From the NCBI RefSeq assembly GCF_016925495.1, contig NZ_CP070491.1, forward strand, positions 3,286,001 through 3,350,000: a DNA stretch of 64,000 bases, written 5' to 3'. The stretch comes from Methylococcus sp. EFPC2. GTDB lineage: Bacteria; Pseudomonadota; Gammaproteobacteria; Methylococcales; Methylococcaceae. Within the stretch, counting starts at the first letter, position 1, and the number at the start of each line of letters is the position of its first letter. Below, piece by piece: positions 1 through 64,000 of this stretch. A model generated the notes under the pieces. It saw nothing but the letters and a program-made list of their open reading frames with translations. It did no database searches and had not been told where the DNA came from. Position numbers and translations under genes: made by a program.

Positions 1-1
1 A

Positions 2-769
2 CCTTACTATCTGCCGCAAGGCAACGAGATCGAACTTTACGAAGCCGCCTACGCCGCCCGCCTGCCGGTGATGCTGAAAGGCCCGACCGGTTGCGGCAAG
101 TCGCGCTTCGTCGAACACATGGCCTGGAAGCTGGGCAAGCCGCTGATCACCGTGGCCTGCAACGAGGACATGACGGCCAGCGACCTGGTCGGCCGCTACC
201 TGCTCGACGCCCACGGCACCCGCTGGCTGGACGGCCCGCTCACCGTCGCCGCGCGGCACGGCGCCATCTGTTACCTGGACGAAGTGGTCGAGGCGCGCCA
301 GGACACGACCGTGGTCATCCATCCGCTCACCGACCACCGGCGCTCTCTTCCGCTGGACAAGAAAGGCGAGCTGATCACCGCCCATCCCGATTTCCAATTG
401 GTCATCTCCTACAACCCCGGCTACCAGAGTCTGCTCAAGGATCTCAAGCAATCGACCAAGCAGCGCTTCACCGCCTTCGATTTCGACTACCCGCCGGCCG
501 AGTTGGAAACCGCCATCCTGGCCCAGGAAACGGGCCTGGACGAAACGCTAGCCGGCAAGCTGGTCAAGATCGGCATTGCCGCCCGCAACCTCAAGGGACA
601 CGGGCTCGACGAAGGCATTTCCACCCGTTTGCTGGTCTACGCGGCCACCCTCATCAAGGGCGGCGTCGCCCCGCGAGATGCCTGCCGCATGGCCCTGGTC
701 CGCCCCATCACCGACGATGCGGACATTCGTACCACCCTGGATCACGCCATCGACGCCACCTTGGCGTAA
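2..769 (+). CDS. cbbQ: CbbQ/NorQ-type AAA+ ATPase, 5' end cut by window
   Basis: This is a MoxR-class AAA+ ATPase. The open frame runs back to base 2 with no stop, so the true start lies upstream of the window. The Walker A motif GPTGCGKS lies at bases 80-103 and the Walker B segment [10 protein letters not shown] near base 270. The sensor segment [10 protein letters not shown] is also typical of CbbQ/NorQ. CbbQ works with CbbO to remove inhibitory sugar phosphates from Rubisco in an ATP-dependent way; NorQ does the same kind of job for nitric oxide reductase. The next gene, 26 bp downstream, encodes a long VWA protein of CbbO type, which with the rpe/gph genes elsewhere favours the Rubisco role. 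The family assignment is secure; the choice of Cbb over Nor is inference because the upstream neighbours are not visible. Confidence 0.9.
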
Positions 770-795
770 ACCCGGCTTTCTCGGAGGCTCCAGCC

Positions 796-3036
796 ATGCA
801 AGACGAAATGCAGGCCTACTGGAAACGGCTCGACAGCGGCTTCGCCCAGGTCCAGGAAGTATTCGAGGCCTGCATGGACGAGGCGCTCAAGGTGCTGACC
901 GCAGACGGCGTTACCGCCTACCTGGAAGAAGCCCGCTTCCTGGGCAAGATGGGCCGGGGCGTCGAACCCATCCTGAGTTTTCTCGAGGGCTGGCCGCAAA
1001 TCGCGGCTCATCTGGGCGAACATGCCTTGCCGGCCGTCTCGGCCTGTATCCGCACCCTGCACAAATCGCCGAATGGCAAGGCGATCGCCCCGTTTCTGCA
1101 GTCCCTACCCGCGGTCGCGCGCCGCCTGCATTCACTCGATCAGATCCAGGATTACCTGGTTCTGATCGTCGACTTCATGCACCGTACCACCGGATCCATC
1201 CACGGCATCCACACCACCTTCGCCAGTCCCGGCCTGCCGGAGTTCTTCGCGCAGGCGCCGTTTCTGACCAACCAACTTTCCGCCCAAGGGCTGAAAAAGT
1301 GGGTGGATTACGGCATCCGCAATTACCACGACCATCCCGAGCGGCAACGCGATTATTTCAGCCTGCAATCGGCCGACGCCCGTGCCGTACTGCAACGGGA
1401 GCGCCACGGCACCTTGCTGGTGGATCACGAGCGGCAACTGGACCTCTATCTGCGCGCACTGTGGCGGGACAGCGACCATTTCGTGCCCTATTCGACCGGA
1501 TTCCACGAGCTGCGCAAACCCGTACCCTACTACGACGCCCTCGGCATCCGCCTGCCGGACGTTTACAACGATCTCGCCGGCATCGCGGGCATAGACCGTT
1601 ATCGCGCCACTCTGGCGCACATCGCCGCCCACCGGCGCTGGAGCACGCCGATCTTCGCCGATAACTACAGCCCGTTTCAGCGCATGGCCGTCGAATTTTT
1701 CGAGGACTCCCGCGTGGAATATCTCGCCATGCGGGAATATCCGGGCTTGCGCCGCATCTTCGCGGCTCTGCATCCGGTGCCCGAGGAAAACGCCTGCAAC
1801 CCGGAAACCGAATCCGCCGTGCGCCACCGATTGGCGATGCTGTCGCGCGCCCTGCTCGACCCGAACCACGGCTATCAAAACCCGCATGTCCGGGAATTCG
1901 TCGAACGCTTCCACACCCTCATGCGGCAAGGGGAGGCGAGCACGCAGGATATCGCCGACCTCGCCATCGCCTTCGTCGCCAAGACCCGGCGGCAAAGCGA
2001 TCAACTGCCCAACGTGCACTTCAAGGATACCGAGGTCGACTACCGCGACGACAACCGCCATCTGTGGAAGTTTTACGAACTCAGCGACGATGAGGAGATG
2101 TTCGAGGAACACCGCCAGGTGGACGAGGAACAAACCCAAGGCCTGCCACCCCGCCATTATCCCGAATGGGACTACGCCAGCAGCACCTACCGGCCGGACT
2201 GGGTCAGCGTCTACGAATCGCTGCACCCCACCGGCAAAGCCGGCGACATCGACCGTCTGCTCGGCAAGCATGACGCCCTGGCCAAACGGCTCAAAAGGCT
2301 GTTGGACGTGCTCAAGCCGCAGAACAAGGTGCGCGTCCGCTATCAGGAGGAAGGCAGCGAACTGGATCTCGACGTCGCTCTGCGCTCGTTGATCGACTTC
2401 AGGAGCGGCACTACGCCGGACCCACGCATCAACCTGAGCCACCGCCACGACTCGCGCAACATCGCCGTGCTGCTCCTGCTCGACCTCTCGGAATCGCTCG
2501 CGCAAAAAGTGCCGGGCAGTGAACAAAGCATCCTGGAACTCAGCCAGGAAGCCGTATCCCTGCTGGCCTGGGCCATAGACCGGCTCGGCGACCCGCTGGC
2601 CATCGCCGGTTTCCACTCCAATACCCGCCACGAAGTGCGCTATCTGCACATCAAGGGCTTCAGCGAATCCTGGGACGACGGGGTGAAAAGCCGCCTGGCC
2701 GCCATGGAGGCCGGCTATTCCACCCGCATGGGCGCCGCCCTGCGCCACGCCGCCCACTACCTGGAAGCGAAGAAAGCGGACAAGAAACTCATGCTGATCC
2801 TCACCGACGGCGAGCCGGCGGACATCGACGCCAAGGACGAACGCCTGCTCATCGAAGATGCCCACAAGGCGGTGCAGGAACTCGACCGGCAAGGCATCTA
2901 CACCTACTGCATCAATCTCGACCCCAAGGCCGACGACTACGTCAGCGACATCTTCGGCCAGCAATACACCGTGATCGACAACATCCAGAGATTGCCGGAG
3001 CGGCTGCCACAGGTGTTTCTCAGCCTGACGGCTTGA
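796..3036 (+). CDS. cbbO: CbbO-type VWA-domain Rubisco activation protein
   Basis: This is a 746-residue protein with a C-terminal von Willebrand factor A domain. The MIDAS motif DLSES starts at residue 563, followed by the threonine-containing STRMGAAL stretch and LTDGEPADID, so the metal site looks intact. The long N-terminal half is typical of CbbO/NorD. The start at ATG 796 gives the usual CbbO N-terminus and follows a GGAGG-like site (CGGAGG, 782-787). The same frame is open further upstream but only overlaps cbbQ. CbbO is the adaptor that docks the CbbQ hexamer to Rubisco through its VWA domain; in denitrifiers NorD plays the equivalent role. The length, greater than that of usual NorD proteins, and the context favour CbbO. 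It is probably the last gene of a cbb operon. Confidence 0.85.
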   Translation: MQDEMQAYWKRLDSGFAQVQEVFEACMDEALKVLTADGVTAYLEEARFLGKMGRGVEPILSFLEGWPQIAAHLGEHALPAVSACIRTLHKSPNGKAIAPFLQSLPAVARRLHSLDQIQDYLVLIVDFMHRTTGSIHGIHTTFASPGLPEFFAQAPFLTNQLSAQGLKKWVDYGIRNYHDHPERQRDYFSLQSADARAVLQRERHGTLLVDHERQLDLYLRALWRDSDHFVPYSTGFHELRKPVPYYDALGIRLPDVYNDLAGIAGIDRYRATLAHIAAHRRWSTPIFADNYSPFQRMAVEFFEDSRVEYLAMREYPGLRRIFAALHPVPEENACNPETESAVRHRLAMLSRALLDPNHGYQNPHVREFVERFHTLMRQGEASTQDIADLAIAFVAKTRRQSDQLPNVHFKDTEVDYRDDNRHLWKFYELSDDEEMFEEHRQVDEEQTQGLPPRHYPEWDYASSTYRPDWVSVYESLHPTGKAGDIDRLLGKHDALAKRLKRLLDVLKPQNKVRVRYQEEGSELDLDVALRSLIDFRSGTTPDPRINLSHRHDSRNIAVLLLLDLSESLAQKVPGSEQSILELSQEAVSLLAWAIDRLGDPLAIAGFHSNTRHEVRYLHIKGFSESWDDGVKSRLAAMEAGYSTRMGAALRHAAHYLEAKKADKKLMLILTDGEPADIDAKDERLLIEDAHKAVQELDRQGIYTYCINLDPKADDYVSDIFGQQYTVIDNIQRLPERLPQVFLSLTA

Positions 3037-3048
3037 CCCGAATAGCCC

Positions 3049-3091
3049 GCGTAGTAGGGGGCTTTCCGTGCGTGCGATTACGCTATCGCTA
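3049..3091 (+). repeat. Dispersed repeat, copy 1 of 2 flanking the HExxH gene
   Basis: About 43 bp beginning CGCGTAGTAGGGGGC and ending TTACGCTATCGCTA is repeated in the same orientation at 3951-3995, with a handful of substitutions and one 1-bp indel. It begins 12 bp after the cbbO stop. The rest of 3092-3284 shows no coding signal. Confidence 0.7.
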
Positions 3092-3295
3092 TACGAGGTT
3101 TGACGAGGCGGTCGCAGGCCGGCTGAAGTATGGACATGTACCGTCCCAGTTCGGTTCGGTCGGGCCGTCGGTCCTTGGGTGTGCTTGGCGGCATGTGAAT
3201 CTTCCCTTGATTGACAGTGGGGTAACCGACTCGCATCATCGAAAAATATCCGCCCCCGCTTTCCCTTTCTTCACGACCCGACCCAGGAGGTAAAC

Positions 3296-3880
3296 ATGCC
3301 GACACTCGCCGACGTTGCGCAGGCCATGCAGGCCGTACAGAATCAATGGGGGGCTTATATCCCCGCCCACTTAAAGAACTACAAGGCCGATCAGATCACC
3401 ATTCTTGCCAACGAGCAGCAATGGGGCACCGCATTCCGCTTCATTTATGACGTAGTGTTCAAGCCGGCCAATCAGTTCAACCAGGAAGCCGGAGACTTCA
3501 TCGACGGGGTACTGGGTTTCGTCACGCCGACTTTTTCCCATACCAAACGCAAGATCTATATCTCACCCAAGGTGCAGGGATATACCCGTGCACAGCAGCT
3601 TATGGTCTTGTCCCACGAATACATCCATTGGCTGTCGCACGAATCGTTCTATCCGAGTTATTACATGGTCGGCGGCCATCACCCCTTCCAGGTGGAGGGG
3701 GCGACCCAGTGGCTCACGGTGGCGTGCGGCTATCAGTTGGAATTTCAAACCCTGCCTGCCTACCTTTCGGAATACCTCAAGACGAACGCCTGGATCAGCG
3801 CCGACAAAGGCAATCTGCCGCGCCTGCTCGCCTATCTCTTCAACGGAGTTCGCACGGACTTGTCTTCCATACATCCGTGA
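3296..3880 (+). CDS. Putative cytoplasmic HExxH zinc metallopeptidase-like protein
   Basis: This is a 194-residue protein of unknown function. A near-perfect ribosome binding site, AGGAGGT at 3285-3291, fixes the ATG at 3296. Residues 107-111 read HEYIH, a canonical HExxH zinc-binding motif. Glu134, in the segment VEGATQWL 22 residues after the second His, is a good candidate third ligand, as in gluzincin-type peptidases. No signal peptide or transmembrane segment is visible, so it should be cytoplasmic or a delivered cargo. It stands alone between two direct copies of a dispersed repeat. Base composition is lower in GC than the cbb genes. A metallopeptidase or a toxin-like enzyme is possible; the fold assignment rests only on the motif. 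Confidence 0.6.
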   Translation: MPTLADVAQAMQAVQNQWGAYIPAHLKNYKADQITILANEQQWGTAFRFIYDVVFKPANQFNQEAGDFIDGVLGFVTPTFSHTKRKIYISPKVQGYTRAQQLMVLSHEYIHWLSHESFYPSYYMVGGHHPFQVEGATQWLTVACGYQLEFQTLPAYLSEYLKTNAWISADKGNLPRLLAYLFNGVRTDLSSIHP

Positions 3881-4410
3881 CGGATCGGCGGTCTGTAAAA
3901 TATCTTGTCTGATAATCCTCTAGTCCGATTAGCGGAGCGTAATCCTAGTCCGCGTAGTATGGGGGCTCTCCACGCGTGCGATTACGCCATCGCTAATCGC
4001 GCCTACGGCTCTGTCACGCCTTGCTCCAGATGGGTAACCGGGCGGATGACTCATCCGACGCCTACCGATTGAAATAACGGGCGAGAGGCGGATGTCGGTC
4101 AATGGAGTTGAATATGCTGATTTCATCGGCAGGGTATTTCACAGGCTGTTTACATCGGCTGGCTAATGGGTGACCCCATTTCAGTTTTATGGCCCCTTTT
4201 AATCACTTTTCCAGCGGTAGGTGATCGTCAACCCGTTTTGGTAAATCGACGAACAGCTCAAGACCCTCCTGCCCTGGCTGAGCGAGTGGCCGTCGGCGGG
4301 TAGACAAGACCATTGGCGGGTAGAATGGCGGGCAGGAGAATAACTGTTCCATCAAACTAAAAAATCGCTATAGATCCATGCCACGATTGCGAACAGTTCA
4401 GCAGCCTAAG
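3881..4410. other. Intergenic stretch, no gene seen
   Basis: 530 bp between the HExxH gene and the convergent orphan gene ending at 4411. It contains the second copy of the dispersed repeat (3951-4000) and otherwise AT-richer sequence. Short open frames lack plausible start sites and protein-like composition. No clear T-tailed terminator was found. Confidence 0.5.
3951..4000 (+). repeat. Dispersed repeat, copy 2, with inverted repeat
   Basis: Direct copy of the element at 3049-3091. This copy ends in a perfect 7-bp inverted repeat, GCGATTA (3978-3984) and TAATCGC (3994-4000), so it can form a hairpin. In the first copy the right arm is degenerate. Confidence 0.65.
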
Positions 4411-5106
4411 TCATTTGCCCCCGGACGACCCCGTCTCGGCGGCATTGGATAGATACAACACGGTATGCATATTACCGGACTCGTCTATCCTCTGATCGGC
4501 GTCCATATTGGGCATTTCAGAACCGACCTCATGGATAAACCGCATAATGGACTTCATATGATCTCCAGTACTATTGTCTCCGTTCAGCTCCACTCTGCAA
4601 GTTTGCGACCTGCAGTCTATACCTTGCGCCAGACCTTGATCCAAATGGTTTTGCCTTAATGCGTCTTGCAATGTAGATGCAGTTTTCGGCGCCCACTCGG
4701 GATCGCTTTTCTCGATTCGGAAATTGGTTTCTATGTGTGCCACGCGCTCCTCATTCAATCGTTCCTGTTCCGCTTTATAGGCATCATCGGCGAGTCTTTT
4801 GTCCTGTGCTTCGGGCTCCGACATATAACCTCTCGCGGCATTTGCTTGTAGCTGCGATATTCTACGCATCTCCGTAAGCTCGCCTTTCAATTTGGAAAGC
4901 TCCCGACTCAAGCGCTCGAAATTATCGCTATCGCCTTGTGCTGCGGATGATTTGTTAATAGCTTTCCGAGGCTCGGGGCTCGCCGCACCGGCTGATGCCA
5001 AGGATACGGGCGATCGTTCGTGCCCGGCAAATTCAGAATACACGGCATAAGCCAACAAGGGCGCAACGAGGATACTAGCCAGAATTAGTCGACGATAGTT
5101 TTTCAT
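4411..5106 (-). CDS. Orphan membrane-anchored coiled-coil protein
   Basis: 231 residues, not recognised as a named family. An N-terminal hydrophobic segment (about residues 7-25) follows a short basic start and should act as a signal anchor or signal peptide. A charged, Glu/Lys/Arg-rich region at about 60-130 is likely coiled coil. The C-terminal third carries a CRSQTCRVE segment, a two-cysteine motif I recall from uncharacterised proteobacterial exported proteins. Most of the protein is probably periplasmic. The gene is more AT-rich than its surroundings, and the Shine-Dalgarno signal is weak. It lies 116 bp downstream of another AT-rich exported orphan on the same strand, so the two may have arrived together. 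Confidence 0.6.
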   Translation of the reverse strand: MKNYRRLILASILVAPLLAYAVYSEFAGHERSPVSLASAGAASPEPRKAINKSSAAQGDSDNFERLSRELSKLKGELTEMRRISQLQANAARGYMSEPEAQDKRLADDAYKAEQERLNEERVAHIETNFRIEKSDPEWAPKTASTLQDALRQNHLDQGLAQGIDCRSQTCRVELNGDNSTGDHMKSIMRFIHEVGSEMPNMDADQRIDESGNMHTVLYLSNAAETGSSGGK

Positions 5107-5222
5107 GACGAAGGATATCCAAAGTTAGAAATTCGTTCCTCGAAATACGAGACGGCGAGCGCTTCGCAAGCTACACCGCCTCGTATCGTCTAGCAATCGC
5201 TACTAAACAACAGCACCACGGA

Positions 5223-5696
5223 TTAGTTATCGTACAGCTCAATACCTTTCAAATGTCCCTGAGAATTTGCCGGCACCGTTACCAGCGCGGAATATCTTCC
5301 GTAGAACTCGCTATTGCCCGCACCGGTGAAATTAAGATTGAACTGGCTCCACCCGGTCGTGCTTGTGCTGCCGGACCGCGACGTGATCAACGTACCGTTC
5401 TCCCGAAAACTATAAATCGTCGCGCTAAGAGTACCGCTGCTCAGATAGGACTGAACCCAGGCACTTGCCCCGGTAGTTCCGGTGCTTGCCCTTACGAACG
5501 GAAAAATCAGCGATGTCGGATAGGTAGCAAAACTACGAGCGCCATCAGTTAAATAATCTATCTTGGTCGCGTCCGACGCATTGTAGGGCTGAGCGAACTG
5601 GCTGGAATATATCTGCCAACCCGCAGCTTGAGCGCTGGCCATAACAAACACCGAAGAAGCAAAGGCTACAACCCATTTCCAATATGTAACGTTCAT
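5223..5696 (-). CDS. Secreted orphan protein with signal peptide
   Basis: 157 residues with a clear signal peptide ending in ASAQA-A at about residue 24. The mature part is rich in Ser, Thr, Tyr and Gly with few charged residues, which suggests an extracellular or periplasmic beta-rich domain. It was not matched to a known family. The start at 5696 is supported by an AGGAGAT ribosome binding site six bases upstream. Codon usage is AT-richer than in core genes. No partner gene identifies its role. Confidence 0.65.
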   Translation of the reverse strand: MNVTYWKWVVAFASSVFVMASAQAAGWQIYSSQFAQPYNASDATKIDYLTDGARSFATYPTSLIFPFVRASTGTTGASAWVQSYLSSGTLSATIYSFRENGTLITSRSGSTSTTGWSQFNLNFTGAGNSEFYGRYSALVTVPANSQGHLKGIELYDN

Positions 5697-6125
5697 AGTA
5701 GATCTCCTAGATTAACAGGCTAAAGACTGCCGTTATTGATAGAGCCTGAAACAGGCTAGCTACCCTTAGCATCAACGGCGAACTCAGACTATCGCTGTAG
5801 CGATCTAAATTTCTGTATCGAATTAACTTTATGATTGTGAAGCGTTAACAAATAACAATATCGACTTTACTTAAGTCCATAGCTTGCTGCATATACCCAC
5901 CCGCGCAACTTATTTTTCTACCCTAACAGGTGAAAAGCTTGTAGCTTTTTTAGGCTGCAAGCTGGGTAAAAAAAGATGAAGTGAAAAAGGGGTAATAGAC
6001 AATATTTTATCGCGCTACCGCCCTTTATACGGTGCGCCTTTATACCGCCTCCTCATGGATAACCATGTCTGCGGCAGGATCTAGGCGTGGCTACGTCGGC
6101 AGCGGGGAATGGTTAAGGAGCTGGC
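5697..6125. other. AT-rich intergenic stretch with a hairpin
   Basis: 429 bp with no convincing gene. It should carry the promoter for the secreted orphan (start 5696). A 10-bp inverted repeat with one G-T pair lies at 5936-5963 (AGCTTGTAGC / GCTGCAAGCT). Read on the minus strand it is followed by only four T residues, so it is a weak terminator candidate for the decayed gene upstream. Confidence 0.4.
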
Positions 6126-7038
6126 TCACCCCCGGTGCCATCCGGGGGGGCGCCCGTGGCGTAAATGCGAACCTGCGCATCGGCATCGCTGGCGAGTCGG
6201 CGCAAGGCCTCGACCACGACACGCTCGCGGAACTGCTCGGCAGCACTGTGCTGCCACAACAGGCCGGCTACCCGTCGGCGGAAAGCCGGCACATGGTCTG
6301 ACGTTTGCCGCGCGTCGATCAGCGCTGCCTAGGCCCGCGGATCGTCGACAGCAGCCAGCACGGTCAAGGCCCCTCGTACAGACCGGCGTAGGGTGAAAGC
6401 CAGGCATCCAGAGCCCGCTCGACCGAGGCGTCCAACCAGCGTCGCTGAGCCTCGGCCAGGGCGAGTGCCTGTGCGTCGTGATCGCCGTCGGGGCTCAGGC
6501 TTTCGAACGCGGTCGCCAGGGGCCGGAACTCCTCCAGCGTGGCCGGCTCCCTCTGAGCCGGTCCGGGCGCGATCCTCTGATCCGCCTCGGTAACTGCCGA
6601 GCGGCCGATGACTTTTATCAATCAGCGCCCTTCCGGGTAGGGATAGCTCACGTAGGAATAGCCTTCCAGCAGCCGGGCCAAGGCTGCGGCCAAGGAGAGG
6701 TCGGCGAAGGCGACCGTGATTTTGTCCTGACCGATTTGCGCAGCGTCGATACGAAAGCGGAGGTTGAGCCCAGCACCGGTCAGTTCCAAGCAATGCGATA
6801 AGGTCTGGTTTTTACAATACACGCTCAGGCGTTGCCCGGCGTGGTTGGTCAGGGGCGGGCCCGCGGCGCTTGCCGTACCCACAACCAGTCCCGCCCAGCA
6901 AGAGAGGAGTCCGGCCCAGGCTGAACCGGGTTGCAGAATAGGCCGCGACGGGCGCTCCCGTCGGAATCCGCGGGGTGGTTGGCAGGCAGGCTGGATTCGG
7001 TTGGCCAGCCAATGGATACTCACGGAAAAGATGAGCAT
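6126..7038 (-). pseudogene. Decayed STN-domain exported protein, two stops and a frameshift
   Basis: The minus strand reads as one broken protein. From ATG 7038, with GAGGA upstream, it has a hydrophobic export segment followed by an STN-like (secretin/TonB short N-terminal) region around FRIDAAQIGQDKITVAFADL and LARLLEGYSYVSYPYPEGR. It is then interrupted by TGA at 6624-6622. The same frame resumes at once with LIKVIGRSAV and continues helical and Ala/Arg-rich to LYEGP, where a second stop sits at 6366-6364. Coding sense continues in another frame as LTVLAAVDDPRA, TAG (6331-6329), then AALIDARQTS and onward to 6126. The TAG is one change from CAG. The C-terminal part looks like HEAT-type helical repeats. 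Two independent lesions argue for a pseudogene, although sequencing error cannot be excluded. Confidence 0.65.
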
Positions 7039-7729
7039 GGAATTCCTCAACAAGATACCCGAAAACCGGGACCATCCTTTGCCCCCGCCTCGGGTCGGCT
7101 TCCTGTCGGCCGACTTTCCGGGCCGCAGCCTGATCGAAAACATCATCGCGCTGAATCGCCACTGAGACGCCCCTTAGCGCGGCATCTGCGCCGTTCGCAA
7201 CCCCGATGCCGTTTAACGGGTTATGGCGACCCGTTTCCCTCTGTCAGAGGGACGGCGGCGACTAAAGCGACGCTTTGCAATTGGGAAATGCATAAGGAGC
7301 GACCTTGGGTCGCGGGTTCCCGGGTAGGGAGATCGAAGTGTTCGCTTCGCGACCTTTATGGCATCCCGCTCTACCGGCCGGCCTTCGCGCTCAAGTGCCG
7401 CCCGGCTTGCTCCCAGGTTTTGCCGGGTTGGGCGTGCTTTCGATGTAGGCGCGCGAGCCGGGGCATGGTTTCGGCGCTGAACATTGGGCGCTTTGCGGCG
7501 GCTGGGCGTCCGCATTGAGCGCAAAGCTGAAGATCAGATGGGTGATGACCCGACCGGCTTTGCCTTGGCTGTCACTGGGACGATCGGGGCTAACAGACAC
7601 CGGCTTGGTGCTTTACGACCGCCCGCTTAAAATCGCAATGCCGTTCAGGCCATGGGCCGGTTCCCGCACTGTCGTTTTGCGGGGCCACTTTTCAACGGCA
7701 GTCATCAACACCACACCATCGGAGGTTAC
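7039..7729. other. Intergenic stretch with dispersed repeat
   Basis: 691 bp with no gene I can support. It contains small hairpins near 7217-7255 and the dispersed repeat at 7327-7363. Open frames here have the Arg/Pro/Ser-rich composition of noncoding GC-rich DNA. Confidence 0.5.
7327..7363 (+). repeat. Dispersed 37-bp repeat, inverse copy at 28601-28637
   Basis: The core GTGTTCGCTTCGCGAC is shared with the reverse complement of 28601-28637; 33 of 37 bases match by eye. Both copies are intergenic. The core contains the near-palindrome TTCGCTTCGCGA. Confidence 0.75.
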
Positions 7730-8053
7730 TTGGCAAGCAACAGGATGACCCTGAAATCTTTCTGCGCCTGGGATGGCGACACCCTGGTGCTGAACATACT
7801 CGGCACCCCCAGCGCCAAAAAGGATGCCATCGGCAAACCCAAGGGTAACCAGCTCAAGGTCAGCGTCACCGCCGCGCCGGTAGGCGGCAAGGCCACCGAT
7901 CACATGGTGCGCTTCCTGGCCCCCGAATTCGGCGTGACCACCAATGACATCGAAGTGGTGTTCGGCCGCTTCAACGTCAACAAACAACTGCGCATCAAAT
8001 CCCCCAAGAAACTCCCCGCCGTGATCAGCAAAGAACTATCTTCAGCCGAATAG
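7730..8053 (+). CDS. yggU: DUF167/YggU family protein
   Basis: A small cytoplasmic protein of the DUF167 family: 107 residues from TTG 7730, or 102 from ATG 7745. It has the family core with KPKGNQLKVSVTAAPVGGKA and the C-terminal KQLRIKSPKKLP segment. Function is unknown across the family. A GGAGG at 7721-7725 sits four bases before TTG 7730 and 19 before ATG 7745, which favours the TTG start. YggU-like proteins often neighbour yggT or proC; here the gene stands alone, with noncoding DNA on both sides. Confidence 0.88.
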   Translation: MASNRMTLKSFCAWDGDTLVLNILGTPSAKKDAIGKPKGNQLKVSVTAAPVGGKATDHMVRFLAPEFGVTTNDIEVVFGRFNVNKQLRIKSPKKLPAVISKELSSAE

Positions 8054-8442
8054 GATCGGTAGCGGGATAGCCGCCGCTCCAAACACCCACAAATAACAAG
8101 ATGAATCGAGCTACGTTTCAGCTATCTATCCCCGTCGCCGGCATGCCCTGAGCGTCACCCATCAACAGGCTTAAAAACCTGCCTGGATAAAGGGAGGGCG
8201 GGACCCGGCGCCCGAAATGGTGATGGAACTTCCGGCGCCAGCTCAAAGTCCAATTGTGCACGAATTTCACCGAGCAAGAAGCCGCTTGCTCTTCACCGGG
8301 AGAGTCGGTCACACCGACGGCAAGGCAAGAATTAGCCACAGGAGTTCACTGATCACGCTCCTGCCAGTCGGCGCAACGGTCGCAAGACGGCCGATCCATT
8401 CGATGCTGACGAGAACTTTCACCATGCTGGAGGGCTACTCTC
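8054..8442. other. Intergenic stretch, nothing recognised
   Basis: 389 bp between yggU and the glycine-zipper membrane protein gene. I see no gene, T-tailed hairpin or repeat shared with other parts of the window. The right end must hold the promoter of the next gene. Confidence 0.4.
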
Positions 8443-8943
8443 ATGAGACGCATCTATTTCCTGGCACCGAACGTCGAACTCACCCGGAAGATCGTGGACG
8501 ACCTCCTCCTGGCCCGGGTGGAAGAGAGGCATATCCACGTCGTCGGCAAACAAGACCTTCCTCTGGATGACTTGCCGGAAGCGAGCTTTCTCGAAAAAAC
8601 CGACTTCGTTCCCGCCCTGGAGCAGGGCATCGCCCTCGGCGGTGGAGCGGGATTGCTAGCGGGCCTGGTGGCCCTGGTCTTGCCGACGGGGTTGATATTG
8701 GGCGGCGGCGCCGTGTTTGCGATCACCCTGGCCGGTGCCGGCTTGGGCGGCTTGATGTCCAGCATGATAGGCATCAGCGTGGGCAATCGCCGCATCGAGC
8801 AGTTTCAGAAGGCTGTGGAGAGCGGAGAGTTGCTGGTGATGGTCGATGTGCCGCGGGACCGCGTCGACGAAATTGAAGAGATCATCAAGAAACATCATCC
8901 CGAAGCGGAGTGCGAAGGGGTGGATCCGCATACTTTCCCCTGA
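8443..8943 (+). CDS. Small membrane protein with glycine-rich hydrophobic core (DUF1269-like)
   Basis: 166 residues. A soluble N-terminal segment (1-60) is followed by a glycine-rich hydrophobic stretch at about 65-110 able to form one hairpin or two membrane helices. The C-terminal soluble part includes LLVMVDVPRDRVDEIEEII, an alpha/beta segment resembling the ferredoxin-like part of DUF1269 and general-stress 17M-type proteins. The start at ATG 8443 has GGAGG nine bases upstream. Such proteins are usually described as stress-related membrane proteins of unknown mechanism. It is monocistronic. The family label comes from architecture only. Confidence 0.65.
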   Translation: MRRIYFLAPNVELTRKIVDDLLLARVEERHIHVVGKQDLPLDDLPEASFLEKTDFVPALEQGIALGGGAGLLAGLVALVLPTGLILGGGAVFAITLAGAGLGGLMSSMIGISVGNRRIEQFQKAVESGELLVMVDVPRDRVDEIEEIIKKHHPEAECEGVDPHTFP

Positions 8944-9026
8944 GCCCCTTCCTGGCCACCGCGAAGAAGGGGTCGGCGACCCTTTCGTCTTCTAAAGCCG
9001 ATCCGACCAGCGGCCGTCGACGCGCG

Positions 9027-9518
9027 TCACGGCTTGTTCCGGTTTCGCCAAGCGTCGATGTCCGGCAGGGTCAAAGCACCACTGTGCGCCGTGCGCTCAT
9101 GAGCGGCATCATAGAAATAGCTGCGGGGCATTTCGCCGTACCACGTATTGTCGATTTCATAGCGCAAGGCCTGCGCATCGGAGTCCGCAAAAATCCAGTT
9201 GTCGGCTTTTCCGATCAGACCGTGTTTCTGCAGCATTTTTGCCACGGCGTCTTGCTGCGCAAGGTCGTCGGTGGATACCAGGACGACCTGGAGACCGGGG
9301 AATTTGTCGAGTGCATGCGACAAGGCATCCAGCTCTTTCATGCAACTCACGCAATCGATTGACCAAACACTCAGGATGAACGGTTTGCCCGTCCGGGCGC
9401 TCTCAATCTGCGCCAAACTGCCCGAACCGAACGGACGGAGGGGAACCTCCGCCGCCGCGAGACGGGTGGTCAAAGAAATGAGCAGGAGAAAAACGATGCC
9501 GGGAATTTTCATGGCCAT
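9027..9518 (-). CDS. Exported thioredoxin-like (TlpA/ResA type) protein
   Basis: 163 residues with an N-terminal signal peptide (hydrophobic 5-18, AAA near 21-23) and a thioredoxin fold. The redox motif C56-V-S-C59 follows the strand FILSVWSID, as in TlpA-type proteins. It should act in the periplasm as a thiol reductant or metal-site disulfide protein; TlpA relatives reduce apo-cytochrome c or CuA-site cysteines. It lies 18 bp after the BNR-repeat lipoprotein gene, itself 32 bp after an outer-membrane protein gene, so the three form a likely operon. The exact partner is unknown. Confidence 0.8.
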   Translation of the reverse strand: MAMKIPGIVFLLLISLTTRLAAAEVPLRPFGSGSLAQIESARTGKPFILSVWSIDCVSCMKELDALSHALDKFPGLQVVLVSTDDLAQQDAVAKMLQKHGLIGKADNWIFADSDAQALRYEIDNTWYGEMPRSYFYDAAHERTAHSGALTLPDIDAWRNRNKP

Positions 9519-9536
9519 AGGTGACGGACGGATGAC

Positions 9537-10751
9537 TCAACGACCGGCACTTGCCGACGCCTCGATGGGAATTAAGCGGTACCCTTGCCGCGAACTGTTC
9601 CAGGATAAGTAAATGCCCTGTTTATTGGCCAGGAGAACGGGGTAATCCGACTCCCCTGCAGCCTCCGCAACGGAACTTGCCGACGACCAGGTTTGCCCGC
9701 CATCCCCGGATTGCGTCGCCATGATCCGGGCGAGCTTCCCGTCGAATTCCTTCCACGCCAAAACCACACGCGCTCCCGCGCTGGCTATCGCGGGATGACT
9801 GGGCAGTTTCTTGGGGTCACCGAAAGACAGCGGATCGGAGAAATGACGACCTTCGTCGGTCGAGTAAGCGTAAAAGAGACCTTTACGCTTGGCTCCCAGG
9901 GTGAACCAAGCGATGTGGTAACGGCCGTCCGAGGCGATCGAGAAGCCGGGGCCGTGCTCCGGGCACGCCTCGATGCGCCAATCATCGTCGGTTACGCGCC
10001 ACGCTTGCCACTCCGCGCCGCCCGGACCATTCGGCTTGATCAGGCCATGGTCGCGCGCGCCTCCCTGATAAACGAATCGCGACAACAAGACGGGGCTTCC
10101 CGCGGCATCAAAATCGAGCGCAAGCCGACAGCATTCGCACAGCGAACCCGCCGCCTTGCGGGCGGCCGGCTTCTCCGCGTTTGCACCATCCAGGGTCGTG
10201 TAATAAATCGCGTTGCCGACTTCACGCCAATCGGTTTTGTCGCGCTCGTCGTGCCAAAAAGCATACACGCGGCCGTAAGGGCTCAAGCCCAGCTTGCTCT
10301 GAAAAAAATTGGCCTGTGCGGCCTTGTCGCTGAGCGCAACGGGCTCGGAGAAGCTTTGCCCGTCTGCCGAAACACTCAGGTAAACCGCAGACTCCTGGCG
10401 TCCTTCCGCAGGATAAACGACGTAAACCCGGCCATTCCTGTCGACCACGATGTCGGGCCGATTTTCCATGGTCGTCTTGATGGTCTGCGCATCCGGATTG
10501 ACTACGACCGGGGGACTGAAAGTTTTCCCCTGATCCCTGGAAAAATCGACATAGGCGTGACCCCTATCCGTCGCCACGCGCCACAAGCGTTGATCGGGTC
10601 CGAACGCGACGCCGACCGGCAGGTTGAAGCTAGCCCGGGGCACCTCTGCCCCCTCGGCAGGGGAATGAACCCCACCCTGATGCGACACGCTACACCCCGC
10701 GAACAGCAATGCCGCGCACACCCAGAGGACATGATTCAAAGATAAGCGCAT
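9537..10751 (-). CDS. BNR/Asp-box repeat lipoprotein (sialidase-like propeller)
   Basis: 404 residues with a lipoprotein signal peptide, lipobox LFAGC with Cys at about residue 20. The rest is a six-bladed beta-propeller of the sialidase type, seen from repeated Asp-box motifs such as SRDQGKTF, SADGQSF, STDEGRHF and SGDGGQTW. Propellers of this type are often binding or scaffold proteins, and no sialidase catalytic set was identified. A C-E-C-C cysteine cluster lies near residue 203 (SLCECCR), which is unusual and could bind metal or heme. It sits between genes for an outer-membrane protein and a thioredoxin-like protein on the same strand. Anchoring in the outer membrane is likely. Confidence 0.78.
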   Translation of the reverse strand: MRLSLNHVLWVCAALLFAGCSVSHQGGVHSPAEGAEVPRASFNLPVGVAFGPDQRLWRVATDRGHAYVDFSRDQGKTFSPPVVVNPDAQTIKTTMENRPDIVVDRNGRVYVVYPAEGRQESAVYLSVSADGQSFSEPVALSDKAAQANFFQSKLGLSPYGRVYAFWHDERDKTDWREVGNAIYYTTLDGANAEKPAARKAAGSLCECCRLALDFDAAGSPVLLSRFVYQGGARDHGLIKPNGPGGAEWQAWRVTDDDWRIEACPEHGPGFSIASDGRYHIAWFTLGAKRKGLFYAYSTDEGRHFSDPLSFGDPKKLPSHPAIASAGARVVLAWKEFDGKLARIMATQSGDGGQTWSSASSVAEAAGESDYPVLLANKQGIYLSWNSSRQGYRLIPIEASASAGR

Positions 10752-10783
10752 GGGAACGGGGAGCTAAAACTCGTGGACCGCGA

Positions 10784-11809
10784 TCAGAAGAGCAGGGAGA
10801 TCCGGTTCACGATGCGGTAGTCGGGATTATCCTGATAACCGTACGCATCCCGGACGATCGGTATTCCGAAGGACAGGGAAATGTTCCAGTTCGCCCCGCC
10901 GGCATAACGCACGCCCGGAGAGAGATAAACCGTATTGCCGCCGGTATTCGGATCGTATTCGCCAAACGCCTTCTGCTTGGCATGCCATTCCCCATTGAGT
11001 TCGCCGACCAAAACCCAGCCCGCGGCATTGCTGGAGGCATACAACACGCTGGGCGCGACTCCGCCCAATGCGTAGGACAAAGCGAGGTTATATTGGAAAC
11101 CGTCGCCCAGATTGGTCGACTGGGTCCCCGGCGTGGCGAACTGGTACATCACACTGCTATCGAAGGAGAACTGACCTAAGCCGTGGGTAAAGGCGCCGCC
11201 CAGGAAAGGATCCCAGGAACCGCTGCCGGGCTGAAAGTGGGCCTCGAACAATTCGCCGAGCGAATTTCTGGACCGGGTCGATCCGGTGGGCATTTTCAAT
11301 CCGGCAATCAAGGAAGCATGGGTGGCATTATCCTGGCTGAACCAGAAACGCCATTGCCCAAAGGCCGAGATATCGCCGAACCCCGTGGAATTCCCCAGTC
11401 TGTTCACCGACTCGCCTTCCTCATGGGCGGCCTCCCGCACGTTATAGCGAAGAGATGCGGGAAGTTTGAGCCCCAGCGTCACGGTATCGGTAATCCCATA
11501 AGCCGCGTAGACGGAGGGATTCAAGGTATACCCTATGCTGTGGACATCTTCTTTGGGCGTTCCCTCGTTGGCATGCTTGATATCATGAAGCTGCGAATTC
11601 GTAAAAGTATCCCAAGAGATCAACTGGGTCCTTTCGCCGACCACCCATTTGCCCGCGGGCAAGGTAATGGCGCTGTCCGTGACGATCGGCGACGCGATAC
11701 CGATGCCCACCCCGAGCCCGCCATGATCGGCGTGGACGGCAGGGCAGATCGAAGCCAGGGTAAAAGGAACGAGGAATTTAGCGAGATAGGCTTTATTGTT
11801 GTAAGACAT
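10784..11809 (-). CDS. Outer-membrane beta-barrel transporter-like protein
   Basis: 341 residues from ATG 11809 (a GTG three codons upstream is also possible). A signal peptide ends in AVHA-D. The mature protein shows alternating hydrophobic strands and a C-terminal aromatic residue (ISLLF), the hallmark of an outer-membrane barrel. It resembles the MetA-pathway/transporter class of outer-membrane proteins, whose substrates are poorly known. A His/Asp-rich segment lies just after the signal peptide. It is the first gene of the likely operon with the BNR lipoprotein and the thioredoxin-like protein. The barrel assignment is good; the substrate is unknown. Confidence 0.72.
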   Translation of the reverse strand: MSYNNKAYLAKFLVPFTLASICPAVHADHGGLGVGIGIASPIVTDSAITLPAGKWVVGERTQLISWDTFTNSQLHDIKHANEGTPKEDVHSIGYTLNPSVYAAYGITDTVTLGLKLPASLRYNVREAAHEEGESVNRLGNSTGFGDISAFGQWRFWFSQDNATHASLIAGLKMPTGSTRSRNSLGELFEAHFQPGSGSWDPFLGGAFTHGLGQFSFDSSVMYQFATPGTQSTNLGDGFQYNLALSYALGGVAPSVLYASSNAAGWVLVGELNGEWHAKQKAFGEYDPNTGGNTVYLSPGVRYAGGANWNISLSFGIPIVRDAYGYQDNPDYRIVNRISLLF

Positions 11810-11950
11810 GGTACCCACAAGATTGGCGAATCGCAGAATCCGGTTAACCGGCTCGCCAGCATCGCTCTACGCTAGCGAGACCGCCCCCAGGAACACGCAG
11901 GACGCGAAGCCCTGACTGGGGGACAAGCCTAGACGCCTCTTGGAGACTCT

Positions 11951-12436
11951 TCAATGATGGTGATGCCCATCCGGGCCATGAACATGGCCATGATCCAGCT
12001 CTTCGGCAGTGGCGTCGCGAATGTCGGTGATTTCGACGGCGAAGTTGAGCACCAGGCCGGCCATGGGGTGATTACCGTCCAGGATCACCTCGTCGTCCAA
12101 CACTTCGAGTACGGTGACCAGTTGCAGACCCTCGGGTCCTTCGGCATGGAACTGCATGCCCGGTTCGATCACGTCTACGCCCTCGAAGGCATTCTTCGGC
12201 ACGGCCTGTATCAAGTCTTCGTCGCGCAGGCCATAGCCCTCTTCAGGCGTTACCGTGACATCGAGGCGATCGCCGACCGACTTGCCGGCCAGGGCATTTT
12301 CCAGGCCGGGAATGATGTTGCCCTGGCCGTGTATATAAGCCAACGGGCCATGCCCTTCGGAGCTGTCGAGAACCTCGCCTTCTTCGTCGGTGAGGGTATA
12401 GTGAAAAAGCACGACCTTGTCGGCGGAAATAACCAT
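11951..12436 (-). CDS. slyD: FKBP-type peptidyl-prolyl isomerase SlyD
   Basis: 161 residues. An FKBP fold is visible in VVLFHYTLTDEEGEVLDSS and the GPLAYIHGQG-NIIPGLENAL segment. The IF (insert-in-flap) chaperone domain occupies about residues 70-125, and LVLNFAVEITDIRDAT closes the FKBP domain. The C-terminus ends in a His-rich tail (HGHVHGPDGHHHH), shorter than in E. coli SlyD but the same idea of a nickel/zinc-binding tail. It is a cytoplasmic folding helper and metallochaperone, transcribed divergently from hemC with a 174-bp shared upstream region. Confidence 0.93.
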   Translation of the reverse strand: MVISADKVVLFHYTLTDEEGEVLDSSEGHGPLAYIHGQGNIIPGLENALAGKSVGDRLDVTVTPEEGYGLRDEDLIQAVPKNAFEGVDVIEPGMQFHAEGPEGLQLVTVLEVLDDEVILDGNHPMAGLVLNFAVEITDIRDATAEELDHGHVHGPDGHHHH

Positions 12437-12610
12437 GGTGACGCCCGTAATAGTTGAAAAAACCGCATCATACCGGTTTTCTCGAAATGGTGTTTCACAT
12501 GGTCCGGACCGTGGCGCGCCGACATCGAGCGAGGGTTGGAGCCCGCGATTAAGGCAGCCGTCCGCTTCTGCTACAATGCCGGCCTTTCCGTAAGCCTAGA
12601 GACTACTGAC

Positions 12611-13537
12611 GTGGCGCTGGATGTCATCCGTATCGCTACCCGCAAAAGCCCGCTCGCGTTGTGGCAGGCGAAACACGTTGCCGAACGCCTGGAAACCGCT
12701 CATCCCGGCCTGACCACCGAGCTGGTGGCGATGAGTACCCAGGGCGACAAGCTCCTGGATGCCCCGCTAGCCAAAATCGGCGGCAAGGGCCTGTTCGTGA
12801 AGGAGTTGGAGCAGGGCATGTTGGAAGGCCATGCCGACATCGCGGTCCATTCCATGAAGGACGTGCCGGTGGAGTTTCCGGACGGCCTGCACCTGGCCGT
12901 CATCCTGGAACGCGAAGACCCTCGCGACGCACTGGTTTCCAGCCGCTATGACTCGTTCGCCGCCTTGCCGGCGGACGCCCGCATCGGCACCTCCAGCCTG
13001 CGCCGCCAATCCCAGATACGCGCCCGACTGCCCGGCTGCACCATTCTCAACCTGCGTGGCAACGTCAACACCCGGCTCGCCAAGCTGGACGCCGGCGAAT
13101 ATGACGCCATCGTGCTGGCAGCAGCGGGACTCAAGCGCTTGGGCTTAGCCTCGCGTATCGCGGCCCTGCTCGATCCGGAAACCAGCCTGCCGGCCATAGG
13201 ACAGGGGGCCATCGGCATCGAAACCCGCGCCGACGACAGCCGCGTCAACGCCCTGCTGCAAGCCCTGAACCACCCGGAAACCGCACTCAGGGTAAGCGCC
13301 GAGCGCGCCATGAACGAGCGCCTGCACGGCGGATGTCAGGTACCCATCGCGGGGTATGCCGAAGTTGACGGCGGCACCCTGCGTCTGCGCGGCCTCGTGG
13401 GCGCGGTCGACGGCAGCGAAATCGTGCGCGGCGAAGTCGCAGGGCCGGCCGCGCGCGCGCGCGAATTGGGCATTGCGCTGGCGGAAGATCTATTATCCCG
13501 CGGCGCCGATCGCTTGCTCCAAGCCTTGCATGACTAA
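12611..13537 (+). CDS. hemC: Hydroxymethylbilane synthase (porphobilinogen deaminase)
   Basis: 308 residues from GTG 12611; the frame is open further upstream, but homologues begin a few residues before [15 protein letters not shown]. The enzyme polymerises four porphobilinogens into hydroxymethylbilane in tetrapyrrole synthesis. Key features are the KGLFVKELE segment, the catalytic-Asp region HSMKDVP, and [11 protein letters not shown], whose Cys carries the dipyrromethane cofactor. It overlaps hemD by 8 bp and heads the hemCDXY operon. Heme demand is high in methanotrophs because of their cytochromes. Confidence 0.96.
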
Positions 13538-14354
13538 CACCGCCGCCCCGGAGATCCGCTTGCCGAACGACTTTACCGTCGTGGTCACGCGCCCCTCCGA
13601 ACAGGCCGAAAATCTGTGCCGCATGATCGATGCGGCCGGGGGACGCGCCATGCGCCTTCCCTTGCTGGCCATAGAACCGCTTGGGGCCGACGGTGCGGTG
13701 CGATTGGCCCAGGCCGCAAACGTGGACTGGCTGGTATTCGTCAGCGCCAACGCCGTTCGTTATGGCCTGGAGCATATTCCGGCCGGTTCCCGCCCCCGCG
13801 TCGCGGCCATCGGCGAAGCGACGCGCGCGGCGCTGGAACGGCGGGGCTGGACGGTGGACCTAGCCCCCAAAGAGCAGTTTAATAGTGAGGTTTTGTTGTC
13901 CCAACCGGAGTGGGCCGAAATGAGCGGCCAGCGCGTGTTGATCGTGCGCGGCGAAGGCGGCCGCGAACTGCTGGCCGACACGCTGAGGACGCGCGGCGCG
14001 GAGGTGGAATACGCGGAAGTTTACCGACGCGTCAGACCCGCCCTGGAACTCACCGAATTCATCGCCTGGATCAGTGACGGGGCGAAGGGGGCGATCACGA
14101 TCACCAGCGGCGACGCGCTGGATCACTTGGCCCAGGCACTGGATGCGCCGACCCTGGAGCGGATCGCCGAAGTCCCCATGGTCGTGGTCAGTGAACGCCT
14201 GGCAGAACGCGCACGGTCTTTGGGGTTTCGCTGTCCGGTGGTCGCCGAAACCGCGAGCGATCGAGCTGTTTTCGATGCGGTGGCGGACATAAGTTTCCGT
14301 GCACGCGGGGTTTTTCCGCCAATCTCAACACTACGGGGATACAGCCTTGGCTGA
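13530..14354 (+). CDS. hemD: Uroporphyrinogen-III synthase
   Basis: 274 residues. It cyclises hydroxymethylbilane to uroporphyrinogen III. The sequence is divergent, as usual for HemD, but shows the two-domain pattern: [14 protein letters not shown] at the start, [54 protein letters not shown], and [12 protein letters not shown] near the hinge. The ATG at 13530 overlaps the end of hemC by 8 bp. hemX overlaps the 3' end in the same way, which fits translational coupling. Confidence 0.94.
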
Positions 14355-15798
14355 CGAGGATAATGAATTGACTCCGAACGGCAAATCCGCCGTTACCGAA
14401 ACCGATTCTTCGCAAACCGCTGATCGTCGGCCCCCTCCGCCTCCCCGAACCAATAGATTCGCCGCGTGGCTAGGTTACGGCACGCTATTGCTGATCGTCG
14501 CGCTGGTCGTCGCCGGCGTGTTTCTCCTGCAGGAGCTTCGCTCCAAACAAGAGGGGCTCGGCGGCGAACTGAACAAGGGCGACCAGCAGATGCTGGAACT
14601 GACCCACCAGATCACCGGACTCCAGGCCGAACTCGCCGCGCTACATAGCCAGTTCGCCACCCTGCAATCGCAAGTCACCACCGAAGACGCCACGTTCGAG
14701 CGCATCATCGGCGAACAGGGGACCTCATTCGGCGAAAAACTGGAGAGCACGCGGTCCGATCTCGATAGCTCCATACAGCACATCCAGCAGCAGCTCAACA
14801 AGAGCCGTGGCGATTTGATGGTCGCCGATGCCGAATACCTGCTGAGCATCGCCAACCAGAAACTGCATCTGGTCGGCGACGTGAAAGCGGTGCTGGCCGC
14901 GATGGAAGCGGCCGATCAAAGGCTGCACGACAGCGGCGACCCTGCCGCCTACAAAGTCCGGGTCGCCCTGGCCGAGGAAATCGACCAGCTCAAGAAATTC
15001 GAGGCTCCCGATGTGGTCGGGATTTCGGCTCGGCTGCTGGCCCTGGAGAGCAAAACCAAGGCTCTGCCCCTGTTCTTGCCTCATGCGGACATGAGCAAGA
15101 CCCAGCCGGACGAGCCTGAGAGCAAACCCTCCGAACCGAGCAACGCCGACGCCAAAAACCTCGTCGACTCCACCCTGCACAATCTGCGCGACCTGGTCAA
15201 AATCCGTCGCACCGACCGGCCCATAGAGGCGGTTTTGGCGCCCGAGCAGGCCGAAGCGCTGCGCCAAGTTCTGTTGCTCAAGTTGGAGATGACGCGTGCC
15301 GCGCTTTTGCGCGGAGACGACGCGTTCTACAAGGCCAATCTGGAATCGGCGCAGGCCTGGCTCGGCGAACACTTCGACGGCGACGCGGCCAGCACGAAAT
15401 CCGTTGCCGAGGACTTGCGCGCTCTGGGCGCCGTTCAATTGAGCCTGCCGTTCCCGGATGTCAGCAAATCCCTGGCCATGCTGCGCAATATCGAGAAGCT
15501 GCGCCTGGAAGCCGAAGAACGCGCAGCGCCCCGCAAAGCAGCTCCCGGCGGCGCCGGCACCCCCCCGGCTCCGACTCCGGCTCCGACTCCGGCGCCGGAA
15601 CCCGCGCCAACGCCAGGGACAGCTCCGGCGCCCGCCGAGACTCCAGCCGCGAGCGGCGAGAGTGTCAAGCCTGAAACGGTAGCGCCTGCAGCCAGCCCCG
15701 TCCCTACAGCCGAGAGCGGTGGCAATGCCGCTGCCCCGGCCGAAACGCCCAGTCCCGCGCCGACCCCGCGCAAACGGACCAAGGGAGTCAAACCGTGA
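14347..15798 (+). CDS. hemX: HemX-like inner-membrane protein
   Basis: 483 residues from TTG 14347, placed by GGGGA seven bases upstream and an 8-bp overlap with hemD; a GTG at 14299 in the same frame would overlap more. There is a proline-rich cytoplasmic lead, one transmembrane helix at about residues 38-60 (LLLIVALVVAGVFLL) and a long coiled coil. The HemX domain follows (VADAEYLLSIANQKLHLVGD). The tail of about 100 residues is Pro/Ala/Thr/Glu-rich, with PAPT-type repeats, and ends in a basic cluster. HemX has no proven enzymatic activity despite its historical methyltransferase label; it is membrane-bound and co-transcribed with hemD and hemY. Confidence 0.9.
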   Translation: MADEDNELTPNGKSAVTETDSSQTADRRPPPPPRTNRFAAWLGYGTLLLIVALVVAGVFLLQELRSKQEGLGGELNKGDQQMLELTHQITGLQAELAALHSQFATLQSQVTTEDATFERIIGEQGTSFGEKLESTRSDLDSSIQHIQQQLNKSRGDLMVADAEYLLSIANQKLHLVGDVKAVLAAMEAADQRLHDSGDPAAYKVRVALAEEIDQLKKFEAPDVVGISARLLALESKTKALPLFLPHADMSKTQPDEPESKPSEPSNADAKNLVDSTLHNLRDLVKIRRTDRPIEAVLAPEQAEALRQVLLLKLEMTRAALLRGDDAFYKANLESAQAWLGEHFDGDAASTKSVAEDLRALGAVQLSLPFPDVSKSLAMLRNIEKLRLEAEERAAPRKAAPGGAGTPPAPTPAPTPAPEPAPTPGTAPAPAETPAASGESVKPETVAPAASPVPTAESGGNAAAPAETPSPAPTPRKRTKGVKP

Positions 15799-17099
15799 AA
15801 AGAGCCCTGATCCTCCTGGCGATTTTCTCGATCATCCTGGCCGGGGCGATTTTTTTCATCCATCGCCAACTGGCCTCCCAGGGTGATCCCGGCTTTTTCG
15901 TCGCCGGTATTGGAAACTGGAAAATCGAGACCACGCTGATCCTGGCGGCGAGCGCGATCATCCTCAGCTTCATCGCTCTCTACGTCGTAATCCGGATCAT
16001 CGCCAATACGCTCAGACTGCCGCGCGTCATCAAGCAGCGCGTGCGCGAGAAGCGGGGCCGACTGTCTCAGGAGGCCCTCGTCGCCGGCCTCCTGGCCTCG
16101 GTCGAAGGCAATTGGGAAAATGCGGAAAAGCATCTGATCCGCCATGCGGCCAACAGCGGCGTGCCGCTGATCAACTACCTCACCGCCGCGCGCGCCGCTC
16201 ACTCGCGCGGCGCGCTGGAGCAGCGCGACGAATACCTGAGGCTCGCCCACGAATCCATGCCAGATGCCGAGCTGGCTATCGGGCTCACCAAAGCAGAGCT
16301 GCAGTTATCCAACCAGCAGTTCGAAGAAGCCCTGGAAAATCTGACCCAGCTCGAACTCATCGCCCCCAGCCATGCCGCCGTCCTAAGGCTCAAGCACCAG
16401 GCCTATGCGCAAGCGGAAGACTGGGAAGGACTTAGCCACATCATTCCCCAACTTCATACCAACAAGATCTTGCTGGAAGCGGAAATCAAGCTGCTGGAGG
16501 CCGAAACATATACCGCACTGCTCAAGCAACGTTCGGAGGAGGGAGGCGCCGCCACCCTGCGCAAGGTGTGGGACACCATACCCGCACACATTCGTGAAAT
16601 GAGCGGCATACAGCAACTTTATTTTGCGGCGATGATAGAAGCTGGCGCCGGAGCGGAAGTCGAAACGGCGTTGCGACAGGCCTTAAGCAAGGAATGGAAC
16701 TCCACCCTGCTCGTGCTATACGGCTGCATCCAGTCGTTTGACGCCCAGCAGCAACTCGCCCTCGCCGAAGAGTCCTGGCTCCCCTCCCATGCCCGGGACG
16801 CCGTCCTGCATCGCGTGTTGGGTAAATTGGCATTACGCGTCGGCGACCGCGAAAAAGCCGCGAAATACCTGGACACCAGCCTGGGGATAGAACCCAGCGT
16901 GGAAGCCTATCAACTGATGGGCGACCTTTTCCTCCAGCAAAACGATACCCCGAAAGCCAGCCAGTATTTCCGCAACGGCCTGTTATTCGCCTCCAACGAA
17001 GTGGTCGCGCAGATCGAGCAATATCCTCAGGCCGACCTCGACAGCCAGGAAGTCGCTGAAGCGCCAGCGGAAACGGAACCGGCCGCCTCCTCGTCTTGA
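15795..17099 (+). CDS. hemY: HemY TPR inner-membrane protein
   Basis: 434 residues. Two N-terminal transmembrane helices (about 5-22 and 41-66) are followed by TPR-type helical repeats, including LYFAAMIEAG and YQLMGDLFLQQNDTPKASQYF. This is the proteobacterial HemY of the hemCDXY operon, not the Bacillus protoporphyrinogen oxidase of the same name. Its role in heme synthesis is indirect and not fully defined. The ATG overlaps the hemX stop (ATGA-type, 4 bp), and the gene closes the operon. Confidence 0.94.
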   Translation: MKRALILLAIFSIILAGAIFFIHRQLASQGDPGFFVAGIGNWKIETTLILAASAIILSFIALYVVIRIIANTLRLPRVIKQRVREKRGRLSQEALVAGLLASVEGNWENAEKHLIRHAANSGVPLINYLTAARAAHSRGALEQRDEYLRLAHESMPDAELAIGLTKAELQLSNQQFEEALENLTQLELIAPSHAAVLRLKHQAYAQAEDWEGLSHIIPQLHTNKILLEAEIKLLEAETYTALLKQRSEEGGAATLRKVWDTIPAHIREMSGIQQLYFAAMIEAGAGAEVETALRQALSKEWNSTLLVLYGCIQSFDAQQQLALAEESWLPSHARDAVLHRVLGKLALRVGDREKAAKYLDTSLGIEPSVEAYQLMGDLFLQQNDTPKASQYFRNGLLFASNEVVAQIEQYPQADLDSQEVAEAPAETEPAASSS

Positions 17100-17537
17100 T
17101 ACCCACGCCCGAGTAGGGTGGATGCCCGGTAGGGCGATCCGCCACTAAACCTCGAAAAAACATATCGCGCTATCCCGCTTTCCATCCGGCGGAACCCGAT
17201 AGGACCTGGTTCCGCCCTCCTTGGGCTACGGCATTCCAAACTCGCCCCAAAACCCGGCAGTAGGCTGGAATGACCAGCGGGAATTCCAGCTCTTTGCGGA
17301 CTATTCGCTGGAATTCGCTCCCGCTCATTCCAGCCCACGGCGCTGATCTATCATCCCCCCAACCCAGCCGGTTCCGTGCTGGGCGAGATCTGCTGCATTA
17401 GCTTATTCTTTACATAGTCGCAGCGGTCACATTTGGAGCCCCGCCATTACGGAATGGTTCGACTGGGGTACTGAACACGACCTTGTGCAGCGTCAAAGCT
17501 AGACAATTACTCAACTTATCTGCAACGGGAGACTCCC
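17100..17537. other. Intergenic stretch with inverted repeats
   Basis: 438 bp after hemY. It starts with a GTAGGGTGG-type intergenic repeat, then holds the inverted repeat at 17263-17335 and the upstream region of the lipoprotein gene. No gene seen. Confidence 0.45.
17263..17335. repeat. Imperfect inverted repeat
   Basis: Arms GGCTGGAATGA (17263-17273) and TCATTCCAGCC (17325-17335) are exact complements. The inner arms GAATTCCAG (17281-17289) and CTGGAATTC (17308-17316) also pair. The whole can fold into a long hairpin with a small internal loop. There is no T-tract on either side, so it looks like a mobile-type intergenic repeat more than a terminator. Confidence 0.65.
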
Positions 17538-17954
17538 ATGTCCAGGACTTTTTTGGCCTGTGTCGTCGCCTTGGCGGTAGCCGGGTGTGCCTCGACCCGT
17601 CCCGTCCTTTATCCCAATGAACGTTTCAACGCGGTCGGCGCGGAGGCGGCAGAACATGATGTCGAGATCTGCATGGAGCTTGCGGAATCCGCCGGCGCCC
17701 AACCCGGGAACAGCAGCGCGCAAGACGCGGCTGCCAGAACTGCCGGGGGAGCCGCCGTCGGCGCCGCCTCGGGAGCGGTCGGCGGCGCCGTGGTCGGGGC
17801 GGCGGGTTCCGGTTCCGCAATCGGGGCGGCCAGCGGAGCCACCGCCGGCTTGTTGCACTGGATATTCAGCAAGCCGACACGCAGTCCGGCTTTCGAGAAC
17901 TTCGTGAATCAGTGTCTACAGGAGCGAGGTTACCAGCCCGTCGGCTGGGATTGA
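17538..17954 (+). CDS. Glycine-zipper lipoprotein
   Basis: 138 residues. A lipoprotein signal peptide (lipobox AVAGC, Cys17) is followed by a short soluble part. A long Gly/Ala-rich stretch at about 75-110 alternates small residues (AVGAASGAVGGAVVGAAGSG), typical of glycine-zipper membrane-associated lipoproteins. The C-terminal FENFVNQCLQERGYQPVGW resembles the end of several small proteobacterial glycine-zipper lipoproteins. Two Cys (45 and about 128) may form a disulfide. The start has GGGAGA upstream. It is likely an outer-membrane or periplasmic stress-type lipoprotein; precise function unknown. Confidence 0.75.
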   Translation: MSRTFLACVVALAVAGCASTRPVLYPNERFNAVGAEAAEHDVEICMELAESAGAQPGNSSAQDAAARTAGGAAVGAASGAVGGAVVGAAGSGSAIGAASGATAGLLHWIFSKPTRSPAFENFVNQCLQERGYQPVGWD

Positions 17955-18418
17955 CGCTTTCCTCACGTTCCCTGGCGGCCGAATCTGGTGGGCGCCGGAA
18001 GACCTTCTGCGCCGGCGCCGTAAAATAGGGCCGGCACCACCGGCTCTCCGCCAAATGGGAAAATTACCCAATATCGGATGGCTTGGTCTGGATATATGCG
18101 AAGTATCAGGCGTAGATGAATTTTCAGCCGCCGGACTGACATATCACATTAACGGATATCCTCCCTGTCTTGTGTGACCCTATGCATAAGGTCACTCGCC
18201 ACCAACACTCATCCTGTCGGATCCGGGTATCTTACTACCCGTGAAACATTACCGCGCCTGGAGCAATCTCTTTTCTTGCCGACTTCCCCATGACAAATGA
18301 GATATAGATTTCGCTGCTATACTCATTCTGCTTAGCATTGTTAGTTAGGCTGTTTAGAAATGCTCCCACTAATTACAGCCCAATTTCTTCTAACCAACGG
18401 GGCATAGAGGAACCATAA
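17955..18418. other. Intergenic stretch with a 22-bp palindrome
   Basis: 464 bp that turn AT-rich towards the right. A near-perfect palindrome lies at 18174-18195. The stretch just before 18419 should hold the promoter of the YbjN-like gene. No gene seen. Confidence 0.45.
18174..18195. repeat. 22-bp near-perfect palindrome
   Basis: The outer arms GTGACC and GGTCAC and the central TATGCATA match perfectly; one symmetric position pair breaks the symmetry. It lies 224 bp before the YbjN-like gene. It could be an operator for a dimeric regulator; no regulator gene is adjacent. Confidence 0.5.
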
Positions 18419-18883
18419 ATGAGAAGAGCGTTTGGCGCCATGATACTGTCATTAGCTGCATCTGCTTCTTTTGCGGCTGATACAGATATTATCTCCGCAG
18501 AAGCCCCGGAAGCCATCTTGGATATTGCGAAAGGCTTCGGTAGCGCGTCCTTGGAAAAAGACAGTGAAGGCGACCCTAGAATCGTCGGACGAATCGAAGG
18601 AACCAAGTATCAAATATCATTTTATGGCTGCAGCAAAGGCTCTCAGTGTGACGACATTCAGTTTGGTGCAGGCTGGTCCGGCGCCAAAGTTAGCGAAGAT
18701 AAAATTAATAATTGGAATCTAACAAGACGGTATGGCAATGCATATTCCGATAGTGACGGGGATGTGAACTTGAAAATGACAGCCAATATCGACTATGGGG
18801 TAACCAAGCGCAACCTCGAAGATACGTTTGATTGGTGGGTTAAAGCTCTTCAAGGGTTTAAAAAAGACGTGCTGAAGCAATAG
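18419..18883 (+). CDS. Exported YbjN-domain protein
   Basis: 154 residues with a signal peptide ending ASFAA-D at about residue 20. The mature part matches the YbjN family pattern: an N-terminal helix (EAILDIAKGFG), DPRIVGRIEGTKYQISFYGC, then NLTRRYGNAYSDSDGDVNLKMT and a final helix. Two Cys (about 71 and 78) may form a disulfide in the periplasm. The family is described as putative sensory or stress-regulatory proteins with a type III chaperone-like fold; biochemical function is unknown. GAGGAA precedes the ATG. The gene is AT-richer than the flanking core genes. Confidence 0.8.
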   Translation: MRRAFGAMILSLAASASFAADTDIISAEAPEAILDIAKGFGSASLEKDSEGDPRIVGRIEGTKYQISFYGCSKGSQCDDIQFGAGWSGAKVSEDKINNWNLTRRYGNAYSDSDGDVNLKMTANIDYGVTKRNLEDTFDWWVKALQGFKKDVLKQ

Positions 18884-19193
18884 GAAGGGAAACAAGCCGC
18901 GGCACCGAAGGGTTACGCCGGGATTATTGATAGGAATTGTGCAATGACGCGTGCTTCGAGCCCTAAATGGGCGGGTCGCCCAACGGGGCATCGCCCGCGA
19001 CCGCCATGCAAGGGAATTTGATACCGGGTTTTCGACTGACCGGGCTCCGAGCGGTATCGATTTTCAAACCGCGAATACCCGGACCGGTTCAAACCTCACG
19101 CCCATAAAAAAACCCGGGGATGACCTTGCGGCACATCGCCCGGGCTCTTCAATCGAAGAAGCGGGAAGCTTGCGCTTCCCGCTCGGTTCGGCA
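18884..19193. other. Convergent intergenic region
   Basis: 310 bp between the YbjN-like gene and the convergent hxlB. It holds a GCGGGAAGC/GCTTCCCGC hairpin (19161-19182) directly after hxlB and the hxlB-side terminator at 19105-19146. No gene seen. Confidence 0.55.
19105..19146 (-). terminator. Intrinsic terminator of the hxlA-hxlB unit
   Basis: Read on the minus strand, a CCCGGG-based stem with an extension GATG/CATC is followed by seven T residues (complement of A-run 19106-19112). It lies about 50 bp past the hxlB stop. Confidence 0.75.
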
Positions 19194-19727
19194 CTACTCC
19201 AGATTGGCGTGCCGGGTCCGCATTTCTTCTTCCGGAATTCCCTTCTCGTGGATGATGTGCGAGACCGTTGCTTCCAGCAGGAACAACGTGGACAGTTCGA
19301 AGGTCGTGCCCATGGGCATGCCGACCACCTTGCTGTACAACTCCGGCGTTCCGATCTGGAACGTCGTATCCGCCAAATCGCCCAACGTAGAACTGCTCTT
19401 GGTGGAAATCAGAGCAATCTTCGCACCTTGCTCCTTGGCTTTCTTGGTAAAGGCCAGCATGGTTTCGGTCTCGCCGGAACCCGAGATGACGATGAACAAA
19501 TCGCCTTCACGGATGCTGGGAGTCACGATTTCGCCGACGACGAATACTTCGTATCCGCCGTGCATCAAACGCATCGCGAAGAATCTCGCAACGAGACCCG
19601 AACGACCGGCTCCGGCCACGAAGATGCGCTTGGCCCCATCGAGTATCTGGGTCAGCTGCGCGTCGTAGGTGTCGGGGGTCGCGGCGAGTATGCCGGAAAT
19701 CTTATCGAAGATAAGCTTCTGGTGCAT
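19194..19727 (-). CDS. hxlB: 6-phospho-3-hexuloisomerase
   Basis: 177 residues with a single SIS (sugar isomerase) domain. RIFVAGAGRSGLVARFFAMRL and VVGEIVTPSIREGDLFIVISGSGET are the phosphosugar-binding segments, and the C-terminal HIIHEKGIPEEEM is typical of hexuloisomerases. It converts 3-hexulose 6-phosphate to fructose 6-phosphate, the second step of formaldehyde fixation in the ribulose monophosphate pathway. It lies 11 bp after hxlA on the same strand and is followed by a strong terminator. The pair is diagnostic for a RuMP methylotroph in this genomic setting. Confidence 0.95.
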   Translation of the reverse strand: MHQKLIFDKISGILAATPDTYDAQLTQILDGAKRIFVAGAGRSGLVARFFAMRLMHGGYEVFVVGEIVTPSIREGDLFIVISGSGETETMLAFTKKAKEQGAKIALISTKSSSTLGDLADTTFQIGTPELYSKVVGMPMGTTFELSTLFLLEATVSHIIHEKGIPEEEMRTRHANLE

Positions 19728-19738
19728 TTGACCTTACC

Positions 19739-20380
19739 TTACAGGGCGTCAACCAGACCGCGGATTTCCTTGGCAGCGGCGGCAGGAGAAGCCGCACCGT
19801 AGATGGCTGCGCCGACTACGACGATGCCTGCACCGGCGCGAGCAACCTGCTGAACGGTAGACTGGTTGATACCGCCGGCTACCGACACGGTTGCACCCAG
19901 GTTCAGGTTCAGGATGCCTTGCAGGTCGGCGAACGGGGTGTGGCCGGCAGCCTGTGCGTCCAGACCGGTGTGTACGCCCAGGATGTGAGCGCCGGCAGCA
20001 ACGCCTTCGCGAGCCAGGGCAGCCTTGTCCGGAACGTTGATCAGGTCGATCTGAGTCTGCTTGCCGTAAGCATTGGCAGCTTCGATCACACCCTTGATGG
20101 TGGCGATACCGGCGACGCCCAGCACGGTGACGATGTCTGCGCCAGCGTTATAGAACGGCTTGGCTTCGTACAGACCGGCATCCATGGTCTTCAGGTCGAC
20201 CAGGACCTTATTGCGCGGGTGAGCGGCCTTCAGAGCCTTGACCAGGCCGATGCCATTGAACTTGATGGACGGGGTACCGATTTCGAGAATGTCGACATAA
20301 GGAGCCACGGAAGCGGCCAGTTTCAGGGTCTGTTCGAAATCCAGGGTGTCCAAAGCGACTTGAATTAGGGGCTTAGCCAT
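19739..20380 (-). CDS. hxlA: 3-hexulose-6-phosphate synthase
   Basis: 213 residues, an orotidine-5'-phosphate-decarboxylase-fold enzyme. QVALDTLDFEQTL at the start, LVDLKTMDAG (the metal and phosphate-site Asp-x-Lys-x-x-Asp motif) and VSVAGGINQSTV near the end are family hallmarks. It joins formaldehyde to ribulose 5-phosphate, the entry step of carbon assimilation from methane. GGAGGA at 20387-20392 sits six bases before the ATG. The 153 bp up to polA should carry its promoter; I found no confident -35/-10 pair. Codon use is strongly biased, as expected for an abundant enzyme. Confidence 0.96.
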   Translation of the reverse strand: MAKPLIQVALDTLDFEQTLKLAASVAPYVDILEIGTPSIKFNGIGLVKALKAAHPRNKVLVDLKTMDAGLYEAKPFYNAGADIVTVLGVAGIATIKGVIEAANAYGKQTQIDLINVPDKAALAREGVAAGAHILGVHTGLDAQAAGHTPFADLQGILNLNLGATVSVAGGINQSTVQQVARAGAGIVVVGAAIYGAASPAAAAKEIRGLVDAL

Positions 20381-20533
20381 GATGCGTCCTCCGAAAGGTT
20401 ATTCAGTAATTACGAGGTGCGATGCATTGTTGTTATGCTTCGGCGCGCGAATGTACGGTACAAGCAGGCCCGATGTCAACGCCGGAGAAACACTCTATGA
20501 GCGGCAGAGCGACCTTTTGTTCGCCCGCTTCAC

Positions 20534-23257
20534 TCAGTGGGCTTCGCCCCAATTATCGCCCGTTCCGACCTCGACGATCAGGGGCACCGCCAGGTCGGCC
20601 GCGGCCTCCATCCGCTGTCTTATCGCGGCGGCGCCCTCCTGCAGATAGTCCTCCCGGACTTCGAACACCAGTTCATCGTGCACCTGCATGATCATCCGGA
20701 CCGGTGGATGCTCCGATTCTATCCAGCGGTCGACGGAAATCATCGCCCGCTTGATGATGTCCGCCGCCGTCCCCTGCATGGGCGCGTTGATGGCGGTGCG
20801 CTCGGCATATTGCCGGCGCTGGCCGTTCTTGGCGTTGATGTCCGGCACGTAGAGCCTGCGGCCGAACAGGGTTTCCACGTAGCCGCGCTGGCGTGCCGTT
20901 TCCCGGCTGTGGTCCATGTAGGCCTGGACACCCGGATAACGCCGGAAATACAGATCTATATAGAGTTGCGCCCGCTCTCGCCCCACACCCAGTTGCTTGG
21001 CGAGTCCGAAGGCGGACATGCCGTAGATCAGCCCGAAGTTGATGGCCTTGGCGGCACGGCGCTGATCGGCCGTGACGTTTTCCGGCGCGGTCTCAAACAC
21101 TTCCGCGGCAGTCGCTCGATGGATATCTTCGCCCTGGGCGAAAGCCTGAAGCAGGCTCTGGTCGCCGGACAGATGAGCCATGATGCGCAGTTCGATCTGC
21201 GAGTAGTCGGCGGCCAGCAGCTTATAGCCCGGCGGCGCGATGAAAGCCTGGCGGATCTTGCGGCCCTCGTCGCTCCTCACCGGGATGTTCTGCAGATTGG
21301 GATCGGATGAAGACAAGCGCCCGGTGGCCGCCACCGCCTGGTGATAAGAGGTATGCACCCGGCCGGTCCTGGGATTGAGCTGCTCGGGCAGGCGGTCGCA
21401 ATAAGTGGACCTGAGCTTGGAGATGGCCCGGTGCTCCAGGATCAAACGGGGCAGGTCGTAGATTTCCGCCAGTTCCTGCAACACCGACTCATCCGTCGAA
21501 GGCTGGCCCTTGGGCGTCTTCTTCACCACCGGCAGATTCATCTTGTCGTACAAAATGGTCTGGATCTGCTTGGGCGAACCCAGGTTGAAAGGCTGGCCGG
21601 CTTCGTCGTGGGCGGCCTTCTCGAGCTCGCGCATGCGCGCGGCCAACAAGTCACTCTGCTCGGCCAGCTTGAACACGTCGACCAGTACGCCGGTGCGCTC
21701 CATGCGCGAGAGCACGGGCACCAGGGGTATTTCGACCTCCTCGTACAAAGCCTTCAAGCTGGGCTCGGCTTCCAGCAAAGGCCAGAGATGCTGGTGCAGA
21801 CGCAGGGTGATGTCGGCATCCTCGGCGGCATAGGCCGTGGCCGCTTCGATGTCCACCTGGGCGAACGGTATCTGCTTGGCGCCCTTGCCGGCCACGTCTT
21901 CGTAATGAATGGTCTGCTCCTTGAGATAATGAGCCGCCAGCGAATCCATGTCATGTCGCGTCGCGGTGCTGTCCAGCACATAGGACTCCAGCATGGTGTC
22001 GTGGCGTATACCGCGCAGTTCGATGCCGTGGTTGGCCAGCACGTTGGCGTCGTATTTCAGATGCTGGCCCAGCTTGGCGCGCTCGGGGTCTTCCAGTAGC
22101 GGCCTGAGCTTTTCCAGCACCGCCTCGCGGTTCAATTGGTCCGGCACGCCGGGGTAGTCGTGCTTCAGGGGGACATAGGCCGCCTCGCCCGGCTCAATGG
22201 CGAATGAGAGTCCGACGATCTCCGCGCGGGAATAATCGAGCGCCGTGGTTTCGGTATCGAAGGCGAAGAGCTCGGCATTCTCCAGACGCGCCAGCCAGCG
22301 GCGCAGATCCGCTTCCGTAGCCACGGTCTCGTAGCGTCGTTCGGTGGCCTTGGGCGGGTCGGAGGCCACCGCGGCCGCGGGCGCTGGCGCGCCGCCCGTG
22401 CCTTCGAGCTGCTTGAGCCAGGAATTGAACTCCAGGCGTTGCAGCAGTTCCTTCAGGCGCGCCGGGTCAGGAGTCGCCACGACCAGCTGGTCGGGCGCCA
22501 CATCCAGCTCCACGTCGCATTTGATGGTCGCCAGTTCGCGCGACAAGGGTATGCTAGCCAGGCTCGCCCGCAGACTCTCGCCTATCTTGCCGCCGACCTC
22601 GTCCGCCCGCGCCATCAGCTCGTCCAGGCTGCCGAAGTCGGCAAGCCATTTCGCCGCGGTCTTGGGGCCGCATTTGGGCACACCGGGGATGTTGTCCGCC
22701 GTGTCGCCGACCAGGGCCAGATAGTCGACGATGCGCTCCGGCGGCACGCCGAATTTCTCGTTCACCCTGGCAATGTCCATGCGCGTGTTGTTCATAGTGT
22801 TTTCCAGCACCACGCGCTCGTTCACCAACTGCGCCATGTCCTTGTCGCCGGTGGAGATCACTACGCTGAAGCCTTGCTCCAGCGCGCGATGGGTCAGGGT
22901 ACCGATCACGTCGTCCGCTTCCACGCCGCTTTCCATCAACAACGGGAAGCCCATGGTCCTGACCAGTTCGTGCAGCGGCGCGATCTGCGCGCGCAGATCG
23001 TCCGGCATGGGCGGGCGGTGTGCCTTGTAGTGCTCGTAGGCCTCGTCGCGGAAGGTCTTGCCCGGCGCATCGAACACCACGGCTACGTGCGCTTGCGGAT
23101 ATTCCGACAGCAGGCGTCGCAGCATGTTGGCCACGCCGACGACCGCCCCCACCGGCTCGCCGCGCGAATTGGTCAAAGGCGGCAAGGCGTGGAAGGCCCG
23201 ATAGAGAAAGGACGAGCCGTCGACGAGAACCAGGGTTTTATCCGGGGAGGTAGACAT
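20534..23257 (-). CDS. polA: DNA polymerase I
   Basis: 907 residues with all three domains: the 5'-3' exonuclease (LVLVDGSSFLYRAFHA, then ISTGDKDMAQLV), the 3'-5' proofreading domain with its first acidic motif intact (FAFDTETTALDY), and the polymerase domain. Polymerase signatures include YSQIELRIMAH (motif A), RRAAKAINFGLIYGMSAFGL (motif B) and MQVHDELVFE (motif C). Roles are Okazaki fragment processing and repair. It is divergent from rpe, with 170 bp between the two starts. Confidence 0.97.
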   Translation of the reverse strand: MSTSPDKTLVLVDGSSFLYRAFHALPPLTNSRGEPVGAVVGVANMLRRLLSEYPQAHVAVVFDAPGKTFRDEAYEHYKAHRPPMPDDLRAQIAPLHELVRTMGFPLLMESGVEADDVIGTLTHRALEQGFSVVISTGDKDMAQLVNERVVLENTMNNTRMDIARVNEKFGVPPERIVDYLALVGDTADNIPGVPKCGPKTAAKWLADFGSLDELMARADEVGGKIGESLRASLASIPLSRELATIKCDVELDVAPDQLVVATPDPARLKELLQRLEFNSWLKQLEGTGGAPAPAAAVASDPPKATERRYETVATEADLRRWLARLENAELFAFDTETTALDYSRAEIVGLSFAIEPGEAAYVPLKHDYPGVPDQLNREAVLEKLRPLLEDPERAKLGQHLKYDANVLANHGIELRGIRHDTMLESYVLDSTATRHDMDSLAAHYLKEQTIHYEDVAGKGAKQIPFAQVDIEAATAYAAEDADITLRLHQHLWPLLEAEPSLKALYEEVEIPLVPVLSRMERTGVLVDVFKLAEQSDLLAARMRELEKAAHDEAGQPFNLGSPKQIQTILYDKMNLPVVKKTPKGQPSTDESVLQELAEIYDLPRLILEHRAISKLRSTYCDRLPEQLNPRTGRVHTSYHQAVAATGRLSSSDPNLQNIPVRSDEGRKIRQAFIAPPGYKLLAADYSQIELRIMAHLSGDQSLLQAFAQGEDIHRATAAEVFETAPENVTADQRRAAKAINFGLIYGMSAFGLAKQLGVGRERAQLYIDLYFRRYPGVQAYMDHSRETARQRGYVETLFGRRLYVPDINAKNGQRRQYAERTAINAPMQGTAADIIKRAMISVDRWIESEHPPVRMIMQVHDELVFEVREDYLQEGAAAIRQRMEAAADLAVPLIVEVGTGDNWGEAH

Positions 23258-23427
23258 GGTGTTCCGGGAATGAAAGTCGGGAAAGAGCCCGGGCGCTTGC
23301 TTGCCCGCGGCTTGCGTAAAGTGTGAAAATACCGGCCCCGCGCGGCACTATCAAGGCCCGGCGGATCAGGCCGACAGCCGAAACGGCCGACGACGAACCG
23401 TATCAGACCCCTAGCGAGCATGAACCG

Positions 23428-24120
23428 ATGAACGATTTTTGGATTGCCCCTTCCATCCTGTCCGCCGACTTCGCCCGCCTCGGCGAGGAAGTTCAGAACG
23501 TCTTGAAGGCCGGCGCGGACATCGTGCATTTCGACGTGATGGACAACCATTACGTGCCCAACCTGACCATAGGCCCGCTGGTCTGCGAAGCCTTGCGCAA
23601 GCACGGCGTCACCGCGCCCATCGACGTGCACCTGATGGTCAAGCCGGTGGACCGCATCATCCCGGACTTCGTCAAGGCCGGCGCAAGCATCATCACCTTC
23701 CACCCGGAAGCCAGCGAACACGTCGACCGTAGCCTGCAGTTGATCAAGGACAGCGGCGTGCAGGCCGGCTTGGTGTTCAACCCGGCCACCCCGCTGCACT
23801 ACCTGGACCACGTGCTGGACAAGCTGGACATCATCCTGCTGATGTCGGTCAACCCCGGCTTCGGCGGGCAGAAGTTCATCCCTTACGTGCTCGACAAGGC
23901 GCGTGAAGTCAGCAAGCGCATCAAGGCGTCCGGCCGCAACATCCGCCTGGAAATCGACGGCGGCGTCGGTCCTGCCAATATCCGTGAAGTCGCCGAAGCC
24001 GGCGTCGACACCTTCGTGGCCGGCTCGGCGGTATTCGGCGCCGGCAAGGACAGCGATCCCAACCGCTACGACTCCATCATCAAGTCGCTGCGCGACGAAC
24101 TGGCCCAGGCCAAGCGCTAA
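23428..24120 (+). CDS. rpe: Ribulose-phosphate 3-epimerase
   Basis: 230 residues from ATG 23428, the start that matches family length. The enzyme interconverts ribulose 5-phosphate and xylulose 5-phosphate. [57 protein letters not shown] and LEIDGGV are all family signatures, including the metal-binding His and Asp residues. In this organism it serves both regeneration of the formaldehyde acceptor and the Calvin cycle. gph starts 5 bp downstream. Confidence 0.96.
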
Positions 24121-24125
24121 GACAG

Positions 24126-24809
24126 ATGACGCTCGTCCGCCCCGAACTGATCGTCTTCGATCTCGACGGCACCCTGGTCGACAGCGCGCCCGATCTGGCC
24201 TACAGCCTGGATACGCTGCTGGCCGAACTGGGGCGGGCGCCGGCCGGCGTGGAGCGGGTGCGCGGCTGGATAGGCAACGGCGTCGCCATGCTGGTGAAGC
24301 GCGGCCTGACCTTCGAGATGTGGCCGGAAGGCGAACCCGAAGGCTTCGCCGAGGCCTTGCCGCGTTTCATGGCCATCTACGCGGACAATCTGTGCGAGCG
24401 CAGCAAACTTTATCCGGGCGTGCTGGAGGGGATCCGGGCGCTGAAAGCCGAAGGCTACAAGCTGGCCTGCCTCACCAACAAGCACTCAGACTTCACCGAG
24501 CCACTGCTGGAAAAGCTGGGCGTCGCGCAGGAGCTGGATTACATCGGCTGTGGCAATCAGTTCGAGAAGCACAAACCGCACCCGGAACCCTTGCTCAAGA
24601 CCGCCGAGCGTTTCGGCGTGCGGCCTGAGCATTGTTTGATGGTGGGCGACTCGGAAAACGATGTCGAAGCCGCGCGCGCCGCGGGTTACGCCATCGTCTG
24701 CCTACCTTACGGCTACCGGCGCTGCGCGGACGCGCAAGACCTCAAAGCCGACGCGCTGATCGACTCGATCGCCGACCTGCCGGGCCTCCTCGTCAAGCAG
24801 GCGGCATGA
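24126..24809 (+). CDS. gph: Phosphoglycolate phosphatase
   Basis: 227 residues, HAD superfamily. The nucleophile motif is FDLDGTLVDSAPDL. LACLTNKHSDFTEPLL supplies motif II, KPHPEPLL the conserved Lys, and MVGDSENDVEAARAAG the terminal Asp pair. It dephosphorylates 2-phosphoglycolate, the product of Rubisco oxygenation, and of some DNA repair. The rpe-gph-trpEGDC order is common in gammaproteobacteria and here fits a Rubisco-bearing methanotroph. Confidence 0.93.
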   Translation: MTLVRPELIVFDLDGTLVDSAPDLAYSLDTLLAELGRAPAGVERVRGWIGNGVAMLVKRGLTFEMWPEGEPEGFAEALPRFMAIYADNLCERSKLYPGVLEGIRALKAEGYKLACLTNKHSDFTEPLLEKLGVAQELDYIGCGNQFEKHKPHPEPLLKTAERFGVRPEHCLMVGDSENDVEAARAAGYAIVCLPYGYRRCADAQDLKADALIDSIADLPGLLVKQAA

Positions 24810-24852
24810 TGGACATGACCACTCTAAGGGAACGATGGCGTCTTCAGAACCT

Positions 24853-24920
24853 GTAGCTTGGGTTAGGCCGTAACCCGACGAACGGCCTCCTCGTTGGGTT
24901 AAGCGTACGCTGAACCCACC
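24853..24920. repeat. GGGTTA-type intergenic repeat
   Basis: Alternating GGGTTA and TAACCC/TGAACCC arms can form nested hairpins between gph and trpE. A related element sits between trpG and trpD (27021-27104). Palindromic repeats of this kind are dispersed in many proteobacterial genomes. Confidence 0.55.
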
Positions 24921-24947
24921 CCGCACAGACTTTAGACTTTGAAGACC

Positions 24948-26431
<1,484 letters not shown>

Positions 26432-26435
<4 letters not shown>

Positions 26436-27019
26436 GCGCCCGCGTGCTGATGATCGACAATTACGATTCCTTCACCTACAACCTGGTGCAATACCTGGCC
26501 GAACTGGGCGCCGAGGTCGAGGTGGTGCGCAACGACCAGATCGCCGTCGAGGAGATCGAGAAGATCAATCCGGACAAGATCGTCATCTCGCCCGGTCCCT
26601 GCACACCCAAGGAAGCGGGCATTTCGGTGGAAACCATACATCGCTATGCCGGGCGTTATCCCATACTGGGGGTCTGCCTGGGACATCAGAGCATAGGCCA
26701 TGCCTTCGGCGGGCACGTCATCCACGCCAAGTCCATCATGCACGGCAAGACTTCGCTGGTGCGACACAAGGACCAGGGCGTGTTCGCGGGACTCAAGAAC
26801 CCGCTGCAAGTCACCCGCTACCATTCGCTGGTGATCGAACACGCCACGCTGCCCGATTGTCTGGAAATCACCGCCTGGACCGAAGACGAAAACGGCGGCT
26901 TCGATGAGATCATGGGCGTGCGCCACAAGACCCTGGCCGTCGAGGGCGTGCAATTCCACCCCGAGTCCATCATGACCGAACAGGGACACGAGTTGTTGAG
27001 GAATTTCCTCGTCGCCTAA
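26432..27019 (+). CDS. trpG: Anthranilate synthase component II (glutamine amidotransferase)
   Basis: 195 residues, class I glutamine amidotransferase. [16 protein letters not shown] at the start, the catalytic Cys in [13 protein letters not shown] and the catalytic His/Glu in FHPESI are all present. It supplies ammonia from glutamine to TrpE, and in many bacteria also to PabB. The ATG lies inside the trpE stop (ATGA). It is separate from trpD rather than fused. Confidence 0.95.
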
Positions 27020-27020
27020 T

Positions 27021-27104
27021 GTAGGTCGGGTTAGCGGCGTCATCGCGTAACCCGGCCTATCCCGCATGTCGCCGGGTTACGCCCTCGCAGGCTGACCCGA
27101 CCCA
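27021..27104. repeat. GGGTTA-type intergenic repeat
   Basis: Starts GTAGGTCGGGTTAGC and ends GCTGACCCGACC, with inner GCGTAACCCGGC and GCCGGGTTACGC arms. It can fold as nested hairpins between trpG and trpD and is the same family as 24853-24920. Confidence 0.6.
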
Positions 27105-27128
27105 CGAAAAAACCCGAAACCCAGCCCC

Positions 27129-28148
27129 ATGAACCTCCCCGCCGCCCTCAACCATCTGCTCAACGGCCAGGATCTCGAGCCCGTGCAGATGAAAGCCTTG
27201 ATGCTCGGTATCATGAGCGGCAAAGCCACGCCGGCGCAGATCGGCGCATTCCTGATCGCACTGCGCGCCAAGGGCGAGACGGTGGACGAGGTCGCCGCCG
27301 CCGCCGAGGTGCTGCGCGAGCTTTCGACCAAGGTGCATGTCAACGGCGAACACGTCATCGACACCTGCGGTACCGGCGGCGACGGCGCCCATACCTTCAA
27401 CATCTCCACCGCCGCCGCCTTCGTGGTGGCGGCCGCCGGCGGCAAGGTGGCCAAGCACGGCGGTCGCTCGGTTTCCAGCAGCACCGGCAGCGCGGACGTG
27501 CTGGAAGCGGCCGGCGTCAATCTGGATCTGACACCCGAACAGGTCGGGCAGTGCATCGATAAGATCGGCATCGGCTTCCTGTTCGCCCAACGCCACCATG
27601 GCGCGATGAAACACGCCGTCGGTCCCCGCAGGGAACTAGGCGTGCGCACCCTGTTCAACCTGCTCGGCCCGCTCACCAACCCGGCCGGCGCGCCCAACCA
27701 ACTGCTCGGCGTGTTTGCACGCTTATGGGTGGAGCCCATGGCCCGCGTGCTGCAAAAGCTCGGCAGCAAACATGTGCTGGTCGTCCACGCGGAAGACGGA
27801 CTCGACGAGATCAGCATCGCCTCGCCTACCTACGTGGCCGAACTGAAAAACGGCAAGGTCGAGACCTACACCCTCACACCCGAGCAGTTCGGCGTCGCCC
27901 GCACGCCGCTGGCTGCGCTGGCAGTGGACAGTGCAGCCGCCAGCCTGGCCATGCTGCGCGGCGTCCTCGACGGCAAGCCGGGACCGGCGCATGATATCGT
28001 GGCACTGAATGCGGGGGCGGCGATATACGCGGCGGACCTGGCGGGTGATCTCGCAGCGGGCGTGCTGCGCGCCCAAGAGGTAATCGCCGACGGCTCGGCC
28101 CGGCGCAAGCTGGATGAACTGATCGCGGTAAGCCAGTCCTTCACGTGA
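27129..28148 (+). CDS. trpD: Anthranilate phosphoribosyltransferase
   Basis: 339 residues. It transfers the phosphoribosyl group of PRPP to anthranilate. [20 protein letters not shown] is the PRPP-binding glycine-rich loop. [39 protein letters not shown] (anthranilate site) and [12 protein letters not shown] complete the family pattern. It is followed not by trpC but by a small ORF and a restriction-modification pair. Confidence 0.96.
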
Positions 28149-28191
28149 TCGCATCACGACTCAAACTGCCGACGGCCGGTTAGGGAGCGAA

Positions 28192-28506
28192 GTGGATCTA
28201 CACATCGACCCGATTAAAGCCAGGATCATGATCGGCAAAATGGTTCTTGTCGGCATCACCCGCCGCGACCGCTCCGACAACGTACTGGGCCTGGAGCAGT
28301 ACTTCGGAATCGTCCTGCGGGTCAATTTGGATGAAGGCTTGGTGATATCCCGCGGAGACACGGGTGAAGAAATGTCTTTGCCTCCCATGCTGGAACGGTA
28401 CGAGGAAGCCGAAAAAGGCGAGTACCAGCTTAAAACCACCGGCTTCGTGGTCAAGGACCCGGATTACCTGGCCACATGGACCGTCTACCCTCCGGTGAAC
28501 CATTGA
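28192..28506 (+). CDS. Small orphan protein between trpD and the R-M genes
   Basis: 104 residues from GTG 28192, with GGGAG a few bases upstream. It is a small, mixed-charge cytoplasmic protein without signal peptide or membrane segment; the first half is beta-rich (MVLVGITRRDR, FGIVLRVNLDEGLVISRG), suggesting a small barrel. Not recognised. It starts 43 bp after trpD and is separated from the restriction gene by 206 bp of repeats. No helix-turn-helix is visible, so it is not an obvious controller protein. Confidence 0.55.
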   Translation: MDLHIDPIKARIMIGKMVLVGITRRDRSDNVLGLEQYFGIVLRVNLDEGLVISRGDTGEEMSLPPMLERYEEAEKGEYQLKTTGFVVKDPDYLATWTVYPPVNH

Positions 28507-28600
28507 AAGCACGGCAGCATCCTGGCCCGGCACGCGGCCGGTGTTGTTTCGGCCCCCCTTCGAGGTTCTCGCCGTTGCGCCGCTTTGCGAGGCCCTCGGT

Positions 28601-28637
28601 TGCCATGAAAGTCGCGAAGCGAACACTTTGGTCTCCC
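28601..28637 (-). repeat. Dispersed 37-bp repeat, inverse of 7327-7363
   Basis: Reverse complement matches 33 of 37 bases of the copy at 7327-7363. It abuts the REP-like element that follows, sharing its last three bases. Confidence 0.75.
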
Positions 28638-28667
28638 TCTCCCACTGGGAGAGGGCAGGGGTGAGGG
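28635..28667 (+). repeat. REP-like GGGAGAGGG/GGGTGAGGG element
   Basis: CCCTCTCCC-ACT-GGGAGAGGG forms a 9-bp perfect hairpin with a short loop, followed by CAGGGGTGAGGG. The same design recurs at 30967-31000, in inverse orientation at 31053-31085, and inside clpV at 46261-46306. Confidence 0.85.
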
Positions 28668-28668
28668 A

Positions 28669-28700
28669 AACAGCTTATGGCGCGAGCGCCATAAGCTGTT
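28669..28700. repeat. 32-bp perfect palindrome
   Basis: Fifteen-base arms (AACAGCTTATGGCGC and its exact complement) separated by GA, lying one base after the REP-like element and 12 bases before the restriction gene start. There is no T-tract. It could act as a transcript-end stabiliser or as an operator for the restriction-modification genes. Confidence 0.75.
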
Positions 28701-28712
28701 AATGGCATACCG

Positions 28713-29318
28713 ATGAGCTGGCAACACTACATACCGGAAGACATTACCGCGCTTTACGAAGTGCACGATTACAAGCACGCCGCGGCCATACTCAAATACG
28801 AATTTCCCGTGGAATTCCAGGAAATCTGCTGCGCCTTGCGCGCCTTCCGGCTGAGCGAACAAAACGTGCGCGATCCGGGCGGCAGCGAAAGTGCGATCCC
28901 CAAGCGCTTCTCGGATATCCTCCGCCCCATGGGATGGCGCGAACAAAAACTGAACGCCAAGGTGATCGTGGACGGCCACGAGTTCGCCCACGACAGCCAT
29001 AACGTGGATTACCTGAAAGGGCGGGTCGCGTTCGATCTGGAGTGGAACAGCAAGGATCAGACCTACGACCGCGACCTCTACGCCTTCCGGGCGTTTTTCG
29101 ACTACGACAAGATCAGCGTCGGCGTCCTCGCGACGCGCAGCAACGATCTCGACCCCTGGTTCAAGGAACTGGGGATATACGGTAAATACGGTGCCAGCAC
29201 CACCCAGATGGGCAAGCTCCTGCCCCGGCTGGACGCCGGGCGCAACGGCGGCTGTCCGGTGCTGGTGTTCGGCATCACGACGCAGTTGATCGAACAGGCA
29301 CAGGCTTCATGTCCATAG
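28713..29318 (+). CDS. BglII/BstYI-family type II restriction endonuclease
   Basis: 201 residues. The layout matches the BglII/BstYI group: a helical N-terminus, then HNVDYLKGRVAFDLEWNSKD, which holds candidate catalytic residues Asp99, Glu110 and Asn112 in the D-x(10)-E-x-N arrangement (family members use E-x-Q/K/N-type triads), and a C-terminal beta-rich half. It should cut DNA at a palindromic site, in the known members of GATC-core type; the site here cannot be read from sequence. The downstream adenine methyltransferase overlaps by 10 bp, which makes a complete type II R-M pair. Both genes lie between trpD and trpC, so they are insertions in that cluster. Confidence 0.82.
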   Translation: MSWQHYIPEDITALYEVHDYKHAAAILKYEFPVEFQEICCALRAFRLSEQNVRDPGGSESAIPKRFSDILRPMGWREQKLNAKVIVDGHEFAHDSHNVDYLKGRVAFDLEWNSKDQTYDRDLYAFRAFFDYDKISVGVLATRSNDLDPWFKELGIYGKYGASTTQMGKLLPRLDAGRNGGCPVLVFGITTQLIEQAQASCP

Positions 29319-29974
29319 AAACGCTCTCCGCCGCGGACGACTTCCTTCAGTTCGCCCAGGGGCGGAAATTTTCCACCGTGCTGGCGGATCCGCCCTGGCA
29401 GTTCCAGAACCGCACCGGCAAGATGGCGCCGGAACACAAGCGGCTGTCCCGTTATCCGACCCTGACCTTACAGGAGATCAAGGACATCCCGGTGGAAGCC
29501 GCCGTCAAGGACACCGCCCATCTTTATCTCTGGGTGCCGAACGCCTTGCTGGCCGAGGGCCTGGCGGTGATGGAATGCTGGGGTTTCACCTACAAGACCA
29601 ATCTGATCTGGTACAAGGTGCGCAAAGACGGCGGACCAGACCGGCGCGGCGTCGGGTTTTATTTCCGCAACGTCACGGAGATGATACTTTTCGGCGTCCG
29701 TGGCAAGAACGCGCGTACCCTGCAGCCGGGTCGCAGCCAGGAAAACATCATCGCCACCCAGAAGCGCGAGCACAGCCGCAAGCCCGACGAGCAATACGCT
29801 CTGATCGAATCTTGCAGTCCCGGCCCTTACCTGGAGATGTTCGCCCGCGGCAACCGGCCGAACTGGCAGTGCTGGGGCAATCAGGCCGAAGATTACGCGC
29901 CGGATTGGGATACCTATGCCAACCATTCCCAGTCGAACATCGTGTCCATTAATGATCGGCGCAAGCGCAGTTAA
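29309..29974 (+). CDS. MT-A70-family DNA adenine methyltransferase
   Basis: 221 residues. The catalytic motif DPPW lies in VLADPPWQFQ near residue 28. HLYLWVPNALLAEGLAVMECWGF, LIWYKVRKDG and the C-terminal PGPYLEMFARGNRPNWQCWGN complete the MT-A70 pattern. It methylates adenine N6 and presumably protects the host from the adjacent endonuclease. The 5' end overlaps the endonuclease gene by 10 bp. The nuclease-first order with overlap implies that expression timing depends on other signals, since the methylase normally must act first. Confidence 0.9.
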   Translation: MSIETLSAADDFLQFAQGRKFSTVLADPPWQFQNRTGKMAPEHKRLSRYPTLTLQEIKDIPVEAAVKDTAHLYLWVPNALLAEGLAVMECWGFTYKTNLIWYKVRKDGGPDRRGVGFYFRNVTEMILFGVRGKNARTLQPGRSQENIIATQKREHSRKPDEQYALIESCSPGPYLEMFARGNRPNWQCWGNQAEDYAPDWDTYANHSQSNIVSINDRRKRS

Positions 29975-30104
29975 GCCCACGGTTGCATGCCGTTAGCGGC
30001 GAACTTGTCGAATACGGGGTTCGGCGCGATCGCTCCGAATAGCGCCCGCAAGTACCCCGGCCCCGGTTGCCCCCACCGCAAACAACACCTAAAACAGACC
30101 CATC

Positions 30105-30902
30105 ATGACCGATACGCCCGACATCCTGAAGAAAATCATCGCCCGCAAGCACGAGGAAATCGCCGAGCGCAAGGCACGGGTTCCGGTTGAATTCCTCCGC
30201 GAACTCGCGGCTGGCGACTGGCCGCGCGGCTTCGTCTCCGCGATCAAGTCCAAGATCGCCAAGGGCCAGCCGGCGGTGATCGCCGAAATCAAGAAGGCCT
30301 CGCCCAGCAAGGGTGTGCTGCGCGAGGATTTCCGCCCGGCCGAGATCGCCTGGAGCTATGCCTCCGCCGGCGCGGCCTGCTTGTCGGTGCTGACCGACCG
30401 CGACTTCTTCCAGGGTGCCGAGGTTTATCTGGAAATGGCCCGCTCGGCGTCCGCCCTGCCGGTGATCCGCAAGGATTTCATCATCGACCCCTACCAGGTG
30501 GTCGAGGCGCGCGCCATCAAGGCCGACTGCATCCTGTTGATCGCCGCCGCCCTGGACGACGCCCGTCTGGCCGAACTCGCCGCCCTGACCAAGGAACTGG
30601 GCATGGACGTGCTGGTGGAAGTGCACGACGCCGACGAACTGGAGCGCGCGCTCAAGCTGGACCTGCCGCTGATCGGCATCAACAACCGCAATCTGCGCAG
30701 CTTCGAGGTGTCGCTGAACACCACGCTGGACCTGCTGCCGCGCATCCCGGAAGACCGCATCGTCGTCACCGAAAGCGGCATCCTGGCACCTGCAGACGTC
30801 GCCCTGATGCGCGAGCACAAGGTCAACGCCTTCCTGGTCGGCGAAGCCTTCATGCGGGCCGACGATCCGGGCGCGGCATTGAAAGCGCTGTTCTTCGCCT
30901 GA
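30105..30902 (+). CDS. trpC: Indole-3-glycerol-phosphate synthase
   Basis: 265 residues, (beta/alpha)8 barrel. [17 protein letters not shown] at the start, [14 protein letters not shown] (catalytic Lys), [36 protein letters not shown] (second catalytic Lys), [12 protein letters not shown] and VTESGI are all present. It makes indole-3-glycerol phosphate from CdRP. It is monofunctional, with no TrpF domain. It is separated from trpD by about 2 kb carrying the R-M genes, so transcription from trpD must cross that insert, or trpC has its own promoter in the 130 bp after the methyltransferase. Confidence 0.96.
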
Positions 30903-30966
30903 GCGGTTCAACTGAATCCCCTCAAAACTTTAATCCTCCCCCGAACGAACCGCCATTGAGTTAGGC

Positions 30967-31085
30967 CCCTCTCCCTGTGGGAGAGGGGTTGGGGTGAGGG
31001 CCAAGCGCGTACGCTGCTTACGGTGACCATGTTGGGACACCCACACGCTTAGCCCTCACCCTAGCCCTCTCCCAAAGGGAGAGGG
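30967..31085. repeat. Inverted pair of REP-like elements
   Basis: Two REP-like elements face each other: CCCTCTCCC...GGGTGAGGG at 30967-31000 and CCCTCACCC...GGGAGAGGG at 31053-31085. The pair can form a long cruciform or hairpin around a 52-bp centre (a BIME-like arrangement). It sits between trpC and ubiD and may act as a terminator or mRNA stabiliser. Confidence 0.8.
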
Positions 31086-31143
31086 AAGCAAGAGCCTGAC
31101 TCAATGCTTGGCTCCAGGAGGAAGCGTACGCCGGACTCTTTAC

Positions 31144-32610
31144 ATGAAATACCGCGATCTGCGCGACTTTATCGGCCAACTCGAAGCCCGCGGCGAGCTG
31201 AAACGCATCGCCTATCCGGCCGATCCCAGGCTGGAGATCACCGAGATCTGCGACCGCACCCTGCGGGCGGGCGGGCCGGCCTTGCTATTCGAGAATCCCA
31301 AGGGCTACGACGTCCCGCTGCTGGGCAATCTGTTCGGCACTCCGGAACGCGTGGCCTTGGGGATGGGCGAAACCTCGGTGGAAGCCTTGCGCGAGGTCGG
31401 CAAACTGCTGGCCTTCCTCAAGGAGCCCGACCCGCCCAAGGGCATGAAGGACGCCTTCGACAAGCTGCCCATCTTCAAGCAGGTGCTGAACATGGCGCCC
31501 AAGGAGGTCAAGCACGCGCCCTGCCAGGAAATCCTGCGCTTGGGCGAGGACATCGACCTCGGCCGCTACCCGGTGCAGACCTGCTGGCCGGGCGATGCCG
31601 GCCCGCTGATCACCTGGGCCCTGGTCATCACCCGCGGGCCTTACAAGGAACGGCAGAATCTCGGCATCTACCGCTGCCAGGTCATAGGCAAGAACAAGGT
31701 CATCATGCGCTGGCTGGCGCACCGCGGCGGCGCGCTGGACTACCGCGACTGGCAGGCCGCGCATCCGGGCCAGCCTTTCCCGGTAGCCGTGGCGCTGGGC
31801 GCGGACCCGGCCACCATACTCGGCGCCGTCACGCCGGTGCCGGACTCCTTGTCGGAATACGCCTTCGCCGGCCTGTTGCGCGGTTCCAAGACCGAGGTGG
31901 TGAAGTGCCGGCTGAGCGACCTGCAGGCCCCGGCCAGCGCGGAGATCGTGCTGGAAGGCTTTCTCTATCCCGGTGAAACCGCACCGGAAGGTCCGTTCGG
32001 CGACCACACCGGCTATTACAACGAGGTGGAGGAGTTCCCCGTCTTCACCATCGAGTGCATCACCCAGCGGGAAAATCCGATCTACCACAGCACCTACACC
32101 GGTCGGCCGCCGGACGAGCCGGCCATCCTGGGCGTGGCGCTGAACGAGGTGTTCGTACCCCTGCTGCAAAAGCAGTTCCCGGAAATCGTCGATTTCTACC
32201 TGCCGCCGGAAGGCTGCTCTTATCGCATGGCGGTGGTGAGCATGAAGAAGCAATACCCTGGTCACGCCAAGCGGGTGATGTTCGGCATCTGGAGTTTCCT
32301 GCGTCAGTTCATGTACACCAAGTTCATCATCGTCTGCGACGACGATGTGAACGTGCGCGACTGGAAGGACGTGATGTGGGCCATCACCACCCGCATGGAC
32401 CCGGCGCGCGACACCACGCTGATCGAGAACACGCCGATCGATTACCTGGACTTCGCTTCGCCGGTCTCGGGCCTGGGCTCCAAGATGGGCCTGGACGCGA
32501 CCAACAAATGGCCGGGTGAGACGACCCGCGAGTGGGGCAGCCCGATCAGCATGAGCGCCGAGGTCAAGGCCAAGATCGACGGCATCTGGGCCGAGTTGGG
32601 GATAATTTGA
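31144..32610 (+). CDS. ubiD: UbiD-family decarboxylase (3-octaprenyl-4-hydroxybenzoate)
   Basis: 488 residues from ATG 31144. The enzyme removes the carboxylate in ubiquinone synthesis and uses prenylated FMN made by Ubi[56 protein letters not shown] and GSSTYTGR-type [15 protein letters not shown] segments fit the proteobacterial UbiD class. Length matches the E. coli enzyme (about 497). Upstream REP-like repeats separate it from trpC. A frame-consistent ATG 36 bases earlier falls in repeat-proximal sequence and is less likely. Confidence 0.93.
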
Positions 32611-32796
32611 CCCTTGCAGGCGGCCGGGTGCCCGGGGTTCGGGCAAATACCCGGCTGTGACAGGGCTCGCCCCCTCTGGCGAGGTTGCGCCGGCAAGCCG
32701 GCGGCGGCGTACCGTCAATTGAAAGCCGCGCCATATGGGGTTCTAATGTTTGAACCGCACGGACAACCCCACCCCGTCATTTAGGATGAAACCACC

Positions 32797-35700
32797 GTGA
32801 GCAAAATTACCCGCCACCTGCGCTCCCGCGGAATGGAAACCCTATCGGTCGGCATGCTGCTGGCCTGCTCCTCCGGCCCGGCATTTTCTGAGACCCTATC
32901 CTCCGACGTGTCGTGGTCCGTCATTGGGCGGAATATCACCATTTCCAATCCTGCATTCACGGCAGCGGGCGACGGGACTTTTGCAGGCAATGCCGCGACC
33001 GTAAGCTCCGGCTCCAGCATTACCCTGACGGGCGCATATTCCATACAGGAAGGGGACACTTCTTATTGCCCATTCTGCGTCATCCAACTTTACACGGCAT
33101 GGATTTCGCCCGCACCGGCCAACTCGCAAGGATTCTACTCGGGAGAAATCTTCCCTGGATTTGGCTCTTTATCCGGCGTCCTTCCGGCATGGACATCGGA
33201 TGCGCCAAAAACTCCCGGGACCTACTACATCGGTCTGGCATCCACGCTAGATTTTTTCTATCACCCCAATATGGCCGGCGCCGCCGGAGCGGACGCACAA
33301 GGGATACCCGGCGCCGCGCCCTACCAGGTCACCGTGATCCCCATCGCGCTGGCCCCGAATCCCTCGCCCAATACCTTGAGCACGAACCCCGGATACTATT
33401 ACTCCACGTCGGAGACATATATCAATGGCGGCACTCTGACCAACAACGGCGCGACGATACAGAATCCCGGCACATTCATTAACCAGGGGACCGTCGCGCA
33501 ACAAGGCGAATGGGAAAACTCCGGAAGCATCATTAACTCGGGCCAATTCGATCTGCCCGGAAATGGCCACATTACCGGCACGGGGACTTATACCCAAACG
33601 TCTGGACTAACCAACTTGTCCGGCTCATTGCAAGCCAGCCAGGTCGACATCCAGGGAGGAACATTCAATCTGTCCGGCGGCAGTGTGCAGGCCAGCACGT
33701 TTGTCAACCAGGGCGTGCTGAACTATTCCGCAGGAAGCCTCCAGGCAAGCCTTGCCAACCGAGGCACGGTGAACGTGCAAGGCGAATGGGATAATTCCGG
33801 AAGCATCATTAACTCGGGCCAATTCGATCTGACTGGAAATGGCCGCCTTACCGGTACGGGGACTTATACCCAAACGGCTGGACTAACCAACTTGTCCAGC
33901 TCATTGCAAGCCAGCCAGGTCGACATCCAGGGAGGAACATTCAACCTGTCCGGCGGCAGCGTGCAGACCAGCACGTTTGTCAACCAAGGCGTGCTGAACT
34001 ATTCCGCAGGAAGCTTCCAGGCAAGCTTGCTGAACCGGGGGGTCGTGAATGTGAGCGGCGTCGGCGCCCATGTCGTCGGCGGCGATGTGCTGAACCGCGG
34101 CACCTTCAACGTCACCGAAACCACGGTGAGCTTCGGCGGCACCTTCACCAACGAAGGGGCCTACATCAGCGATCCTTCGCTCAACCAGTTCCAGAATCTG
34201 AGCGTCGGCGCCGAAGGCTATCTGGTGGGGGGAGAAGGCGACGTCTTCGTCGTAAGCGGCGACTTCCAAAACGGTTCCACGCAAAGCAGCCTGTGGGAGA
34301 CCAGCGCATCGACCCTGGTCTTCGCCGGCGGCTCGGGGCAACACGTCATGGGCTTGGCCGGTGAAGACCGGGGCGCGCAGGCCTCGGCCTTTCTCAACAA
34401 TTTTTCCTGGGGCACGCTGGCTTTGGCCAGCGGCGATCGGCTTAATCTGACCGATGGGAATACGACCCCGGGCGCCGCCCTGTACGCCCGCCGCATCGTG
34501 CTGCCCGGCGGCACCGCCCAACTCGCCAGCGTATTCAGCGATTACAACGTTTATTTCGATCCCAGTCTGACGGAAAACCAATACCTGCTCGGGGCGAGCC
34601 TGGGCGGGGGCAAAGGCCGCTTGCTGCCCTGGAGCTTCGTCCCCGGCCTGACCGATACGGGCGGCACGGATGCCTTGACGGAAAACGAACAGACCTTCGC
34701 CGCGGCGGTGGACGAGTCGTGCACCGCGGCCACCGGGCAACTCGCCGAGCGCTGCCTGGAACTCCAGGCCCTGGACAATGACGGTAAGAACCAGGCGGTA
34801 CAAAGCCTGACGCCGGACCAGACGCCCACCCAGACCAACCTCGGCATCAAGTTCAACAATACCCGCATGGATGCGCCGCTGGCCCGCCTGGCCTCCTTGC
34901 GCGTGGGCGGGGTCGGCCCGCTGGCGCTGAACTTCAACGGCTATGCGGTATCCCTGGGCGCGACCGGCGGAGCCGCGGGCGACGAGCCGTTCCGCGACAG
35001 TCCGCTGGGCGTGTTCATCCAGGGCAAGATGAGCCTGGGCGACAAGGACGAGGATGCCACGGCGCGCGGCTTCCATTACGAGACCCGCAATGTGACCGTG
35101 GGTGCGGATTACCGGTTCAACGACAATCTCGTGGCCGGCGTGGCCTTGAGCTACGCCAATACCAACACCGTGTTCGCGAAGGGATCGGGCGAGATGAACC
35201 AGGACAGCGTGCTGGGCGGCCTTTACGGTAGCCTGTATCTGCCGCAGGACTACTACGTGGACTGGCTGGTCAATTACGGTGGCCTGGATTACACCCTCAC
35301 GCGCCAGCTGGCCTACTCGGGATTCAGCGGCAAGGCCCGCAGCACGCCGGGCGGCGACCAGTTCGGCGTGTCCGTGAGCGGCGGGCGGGATTTCGCCTGG
35401 AAGGAATGGCTGGCCAGCCCCATCCTGCGCTTCGAATACTCTCAGTTGAACGTCGATGCCTATCGTGAAAAAGGCGGCGGCGGCCTGGGGCTGAACGCGG
35501 ACAAACAGTCGGACGACTCCCTGGTATCCGACCTGGGCGCGCAGATCGGCCACAACCTCAGCCTGCCCTGGGGCGTGGTGACGCCCGCGCTACGGGTGGA
35601 ATGGGAGCATCAGTACCTGAACGACAATCGCAGCATCCACATGCGCCTGAACGACGCCTCGGCGGGCCTGGGGGCGTTCACGGTCAACACCGGTAAACCG

Positions 35701-35844
35701 GACCGCGATTACCTGAACCTGGGCGGCTCGGTCGCCGCTGTGCTGCCCAACGGCGGTTCGGCCTTCCTGCGCTACGAGACCCGCCTGGGCCAGAGCAGCA
35801 TCAGCAACCACATCGTCGAACTCGGCCTGCGACTGAATTTCTAA
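32797..35844 (+). CDS. Type Va autotransporter 1
   Basis: 1015 residues from GTG 32797 (AGGA nine bases upstream). A signal peptide ends near AFS-E at about residue 32. The passenger has beta-helix-like Asn/Gly/Ser/Thr-rich sequence and a 92-residue tandem duplication (residues about 236-419). The C-terminal translocator barrel (about the last 280 residues, from LGVFIQGKMSLG) ends in LRLNF, the terminal-Phe signature of Bam substrates. The passenger function (adhesin, enzyme or other) is not evident. From residue 419 onwards it is virtually identical to autotransporter 2. A linker with two Cys (VDESCTAATGQLAERC) sits before the barrel in both. Confidence 0.9.
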   Translation: MSKITRHLRSRGMETLSVGMLLACSSGPAFSETLSSDVSWSVIGRNITISNPAFTAAGDGTFAGNAATVSSGSSITLTGAYSIQEGDTSYCPFCVIQLYTAWISPAPANSQGFYSGEIFPGFGSLSGVLPAWTSDAPKTPGTYYIGLASTLDFFYHPNMAGAAGADAQGIPGAAPYQVTVIPIALAPNPSPNTLSTNPGYYYSTSETYINGGTLTNNGATIQNPGTFINQGTVAQQGEWENSGSIINSGQFDLPGNGHITGTGTYTQTSGLTNLSGSLQASQVDIQGGTFNLSGGSVQASTFVNQGVLNYSAGSLQASLANRGTVNVQGEWDNSGSIINSGQFDLTGNGRLTGTGTYTQTAGLTNLSSSLQASQVDIQGGTFNLSGGSVQTSTFVNQGVLNYSAGSFQASLLNRGVVNVSGVGAHVVGGDVLNRGTFNVTETTVSFGGTFTNEGAYISDPSLNQFQNLSVGAEGYLVGGEGDVFVVSGDFQNGSTQSSLWETSASTLVFAGGSGQHVMGLAGEDRGAQASAFLNNFSWGTLALASGDRLNLTDGNTTPGAALYARRIVLPGGTAQLASVFSDYNVYFDPSLTENQYLLGASLGGGKGRLLPWSFVPGLTDTGGTDALTENEQTFAAAVDESCTAATGQLAERCLELQALDNDGKNQAVQSLTPDQTPTQTNLGIKFNNTRMDAPLARLASLRVGGVGPLALNFNGYAVSLGATGGAAGDEPFRDSPLGVFIQGKMSLGDKDEDATARGFHYETRNVTVGADYRFNDNLVAGVALSYANTNTVFAKGSGEMNQDSVLGGLYGSLYLPQDYYVDWLVNYGGLDYTLTRQLAYSGFSGKARSTPGGDQFGVSVSGGRDFAWKEWLASPILRFEYSQLNVDAYREKGGGGLGLNADKQSDDSLVSDLGAQIGHNLSLPWGVVTPALRVEWEHQYLNDNRSIHMRLNDASAGLGAFTVNTGKPDRDYLNLGGSVAAVLPNGGSAFLRYETRLGQSSISNHIVELGLRLNF
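33502..34053 (+). repeat. 276-bp tandem duplication in passenger 1
   Basis: Two in-frame copies, 33502-33777 and 33778-34053, each 92 codons and differing by scattered substitutions. They encode the QGEW(E/D)NSGSIINSGQFDL... unit. Within each unit, shorter NxGxxNxSG-like repeats are visible. Confidence 0.85.
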
Positions 35845-35849
35845 CCGCC
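34052..35849 (+). repeat. 1.8-kb near-identical segment, copy 1
   Basis: Matches 37946-39743 with a constant offset of 3894 bp and no indels. I noticed two substitutions (34244 T versus 38138 C, giving Val/Ala; 35838 T versus 39732 C, silent). Identity begins inside the passenger-linker region and ends a few bases after the stop codon. Confidence 0.93.
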
Positions 35850-36060
35850 TAGCCCGGGACACCTTATAGCCAGCGGTTGTTTTGTTCCCCGTTTTGGCTT
35901 ATCTAGGAGCGGCAGTCCCGGCGTTTTGCCCTGCCGCGTAGTGGAAGCTCCGACCGAATCGCGAAATTTGCTCGGAACGCACCCGAAGCATCGACTTCCT
36001 TTCCAAGGAACATGCCTAAGGAAGCATAGGGCAGGCTGTCGTCCGCTACCGATTGCCACT

Positions 36061-39000
36061 ATGGAGTCATTCATGATTTTCGGAATTCCGCGCCCAGCCA
36101 CCCCGTCAAAGGCGGCCAGATCATCACGCACCGCCGGAACGGTTGTCGACACAGGCCGTGGCCACGGCTCCCATGCCCGACGCACCGTGGTTTCGGCAGC
36201 GGTTTCGGTTCTGCTCTGCGGTCCCGCCGACGCCGCCGTGATAGAAATCACCCAAGGCGGCGGTTTGGGTGCGGAGCAACTCGTTTCAGCCATCTTCCAG
36301 GCCAACCAAACGGCCGGCACCGACACCATCAATTTCGCGCCGGGCATAGCCCCTATCCTTCTGACCGTGAACCTGCCGACACTCACCGACAGCGTGACGA
36401 TCAACGGCGCCAACGTCACCATCGATGGGCAGAATCAACACAGCGTGTTCTTCGTCGGCAACGGCGATACCGCGATTTCCGTCACCATCAACAATCTCAC
36501 CGTGGTCAACGGCAAGGCCGTTGGCGGCAACGGACAGAATGCCGATGGCCTCGGCTGGGGCGGCGGCGGCGGCGGCGGACTGGGAGCCGGTGGTGGACTG
36601 TACGTCAACCAGAATGCCGCCGTGACGATTTCCAACGTGCAGTTCTCGGGCAACAGCGCGCAGGGCGGCAACGGCGGCGTTGGCGGCAGTGGCAACAGCG
36701 GTGGCGACGGCGGTAACGGCGGCGGCAACGCCGGCGGCTTCGGCGGCGGCGTCGAAGTCATCGATGGCGGCGCAGGCGGCCTCGGCGGCGGCGGCGGCGG
36801 GGGCGGCGGCGCCATCTTCTCTTCCTTCGCCATCGGCGGCAATGGGGGCAACGGCGGTTTCGGCGGTGGGGGCGGCGGCGGGGGCGGCGGCCAGTTGTGC
36901 GGTCCGAGCGGCGGGCCATGTGCGGGAGGCATAGGCGGCCAGGGAGGTTTCGGCGCAGGGAACGGCTCCGGCGACTCGAGCTTTACCAGCGGCAACGGCG
37001 GCGGCGGTGCGGGACTGGGTGGAGCGATCTTCGTCCGGGAGGGCGGTTCGCTCAACGTAACCGGAAACTTAAGCGAAACGGGCGGTTCCGTGACGGCCGG
37101 GCAAGGTGTAGCTTCGCCCCTCGCCAGCGGCAACGGCAGCGCTTACGGCAGCGGCCTGTTTCTGCAGGGCAACGGAACGCTCACCTTCAGTCCGTCCAGC
37201 GGCGAGACCCAAACGATCAACGGGGTGATCGCCGATCAAACCGGTAGCGGAGGTACCGGCGCGAATGCCGGTTCCTGGTCTATCAGCAAACAAGGCGCCG
37301 GCCTGCTGACCCTGAACGCCAGCAACACCTACACCGGCGGCACGGCCATCAACGCCGGCGTGCTGCAGATCGCCAGCCTGAGCAACCTGGGCAGCGGCGG
37401 CGTTTCGTTCGACGGCGGCAGCTTGCGCCTGGTCAGCGCGCTGACCATCGACCGAACCCTCAGCCTGAATACCGGCGGCGGAACCCTGGACACCAACGGC
37501 CTCGACGCGACCGTGAGTTCGGCCATCGGTGGCAGCGGCGGGCTCACCAAAGCCGGCGCCGGGACACTGACCCTCAGCGCCGCCAATACCTATGTCGGCG
37601 GCACGGCCATCAATGCCGGCGTGTTGCAGATCGCCAACCTGAGTAACCTGGGCAGCGGCGGCGTTTCGTTCGACGGCGGCCGCTTGAGGCTCACCAGTGC
37701 CTTGTCCATCGACCGGGCCATCACCTTGAACCGCTCGGGCGGGACCGTGGACACCAACGGCTTCGACACGACCGTGAGCTCCGCCATCGCTGGCCCGGGC
37801 GGCCTCACCAAAACCGGCGCGGGCGCCCTGAACCTCTCCGGCATCAGCACCTATACGGGATTGACGACGGTGGACGCCGGTACGCTGAATCTGACCGGCT
37901 CCCTGCCCAACACCGCGGGCCTGGTGAACCGGGGCATCGTGAACCTGAGCGGCGTCGGCGCCCATGTCGTCGGCGGCGATGTGCTGAACCGCGGCACCTT
38001 CAACGTCACCGAAACCACGGTGAGCTTCGGCGGCACCTTCACCAACGAAGGGGCCTACATCAGCGATCCTTCGCTCAACCAGTTCCAGAATCTGAGCGTC
38101 GGCGCCGAAGGCTATCTGGTGGGGGGAGAAGGCGACGCCTTCGTCGTAAGCGGCGACTTCCAAAACGGTTCCACGCAAAGCAGCCTGTGGGAGACCAGCG
38201 CATCGACCCTGGTCTTCGCCGGCGGCTCGGGGCAACACGTCATGGGCTTGGCCGGTGAAGACCGGGGCGCGCAGGCCTCGGCCTTTCTCAACAATTTTTC
38301 CTGGGGCACGCTGGCTTTGGCCAGCGGCGATCGGCTTAATCTGACCGATGGGAATACGACCCCGGGCGCCGCCCTGTACGCCCGCCGCATCGTGCTGCCC
38401 GGCGGCACCGCCCAACTCGCCAGCGTATTCAGCGATTACAACGTTTATTTCGATCCCAGTCTGACGGAAAACCAATACCTGCTCGGGGCGAGCCTGGGCG
38501 GGGGCAAAGGCCGCTTGCTGCCCTGGAGCTTCGTCCCCGGCCTGACCGATACGGGCGGCACGGATGCCTTGACGGAAAACGAACAGACCTTCGCCGCGGC
38601 GGTGGACGAGTCGTGCACCGCGGCCACCGGGCAACTCGCCGAGCGCTGCCTGGAACTCCAGGCCCTGGACAATGACGGTAAGAACCAGGCGGTACAAAGC
38701 CTGACGCCGGACCAGACGCCCACCCAGACCAACCTCGGCATCAAGTTCAACAATACCCGCATGGATGCGCCGCTGGCCCGCCTGGCCTCCTTGCGCGTGG
38801 GCGGGGTCGGCCCGCTGGCGCTGAACTTCAACGGCTATGCGGTATCCCTGGGCGCGACCGGCGGAGCCGCGGGCGACGAGCCGTTCCGCGACAGTCCGCT
38901 GGGCGTGTTCATCCAGGGCAAGATGAGCCTGGGCGACAAGGACGAGGATGCCACGGCGCGCGGCTTCCATTACGAGACCCGCAATGTGACCGTGGGTGCG

Positions 39001-39738
39001 GATTACCGGTTCAACGACAATCTCGTGGCCGGCGTGGCCTTGAGCTACGCCAATACCAACACCGTGTTCGCGAAGGGATCGGGCGAGATGAACCAGGACA
39101 GCGTGCTGGGCGGCCTTTACGGTAGCCTGTATCTGCCGCAGGACTACTACGTGGACTGGCTGGTCAATTACGGTGGCCTGGATTACACCCTCACGCGCCA
39201 GCTGGCCTACTCGGGATTCAGCGGCAAGGCCCGCAGCACGCCGGGCGGCGACCAGTTCGGCGTGTCCGTGAGCGGCGGGCGGGATTTCGCCTGGAAGGAA
39301 TGGCTGGCCAGCCCCATCCTGCGCTTCGAATACTCTCAGTTGAACGTCGATGCCTATCGTGAAAAAGGCGGCGGCGGCCTGGGGCTGAACGCGGACAAAC
39401 AGTCGGACGACTCCCTGGTATCCGACCTGGGCGCGCAGATCGGCCACAACCTCAGCCTGCCCTGGGGCGTGGTGACGCCCGCGCTACGGGTGGAATGGGA
39501 GCATCAGTACCTGAACGACAATCGCAGCATCCACATGCGCCTGAACGACGCCTCGGCGGGCCTGGGGGCGTTCACGGTCAACACCGGTAAACCGGACCGC
39601 GATTACCTGAACCTGGGCGGCTCGGTCGCCGCTGTGCTGCCCAACGGCGGTTCGGCCTTCCTGCGCTACGAGACCCGCCTGGGCCAGAGCAGCATCAGCA
39701 ACCACATCGTCGAACTCGGCCTGCGACTGAACTTCTAA
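36061..39738 (+). CDS. Type Va autotransporter 2 with glycine-rich passenger
   Basis: 1225 residues from ATG 36061 (a second Met follows four codons later). An extended N-terminus of about 40 residues precedes the hydrophobic signal stretch TVVSAAVSVLLCGPADA. After a parallel beta-helix start (polymorphic outer-membrane-like NFAPGIAPILLTVN, ITINNLTVVNG) there is an extreme Gly/Asn-rich region (about residues 154-326) reminiscent of PE_PGRS sequence. Autotransporter-associated 87-residue repeats (GLTKxGAGTLxLS, NTYxGGTAINAGVL) follow at about 419-600. The last 598 residues, including the barrel ending LRLNF, are essentially the same as in autotransporter 1. Its stop overlaps the convergent PAAR stop. 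Confidence 0.9.
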   Translation: MESFMIFGIPRPATPSKAARSSRTAGTVVDTGRGHGSHARRTVVSAAVSVLLCGPADAAVIEITQGGGLGAEQLVSAIFQANQTAGTDTINFAPGIAPILLTVNLPTLTDSVTINGANVTIDGQNQHSVFFVGNGDTAISVTINNLTVVNGKAVGGNGQNADGLGWGGGGGGGLGAGGGLYVNQNAAVTISNVQFSGNSAQGGNGGVGGSGNSGGDGGNGGGNAGGFGGGVEVIDGGAGGLGGGGGGGGGAIFSSFAIGGNGGNGGFGGGGGGGGGGQLCGPSGGPCAGGIGGQGGFGAGNGSGDSSFTSGNGGGGAGLGGAIFVREGGSLNVTGNLSETGGSVTAGQGVASPLASGNGSAYGSGLFLQGNGTLTFSPSSGETQTINGVIADQTGSGGTGANAGSWSISKQGAGLLTLNASNTYTGGTAINAGVLQIASLSNLGSGGVSFDGGSLRLVSALTIDRTLSLNTGGGTLDTNGLDATVSSAIGGSGGLTKAGAGTLTLSAANTYVGGTAINAGVLQIANLSNLGSGGVSFDGGRLRLTSALSIDRAITLNRSGGTVDTNGFDTTVSSAIAGPGGLTKTGAGALNLSGISTYTGLTTVDAGTLNLTGSLPNTAGLVNRGIVNLSGVGAHVVGGDVLNRGTFNVTETTVSFGGTFTNEGAYISDPSLNQFQNLSVGAEGYLVGGEGDAFVVSGDFQNGSTQSSLWETSASTLVFAGGSGQHVMGLAGEDRGAQASAFLNNFSWGTLALASGDRLNLTDGNTTPGAALYARRIVLPGGTAQLASVFSDYNVYFDPSLTENQYLLGASLGGGKGRLLPWSFVPGLTDTGGTDALTENEQTFAAAVDESCTAATGQLAERCLELQALDNDGKNQAVQSLTPDQTPTQTNLGIKFNNTRMDAPLARLASLRVGGVGPLALNFNGYAVSLGATGGAAGDEPFRDSPLGVFIQGKMSLGDKDEDATARGFHYETRNVTVGADYRFNDNLVAGVALSYANTNTVFAKGSGEMNQDSVLGGLYGSLYLPQDYYVDWLVNYGGLDYTLTRQLAYSGFSGKARSTPGGDQFGVSVSGGRDFAWKEWLASPILRFEYSQLNVDAYREKGGGGLGLNADKQSDDSLVSDLGAQIGHNLSLPWGVVTPALRVEWEHQYLNDNRSIHMRLNDASAGLGAFTVNTGKPDRDYLNLGGSVAAVLPNGGSAFLRYETRLGQSSISNHIVELGLRLNF
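36520..37060 (+). repeat. GGC-rich low-complexity glycine region
   Basis: Runs of GGC/GGT/GGG codons encode poly-Gly blocks broken by Asn, Ala and Phe. The nucleotide repeats (GGCGGC...) are prone to slippage, so length may vary between strains or assemblies. The frame stays open throughout. Confidence 0.85.
37316..37837 (+). repeat. 261-bp tandem repeats in passenger 2
   Basis: Two copies of an 87-codon unit (37316-37576 and 37577-37837), followed by a degenerate third start (TYTGLTTVDAGTLNL). These are the autotransporter-associated beta-strand repeats that form rungs of the passenger beta-helix. Confidence 0.82.
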
Positions 39739-39743
39739 CCGCC
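37946..39743 (+). repeat. 1.8-kb near-identical segment, copy 2
   Basis: Partner of 34052-35849. The shared tract runs past the autotransporter stop into the last codons of the convergent PAAR gene (CTAACCGCC is in both copies), which marks the duplication edge. Confidence 0.93.
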
Positions 39744-40025
39744 GATCATCACCGTCGGAAAACCGCCCACGATGACGCCGCCATGCGCGGTGTTGTCGCC
39801 CATGCGCGCCGCCGGCTGATTGCCGATGAGCACGGTGGCCGAACCCTTGACGATGGTATCGGGCGGGCCGACGCAGGTGACCACGTCCCCCACGCGCGCG
39901 GCGGGAAGGTTGCCGATCAGCACGGTAGGCGCGCCCGGCGCGGTAATGGGCCCACCGACGTGCGGCTTGGGGCCGTCGAACATTGGGCAGGTATGCATGT
40001 CGGTGAGTCTCGCGGCGGGCGGCAT
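39735..40025 (-). CDS. PAAR-domain protein of the T6SS spike tip
   Basis: 96 residues from ATG 40025. Repeats of PTVLIGNLPAARVGD and ATVLIGNQPAARMGD plus LTDMHTCP are the PAAR signature (Pro-Ala-Ala-Arg), and the His/Cys residues that bind zinc at the tip are present. It caps the VgrG trimer and sharpens the needle. There is no extra toxin domain, so it is a plain PAAR. It follows the DUF6931-type gene, with its ATG three bases past that stop. Its last four bases overlap the stop codon of the convergent autotransporter. Confidence 0.93.
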   Translation of the reverse strand: MPPAARLTDMHTCPMFDGPKPHVGGPITAPGAPTVLIGNLPAARVGDVVTCVGPPDTIVKGSATVLIGNQPAARMGDNTAHGGVIVGGFPTVMIGG

Positions 40026-40027
40026 GG

Positions 40028-40630
40028 TCAGGCTCCGGGAGCAGTAGGGGCGACTTTGCGGCCGTCGCCGCCGTTGGCGATATCGATGGCCTGTTCCAGG
40101 AAAAGCCGGTATTTCTCCGCGGCCTTCTCCGGCTCGCGGATGACCACCGCCAGGCGCACGGCGCCGATCACCGCTTTGGCGTTCAGGTTGTCGGCGGGAG
40201 GAACCGCCGGCACGTTTTCCGGCGCCAGGCTGCCGCCGCTCCAGAACGCCGCCACCGCGGCCCAGGCGGCCGGATGGTCGAAGGGGGTCGCCTCGGCGGC
40301 GGCCATGGCGAGTCGGCGGTTTTCTTCCGACGGCGTGTAGACCCACTGCTCAGCCGCCGCCAAAGCCTGCACGTACGGGGCGGGCGGGTTCTCGCCCAGC
40401 GCGCTGCGGGCGCACAGGCAAGCCCACCAGGTCGCTTCCCGCTTGGGCAGGGCGCGCGCCATGAAGTTGACGGCGTCGCCGTAATGGCCGGCGGCCAGCA
40501 GCCCTTCCAGGAAGTCCGCCGGGCTGAGCTGCGGGCTCAGCAGCGACTTGGCCTCCGCCGACAACTCGATGTCCCGGCTGAAGGTCTCGGCCGCCGGGGA
40601 AGCCACTTTTTTGAAATTGTGTCCGCTCAT
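40028..40630 (-). CDS. T6SS-associated DUF6931-type protein
   Basis: 200 residues from ATG 40630; in-frame GTG and TTG alternatives lie up to eight codons upstream and would overlap vgrG. It is an all-helical, Ala-rich soluble protein (ADFLEGLLAAGHYGDAVNFMARALPKREATWWACL) of a family commonly found between vgrG and PAAR genes. A role as chaperone or adaptor for spike loading is likely from context but unproven. It is part of the vgrG-PAAR unit with minimal gaps. Confidence 0.75.
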   Translation of the reverse strand: MSGHNFKKVASPAAETFSRDIELSAEAKSLLSPQLSPADFLEGLLAAGHYGDAVNFMARALPKREATWWACLCARSALGENPPAPYVQALAAAEQWVYTPSEENRRLAMAAAEATPFDHPAAWAAVAAFWSGGSLAPENVPAVPPADNLNAKAVIGAVRLAVVIREPEKAAEKYRLFLEQAIDIANGGDGRKVAPTAPGA

Positions 40631-40650
40631 CTGCGCTTGTTCCACAGCGG

Positions 40651-42654
40651 TCAATTGATCTTAACCAAACCGCCCTTGACCGTAAGGATTCCGTCTCCGG
40701 ATACCGTCGTCATCGGACTTTTCAGGTCGGCCTTGGAATCGCCTTGCACGGTGACCATCATGCCCTTGATGGTGATGCCTTGCTGGTCGATCTTGATGCT
40801 GTTGCCGCCCACCTTCAATTCGATGGACTGCATGGCTTCCAGCTTACTGCTGCCCGCATCGATCTTGGTTTCCTGATTGCCCTGCTTGATCGACAGGGTA
40901 TGGTTGCCCACGTCCAGGATGACGTCCCGCTTGCCCTGCTTGAGCTGCAGCATGTCGTTGCCCTGATCCAGGGTGGTTTCGCGCTTGCCCTTTTTCAGAT
41001 GCAGGGTGTCGTTGCCTTCCTCCAGGGTCACGGTACGGTGGTTGTAGATGTCCACCGTCTGGTCGCCGGCGTCCTGCTTGTCGAAACCGATTTTCAGCGT
41101 GGCGTTGTTTTCCACCACGACATTCATGTCTTTCTCGGCATGGATGCAGATCTCCTCTTCGTTCTTCTTGTCCTCGAAGCGGATCTCGTTGTAGTTCTCG
41201 GCCGTGCCGTTCAGGCTGCTGCGCGTCTTGATACCGCTCTGCGTCCGGTTGTCGGGCAGGGTGTAGGGCACGGTCTGATCGGCGTTATAGACGCAGCCGG
41301 TGATGATGGGCTGATCCGGGTCGCCGCCGAGAAAATCGACGATCACCTCGTTGCCTATGCGCGGGATGAACACGGCGCCCCAGCCCTTGCCGGCCCAGGG
41401 CTGGGCCACGCGCACCCAGCAGGAGCTGTTCTCGTTCCGCTGGCCGTCGCGGTCCCAGTAGAACTGCACCTTGACCCGGCCATACTGATCGGTCCAGATG
41501 TCCTCGCCCTGCGGCCCCACCACCACGGCTGTCTGCGGGCCACCGGCCATGGGCCTGGGTGTGGCGGTTTCCGGCCGGTATTGCTGGGCACGCGGCAGGG
41601 CGGCGAACTCGCAGTCGTAGACCTCCTGGCCCGCGTCGCCCGCGCCATAGGGGCCGGCATCGATCCGCAAGCGGGTTTCGGTCAGCAGGTATTCGCCGTT
41701 CTGGTCGCTGCGCGGATGCTCCTTCAGGGTGAACAAGGACCCCGACGCCGCGTTCATGGCGTTGGTCGCACCCACATACCAGGCGTGGCGCGACTGGAAT
41801 TCGTGCAGCCGCCAAGCGGCACGGGACTGGCCCAGCCCCGACTGCTTGTACTTGCCCGGAGAAAACTCGTAGCGTTCCAGCGCGGCATGCTGATGGCTCC
41901 GGCTCTGCGCCGAACTGACCGTGAGGTCGGTGCCGGGACTTTCGAAATCATAGTCGCGCATCGCCACCTTGCCCGGCTGAACGCGGTGTTCGGACGCCCA
42001 TTGGTAGACGTACACATCGCGCGCCCGCCGGTTGCCGGCCTCGGGCGCAAAGGCGAGTTCGCTGCCGCCAGTCAGCGTAGGATGGCCGTCGTTGGCGTCG
42101 GCCAGGACGACCGTGTGCTTTTGCGCGGTGTGCTCGAAAAAATAATTGATGCCTTCTTCTTCCAGCAGACGGCTGACGAACTCCAGATCGGTCTCCCGAT
42201 GCTGGACGCAGTATTCCCTCACCGGGTGGGTCTCGGACAGGGCGAATCGGTAGTCGGTGAAGCCGTGCGCATCGAACACCGCCTTGACGATGTCGGGCAC
42301 GTTCTTTTGCTGGAACACGCGCAGGTTGGAGGCGCGGCTGAGCAACCACAGCCAGGGACGCAGGCGCACCTGATAGCGGAAGTAGCGCCCCTCCACCCCG
42401 GCGTAGCCGAAGCGGGCGATGTGGCCGTGGAAATAGCGCGAGGTCTCGTCGGCCTGGATCAGGGAAATCGCCAGCGGATGCCCCAGCAGGTCCGCAGCCG
42501 CCAGGTTGGGGTTCTCGCTCAGCAGCACCAGCTCGAAATCATAGGGCCGGCTGAGCGCTTCCGTGCCACTCATCGAACGGAACAGCAGCACGTCCGGCTC
42601 CAGAGGGCTGGTCGCTACCGCCGCTATCCGTTTGTCCTGGGTGGTTTCCGGCAT
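40651..42654 (-). CDS. vgrG: T6SS spike protein VgrG (TssI)
   Basis: 667 residues. The gp27-like base (YDFELVLLSENPNLAAADLLG, then FVSRLLEEEGINYFFEH) is followed by the gp5-like OB fold (GPQGEDIWTDQYGRVKVQFYWDRDG, WAGKGWGAVFIPRIGNEVIVDFLGGDPDQP) and a beta-helix. In the C-terminal part, three exact-period 18-residue repeats start at residues 547, 565 and 583 (GND(T/M)L(H/Q)LK(K/Q)GKR and variants). No catalytic extension follows, so it is a structural VgrG. GAGGA sits seven bases before the ATG. It heads the vgrG-DUF6931-PAAR unit. Confidence 0.96.
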   Translation of the reverse strand: MPETTQDKRIAAVATSPLEPDVLLFRSMSGTEALSRPYDFELVLLSENPNLAAADLLGHPLAISLIQADETSRYFHGHIARFGYAGVEGRYFRYQVRLRPWLWLLSRASNLRVFQQKNVPDIVKAVFDAHGFTDYRFALSETHPVREYCVQHRETDLEFVSRLLEEEGINYFFEHTAQKHTVVLADANDGHPTLTGGSELAFAPEAGNRRARDVYVYQWASEHRVQPGKVAMRDYDFESPGTDLTVSSAQSRSHQHAALERYEFSPGKYKQSGLGQSRAAWRLHEFQSRHAWYVGATNAMNAASGSLFTLKEHPRSDQNGEYLLTETRLRIDAGPYGAGDAGQEVYDCEFAALPRAQQYRPETATPRPMAGGPQTAVVVGPQGEDIWTDQYGRVKVQFYWDRDGQRNENSSCWVRVAQPWAGKGWGAVFIPRIGNEVIVDFLGGDPDQPIITGCVYNADQTVPYTLPDNRTQSGIKTRSSLNGTAENYNEIRFEDKKNEEEICIHAEKDMNVVVENNATLKIGFDKQDAGDQTVDIYNHRTVTLEEGNDTLHLKKGKRETTLDQGNDMLQLKQGKRDVILDVGNHTLSIKQGNQETKIDAGSSKLEAMQSIELKVGGNSIKIDQQGITIKGMMVTVQGDSKADLKSPMTTVSGDGILTVKGGLVKIN

Positions 42655-42814
42655 CGTTACGTCCTCGTTCTCGCTGGTTGGCCTAGCGGACTATCGTCGC
42701 GCCGCGGAGAGATACGAGTCAAGAAGTCCTTCCCTCAGATTGGCCGGCGGATTGATGCCGATCTACACTCCATATCCTCCCACCCCCTGATTTTCGATTA
42801 GGAAAGCAAACCTC

Positions 42815-44311
42815 ATGAGTGTGTTGGATGCCGCCCGTACTGCCTTGCGCCAGGGCAATAAGGACAAGGCCCTGATGTTGGCGCGCAAGGCCGTCGCCAA
42901 GGCGGGGGAAGATACCGCCGCGTGGATCCTACTGGGATTCGCACTGGCGGCGAACGATCTCTGGGACGAGGCTATCGAGACCCTGCAACGGGCCACCGAC
43001 CGCACACCCGACTCCGCCGAGCTTCGCTTCGAACTTGCCCGCACGGCCTATCAGGCACGGCGGCTGGACATTGCTGAAGCTGCTTACCGCAAGGTTCTGG
43101 CACTCCTGCCCAAGAATATCGCCGCCTATTGTAATCTCGGGGTGGTTTATTCCGTTCAGGGCCGGCTGGCAAATGCCGAGGACTGTTACCGCGATGCGCT
43201 GAAATACTGCCCCGCCGAGCTGCGCGGCGGCATCGCCTACAACTTGGGCGAGGTTTTGCGCCGGCAGGGCAAGCCGGAAGATGCGATCGCCGCGTTGCAG
43301 GATGCGGTTGCCGCGGAACCCGGCCTGTACGTGGCGCACAACGCCCTGGCGGGCACCTTGTTCGACCTGAAGCGCATGGCCGAATCGATCGCGGCCTACC
43401 GCAAGGCCATCGCGGCCGACGCCGGCCGGCCCGAGCCACGCTACAAGCTGAGCCAGGCCTTACTGGCGGAAGGACGCCTAGCGGAAGCGGAGGACGAGAT
43501 GAGGGGCTACCTGAGCCAGCGCCCGGAAACCTCGAGTGCCTACGAGGCACTGGGGCGCATCCTCATCCTGCAGGAGCGCCAAGGTGAACTCGCCGGCGTA
43601 CTGGAGGATTGGGAACGGAACCTGCCCGGCGACCACCGGCTGGAACACGCCAGGGCCGCCTGGTCTTTTCAGGCCGCGCCAGCCAGGGCCTCGGACGGCT
43701 ACGTGCGCCAGGTGTTCGACGGTTTCGCGGAGAATTTCGACGCGACGCTGAAAAAACTCGACTATCGCGCCCCGCAAGCCCTGGTGGAGGCCTTGCACGA
43801 AACCGGCGACATGGGGGAGGGAAAGGCGGACATCCTCGATGCCGGCTGCGGCACTGGCCTGTGCGGCCCACTGCTGCGCCCGCTGGCGAAACGCCTGGTG
43901 GGTGTCGACCTGTCGGCCGGCATGCTGGCCAAGGCGGGGGAGCTGGGGATATACGATGCGCTGCACGAAGCCGAACTCGGCGATTACCTGCAGCGGCAGG
44001 CGGGCGCGTTCGACGTCGTGCTGTCGGCCGACACCCTGGTCTATTTCGGGGATTTAAAACCGGTGATCGCGGCGGCCGCCGCGGTGCTGCGGCCCGGCGG
44101 ACGCCTGCTCTTTTCGCTGGAGCACGCCGCGGACGCCGAACCCGAGCCGGTCTATCGGCTCAACGCCCACGGCCGCTATTCGCACACCCAGGCCCACGTC
44201 GCCGAGGCCTTGAACGCCGCGGGGCTGGGCCTGCTATGCCTGCGGCACGAGGTATTCCGCAAGGAAGCCGGCCAGCCCGTACCGGGTTTGCTGGTGGTGG
44301 CCTCCAAATGA
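42815..44311 (+). CDS. TPR-repeat protein with SAM methyltransferase domain
   Basis: 498 residues. Residues about 1-275 are TPR repeats (for example YCNLGVVYSVQGRLANAEDCYRDAL and the following helices). A class I methyltransferase follows: motif I is ILDAGCGTGLCGPLL near residue 340, then VGVDLSAGMLAKA and FDVVLSADTLVYFGDL. Such TPR-methyltransferases act on proteins or small molecules; the target is not known. It is the only plus-strand gene inside the T6SS block and separates vgrG from clpV, so it could be either an accessory modification factor or an insertion. Confidence 0.85.
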   Translation: MSVLDAARTALRQGNKDKALMLARKAVAKAGEDTAAWILLGFALAANDLWDEAIETLQRATDRTPDSAELRFELARTAYQARRLDIAEAAYRKVLALLPKNIAAYCNLGVVYSVQGRLANAEDCYRDALKYCPAELRGGIAYNLGEVLRRQGKPEDAIAALQDAVAAEPGLYVAHNALAGTLFDLKRMAESIAAYRKAIAADAGRPEPRYKLSQALLAEGRLAEAEDEMRGYLSQRPETSSAYEALGRILILQERQGELAGVLEDWERNLPGDHRLEHARAAWSFQAAPARASDGYVRQVFDGFAENFDATLKKLDYRAPQALVEALHETGDMGEGKADILDAGCGTGLCGPLLRPLAKRLVGVDLSAGMLAKAGELGIYDALHEAELGDYLQRQAGAFDVVLSADTLVYFGDLKPVIAAAAAVLRPGGRLLFSLEHAADAEPEPVYRLNAHGRYSHTQAHVAEALNAAGLGLLCLRHEVFRKEAGQPVPGLLVVASK

Positions 44312-44380
44312 CCCGCGCCGCCCGCTGTAGGGTGGCAAACGGATCAATTCCGAAGGGGACATGTCGCACCCCCACGCTGC

Positions 44381-45022
44381 TTACACATAATCCTCCCAAT
44401 CGTCCGACTCCGCCTTCCCCAGTAGCTCCGCCGTGGTCTTTGGCGTCACCGGTGTCGCGATAGGCGGCGGGAAGAAGTTGTCGGTTTCGGTGGTCACTCC
44501 CCAATCGTTCCATGTACTCGAAAGGGATACGATCGGGGGCGTCAGACATGGTTTTACTGGAACCGCCGAGCCCCCTTTGGCGACCGCATCCATGGCCTCT
44601 AGGAAAGTTTTAAGCAGACGAGCCGCTTTCTCCACCCTGGTTGCGTTTTGCCCAGGCCTGGGATCTATCCTTCCCCACCCCTCCGGTTCCGTTCTTTGTC
44701 CAGTCCACTGGGCGTCGTAGCGATACCAAATCATGATCGTATCGTTCTTGGCAGCACTGGGCTTCATCGATATGTGGACGCTACGCCGATTTTTGGCCTG
44801 CTGTACGGAAAAATGCCTGCGGCTGCCGATTTCTTTTTCTCCCCCGTCAAGCACTTTTTGATTGAAGTAGTAAAACCAGCCGTCGCTATTGCTTTTACAT
44901 ACTCCTCGACGAACCGATTCCTTAGGGGTAAGCAACTTGAATGTTTTATCGCCCACGAGAAGTAATTCAGGCAACTTATTCGGTAACGAATACGACACGA
45001 TCTCTCCTTCCAGTCTTTGCAA
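44381..45022 (-). CDS. Orphan protein next to clpV
   Basis: 213 residues, not recognised. No signal peptide or membrane segment. The N-terminal part is beta-rich (LLLVGDKTFKLL, GWFYYFNQKVLDGG), the middle has MIWYRYDAQWTG, and the C-terminal part is Pro/Thr/Asp-rich and ends DDWEDYV, an acidic tail. It is AT-richer than the T6SS genes and follows clpV on the same strand. Position at a T6SS locus suggests an effector, immunity or adaptor protein, but no catalytic motif was seen. Confidence 0.55.
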   Translation of the reverse strand: MQRLEGEIVSYSLPNKLPELLLVGDKTFKLLTPKESVRRGVCKSNSDGWFYYFNQKVLDGGEKEIGSRRHFSVQQAKNRRSVHISMKPSAAKNDTIMIWYRYDAQWTGQRTEPEGWGRIDPRPGQNATRVEKAARLLKTFLEAMDAVAKGGSAVPVKPCLTPPIVSLSSTWNDWGVTTETDNFFPPPIATPVTPKTTAELLGKAESDDWEDYV

Positions 45023-45148
45023 TCGAGCAAACCAGAGCGACCTCGATTGACTTCATTGACAAATGAAATAACCAAGCCCAACGCTACGCAACCGTTGAGC
45101 GCATGCACCTCACAAATCCAAAACCGGATATTAGCGGCGGCTCACCCC

Positions 45149-47899
45149 TCAAAACTCATAGACAAACTCGCCGCCGCCCACGCCGACATGCACCCGCCCT
45201 ATGGTTTTGCCTTCCATTATGCGGACCAAAAATTCCTCGCTGATCTTAGGCAATACGGTATTGGTCAGTATTGCGTCTATCATGCGGCCGCCGCTTTCCA
45301 ACTCTGTGCAGCGGCTGGCGATGAGTTTGATGACCTCGTCGTCGTAGCTGAACGGAACCTTGTGAGCCTCCTCGATACGCTTCTTGATGCGGCCGAGCTG
45401 CAGGCGGGCAATGGCGCCTATCATCTCGTCGCTCAAGGGGTAATAAGGGATCACCACCAGGCGGCCGAGCAGGGCCGGCGGAAACACTTTCAGGAGCGGC
45501 TCGCGCAAGGCCTTGGCGATGCCTTCGGGCTCGGGCATTAGCTCGGGATCGCGGCAAAGATTGGCGATGAGCTCGGTGCCGGCGTTGGTGGTGAGCAGGA
45601 TGAGGGTGTTCTTGAAGTCGATCACCCGGCCCTCGCCGTCTTCCATCCAGCCCTTGTCGAAGACCTGGAAGAAGATTTCGTGCACATCCGGATGGGCTTT
45701 TTCCACCTCGTCCAGCAGCACCACGCTGTAGGGACGGCGGCGCACCGCCTCGGTCAGCACGCCGCCCTCGCCGTAGCCGACGTAGCCGGGCGGTGCGCCC
45801 TTGAGGGTGGAGACGGTGTGCGCCTCCTGGTATTCGCTCATGTTGATGGTGATGACGTTCTGCTCACCGCCGTAGAGGACCTCGGCCAGCGCCAGCGCCG
45901 TTTCGGTCTTGCCGACGCCGGAAGTGCCGGCCAGCATGAACACGCCTATGGGCTTGTTGGGATTATCCAGGCCGGCGCGGGCGGTCTGGATGCGCCGGGC
46001 GATCATTTCCAGCGCGTGGCGCTGGCCGATGATGCGCTGTTCCAGCAGATCCGCCAGCTTGAGCACGGTTTCGATCTCGTTCTTAACCATGCGGCCTACG
46101 GGTATGCCGGTCCAGTCCTGCACCACGGAGGCCACGGCCTGGTGGTCGACCGAAGGCAGGATCAGGGGATTTTCGCCCTGCAATTCGTGCAACTGGGCTT
46201 GCAGCGTTTTGAGCTCGGCCAGCAGGGTTGCGTGGTCGGCCTCCCTACTAACTGGAGCAGCCTCACCCCCTCCCTGACCCTCCCCCTGCGAGGGGGAGGG
46301 GATGTCAGCGGAAGAAGCTTGCGGTTCGGTCGTATCGACCGGCTTGCCGCCCGCTCTGAGCTTGGCGCGCAGATCCAGCACCTGCTCCACCAGCGCCTTC
46401 TCGCTGTTCCAGCGTTCCTCCAGTTGCGCCAGCCTGGCGTGTTCGTCCGCCAGCTTTTCGTTGGCCTGGGCTTCGCGTTCAGCCGTGTCTATGCCCACCG
46501 CTTTTTCCCGGCCTATGATGGCCAGTTCGGTGTTGAGGGCGTCGATGCGCTTGCGGCTGTCGTCCACCTCGGCCGGCACCGCGTACTGGGAGATGGCGAC
46601 CCGGGCGCTCGCGGTGTCCAGCAGGCTAACCGCCTTGTCCGGTAGCTGTCTGGCGGGGATGTAGCGATGCGACAGCTTGACCGCCGCTTCCAGTGCCTCG
46701 TCCAACACCTGGACCTTGTGGTGCTTTTCCATCACCGAGGCTACGCCGCGCATCATCAGGATCGCTTTCGTCTCGCTGGGTTCCTGCACCTGCACGACCT
46801 GGAAACGGCGGGTGAGCGCAGGGTCTTTTTCGATATGCTTCTTGTATTCCGCCCAGGTGGTGGCAGCCACGGTACGGAGGGTGCCGCGCGCCAGCGCCGG
46901 CTTCAGCAGATTGGCGGCGTCGCCCGTGCCGGCCGCACCGCCGGCGCCGACCAGGGTGTGGGCTTCGTCGATGAACAAAATGATGGGCTTGGGCGAAGCC
47001 TGGACCTCCTCGATCACCGAGCGCAGCCGGTTCTCGAACTCGCCCTTCATGCTGGCGCCGGCCTGCAGCAGGCCCACGTCCAGGGTGCGCAGGGTCACAT
47101 CCAGCAACGGGGGCGGGACGTCGCCGGCGACGATCTTCTGGGCGAAGCCTTCCACCACGGCGGTCTTGCCCACGCCCGCCTCGCCGGTGAGGATGGGATT
47201 GTTCTGCCGCCGCCGCATCAGGATGTCGATGACCTGGCGGATCTCCTCGTCGCGGCCGACGATGGGATCCATCTTGCCGGCACGGGCCTGTTCGGTCAGG
47301 TCGACGGTGAATTGCTTGAGCGCTTCCTGCTTGCCCAGGGCCGCCGGACTGATCGCCCCGCTGGCCTCGCCCGGCACCGCGCCACCCCCCACTCGGAAGC
47401 CATCGCTGGCGCCCAGCCCTTCCTCCGGCGAGCCGGCGACGACCTCGGCGTAGCGGTCGGTCAAGATGTCCGTCTTGATCTTGTCGAACTCATGCGAGAT
47501 GGCCAGCAACTGGTTGCGCAATTCCTTGGTCTTAGCGATGCCGACGATGAGATGCGCGCTGCGCACCTGGCTTTCGCCGAACATCAGGGTGCCGTACACC
47601 CAGCCCCGCTCCACGGCATCTTCCACGTGGGAGGAAAGGTCGGAGATCGAGGTGGAGCCGCGTGGCAGACGGTCCAAGGCGTCCGTGAAATCCTTTACCA
47701 GGCGGCCGGGATCGATGTTGAACTGCTTGATGATGCGGTGCAGATCGGAATCCTGAAGCTGGAGGATCTGGTGCAGCCAATGCACCAGTTCCACATAAGG
47801 GTTGCCGCGCAGCTTGCAGAATACCGTCGCACCCTCGATGGCTTTGTAACAAACCCGGTTGAGCTTGCCGAACAAATTGGCCCGGTTGATTTCGGTCAT
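45149..47899 (-). CDS. clpV: T6SS sheath-disassembly ATPase ClpV (TssH)
   Basis: 916 residues, AAA+ Clp/Hsp100. The N domain (1-160) binds the TssC N-terminal helix. Walker A sites are GEAGVGKT (239-246) and GTSGVGKT (658-665), each with its Walker B (IILFIDEAHTL; SVVLLDEVEKAHPD). The middle domain is coiled coil, with VVQDWTGIPVGRM before the second ATPase. The linker at about residues 531-546 reads DIPSPSQGEGQGGGE, encoded by a REP-like repeat (46261-46306), an unusual insertion. ClpV recycles contracted sheaths. It lies 43 bp downstream of tssG on the minus strand. Confidence 0.96.
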   Translation of the reverse strand: MTEINRANLFGKLNRVCYKAIEGATVFCKLRGNPYVELVHWLHQILQLQDSDLHRIIKQFNIDPGRLVKDFTDALDRLPRGSTSISDLSSHVEDAVERGWVYGTLMFGESQVRSAHLIVGIAKTKELRNQLLAISHEFDKIKTDILTDRYAEVVAGSPEEGLGASDGFRVGGGAVPGEASGAISPAALGKQEALKQFTVDLTEQARAGKMDPIVGRDEEIRQVIDILMRRRQNNPILTGEAGVGKTAVVEGFAQKIVAGDVPPPLLDVTLRTLDVGLLQAGASMKGEFENRLRSVIEEVQASPKPIILFIDEAHTLVGAGGAAGTGDAANLLKPALARGTLRTVAATTWAEYKKHIEKDPALTRRFQVVQVQEPSETKAILMMRGVASVMEKHHKVQVLDEALEAAVKLSHRYIPARQLPDKAVSLLDTASARVAISQYAVPAEVDDSRKRIDALNTELAIIGREKAVGIDTAEREAQANEKLADEHARLAQLEERWNSEKALVEQVLDLRAKLRAGGKPVDTTEPQASSADIPSPSQGEGQGGGEAAPVSREADHATLLAELKTLQAQLHELQGENPLILPSVDHQAVASVVQDWTGIPVGRMVKNEIETVLKLADLLEQRIIGQRHALEMIARRIQTARAGLDNPNKPIGVFMLAGTSGVGKTETALALAEVLYGGEQNVITINMSEYQEAHTVSTLKGAPPGYVGYGEGGVLTEAVRRRPYSVVLLDEVEKAHPDVHEIFFQVFDKGWMEDGEGRVIDFKNTLILLTTNAGTELIANLCRDPELMPEPEGIAKALREPLLKVFPPALLGRLVVIPYYPLSDEMIGAIARLQLGRIKKRIEEAHKVPFSYDDEVIKLIASRCTELESGGRMIDAILTNTVLPKISEEFLVRIMEGKTIGRVHVGVGGGEFVYEF
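46261..46306 (-). repeat. REP-like element inside clpV
   Basis: On the minus strand it reads CCCTCCCCCT-CGC-AGGGGGAGGG followed by TCAGGGAGGGGGTGAGG, matching the intergenic REP-like elements at 28635 and 30967. It is in frame and contributes the PSPSQGEGQGGG peptide to the ClpV linker. Confidence 0.85.
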
Positions 47900-47942
47900 A
47901 CGCTGGTTTCTCTCTGCAAAGGTCTAGGGTGGGTTTTAACGG

Positions 47943-49025
47943 CTACCGGGTGCCTTGGGTCGCGCCCGCCCCGGCCAGGAGCGCGTCGTGTCTATCGGCC
48001 GGCATAGCGAAAAAAGGATTGAGCATCAGGTCGGCGGCGTCGGAGGCGCTCGGGCTCGCACCCAACCAGCTGGTCCAGCCCAGCCGGCTTGCGCCGTTCA
48101 GACTCATGGCCGGCACTTCCGCGCGGCGCAGTATCGGATTGACGTCCCAGCTCAGTTCGTCGCCGATGTAGTTGCGCACGATGGCCACCAGTTCCGCCAA
48201 GCGCCGGCCGCCGGGCAACATCGCGATGTATTGGTCCAGGCTCAACGGCCCCAGCACGATGCGAAACTTGTACTGGCGGCTCCAGACGAATCGGCCGGCC
48301 ACCGTGGACCTTCCCAGGGCGCCGTTGGCCGCGCCCCCACCCAGCCGCGTCTGATCCTGCGGCGCGATCTCCATCCATTCGCCGACGAACTCGTCCACCC
48401 GCACCTCGAAGCCGAGAAAACCCGCGACGATGGCTTCGAGCCCCTCGGCGTTCTTGGTTTGGCTCGCCAGCAGGCCGGCGTAATGGAGCTTGGCCAAATC
48501 GGGCAGGGCGTCGCGATCGCGCAGGCTGTCCAGTCCCAGACCGAATAGCGACGCCACATAGCCGGCGTAGACATCGGACGCGGGACGATCATGGCTGACC
48601 GTAGGCCGGGCGTTGGCCCAGGCGCGAAAGAAAAGCGACAGCATGCGGTGGTGAAAAATGTCCGCGAACCGCGCCAGGGTGAGGTCCTGGTGGTGCCGAA
48701 TACGGTCGTTGGCGTATTCCGTCAGATGCAGGGGCAAGGGACCGTTCGGCCCGAACAGCCCCAGGAAGCGCACGGCCAGCCGCTCCGGGCGGATACCGGC
48801 CAAAGCAGGCTCGACGGCCGCCAGGGTGGAGGGAGCGAAATCCAGCTCGGGGAGCTGCGCCAGCCTGATGGGATCTTCGCTCGCCCGCAAGGAGGTGCCC
48901 AAGCGCGGCTTATCCGGAAATTGGCATTCGATCAGGCGCAAGGCCTGAAAGAAATCGTAGCGTTGCGGCTGTTCGCGCAAGGCCTCGATCAAATCGTGGG
49001 GCGCTGTCCGACCCTGATCGGCCAT
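47943..49025 (-). CDS. tssG: T6SS baseplate protein TssG
   Basis: 360 residues. DFFQALRLIECQFPDKPRLGTS at the start, FLGLFGPNGPLPLHLTEYANDRI, the FRAWANARPT segment and FLGFEVRVDEFVGEWMEI fit TssG of the TssEFGK baseplate wedge. Two TssG copies with TssF and TssE form the baseplate to which VgrG attaches. The ATG overlaps the tssF 3' end by 37 bp, which points to coupled translation. Confidence 0.94.
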   Translation of the reverse strand: MADQGRTAPHDLIEALREQPQRYDFFQALRLIECQFPDKPRLGTSLRASEDPIRLAQLPELDFAPSTLAAVEPALAGIRPERLAVRFLGLFGPNGPLPLHLTEYANDRIRHHQDLTLARFADIFHHRMLSLFFRAWANARPTVSHDRPASDVYAGYVASLFGLGLDSLRDRDALPDLAKLHYAGLLASQTKNAEGLEAIVAGFLGFEVRVDEFVGEWMEIAPQDQTRLGGGAANGALGRSTVAGRFVWSRQYKFRIVLGPLSLDQYIAMLPGGRRLAELVAIVRNYIGDELSWDVNPILRRAEVPAMSLNGASRLGWTSWLGASPSASDAADLMLNPFFAMPADRHDALLAGAGATQGTR

Positions 49026-50863
49026 TTCATGATCTCCCCACGGTCGCTGCTCCGTATGACCGTTTCCGTGAACGAATTGATGGACGCATAGCGCGCGAAA
49101 AACTGCTCCAGCACCGCGCCGATGAGAAAGACGCCGCTGCCCTCGAAAGATGATTCGTCGAACGTGACAGTGATCTCCAGGCCGCGCCCGAAAACGATGG
49201 GACCGGCGGCGTCTATCCGTCTGACCACGTTGCGCGCCTGGCAGGACAAGACCCCCTCGATCTGCTTGCGCAGGCTCACATCGTTACGCTCGCCATAAAT
49301 CGTCAGCAGCTCGCGCAGCGCGGCGGCCCCGCTCTTGGCATCGCTGTCGGCCAGGGACAAATAGTTCAGCGACAAGTGGCTGATCAAGCGCCAGGCGAAA
49401 CCACCGTCCGCTCTGGACGGCGCCGGTTTGGTCGGTCCCGCGAGGCAGCGTATGGCCTGCACCGGTGCACCGACCTCCAGGGTGAAGTCCGTAGTGCCCA
49501 CACCCACGGGCATGACGAGAGGGAGATCGCGATTAGTGCACCAGGTTTGCAGCCCGAGCTGCTTCAGATCGCTGCCATAGGGCGCCTGATTTGCGTCCAC
49601 CAGCGACAAATAGACTTCGCTGCCGACATAGGAGGAGCGCTGCCCCTCCCGCCTCTGCTTGGAGGACAGCAGCCGCTTCCGCCTGCGGACCATGTAGTAG
49701 CCGGTTTCATCGGCCCGGCTGTAGCCGGTCTTGGAGCCGTAAAAAGGCAGAAAGCCCTGCTCCTGGCCTTGCGTACTCCCGTAGCCCGTCGCCTCGACGA
49801 TCGAATAGGCCTCGAAATCCATGGGGCGCGTGCGATCCGGCACGATGTGGTACTCGGAATCCGCCCGGTTCAAATGGATGCGGTCGCAGCGCTTGGGAAA
49901 CAAATTGATGATGGGGGAGCAAAACAGGGCGAACTGATTGGCGTCGACCGCGTTGACCAGTCCCGGGTGGCTGTTGTCGAACATGACGATCAAATCGAGC
50001 TCCGTATCCCGGCACCGCCGCACGGCCGCATCCAGGCCCTGCAATTCGACGAACAGGAAGCGCTCCGGAAAGGCGAAGTATTCGTGCAATAGCCGATAAC
50101 CCTGGAAGGAGCGGGGTCCCACGGGTAGCAGGGCCTCCCCGTCGTCGAAACCCATCCGCCGGCCCGGTTGCCTGACGATTTCCACCCAGGGGTCGTCGCT
50201 CGCAACCGGCTTGATCGCCAGGGCGTAGCCGTGGGCGATCAGCTGCTCGTACAGCCGCACGGGCAACTCTCCGGTACCGCGCAGGAACAACGGCAACGAG
50301 GACAGGGCGAGCTGATTGAAACGAAGGCCGGCACTGGTTTTGATGCGCAGGCGCAAGCCCGATTTCAAGCCCGGTAGGCTGGGCACGCCGAGATTGGCGA
50401 CCGCACTGGGATTGGCAAGATATTCCGCCTCGCTCAATTGCAGCGGCAACAGGGTAAGGTCATGCGCGGTGCGGTATTCGCAGGCGGTCTGCTCGCCTTT
50501 GGCGATCTGGCTGCGCAAGGTGGTGCCGCGCGGCAGCTTGAAGCCTTGCGCCAGGGCGCCCTCCTTCAGGTCCGGCTGGAATTGCGCCACCGCCATGGAC
50601 GGCGTTTGAGCGAGATAATGGGGATAGACGATTTCCAGCAAGTGCTGGGTGAAATTTGGGAACTCCGCGTCCACCTTGAGCTGGACTCGCGCCGCCAGGA
50701 AGGCGAAGCCTTCCAGCAGGCGCTCGACATAAGGGTCCGCGCATTCGAACTCGTCCAGCCCAATGCGCCCGGCCACCTTGGGGAACTCCTTGGCGAATTC
50801 CGCACCAACCTCGCGCAGATGCTGCAATTCGCGGTTGTAGTAGGAAAGCAGGCGCGGGTCCAT
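48989..50863 (-). CDS. tssF: T6SS baseplate protein TssF
   Basis: 624 residues. YYNRELQHLREVGAEFAKEFPKVAGRIGL, DPYVERLLEGFAFLAARVQLKVDAEFPNFTQHLLEIVYPHYLAQ and GRGLEITVTFDESSF are typical TssF segments. It contacts TssG and TssK and anchors the baseplate to the membrane complex. It is the longest baseplate gene; it starts 2 bp after tssE and overlaps tssG. Confidence 0.95.
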   Translation of the reverse strand: MDPRLLSYYNRELQHLREVGAEFAKEFPKVAGRIGLDEFECADPYVERLLEGFAFLAARVQLKVDAEFPNFTQHLLEIVYPHYLAQTPSMAVAQFQPDLKEGALAQGFKLPRGTTLRSQIAKGEQTACEYRTAHDLTLLPLQLSEAEYLANPSAVANLGVPSLPGLKSGLRLRIKTSAGLRFNQLALSSLPLFLRGTGELPVRLYEQLIAHGYALAIKPVASDDPWVEIVRQPGRRMGFDDGEALLPVGPRSFQGYRLLHEYFAFPERFLFVELQGLDAAVRRCRDTELDLIVMFDNSHPGLVNAVDANQFALFCSPIINLFPKRCDRIHLNRADSEYHIVPDRTRPMDFEAYSIVEATGYGSTQGQEQGFLPFYGSKTGYSRADETGYYMVRRRKRLLSSKQRREGQRSSYVGSEVYLSLVDANQAPYGSDLKQLGLQTWCTNRDLPLVMPVGVGTTDFTLEVGAPVQAIRCLAGPTKPAPSRADGGFAWRLISHLSLNYLSLADSDAKSGAAALRELLTIYGERNDVSLRKQIEGVLSCQARNVVRRIDAAGPIVFGRGLEITVTFDESSFEGSGVFLIGAVLEQFFARYASINSFTETVIRSSDRGEIMKWPIRVGQRPTI

Positions 50864-50865
50864 GA

Positions 50866-51369
50866 TCAGCCGTTCAGTTCACGCACGTCGGCATCCCCGG
50901 TCTGGACATCGAATTCCGTCCGGATATAGAGATGCACGGGCAAGGGTTGGGCCCAGAGATAGCCTTCGATGTTGAAACTCAGGGTGCGGACGCTCATCTT
51001 TTCGTCCGAGCTCACGGCCTGAACGCGCAGCGAGTTCGGCATGATGCGCGGTTCGAAATTCAGGATGGCTTGCTTCAATCGCCTTTCCAGCGCGGCCATG
51101 TTCGCGCCTGAAGCCGTGACGCCGGACAAATCCTTGATGCCGAAATTGACGACCGAGCGGGCGACCTGGGGGTAATGGTCCAGGTTTTCGGCGCTGTCCA
51201 GCGAGCGGGAATTGAGCAGCCAGGCCAGATCACGCAGTACCGACGCGCGCAGCCTGCGCATGGACAAGACCCGCTGGTCGCGGGACTCCTGCTGTTTGCC
51301 GGGCTCATCGTCCGTCAGGCGGTCCAGCAGGGAGGGCTGCAATCGCTCCTTTTGCGTCAGCTCCGCCAT
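50866..51369 (-). CDS. tssE: T6SS baseplate wedge protein TssE
   Basis: 167 residues from ATG 51369, with a gp25-like lysozyme-fold core: SVVNFGIKDLSGVT and RRLKQAILNFEPRIMPNSLRV, with the conserved wedge residues in the EPRI segment. It starts the sheath assembly at the baseplate. It is longer than some family members at the N-terminus. It follows tagJ by 2 bp. Confidence 0.93.
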   Translation of the reverse strand: MAELTQKERLQPSLLDRLTDDEPGKQQESRDQRVLSMRRLRASVLRDLAWLLNSRSLDSAENLDHYPQVARSVVNFGIKDLSGVTASGANMAALERRLKQAILNFEPRIMPNSLRVQAVSSDEKMSVRTLSFNIEGYLWAQPLPVHLYIRTEFDVQTGDADVRELNG

Positions 51370-51371
51370 GC

Positions 51372-52175
51372 TCAGGCCTGCGCCGTATCCAGTTCGATTT
51401 CGCGGATGTCCAGCAAGGCATGGTCCCCCTGGTCGGTGGTGAGCATGCGCTGGCCCGAGCCGCGGTAATGACCTTCCGCGAGTTCCGTCCATTCGGTCTT
51501 ACGCGCCAGACGGATGGCGTTGTCCGGGGAGGACTCGGACGCCGGATAGCGGCTGGGAATGAAGCCGAAGGACTCTCCGCCGTTGCTCCACACGAAATGG
51601 GCGGGCAGCCACACGAGATCGCGCAGATCCGCGGGCGGGGTAATCTTGATCGCCGATATGCGATGAAAGGGTATCCAATAATATTTGCCCTTGACGATGG
51701 CCTCCAATACCGGACCCAAACGGGTATCGGCGTCGGCTATCCAGCTGAAAGGCTGGCCGTCGATGCGGCCGGCGGTCGCCGGCGCCAGATCGAAAACTTG
51801 TTGAAGGAGCGCCCGTGCTTCCGCATGGCGACCCTGTATATCGAGACGCAAAGCTTCAAATTGCAAGGCGGACCATTGCTCGGGATCACCGAACAGCAAG
51901 GGGAGACGTTGTCCCGCAAATACGTCGGCGCGCAAGGCCTCGCAACGCAAGGTTTCCCGGTAGGCTTGGACCATAGCGAGCGTGTCGACATCCATTTCGG
52001 CCAAAACGTTAAGCTGATTGAGAGCTCGAGACCAATCGCCCAAGACTGATAGCAATTGGAACAGGAAGATCCGCAACTTCGAGTGGGCCGGTTCTACTCG
52101 CACCATTTGCTGAAGGTTCGCAAGTGCTTGCTCCAGGTCACCATCGAGCAATGAGTGTTCCGCAACGTTTGGCAT
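51372..52175 (-). CDS. tagJ: T6SS accessory protein TagJ (ImpE)
   Basis: 267 residues. An N-terminal TPR-like helical part (DLEQALANLQQMVRVEPAHSKLRIFLFQLL) is followed by the ImpE domain (SWIADADTRLGPVLEAIVKGKYYWIPFHRI, WLPAHFVWSNGGESFGFIPSRYP). TagJ binds the N-terminal helix of TssB and helps bring ClpV to the sheath. It occurs only in some T6SS clades, such as P. aeruginosa H1. It is encoded between hcp and tssE. Confidence 0.93.
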   Translation of the reverse strand: MPNVAEHSLLDGDLEQALANLQQMVRVEPAHSKLRIFLFQLLSVLGDWSRALNQLNVLAEMDVDTLAMVQAYRETLRCEALRADVFAGQRLPLLFGDPEQWSALQFEALRLDIQGRHAEARALLQQVFDLAPATAGRIDGQPFSWIADADTRLGPVLEAIVKGKYYWIPFHRISAIKITPPADLRDLVWLPAHFVWSNGGESFGFIPSRYPASESSPDNAIRLARKTEWTELAEGHYRGSGQRMLTTDQGDHALLDIREIELDTAQA

Positions 52176-52253
52176 TAAGTACTCTCAATGTGGGGACGAA
52201 TAAAACGCGCGAAGACGGGCGGCCGAGCCGCCCGCGCTACGAATTTCCGATAA

Positions 52254-52733
52254 CTAGCTGGCTCTATTGGTGAGCAGATTCCAAGACTTCGCCTGTCCTT
52301 CCACCACGGCCTTGCCGTCCTTGAACGCGTTGTAGTTGACCGTGATCTTGGTGAAGTTCAGCGATAAAGATTCCGAGGGCCTGTCTCCGCCGCTGCTGAC
52401 GCTATACCCGCTGATCAAAGCATTTTCCAGGACGATTTGGTAAAAAATCTCGTCTTTTTCCTTAATCGTCTCGACGAAATCTATCGTTACCTTGGAGCCC
52501 GTACCATTAACGGCTTCGAAGAACAATTGGTTGGAAGCAATATCCATGGATTTGGTGAACACTAGCTCTGAAATCGATGGATGACTGGCCTGTCGATCCT
52601 GCGAGCCAGGTTCTGGAGATCCGATTCCCCGGCCCACGCCGAATTGCACCGAGCTAATTGAGATCCAATCTTTGTGGCCCTCATACGTAACACCACCTTT
52701 AATTTCCGGTTCGAATTTCAAAAAAATGGCCAT
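52254..52733 (-). CDS. hcp: T6SS tube protein Hcp (TssD)
   Basis: 159 residues. IFLKFEPEIKGGVTYEGHKDWISISSVQFG and the following SKVTIDFVETIKEKDEIFYQIVLENALISGYSVSSGGD are the Hcp1 hallmarks. Hexamers stack into the inner tube and carry small effectors. GGAG sits a few bases before the ATG. A terminator-like hairpin lies 36 bp upstream, so Hcp probably has its own promoter in the 170-bp gap after tssC or depends on readthrough. Confidence 0.94.
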   Translation of the reverse strand: MAIFLKFEPEIKGGVTYEGHKDWISISSVQFGVGRGIGSPEPGSQDRQASHPSISELVFTKSMDIASNQLFFEAVNGTGSKVTIDFVETIKEKDEIFYQIVLENALISGYSVSSGGDRPSESLSLNFTKITVNYNAFKDGKAVVEGQAKSWNLLTNRAS

Positions 52734-52768
52734 TTTGAACTCCTGCTTTTTTGTATGACGCGTTAAGT

Positions 52769-52794
52769 AAAAAATCGGAATACTTTCGTATTCC
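52769..52794 (-). terminator. Rho-independent terminator between tssC and hcp
   Basis: On the minus strand GGAATAC-GAAA-GTATTCC is followed by GATTTTTTA. The 7-bp stem with a GAAA tetraloop and a six-T tract is a good intrinsic terminator. Partial readthrough would separate hcp expression from tssABC. Confidence 0.75.
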
Positions 52795-52903
52795 TCGACG
52801 ACGAGACAGGCGCATCCCTCTGCCAGAATCTCGGAAGATTCCTGAGCTCATATCCTTACGGCCCAAGCTGCAATGCGCCAATCACAACCCTTGTTTCGTA
52901 CGG

Positions 52904-54391
52904 CTACTTCTTTTGTGATGGCAATTTGGAAGTCAAACGCAAAGAGACGGTCAAACCTTCCAGTTGGTAATGGGGCCGCAGAAAAAACTTGGAGTTGTAA
53001 TATCCTGGGTTGCCCTCGACCTCTTCGACCACCACTTCCGCGGCGGACAACGGATAGCGCGCCTTATCCTCTTCCGTGGCTCTTGCAGGGTTCTGCAGAA
53101 CGTACTTACTGATCCAGCGATTCAGCCAAACCTCCATGTCGTCCCTTTCCTTGAAGGATCCGATCTTGTCGCGGACGATACACTTCAAATAGTGGGCGAA
53201 CCGGCAGGTGGCGAACAGATACGGCAGCCGGGCCGCCAGGTTGGCGTTCGCGGTCGCATCCGGATCGTCGTATTCGGCCGGCTTCTGCAAGGATTGCGCG
53301 CCGATAAACGCGGCGAAATCCGAGTTTTTCTTGTGTATCAAAGGCATGAAGCCGGACTTGGCCAACTCGGCCTCGCGCCGGTCGCTGATGGCGATTTCCG
53401 TCGGGCACTTCATGTCCACGCCGCCGTCGTCGGTGGGGAAGGAGTGCACGGGCAAGCCTTCCACCGCCCCGCCCGACTCGATGCCGCGAATGTTCGAACA
53501 CCAGCCGTAGAGCTTGAACGAGCGGTTGATGTTGGTCGCCATGGCATACGCCGCGTTGGCCCAGGTGTATTTGCTGCTGTCGGCGCCTTCGGTTTCCTCC
53601 TCGAAATCGAACTCCTCCACCGGGCTGGTCTTGGAACCGTAGGGCAGGCGCGAGAGGAAACGCGGCATGGCCAGGCCGAGGTAGCGCGAATCGTCCGACT
53701 CCCTCAGGGACCGCCAGGCCGCGTAGTCCGGTGTGGAGAATATCTTGGTCAGGTCGCGCGGATTCGCCAGTTCGCTCCAGGACTCCATACCCAGCGCAGA
53801 CGGCGCGACGCCGGAAATGAAGGGCGCGTGCGAGGCCGCCGAGATCTGGGCGATCTGCGACAGCAGTTCCACATCCGGAGGCGAGTGGTCGAAGTGGTAA
53901 TCCCCCACCAGGCAGCCGAAAGGCTCGCCGCCGAACTGGCCGTATTCTTCCTCATACAGCTTCTTGAACAGCGGACTTTGATCCCAGGAAGTACCCTTGA
54001 ATTTCTTCAGAGTCTTGCCCAGCTCCTGCTTGGAGATGTTCATGACGCGGATCTTGAGCATCTCGTCGGTTTCGGTGTTGTTCACCAGGTGGTGCAGTCC
54101 TCGCCAGGCGCCTTCCAGCTTCTGAAACTCCTCGTGGTGCAGGATCTGGTTGACCTGTCGGGTCAGCCTGGCGTCGATTTCGGCGATGATCGCCTCTATC
54201 GTCTTGACCGCATCCTCCGAAACCAGAGATACATCCTTGAGCACGAATTCGGCCAGCGTTGTGACCGCGGTTTCGACAGCCTCCTTGGCACGGTCGGATT
54301 TCGGTTTGAACTCCTTGTTGAGCAGGGAGGAGAACTCCGAAACTTCGAGGGTGGCGCCTTCCGCCTGTTTTTGCGTTTCCAGTTCGGCCAT
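52904..54391 (-). CDS. tssC: T6SS sheath large subunit TssC
   Basis: 495 residues. FQKLEGAWRGLHHLVNNTETDEMLKIRVMNISKQELGKTL, the PFGCLVGDYHFDHSPPDVELLSQIAQISAASHAPF segment, and the C-terminal YYNSKFFLRPHYQLEGLTVSLRLTSKLPSQ (ending in the handshake region) match TssC/VipB. With TssB it forms the contractile sheath that ClpV later disassembles. It is encoded 3 bp after tssB. Confidence 0.97.
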   Translation of the reverse strand: MAELETQKQAEGATLEVSEFSSLLNKEFKPKSDRAKEAVETAVTTLAEFVLKDVSLVSEDAVKTIEAIIAEIDARLTRQVNQILHHEEFQKLEGAWRGLHHLVNNTETDEMLKIRVMNISKQELGKTLKKFKGTSWDQSPLFKKLYEEEYGQFGGEPFGCLVGDYHFDHSPPDVELLSQIAQISAASHAPFISGVAPSALGMESWSELANPRDLTKIFSTPDYAAWRSLRESDDSRYLGLAMPRFLSRLPYGSKTSPVEEFDFEEETEGADSSKYTWANAAYAMATNINRSFKLYGWCSNIRGIESGGAVEGLPVHSFPTDDGGVDMKCPTEIAISDRREAELAKSGFMPLIHKKNSDFAAFIGAQSLQKPAEYDDPDATANANLAARLPYLFATCRFAHYLKCIVRDKIGSFKERDDMEVWLNRWISKYVLQNPARATEEDKARYPLSAAEVVVEEVEGNPGYYNSKFFLRPHYQLEGLTVSLRLTSKLPSQKK

Positions 54392-54394
54392 GGC

Positions 54395-54913
54395 TTATTC
54401 CTCACTCCCCTTCGCAACGTCTTCGGGCTTCGGAGCCGAGGCGAGCGACTGCAACAGGGCCGGATCCTTGATGACGTTGGCGATCAACTGTTCCGCTCCG
54501 GTCTTGCCGTCCATGTAAGTGATCAGGTTGGCGAGCTGGGTACGTGCCTCCAGCAACTGGCGCAGGCCATCCACCTTGCGCGCCACCGCCGCGGGTGAAA
54601 AGTCGTCCATGCTTTCGAAGGTGATGTCGACATTCAGGTTACCCTCGCCACTCAGCGTATTGGGTACTTGAAAGGACACTCGAGGCTTCATGGCCTTCAG
54701 CCTCTCGTCGAAATTGTCGACGTCGATCTCCAGCAATTTCCGGTCGGTCACCGGTGCCAGAGGTTCCGCCGGTTTGCCGGAAAGATCGGCCAGCACGCCC
54801 ATCACGAAGGGAAGCTGAACCTTTTTTTCCGCGCCATAAAGCTCCAGATCGTATTCGATCTGCACCCGGGGCGCCCGATTGCGGGCGATGAATTTTTGAC
54901 TGCTTTCCGCCAC
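54395..54913 (-). CDS. tssB: T6SS sheath small subunit TssB
   Basis: 172 residues. VQIEYDLELYGAEKKVQLPFVMGVLADLSG and FDERLKAMKPRVSFQVPNTLS are family signatures, and the C-terminal part (LANLITYMDGKTGAEQL) is the TssB helix region. It pairs with TssC to make the sheath. The N-terminal segment is where TagJ would bind. It lies directly ahead of tssC. Confidence 0.96.
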   Translation of the reverse strand: MAESSQKFIARNRAPRVQIEYDLELYGAEKKVQLPFVMGVLADLSGKPAEPLAPVTDRKLLEIDVDNFDERLKAMKPRVSFQVPNTLSGEGNLNVDITFESMDDFSPAAVARKVDGLRQLLEARTQLANLITYMDGKTGAEQLIANVIKDPALLQSLASAPKPEDVAKGSEE

Positions 54914-54955
54914 GTTATTGCCCTCCTAAAGAATTAACCACGTAAAACGCTTGCC

Positions 54956-56011
54956 TTATTTGTTCGTATCGTCGGCATCCGGGCCTTTGATCACAGCGAT
55001 CTGCGACAGCCCGTCCGGCGCCAGATCCTTCAGGATCTCCACGAAATCCTTTTGCACCAGCCGCTTGGCCCGTTGCAAGAACAGGGGTATCGGGCTGGAC
55101 GGTTCGAACTTGGAATAGTAGTCGCAGATCAGATTCAGTGCGCGGATCACATCCTGCCTGTCGTTGATCGCATCCAGCTTCCCGGCTTTGGCTTTAGCCT
55201 CGACGGCCGCGGGCGCCTCCTCCACGCCGGCTTCGGCCGTGGCGATGCTTTCCGCATCGTCACCCCGGGCCGACAATTGTTCCCGAAATATCTGCCGGAT
55301 CTCCTTGAGCGAAGCAGCCAAAGGCGCAAAGCTCGGAGCGTTGCCGATGCCAACCCGATCGGTGACGTAGGCCTCGATGAGTTCCAGGCTCGCAAGCATG
55401 CTGCCCAGATCGCCCTCGGCAGCCCGCAGCGATTCGATCCCGGTTTCGAGAAACGCGGCTTCGATGTTGGCCAACTTGGGCTCTTCGCTACCGTCGGTCG
55501 GCGCGGGCAACTTACCCGTGGCGATCTGCACATCCCGCAGCGAATAGCGGCCTATCGCGCGCGACTCGACGATGGGAACGGAGGCGAGCGGACGCAACAC
55601 CGACTCGAAGTCGCACAAGGACATGAGCAGATTGACGCGCTGAGTCGGATCGTTGTCGTCGTCGGGATCGAGCTGGGGATGCAGGGTCTCCCAGAAGTCC
55701 ACGACCGACCCCCGCAGCAAATCCAGTCCGTCCCGCAGGCCGGACAAGCCATGCTGATGCAGCAGCGCGCGTATGAGGTCGAGCATGGGGCGCAAATCGC
55801 GCGTGCGCCGCAGCAAGGCCTCGGACTCCTTCTGCACCTCCCGCCAATTCGGCGGCTGGGCCGGCTCGATGCGGTTGCCGATCTGCTGCTCCGGCGTACC
55901 CTTGGCCTTCTGTTCGAGCGCGATGAAAGCCGCGTCGTATTCCAGATTGTCGCCGCTCGGCGCATCGGGCGAGATGTCCTGCAGCAAGCTTGCAATGTCT
56001 AAGATGCCCAA
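54956..56011 (-). CDS. tssA: T6SS baseplate/sheath-tail protein TssA
   Basis: 351 residues with an ImpA N-terminal domain: GILDIASLLQDISPDAPSGDNLEYDAAFIALEQKA, then NWREVQKESEALLRRTRDLRPMLDLIRALLHQHGLSGLRDGLDLL. The C-terminal part ends with SPIPLFLQRAKRLVQKDFVEILKDLAP, typical of the shorter TssA type. TssA primes and caps the tail tube/sheath. It is the first gene of the tssABC block and follows a 321-bp noncoding gap. Confidence 0.94.
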   Translation of the reverse strand: MGILDIASLLQDISPDAPSGDNLEYDAAFIALEQKAKGTPEQQIGNRIEPAQPPNWREVQKESEALLRRTRDLRPMLDLIRALLHQHGLSGLRDGLDLLRGSVVDFWETLHPQLDPDDDNDPTQRVNLLMSLCDFESVLRPLASVPIVESRAIGRYSLRDVQIATGKLPAPTDGSEEPKLANIEAAFLETGIESLRAAEGDLGSMLASLELIEAYVTDRVGIGNAPSFAPLAASLKEIRQIFREQLSARGDDAESIATAEAGVEEAPAAVEAKAKAGKLDAINDRQDVIRALNLICDYYSKFEPSSPIPLFLQRAKRLVQKDFVEILKDLAPDGLSQIAVIKGPDADDTNK

Positions 56012-56332
56012 AACCTACTCCTGCTTGTAAATGCTTGGTGGAAAATTCACTGGCTGGCTCACCGTTTTCCACGGGTCATCAATCATTGGTCAATTCTTGT
56101 GCCAGCCTTTGAGTCCTTGCTCGTTATCCTACCCACGCCATTGTTTTAATTCGCTTTTAGCCGTGGCACCCATGAAGATTCGAGCTGGCGACAATGCGCG
56201 GGCCGGTAAAAATGACGACGATATATCGTTTGTTTACCATCCGTCGTAGTTTCCGTTGGCTCCCCAGCGCTTGTTTGGGAGCCCGTCCTGCATGGCATCG
56301 CTGAGTGGGCTCTGCTACGGCCGGCCTGTCCG
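56012..56332. other. Noncoding gap upstream of tssA
   Basis: 321 bp between the end of the TagF-PppA gene and tssA, AT-richer than its flanks. It is the only gap of this size between T6SS genes on the minus strand before the terminator upstream of hcp, so it is the likely promoter region for tssABC. I did not find a confident promoter. Confidence 0.5.
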
Positions 56333-57826
56333 TCACACGTACTCCGCGATCGCCACCGTGACGTTATCGCGTGCGCCCCGCTCTTCCGCACGCCGCACCA
56401 AGCGTTGCGCGATGCCCTGCGTGGCGTCTTCTCGAAAGATCGCTTCGATATCAGCCTGGCTCAGCTCCTTATCCAGGCCGTCGCTGCAGAGCAGGAACAC
56501 GTCGCCGGGCTCCGCCTCGAAGCGGCCGGATTCCAGCGTCAGTTCCTGGTCCGCGCCGATGGCGCGGGTGATGACATTGCAGTGCATCTGATCGGGCAAT
56601 TCGTCGTACAGGGAATGGTCGCGCGTCAATTGCTCCAGTCTGCCGGCGCGGTACCGGTAAAGCCGGCTGTCGCCGGCCCACAGAAACGCGCAGCGGCGAC
56701 CCTGCGCCAGCAAGACCACCACCGTGCTGCCTATGATCCGGTCCTCGCCCTGCATCCGGGCCAAGCGGCACAGATCCCCGTTTACCCGCTGCAGGCTGGC
56801 CGCGACGGTGCTGACGTAGGTTTCGATGGTCTCGGCCGGCGGCAAGGCAGCCAGGGCATCCACGATGGCCTGGCTCGCCACGTCGCCCGCGTGATGTCCC
56901 CCCATGCCATCGGCGACCACCCACAATCCCGCTTCGGGACGCAGGAGCAGGGCGTCTTCGTTGATCTTGCGCCGATTGCCCACCACGCTGAGCCCGTCCG
57001 ACCGCCACTGCGATCCGTTCGCGGCCGGCAGGCTACGCGACGCCGCCGATACGGGATCCGGCGCCGGGGCGGACTCGGCCGGACGCTCCACCCGCCGGCT
57101 GCTCAACACCCAGCCCCGCTGATCCCAGCGCCCCGTCATCAAGGCAGAGTAGCCGTCCAGCGGGGGCAAGCCCTCGCACACCAGCAGGGAAGCGGGGATG
57201 TGATCGGAGCCGGCGGTGCCCCAGTAACTGTTCAAGGGCAGAAATTTGTCCAGCAGGCTCGCGCTCAGTCCCATGAAAGCCGCGCCCAGCCCGTGCAGAT
57301 CGTCCATGCCGATATGAAACGCGAGCTTGCCCCGGCCTTCTCCCCTGGCTTGCCTCCCCCCGTAAGCCTCGCCGGCCGGCAGGAATTCGGGCAGGGCGAG
57401 CGCTTGCAAGCGGGCATCGAATTCATCCAGCACGAAGCCGTCGTCCAGCCCGGAAAGCGCCAGGCGCTCCAGCGCCTCGAACCAGGGACATGCGGGATCG
57501 AACAAATACGGCAGCACGCCGCGATTTTCCACGGGTGCGGCCAGGGTCAGCGGAAAATAGCGTCCCACCCGGTCGACGCTGGGCATGAGGATGCCGGCCC
57601 AGGCGGTGTCGCCGCAAAGCCCGGGACTGAGGGCGAAGCGCCAGATCGGGCTGGTCAGATAAAAATCCAGCCAATTCGAGCCGAGTTGCTCGCGGCTTAC
57701 CGAGATGGCGCTTTGCAACCATTGATCCCAAGGCGCGACGAAGCTTCTGGGCAGGCGGCGTGTGACGAAATCGCCCAGCAGCGGCAGTTTTCCGTAAAAG
57801 CCCGGCGCTACGGGCGTGCTCGTCAT
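56333..57826 (-). CDS. TagF-PppA fusion, T6SS post-translational regulator
   Basis: 497 residues from ATG 57826 (ATGA overlap with the tssM stop; an in-frame ATG five codons upstream is also possible). Residues about 1-150 are the TagF domain (GFYGKLPLLGDFVTRRLPRSFVAPWDQWLQ), which represses T6SS. The C-terminal half is a PP2C phosphatase: NEDALLL, VVADGMGGHHAGDVASQ and LLCSDGLDKELS supply the metal-binding Asp residues, all intact. In P. aeruginosa PppA reverses the phosphorylation of Fha1 by PpkA; a fused TagF-PppA is known in Agrobacterium. The kinase and Fha are not in this window. Confidence 0.93.
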   Translation of the reverse strand: MTSTPVAPGFYGKLPLLGDFVTRRLPRSFVAPWDQWLQSAISVSREQLGSNWLDFYLTSPIWRFALSPGLCGDTAWAGILMPSVDRVGRYFPLTLAAPVENRGVLPYLFDPACPWFEALERLALSGLDDGFVLDEFDARLQALALPEFLPAGEAYGGRQARGEGRGKLAFHIGMDDLHGLGAAFMGLSASLLDKFLPLNSYWGTAGSDHIPASLLVCEGLPPLDGYSALMTGRWDQRGWVLSSRRVERPAESAPAPDPVSAASRSLPAANGSQWRSDGLSVVGNRRKINEDALLLRPEAGLWVVADGMGGHHAGDVASQAIVDALAALPPAETIETYVSTVAASLQRVNGDLCRLARMQGEDRIIGSTVVVLLAQGRRCAFLWAGDSRLYRYRAGRLEQLTRDHSLYDELPDQMHCNVITRAIGADQELTLESGRFEAEPGDVFLLCSDGLDKELSQADIEAIFREDATQGIAQRLVRRAEERGARDNVTVAIAEYV

Positions 57827-60800
57827 AGCGACTCCGGACAACGGAAGGCCTGCAACTCCGCGAGGTTGAACGGATTGTTGACGCTACCCGCGCGCAGCTC
57901 GTAACGCGCCGTGTAAGTTTCCAGCCGGAAGGTCAGATTGAAGCGGTCCGGCAACACGGTTTTTTCCACCGTCGCTTCGTCGAGCGCGCGGAACCAGGCC
58001 CAGGGGCCTTCTTTCGAGCGGCTGAGCTGGCGGCCGTCCAGGGTTTCGAAAACCAGGCGCACGCCGGCGTTGGTCGCGGGCCCCGGCCACTGGAACTTGA
58101 CCACCTGTTCGGGGCCGTGGCGGTAGACGGTTTCCTGGCCTTCCACGCTCAGCCGGAAAGTGGCGACGTTGTTGTCGAGCGCCAGCGGTTTCAGCTCGAA
58201 CTGGACTTGCGGAACCTGTCCGCCGCCAGGGAAAAACGCATCGCGGATGCGGGACGCGTTTTGGAACTGGCGAATGGCGGCGGGCGACAGCCCCAGCGAC
58301 TGGTTGTCCATCTGCAACTGCCGCCATTCCGGGCGGGTGGTGTCGATGAAGGTTTTCAGATTGGTTTGAAAGAACTGGTCGATTTGCCCGTTGGGCGCAA
58401 AAAACTGGGTGAAATCGGCCAGCAGCGCTTCCTGCGCGGCCGCCCTGTTGAAGGGGTAACGGCCGGCGAAGGCGGTCTTGCACTGCGCGGCCACGCCGGT
58501 CTTGAGCATCTCATTCAATTGTCCCTTGGCGCCCGACAGCGTCTGGCTCCAGCCGAACTGGGTGAGCGACTGCAGCCAGGTCTTCAGAGGCTCGGGCAGG
58601 CGGGAAAACTCCATCTGCGCCTGGCGCAACTGGTCGGCGCTGGCGCCGCTCACCCGGTTCGCGGCGGTTTTCAGAGCCTGGTCGCCGCTGCTGGCGGCGC
58701 TGCCGATTTGCAGCACGAAATCGTGCAAGGCGCCCAGGGTGGCCAGCGTGGCGTTCAGCGGCGCGGGTTTGTCGGGGCCGCCGCGCACCAGGACGTTGAG
58801 CCCTTCGAAATAGTTTTCCACGCTGCGGGCCGGATCGACCCCGGCCCCACTGTCCAATCCGCTCGCCTGCTTCGCCAGGGCCAAGAGCTTCTGCGTCTGC
58901 TCATCCGGGGCGACGGCCGGCTTGCCCGGAATCTTGGCGAGCAGGTCCGCCGCGGCTGCCGAGAGCTTGCTCAGCGAGGTGTTTTTCTCCACGGCCTCCA
59001 GCAGCGGTCTCAGCGGCGTGTCCGGACGCGCGAGCACGTCCAGCACTTCCACGGTCTGGTTGATGCTCTGGGCCGGTCGCAGCTTCAGGCTGCTCAACAG
59101 CCCGCTCCAGGCTTTCTGATAGTCGCCCAGATAGAGCTTCTTGAAGTCCTCGTGCAGCCGGCCGATCTCCGCGGGGTCGACCACGGCCTGCTTGCCCAGC
59201 ACCCAATTTTGTTCAACCGCTTCCCGGATATAGCCCAGGCTCTTCTTCAGGAAAAGTTCGGTGTAACCGTAGGCGCTGTACAGGCCCGGCACCACGACCG
59301 TAGCGAGATCCTTGCCGTCGGCCGAGGCGAACACCTTGGCTCCGCTGGGCCCCAACAGTTCTGCGACTTTAACATCGTGGGCATGGTCGACCAGGGCCTC
59401 GGTCTTGAAGCGGCCGTAGAGCTGCAGAACCTGGGGCACCTGGGTCAGCTTGGCCCGCACCGCGGCGACGAAGTTTTCATCCACCGGCGCCGGCTCCAGT
59501 TCGAGCTGCAGCAGATTGCCGAGGTGCGTGCTTAGCCGCGCCTGTACATCGGGTTCGGTGGCATAGCTTTTCTCCCAGTCGATCTTGACCCAGGGTGCCA
59601 CGACTTTAGCATCGAGGCGCTGCGGGTCCGCCAGCATGAGATAAACCTTGAGCGTCTGATACAGCAACTCGGGGCTCGCCGACTCGTCGCCTTGCATGCG
59701 CTCCTGCTGGCGCAGGATCACCGCGGGGCGGAAATAGTCTCGGAGCAGGCCCTCGTAGGCATGATTGGCCGCGGCCTGCAGCTTATCGCCCTGGTAAAGA
59801 CCGAACCCCATCAGCCAGCCCGGATCCTTGTAAACATCGCGAGCGGCGAGCAAAGCATCCAGCCGGGGCAGCAGGACCTTGAACCGGGCACGCGCGGCGG
59901 AGCCCCACTGTTCCTCGTCCCGCACACCGTTCGCCGCGCCCAGATGGTAAGCCTTCAGGACCGGGAGCTGTTCCTCGACCCGCGCGATGGCGGCCTGATT
60001 GCGCGCATAGCTCACCGCCCATAAGGCGATCAGGCCCGCCGCGAACAGCAGGACGCCGGCGTAGGCACCGACCTGGATGAGCTGGTGACGCCGCTCGACC
60101 CGCGGGTCTATCCCCGCCAGACCGGCCTCGCCGAAAATCACCTCCTTCAACAACCGCGTCAGGAAGAAACTCTTGCCCCGTCCGCTGTACACCGGCTGGA
60201 TCTGGCGGTCCAGGCGGAATGCGCCGGCCAGGATGCCCATCACGCGGTCTATGGGCGTGCCTTCCTGGGTGCCGCTGGTGAAATAGACACCGCGCAGCAA
60301 AGCTTGCCGGTCGTAGCGGTTCGCCGCGAAAGCCGCTTGCAGAAAGGCCGTCATGGCCGGCTTCAACAAGCCCATCTGCTGGGGATAATCCAGGATCAGG
60401 GCCCGCCGTTGCACGTCGCGCTCGTCCTGGACCCGCTTGAACGTGCGCTTGTTCAAGCGCTGCAGCAGTTCGTCGTAGGCCGTCTCGAACAACAGTGCGC
60501 AATCGGCGGGCCGATCCGGATCTTCGGCCGGGAAGGTTTCGCCCCAGACCTGCGCCCGCTCGTCCTGGGACAAATCGGCGAAGAAATCGGTGAAGCCGGC
60601 CACCAGGTCGGTCTTGGTGAACAGCAGGTAGATCGGCAGGCGTACACCCAGGGCCTCGTACAACTCCTGCACCCGCCGGCGGATGGCGGCGGCGTGCAGT
60701 GCTCGCTCCTCTTCGGTCTGCAGCAGCAGATCGTGCAGGCTCAGCGTGACCAGCAGGCCGTTCAGCGGCCGGCGCGGACGGTATTTCTTGATCAATCCCA

Positions 60801-61428
60801 AGAAGCTCAACCAGGCCGCCGCATCCACCGCTTGATGGCTGTCCTGAGTGGTGTAACGTCCGGCGGTATCCAGCAACACCGCTTCGTCGGTGAACCACCA
60901 GTCGCAGTTGCGCGTGCCGCTCACGCCGCGGACCGCATGTTTGCCCAGCCGTTCGGCCAGGGGAAACTTCAGCCCGGAATTGATCAACGCGGTGGTCTTG
61001 CCGGAGCCCGGCGCCCCGATGATGGCGTACCAGGGCAATTCGTACAGGAACTGCTTGCCGTCCGCCCCCTTGGCGCGCGATTGCTTCAGCACTTCGAGCG
61101 CTTCGGCAAAGCCGCGCTGCAAGGTCTCGGCTTCTTCTTCGGTGGCCTCCGCCTCGACCGACTTGCCGGCTTCCGCGCCGCTGGCGGCCAGTTCGTTCAT
61201 CAAGCGGCCGTCCTTGCGGCCGGCCTGGATTTGCCGAATCAAACGGTAGATGACCCAGGCCACCACCACGAAGGCGATGGTCAGGCCGCGTGCCAGCGCC
61301 GACTCCAGCGGCACGGTTCCGGCGATGGCGATCAGCGGCCCCGCGAACCAGATCAGTGCGGCCAGGGCCAGCAGCCCCAGGAACTGGATCACCCAGGGAT
61401 TCTTGAAAAAAGCGATTATCCGGCTCAC
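57823..61428 (-). CDS. tssM: T6SS membrane complex protein TssM (IcmF)
   Basis: 1201 residues from GTG 61428. Two N-terminal membrane helices (about 12-37 and 45-64), a cytoplasmic GTPase/ATPase-like domain with intact Walker A GAPGSGKT (138-145) and DxxG-type VLLDTAGRY, then a third helix near residue 450 (AGVLLFAAGLIALWAVSYA), and a large periplasmic part. TssM with TssL and TssJ forms the trans-envelope channel. The Walker motif is present, unlike in some TssM proteins. It lies between tssL (7 bp) and the TagF-PppA gene (overlap). Confidence 0.96.
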   Translation of the reverse strand: MSRIIAFFKNPWVIQFLGLLALAALIWFAGPLIAIAGTVPLESALARGLTIAFVVVAWVIYRLIRQIQAGRKDGRLMNELAASGAEAGKSVEAEATEEEAETLQRGFAEALEVLKQSRAKGADGKQFLYELPWYAIIGAPGSGKTTALINSGLKFPLAERLGKHAVRGVSGTRNCDWWFTDEAVLLDTAGRYTTQDSHQAVDAAAWLSFLGLIKKYRPRRPLNGLLVTLSLHDLLLQTEEERALHAAAIRRRVQELYEALGVRLPIYLLFTKTDLVAGFTDFFADLSQDERAQVWGETFPAEDPDRPADCALLFETAYDELLQRLNKRTFKRVQDERDVQRRALILDYPQQMGLLKPAMTAFLQAAFAANRYDRQALLRGVYFTSGTQEGTPIDRVMGILAGAFRLDRQIQPVYSGRGKSFFLTRLLKEVIFGEAGLAGIDPRVERRHQLIQVGAYAGVLLFAAGLIALWAVSYARNQAAIARVEEQLPVLKAYHLGAANGVRDEEQWGSAARARFKVLLPRLDALLAARDVYKDPGWLMGFGLYQGDKLQAAANHAYEGLLRDYFRPAVILRQQERMQGDESASPELLYQTLKVYLMLADPQRLDAKVVAPWVKIDWEKSYATEPDVQARLSTHLGNLLQLELEPAPVDENFVAAVRAKLTQVPQVLQLYGRFKTEALVDHAHDVKVAELLGPSGAKVFASADGKDLATVVVPGLYSAYGYTELFLKKSLGYIREAVEQNWVLGKQAVVDPAEIGRLHEDFKKLYLGDYQKAWSGLLSSLKLRPAQSINQTVEVLDVLARPDTPLRPLLEAVEKNTSLSKLSAAAADLLAKIPGKPAVAPDEQTQKLLALAKQASGLDSGAGVDPARSVENYFEGLNVLVRGGPDKPAPLNATLATLGALHDFVLQIGSAASSGDQALKTAANRVSGASADQLRQAQMEFSRLPEPLKTWLQSLTQFGWSQTLSGAKGQLNEMLKTGVAAQCKTAFAGRYPFNRAAAQEALLADFTQFFAPNGQIDQFFQTNLKTFIDTTRPEWRQLQMDNQSLGLSPAAIRQFQNASRIRDAFFPGGGQVPQVQFELKPLALDNNVATFRLSVEGQETVYRHGPEQVVKFQWPGPATNAGVRLVFETLDGRQLSRSKEGPWAWFRALDEATVEKTVLPDRFNLTFRLETYTARYELRAGSVNNPFNLAELQAFRCPESL

Positions 61429-61435
61429 GCGCGCT

Positions 61436-62731
61436 CTACCTGATGAGTATGTCCACGCGCCGGTTCAGGGCGCGATGCTCGGGTGTATCGTTGGGCACCA
61501 GCGGCTCGCCGTCGGCCCGTCCTTCCGCACGCACTTGGGCGCCCAGGGCGACGAGGATGTCGGCCACGTGTTTGGCGCGCGCCGTGGACAGGTGCCAGTT
61601 GGAAGGAAAACGGGCGGAGACGATGGGCTTGTCGTCGGTATGGCCGGTGACCAGCACGGCATCGCGCCCGGTCGCCACTTCCTGGCCTATCTTGTTCAGC
61701 ATGGGCAGGAATTCCTTCTTCACCTGGTCGCTGCCCGAGGCGAATGAATTGCGGATGCGCAGGGTGTGATCGTCGATCACTTCCACCCAGTCCTTGGCGA
61801 TCTCCGGCGCCAGCAGGACTTTGAAGCGTTCGGCGCGGCCGGGGGCGGGCTTCTCGACGGGCGGCGGCGGAGGGGGCAAAGGCTCGGCGGTTTTGATCTC
61901 GGCGCGGGACAGGGCAAACAATTCCTTGTAAGCGGGATCCGACGCGCCGTTGATCGCCAGGGCGAAACCCAGATAGACCAGGATCAGCAGCGCGCCAGCC
62001 ACGGCGCCTACGACCCATAGCGGCACGTAACGGATCAGCGCGTTGCGCGCGTCCTTCAGGCCCTGCCAGCGGGGCGACAATTCGCGCTCGTAATCGCCGC
62101 GCACGCGCTGGATCAGTTGATAAAGCTCGATGCGCGTCTGTTCGAGGGCATTGAGCCCGTTCGCCATGATGCGGTGCTTGCCCTCGAAGCCCAGGCTGAC
62201 GCAGAGGTAGAACAGTTCCAGCAGGTAAAGGTTTTGCGCCGGCTGGCGAACCAAACCCGCCAGGATCTGGAAGAACTTTTCCCCGCCCCAGGCTTCCTTG
62301 TGGAAGAGGATCAGCAGGCTCTGATGCCCCCAGATGCTTTGCGCGCCCCAGGGCGTGTTCAGTATGGTTTCGTCCAGCAGGCAGCAGAGGATGTAATTGG
62401 CGATGCGCACCTGATCCTGCGGTATGCCCTGCTGCAAGACCTTGTTTTCGAAGGTCCGCAGTTCGTTGACCAGTTGCTGCTGCAACTCGGATATGGCTCC
62501 GTGGGAGGCCGTGTTGCGCAGCCGGGCGCTCAGCGACAGCAGCGACAGCGCGGCGGTAACCAGGGGGTTCTCGCCGAACAGCGCCAGGCGCTGCGCATCC
62601 AGTTCCGCCGTGCCGATGGGCGGTGCGGCCGGCGCAGGCGCGGCATCGGGCCGGCGGCGGCCGCCCGGCATGGGCCGGATGATGGTCTTGTCTTCGTCGC
62701 CGTAAGGCGCGAATGGATCGTCTTGACTCAC
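61436..62731 (-). CDS. tssL: T6SS protein TssL with OmpA-type C-terminal domain
   Basis: 431 residues. The DotU domain (about 50-240; YILCCLLDETILNTPWGAQSIWGHQSLL and LELFYLCVSLGFEGKHRIM) is followed by one transmembrane helix (VGAVAGALLILVYLGFALAI, about 235-255), a Pro-rich periplasmic linker (PLPPPPPPVEKPAPG), and a C-terminal OmpA/MotB domain (VTGHTDDKPIV, LSTARAKHVADIL, LNRRVDILI). This is the evolved TssL that binds peptidoglycan itself, so no separate TagL anchor is needed. Confidence 0.95.
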   Translation of the reverse strand: MSQDDPFAPYGDEDKTIIRPMPGGRRRPDAAPAPAAPPIGTAELDAQRLALFGENPLVTAALSLLSLSARLRNTASHGAISELQQQLVNELRTFENKVLQQGIPQDQVRIANYILCCLLDETILNTPWGAQSIWGHQSLLILFHKEAWGGEKFFQILAGLVRQPAQNLYLLELFYLCVSLGFEGKHRIMANGLNALEQTRIELYQLIQRVRGDYERELSPRWQGLKDARNALIRYVPLWVVGAVAGALLILVYLGFALAINGASDPAYKELFALSRAEIKTAEPLPPPPPPVEKPAPGRAERFKVLLAPEIAKDWVEVIDDHTLRIRNSFASGSDQVKKEFLPMLNKIGQEVATGRDAVLVTGHTDDKPIVSARFPSNWHLSTARAKHVADILVALGAQVRAEGRADGEPLVPNDTPEHRALNRRVDILIR

Positions 62732-62737
62732 GGTGTC

Positions 62738-64000
62738 TTAGCCTTTCTTGATCGCCCAGAATTCCATTTCGAGCTCCGGGAAGTTGCCGCCGATATGGAT
62801 GGCGAAACCGCCGGAGGCCGACATCTTCTTCCACAGCTCGCTCTGCTTGTTGAGCTCGAAATAGGAATAACCGGCGTGATAGGGAATCTGCCGAGGCGCC
62901 ACGGGCAGGGGATGGATGGAGATGCCGGGCAGGGCCGAGCGCACCAGGGTCTGGATGTCTTCCACCGGGCCGATCTTGACCTGGGGCGGGAAATGGGTGC
63001 GCAGCACTTCCGGCGGTACCTGCGCGTTGACGGCCAGGACGAAGATCGCGCTGTCCAACAGGTGGATGTCCGGCCGCTTGGCCGCGTAGACGCCGAACTT
63101 GGGCTTGCTCAGCGGAATCTGGATGGCGTTCTGTTCCAGCACCATACCGAGCAGCTGGCGCAACTCCTCCATGAGCGGCGTGAAGGTCGCCTGTAAATCG
63201 TCGTGGTTGTAAGCCGGGAAGTTGACGGGGCGCTTGCCCGGCTTGTAGAAGGTGGCGAGCTCGCCCGCCAGTTGCAGGCCGAGCCGGCAGAAATCTTCCG
63301 GGTGCAGGGCGGCCGTGGCCGACAGGTGTTCCAGCAGGGGCTCGTAGCGGTTGATCGCCTGCAGCAACAGGAAATCGGCCACCTCCGCCACGCCGCCGCG
63401 ACCTGCGTCTATCACCCGCCCGGCCAGGGCTTCGCCGCGCGTGTGCAGCAGGCCGTGCAGCTCGCGCAGGAAAGCACCGAGCAGACCGGCCCCGAAGCAG
63501 TTGAGCGCCGGCGGGATATAGCGGTCGTCCAGCACCACGGTCTTGTCCGCCCGCACCTCGATGACCCGGCTCACGCCCAGGCAGACATAACCGGCGCGTT
63601 CCTGCCGCGCCAGCATCAACCGCGGCTTCAACTTGCCAACCTGCACGGCGTAACGGCCGTCCGCACCGGCATTGTGGTCGCGCACCTCGCGCTCGCCCAG
63701 ACGGAAGCGCGCCAGGCTGTCGGGATAGGCCTCGCTGTCGATCTCCGCCGATTCGGCGCGGCGCTGCGGCAAGGCCAGGTAGACGACCTGGTTCTTGGCG
63801 TCTTCGGGCACGTCCAGCGGCAGCGGAAGCTCGTCGTCGTCGGGCAGGTCAAAGGGCGTGCCGTCCGGAAACGCCCCCCGGCATTCGGCGAGGGCCAGCT
63901 TGCCGATGGCGAGCTGGCGATGGTCGAGCTTGAGCGTGGAGTAACCCCAGTCGAAGGAACGTAGGCCACGGCAGCGGCTGGTCACCAGGTTTTCGATATA
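62738..64000 (-). CDS. tssK: T6SS baseplate-membrane adaptor TssK, N-terminus cut by window
   Basis: About 420 residues are visible. The frame is open to base 64000 (upstream codons YIENLV), so the start lies outside; the full protein should be about 445. CRGLRSFDWGYSTLKLDHRQLAIGKLALAECRGAFPDGTPFDLP and YHAGYSYFELNKQSELWKKM near the C-terminus are TssK signatures. TssK links the TssEFG baseplate to TssL/TssM. It is the first visible gene of the tssKLM block; tssJ, and perhaps fha and ppkA, would be expected upstream. Confidence 0.95.
   Translation of the reverse strand, partial: YIENLVTSRCRGLRSFDWGYSTLKLDHRQLAIGKLALAECRGAFPDGTPFDLPDDDELPLPLDVPEDAKNQVVYLALPQRRAESAEIDSEAYPDSLARFRLGEREVRDHNAGADGRYAVQVGKLKPRLMLARQERAGYVCLGVSRVIEVRADKTVVLDDRYIPPALNCFGAGLLGAFLRELHGLLHTRGEALAGRVIDAGRGGVAEVADFLLLQAINRYEPLLEHLSATAALHPEDFCRLGLQLAGELATFYKPGKRPVNFPAYNHDDLQATFTPLMEELRQLLGMVLEQNAIQIPLSKPKFGVYAAKRPDIHLLDSAIFVLAVNAQVPPEVLRTHFPPQVKIGPVEDIQTLVRSALPGISIHPLPVAPRQIPYHAGYSYFELNKQSELWKKMSASGGFAIHIGGNFPELEMEFWAIKKG

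Follow-up and report, generated by a model that had tools for sequence, protein, structure and literature searches.

A predicted Type II restriction-modification pair inserted between trpD and trpC in Methylococcus sp. EFPC2

The gap between trpD and trpC of Methylococcus sp. EFPC2 holds three inserted genes, which we read, with a probability of about 0.85, as a complete Type II restriction-modification (R-M) pair that was acquired horizontally and settled there with an unrelated small gene. The window, the 64,000-nucleotide stretch of DNA that was analysed (contig NZ_CP070491.1, positions 3,286,001 to 3,350,000), carries on its + strand, in this order, trpE (24939..26435; PF00425, PF04715), trpG (26426..27019; PF00117), trpD (27129..28148; PF00591/PF02885), an orphan gene of 104 aa (28192..28506), a BglII/BstYI-family Type II restriction endonuclease (REase, 28713..29318), an MT-A70 family adenine methyltransferase (MTase, 29309..29974) and trpC (30105..30902; PF00218), followed by a UbiD-family gene. 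The left and right borders of the insert, trpD and trpC, lie 1956 bp apart, and trpG and trpD are separated by 109 bp. Pfam matches and coordinates confirm what a sequence-only reading had proposed, that an orphan, a BglII/BstYI nuclease and an MT-A70 methyltransferase stand between trpD and trpC; the 10-base overlap it claimed for the last two is present at 29309-29318. The three inserted genes have a G+C of 0.556-0.602. Their third-position G+C is 0.71-0.79 versus 0.81-0.87 in the trp genes, and the overall G+C contrast between insert and trp genes is small, with trpG itself at 0.594. The spacer between trpG and trpD (27020-27128) is not a high-copy repeat, since the rest of the genome contains a single partial copy of it (about 87 bases at 77%). 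An ORF of 1015 aa at 32797-35844 of the window appears autotransporter-like by eye, and motifs recur in its passenger-like part.

Compared with its relatives, the window carries an insertion relative to the family, at a site that is new among the family genomes compared. The comparison covered 38 family genomes including this one, with a trpC match in 34; the genus of the window is represented by one genome among the 38. Distances were extrapolated from alignment ends, and one genome (G006) is cut by a contig end. Leaving aside the window and one other genus, here called g12, trpD and trpC are 1-145 bp apart in all 25 resolved family genomes, which bears out the earlier claim of an insertion in the trp cluster. 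By tblastn, the 29 resolved trpD-trpC gaps of relatives contain no match to any of the three inserted genes. The sequence-only reading had proposed comparing this junction, with the same R-M genes in all relatives pointing to an old arrangement; they occur in 0 of the 29 gaps, so that refuting result is absent.

The same gap holds other small cargo in g12, which the earlier reading had missed. Four of the seven g12 genomes are resolved: G019 (1069 bp) has a BrnA antitoxin and a ParE toxin, G025 (846 bp) BrnA and RelB antitoxins, G033 (734 bp) ParE, and G029 (1999 bp) PIN7, DUF29 and Uma2. For the other three, the contig ends before trpD, at 1386, 311 and 221 bases upstream of trpC. DNA in the gap of G019 is common to G025 (358 bp, 95%) and G033 (554 bp, 81%), so g12 contributes at least two distinct cargo sets, not four. 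The window insert and the inserts of the four g12 genomes have no sequence in common. In G061, a PDDEXK_2 nuclease is located upstream of trpC, and trpD is not seen there.

The nuclease matches Endonuc-BglII (PF09195) in Pfam with an E-value of 3.2e-46. An AlphaFold model, calculated with 30 aligned sequences as input, has a mean pLDDT of 82.8. The predicted model superimposes on BstYI with a Z score of 16.5 and an rmsd of 2.7 over 162 residues; the scores for BglII, BamHI and OkrAI are 15.0, 13.6 and 12.8, and the next structure, PspGI, scores 5.1. A Foldseek search with the same model returned three BstYI entries (E 4e-8 to 3e-7) and BamHI (E 1.9e-3), and single-sequence phmmer of the REase against BstYI gave an E-value of 0.0053. 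We aligned 62 REase sequences including that of the window, after dropping the 16 of 77 hits that fell outside 170-360 aa. With 61 letters at the columns of interest, D99 and E110 are conserved in 61 of 61; position 108 varies between E (47 sequences) and D (14). The active site is likely D99-x8-D108-L-E110; we take these three columns to be catalytic from a profile alignment with BstYI and from what is known of such enzymes.

The methyltransferase matches MT-A70 (PF05063, E 5.9e-31) and the PADLOC profile MTase_II (E 1.7e-88), and a DPPW motif can be read from its translation at residues 27-30. It is the one MT-A70 match in its own genome. NCBIfam gave no match for any of the three inserted proteins. 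Relatives of the MTase were collected by a scan of genome contigs, from which the best 80 of at least 580 were kept as the loci named here. Of these best 80, 60 have a same-strand REase match, whole or partial, no more than 400 bp upstream of the MTase; 2 have a convergent one downstream, and at the other 18 the search found none. Both genes are also present in plasmid records, for example NZ_CP125949.1, and plasmid annotations read ‘BglII/BstYI family type II restriction endonuclease’ and ‘MT-A70 family methyltransferase’. Among phage records, the nuclease had five matches, of which two belong to records of the same phage. Based on the pairing at 60 of the 80 loci and on the plasmid records, the BglII/BstYI and MT-A70 pair is an ordinary, known and widespread Type II kind. 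Judged by its sequence, the window pair is intact, and the families together with the gene pairing elsewhere support the earlier claim of an R-M pair.

Since 18 of the best 80 loci are without a nuclease, the MTase may also live alone. At four of the 18 (L040, L095, L097, L102) fewer than 260 bases precede the MTase, so the nuclease may be off the contig. Four Paracoccus loci (L070, L086, L088, L090) have the MTase without the nuclease, in neighbourhoods that look alike by eye, and possibly represent a domesticated solitary methyltransferase. The genome G002 contains two decayed-looking copies of the pair: the nuclease of L148 is in two pieces, and the MTase of L155 has an internal TAG.

The R-M pair probably arrived horizontally rather than by descent within the family. 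The window MTase is 72-83% identical to the named MTases compared, which are drawn from the best 80 of at least 580. Among the matches listed, the window REase is 62-68% identical to those of eight loci (L059, L037, L053, L062, L041, L046, L082, L072), by record title seven Bacteroidota lineages and one Cloacimonadota, and 26-49% identical to the other 54 of the 62 compared, family members included; only loci with a nuclease ORF above 150 aa entered this comparison. A further Bacteroidota locus, L077, has a REase identity of only 43%, which argues against a settled donor group. The MTase is present in 9 and the nuclease in 7 of 60 relatives, and ten MTase loci from 9 other family genomes have no trp gene in their flanks. 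Neither is there a trp gene in the flanking sequence of the best 80 of at least 580 MTase loci. The split in REase identity and the location of the family homologues away from trp genes both fit a horizontal arrival.

The third inserted gene, the orphan, matches nothing in Pfam, NCBIfam or PADLOC at an E-value of 1. Homologues with 41-53% identity exist in 3 of 368 other genomes of the class, and one with 41% identity in a Rhizobium plasmid record, indicating that the orphan is a real gene. Neither R-M gene is present in the four stretches that contain these homologues, and viral contigs hold no relative of the orphan. A single-sequence model of the protein is poor, with a mean pLDDT of 58.3. 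The idea that the orphan serves the R-M pair as a control or specificity protein gained no support, as the gene is found at 0 of the best 80 of at least 580 MTase loci, flanking sequence included, and at 0 of ten family loci. By these comparisons, the orphan is taken as a separate small passenger, unrelated to the R-M pair.

Repeats had also been described at both sides of the R-M genes, a claim that does not survive. A dispersed-repeat copy of about 105 bp (28597..28703) with the palindrome CCCTCTCCC at 28635 lies inside the insert, and two more copies of the palindrome lie past trpC (30967..31085). The palindrome, CCCTCTCCCnnnGGGAGAGGG, occurs at 28635, between the orphan and the REase, with two further sites after trpC (30967 and 31065); its core has 29 genomic sites versus 0 for the pattern read backwards. 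The unit at 28597-28703 includes a perfect hairpin with a 15-bp stem (28669-28700), just before the nuclease start, which may affect mRNA folding ahead of the nuclease. With 40 of 58 candidates scored, the unit has five other copies (at least 83% covered, 84-92% identity) and many partial ones. The window copies of this REP-like repeat lie between genes. Among repeats of at least 14 bases, no copy is found at either edge of the insert (28149, 30104). The insert is thus not framed by repeats, whose copies lie within it and past trpC. Flanking repeats as scars of the insertion were ruled out, as the repeat occurs throughout the genome and its copies here are away from the edges.

A single mobile element with repeats at its ends, bringing in all three genes at once, would explain why repeats are present near the insert. 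We regard this as very improbable and already largely refuted: the genome-wide repeat lies inside the insert and past trpC rather than at the edges, Pfam detects no transposase or integrase family in the three inserted genes, none was found in ten other ORFs of at least 60 aa in or touching the insert (two ORFs mostly inside trpC were left out), and the orphan is absent from the best 80 of at least 580 MTase loci. Another explanation is that the MTase is the useful part, providing a regulatory or protective mark, and that the nuclease is decaying. The 18 of the best 80 of at least 580 MTase loci without a REase, the four Paracoccus loci that keep the MTase alone, and the two copies in G002, one with a split REase and one with an internal TAG in its MTase, are consistent with this idea. 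In the window, however, the REase is full length, its predicted catalytic residues are conserved, and its model is confident and BstYI-like; thus we consider a decaying nuclease unlikely.

If a complete, horizontally acquired pair has settled between trpD and trpC, its REase would cleave a short palindromic site, probably centred on GATC, where that site is unmodified, and its MTase would methylate the adenine of the same site in the host’s own DNA. Both the activity and the target are predictions from sequence. BglII, BstYI and BamHI cleave sites centred on GATC. Given these sites and the adenine methyltransferase as partner, the target is probably, by analogy, a short palindrome with a GATC centre. 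Word counts over 464 kb of the genome give an observed/expected ratio of 0.56 for AGATCT (rank 5 of 64 palindromes), 0.59 for CGATCG, 0.78 for RGATCY together and 0.93 for GATC; unrelated palindromes are as low as AGATCT, and avoidance of the GATC type is not distinctive. A scan of 27000-31200 for sigma-70-like sites found 0, with 0.8 in shuffles; terminator-like sites number 6 versus 4.6 (sd 2.2), which is chance level. Read-through from the trp genes into the insert is plausible, and the pair would be expressed in this way. Two further proposals of the sequence-only reading, a stabilising effect of the operon on the R-M genes and a change in trpC transcription, gain no support from this analysis. 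The gap would tolerate insertions because trpD and trpC would need no tight coupling.

The neighbouring gap is open as well in some genomes. In three g12 genomes, trpG and trpD are separated by 1256 bp (G029), 4831 bp (G019) and 2797 bp (G033), and the content of these gaps includes DUF433/DUF5615, Roc-COR/TIR, a MazE antitoxin and a TseH-like domain. The Roc-COR protein of G019 has a TIR domain in its C-terminal region (L165:2717-5500 and L139:63-926); the two segments, from overlapping stretches, are probably one ORF. Outside g12 and the window, the trpG-trpD distance is 5-166 bp in 18 of 19 resolved genomes and 570 bp in G035. It is about 1880 bp in G007, also outside g12, and for another five genomes the 329-4407 bases examined upstream of trpD showed no trpG. 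Since the gap is open in G007 and G035, its openness is not special to g12.

Local synteny offered too few conserved pairs to serve as a baseline for insertion, and four control intervals in eight genomes, this one and seven of g12, were used instead. Between domain matches, hisA-hisF measures 50-52 bp and murE-murF 839-851 bp; murF-mraY-murD spans 1936-1956 bp (2125 in one g12 genome) and murD-ftsW-murG-murC 3075-3087 bp, where the genes between the mur matches are presumably mraY, ftsW and murG. The four intervals remain closed both in this genome and in 7 of 7 g12 genomes. As there are only four intervals, all in tight clusters, the controls indicate that g12 operons are not opened everywhere, rather than that the trp genes are unique.

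These observations raise the question whether small addiction and nuclease genes preferentially land in trp gaps or are retained there: they would arrive time and again and persist, either because their deletion risks the biosynthetic operon or because the cargo borrows operon transcription. This idea would add to the reading of a horizontally acquired pair and does not exclude it. It is suggested by the other cargo between trpD and trpC in 4 of 4 resolved g12 genomes, by the opening of trpG-trpD in three of them, and by hisA-hisF, murE-murF, murF-murD and murD-murC remaining unopened in eight genomes. Yet these controls are only four, all tight clusters, the g12 genomes are fragmented drafts that are not independent, with the gap incomplete in three more, and trpG-trpD is open outside g12 too (G007, G035). 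Chance and relaxed linkage would yield the same picture, and we hold the idea only tentatively, as somewhat less probable than its opposite. The trpD-trpC gap may repeatedly take up small selfish or defence-like genes; the evidence is thin, with three g12 genomes sharing cargo. In its broadest form, the joints of the trp cluster would be recurrent homes across the family, where genes of unrelated kinds (toxin-antitoxin, nuclease, TIR-type and R-M) have settled or taken one another's place, dependent on the operon and without a mobile element of their own. This form is doubtful. If the pattern is true, short gaps in biosynthetic operons, not only tRNA genes and prophages, are small reservoirs of selfish and defence genes, and one could measure whether location in an operon protects such genes from loss.

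The two enzymes and the trp gene order have known counterparts. The predicted REase model has the same fold as BstYI (1sdo/1vrr/2p0j; Z 16.5) and the same catalytic spacing, D-x8-[E/D]-x-. The two enzymes share about 22% identity; the window REase has D-L-E, and at the last catalytic position a Q of BstYI aligns where the window family has E, in a profile match that is weak (E 0.094). The MTase matches the PADLOC Type II MT-A70 methyltransferases PDLC03221/PDLC03262 over residues 15-214 of 221 and has in common with such enzymes the DPPW motif and a nuclease partner. Whereas the substrate of METTL3 is mRNA, that of the window MTase is presumably DNA, as judged from its partner gene. Judged by title and abstract opening, none of the open-licence papers listed by searches on trp-cluster insertions deals with R-M or toxin-antitoxin genes in the trpD-trpC gap. 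Passages of one account of bacterial trp operons mention gene insertions in general terms, and the word methyltransferase is absent from its main text (PMC2395257). The split trp operon E-G-D-C outlined in those passages has the same four genes in the same order as the window (PMC2395257). Unlike that operon, the window has an R-M pair between D and C.
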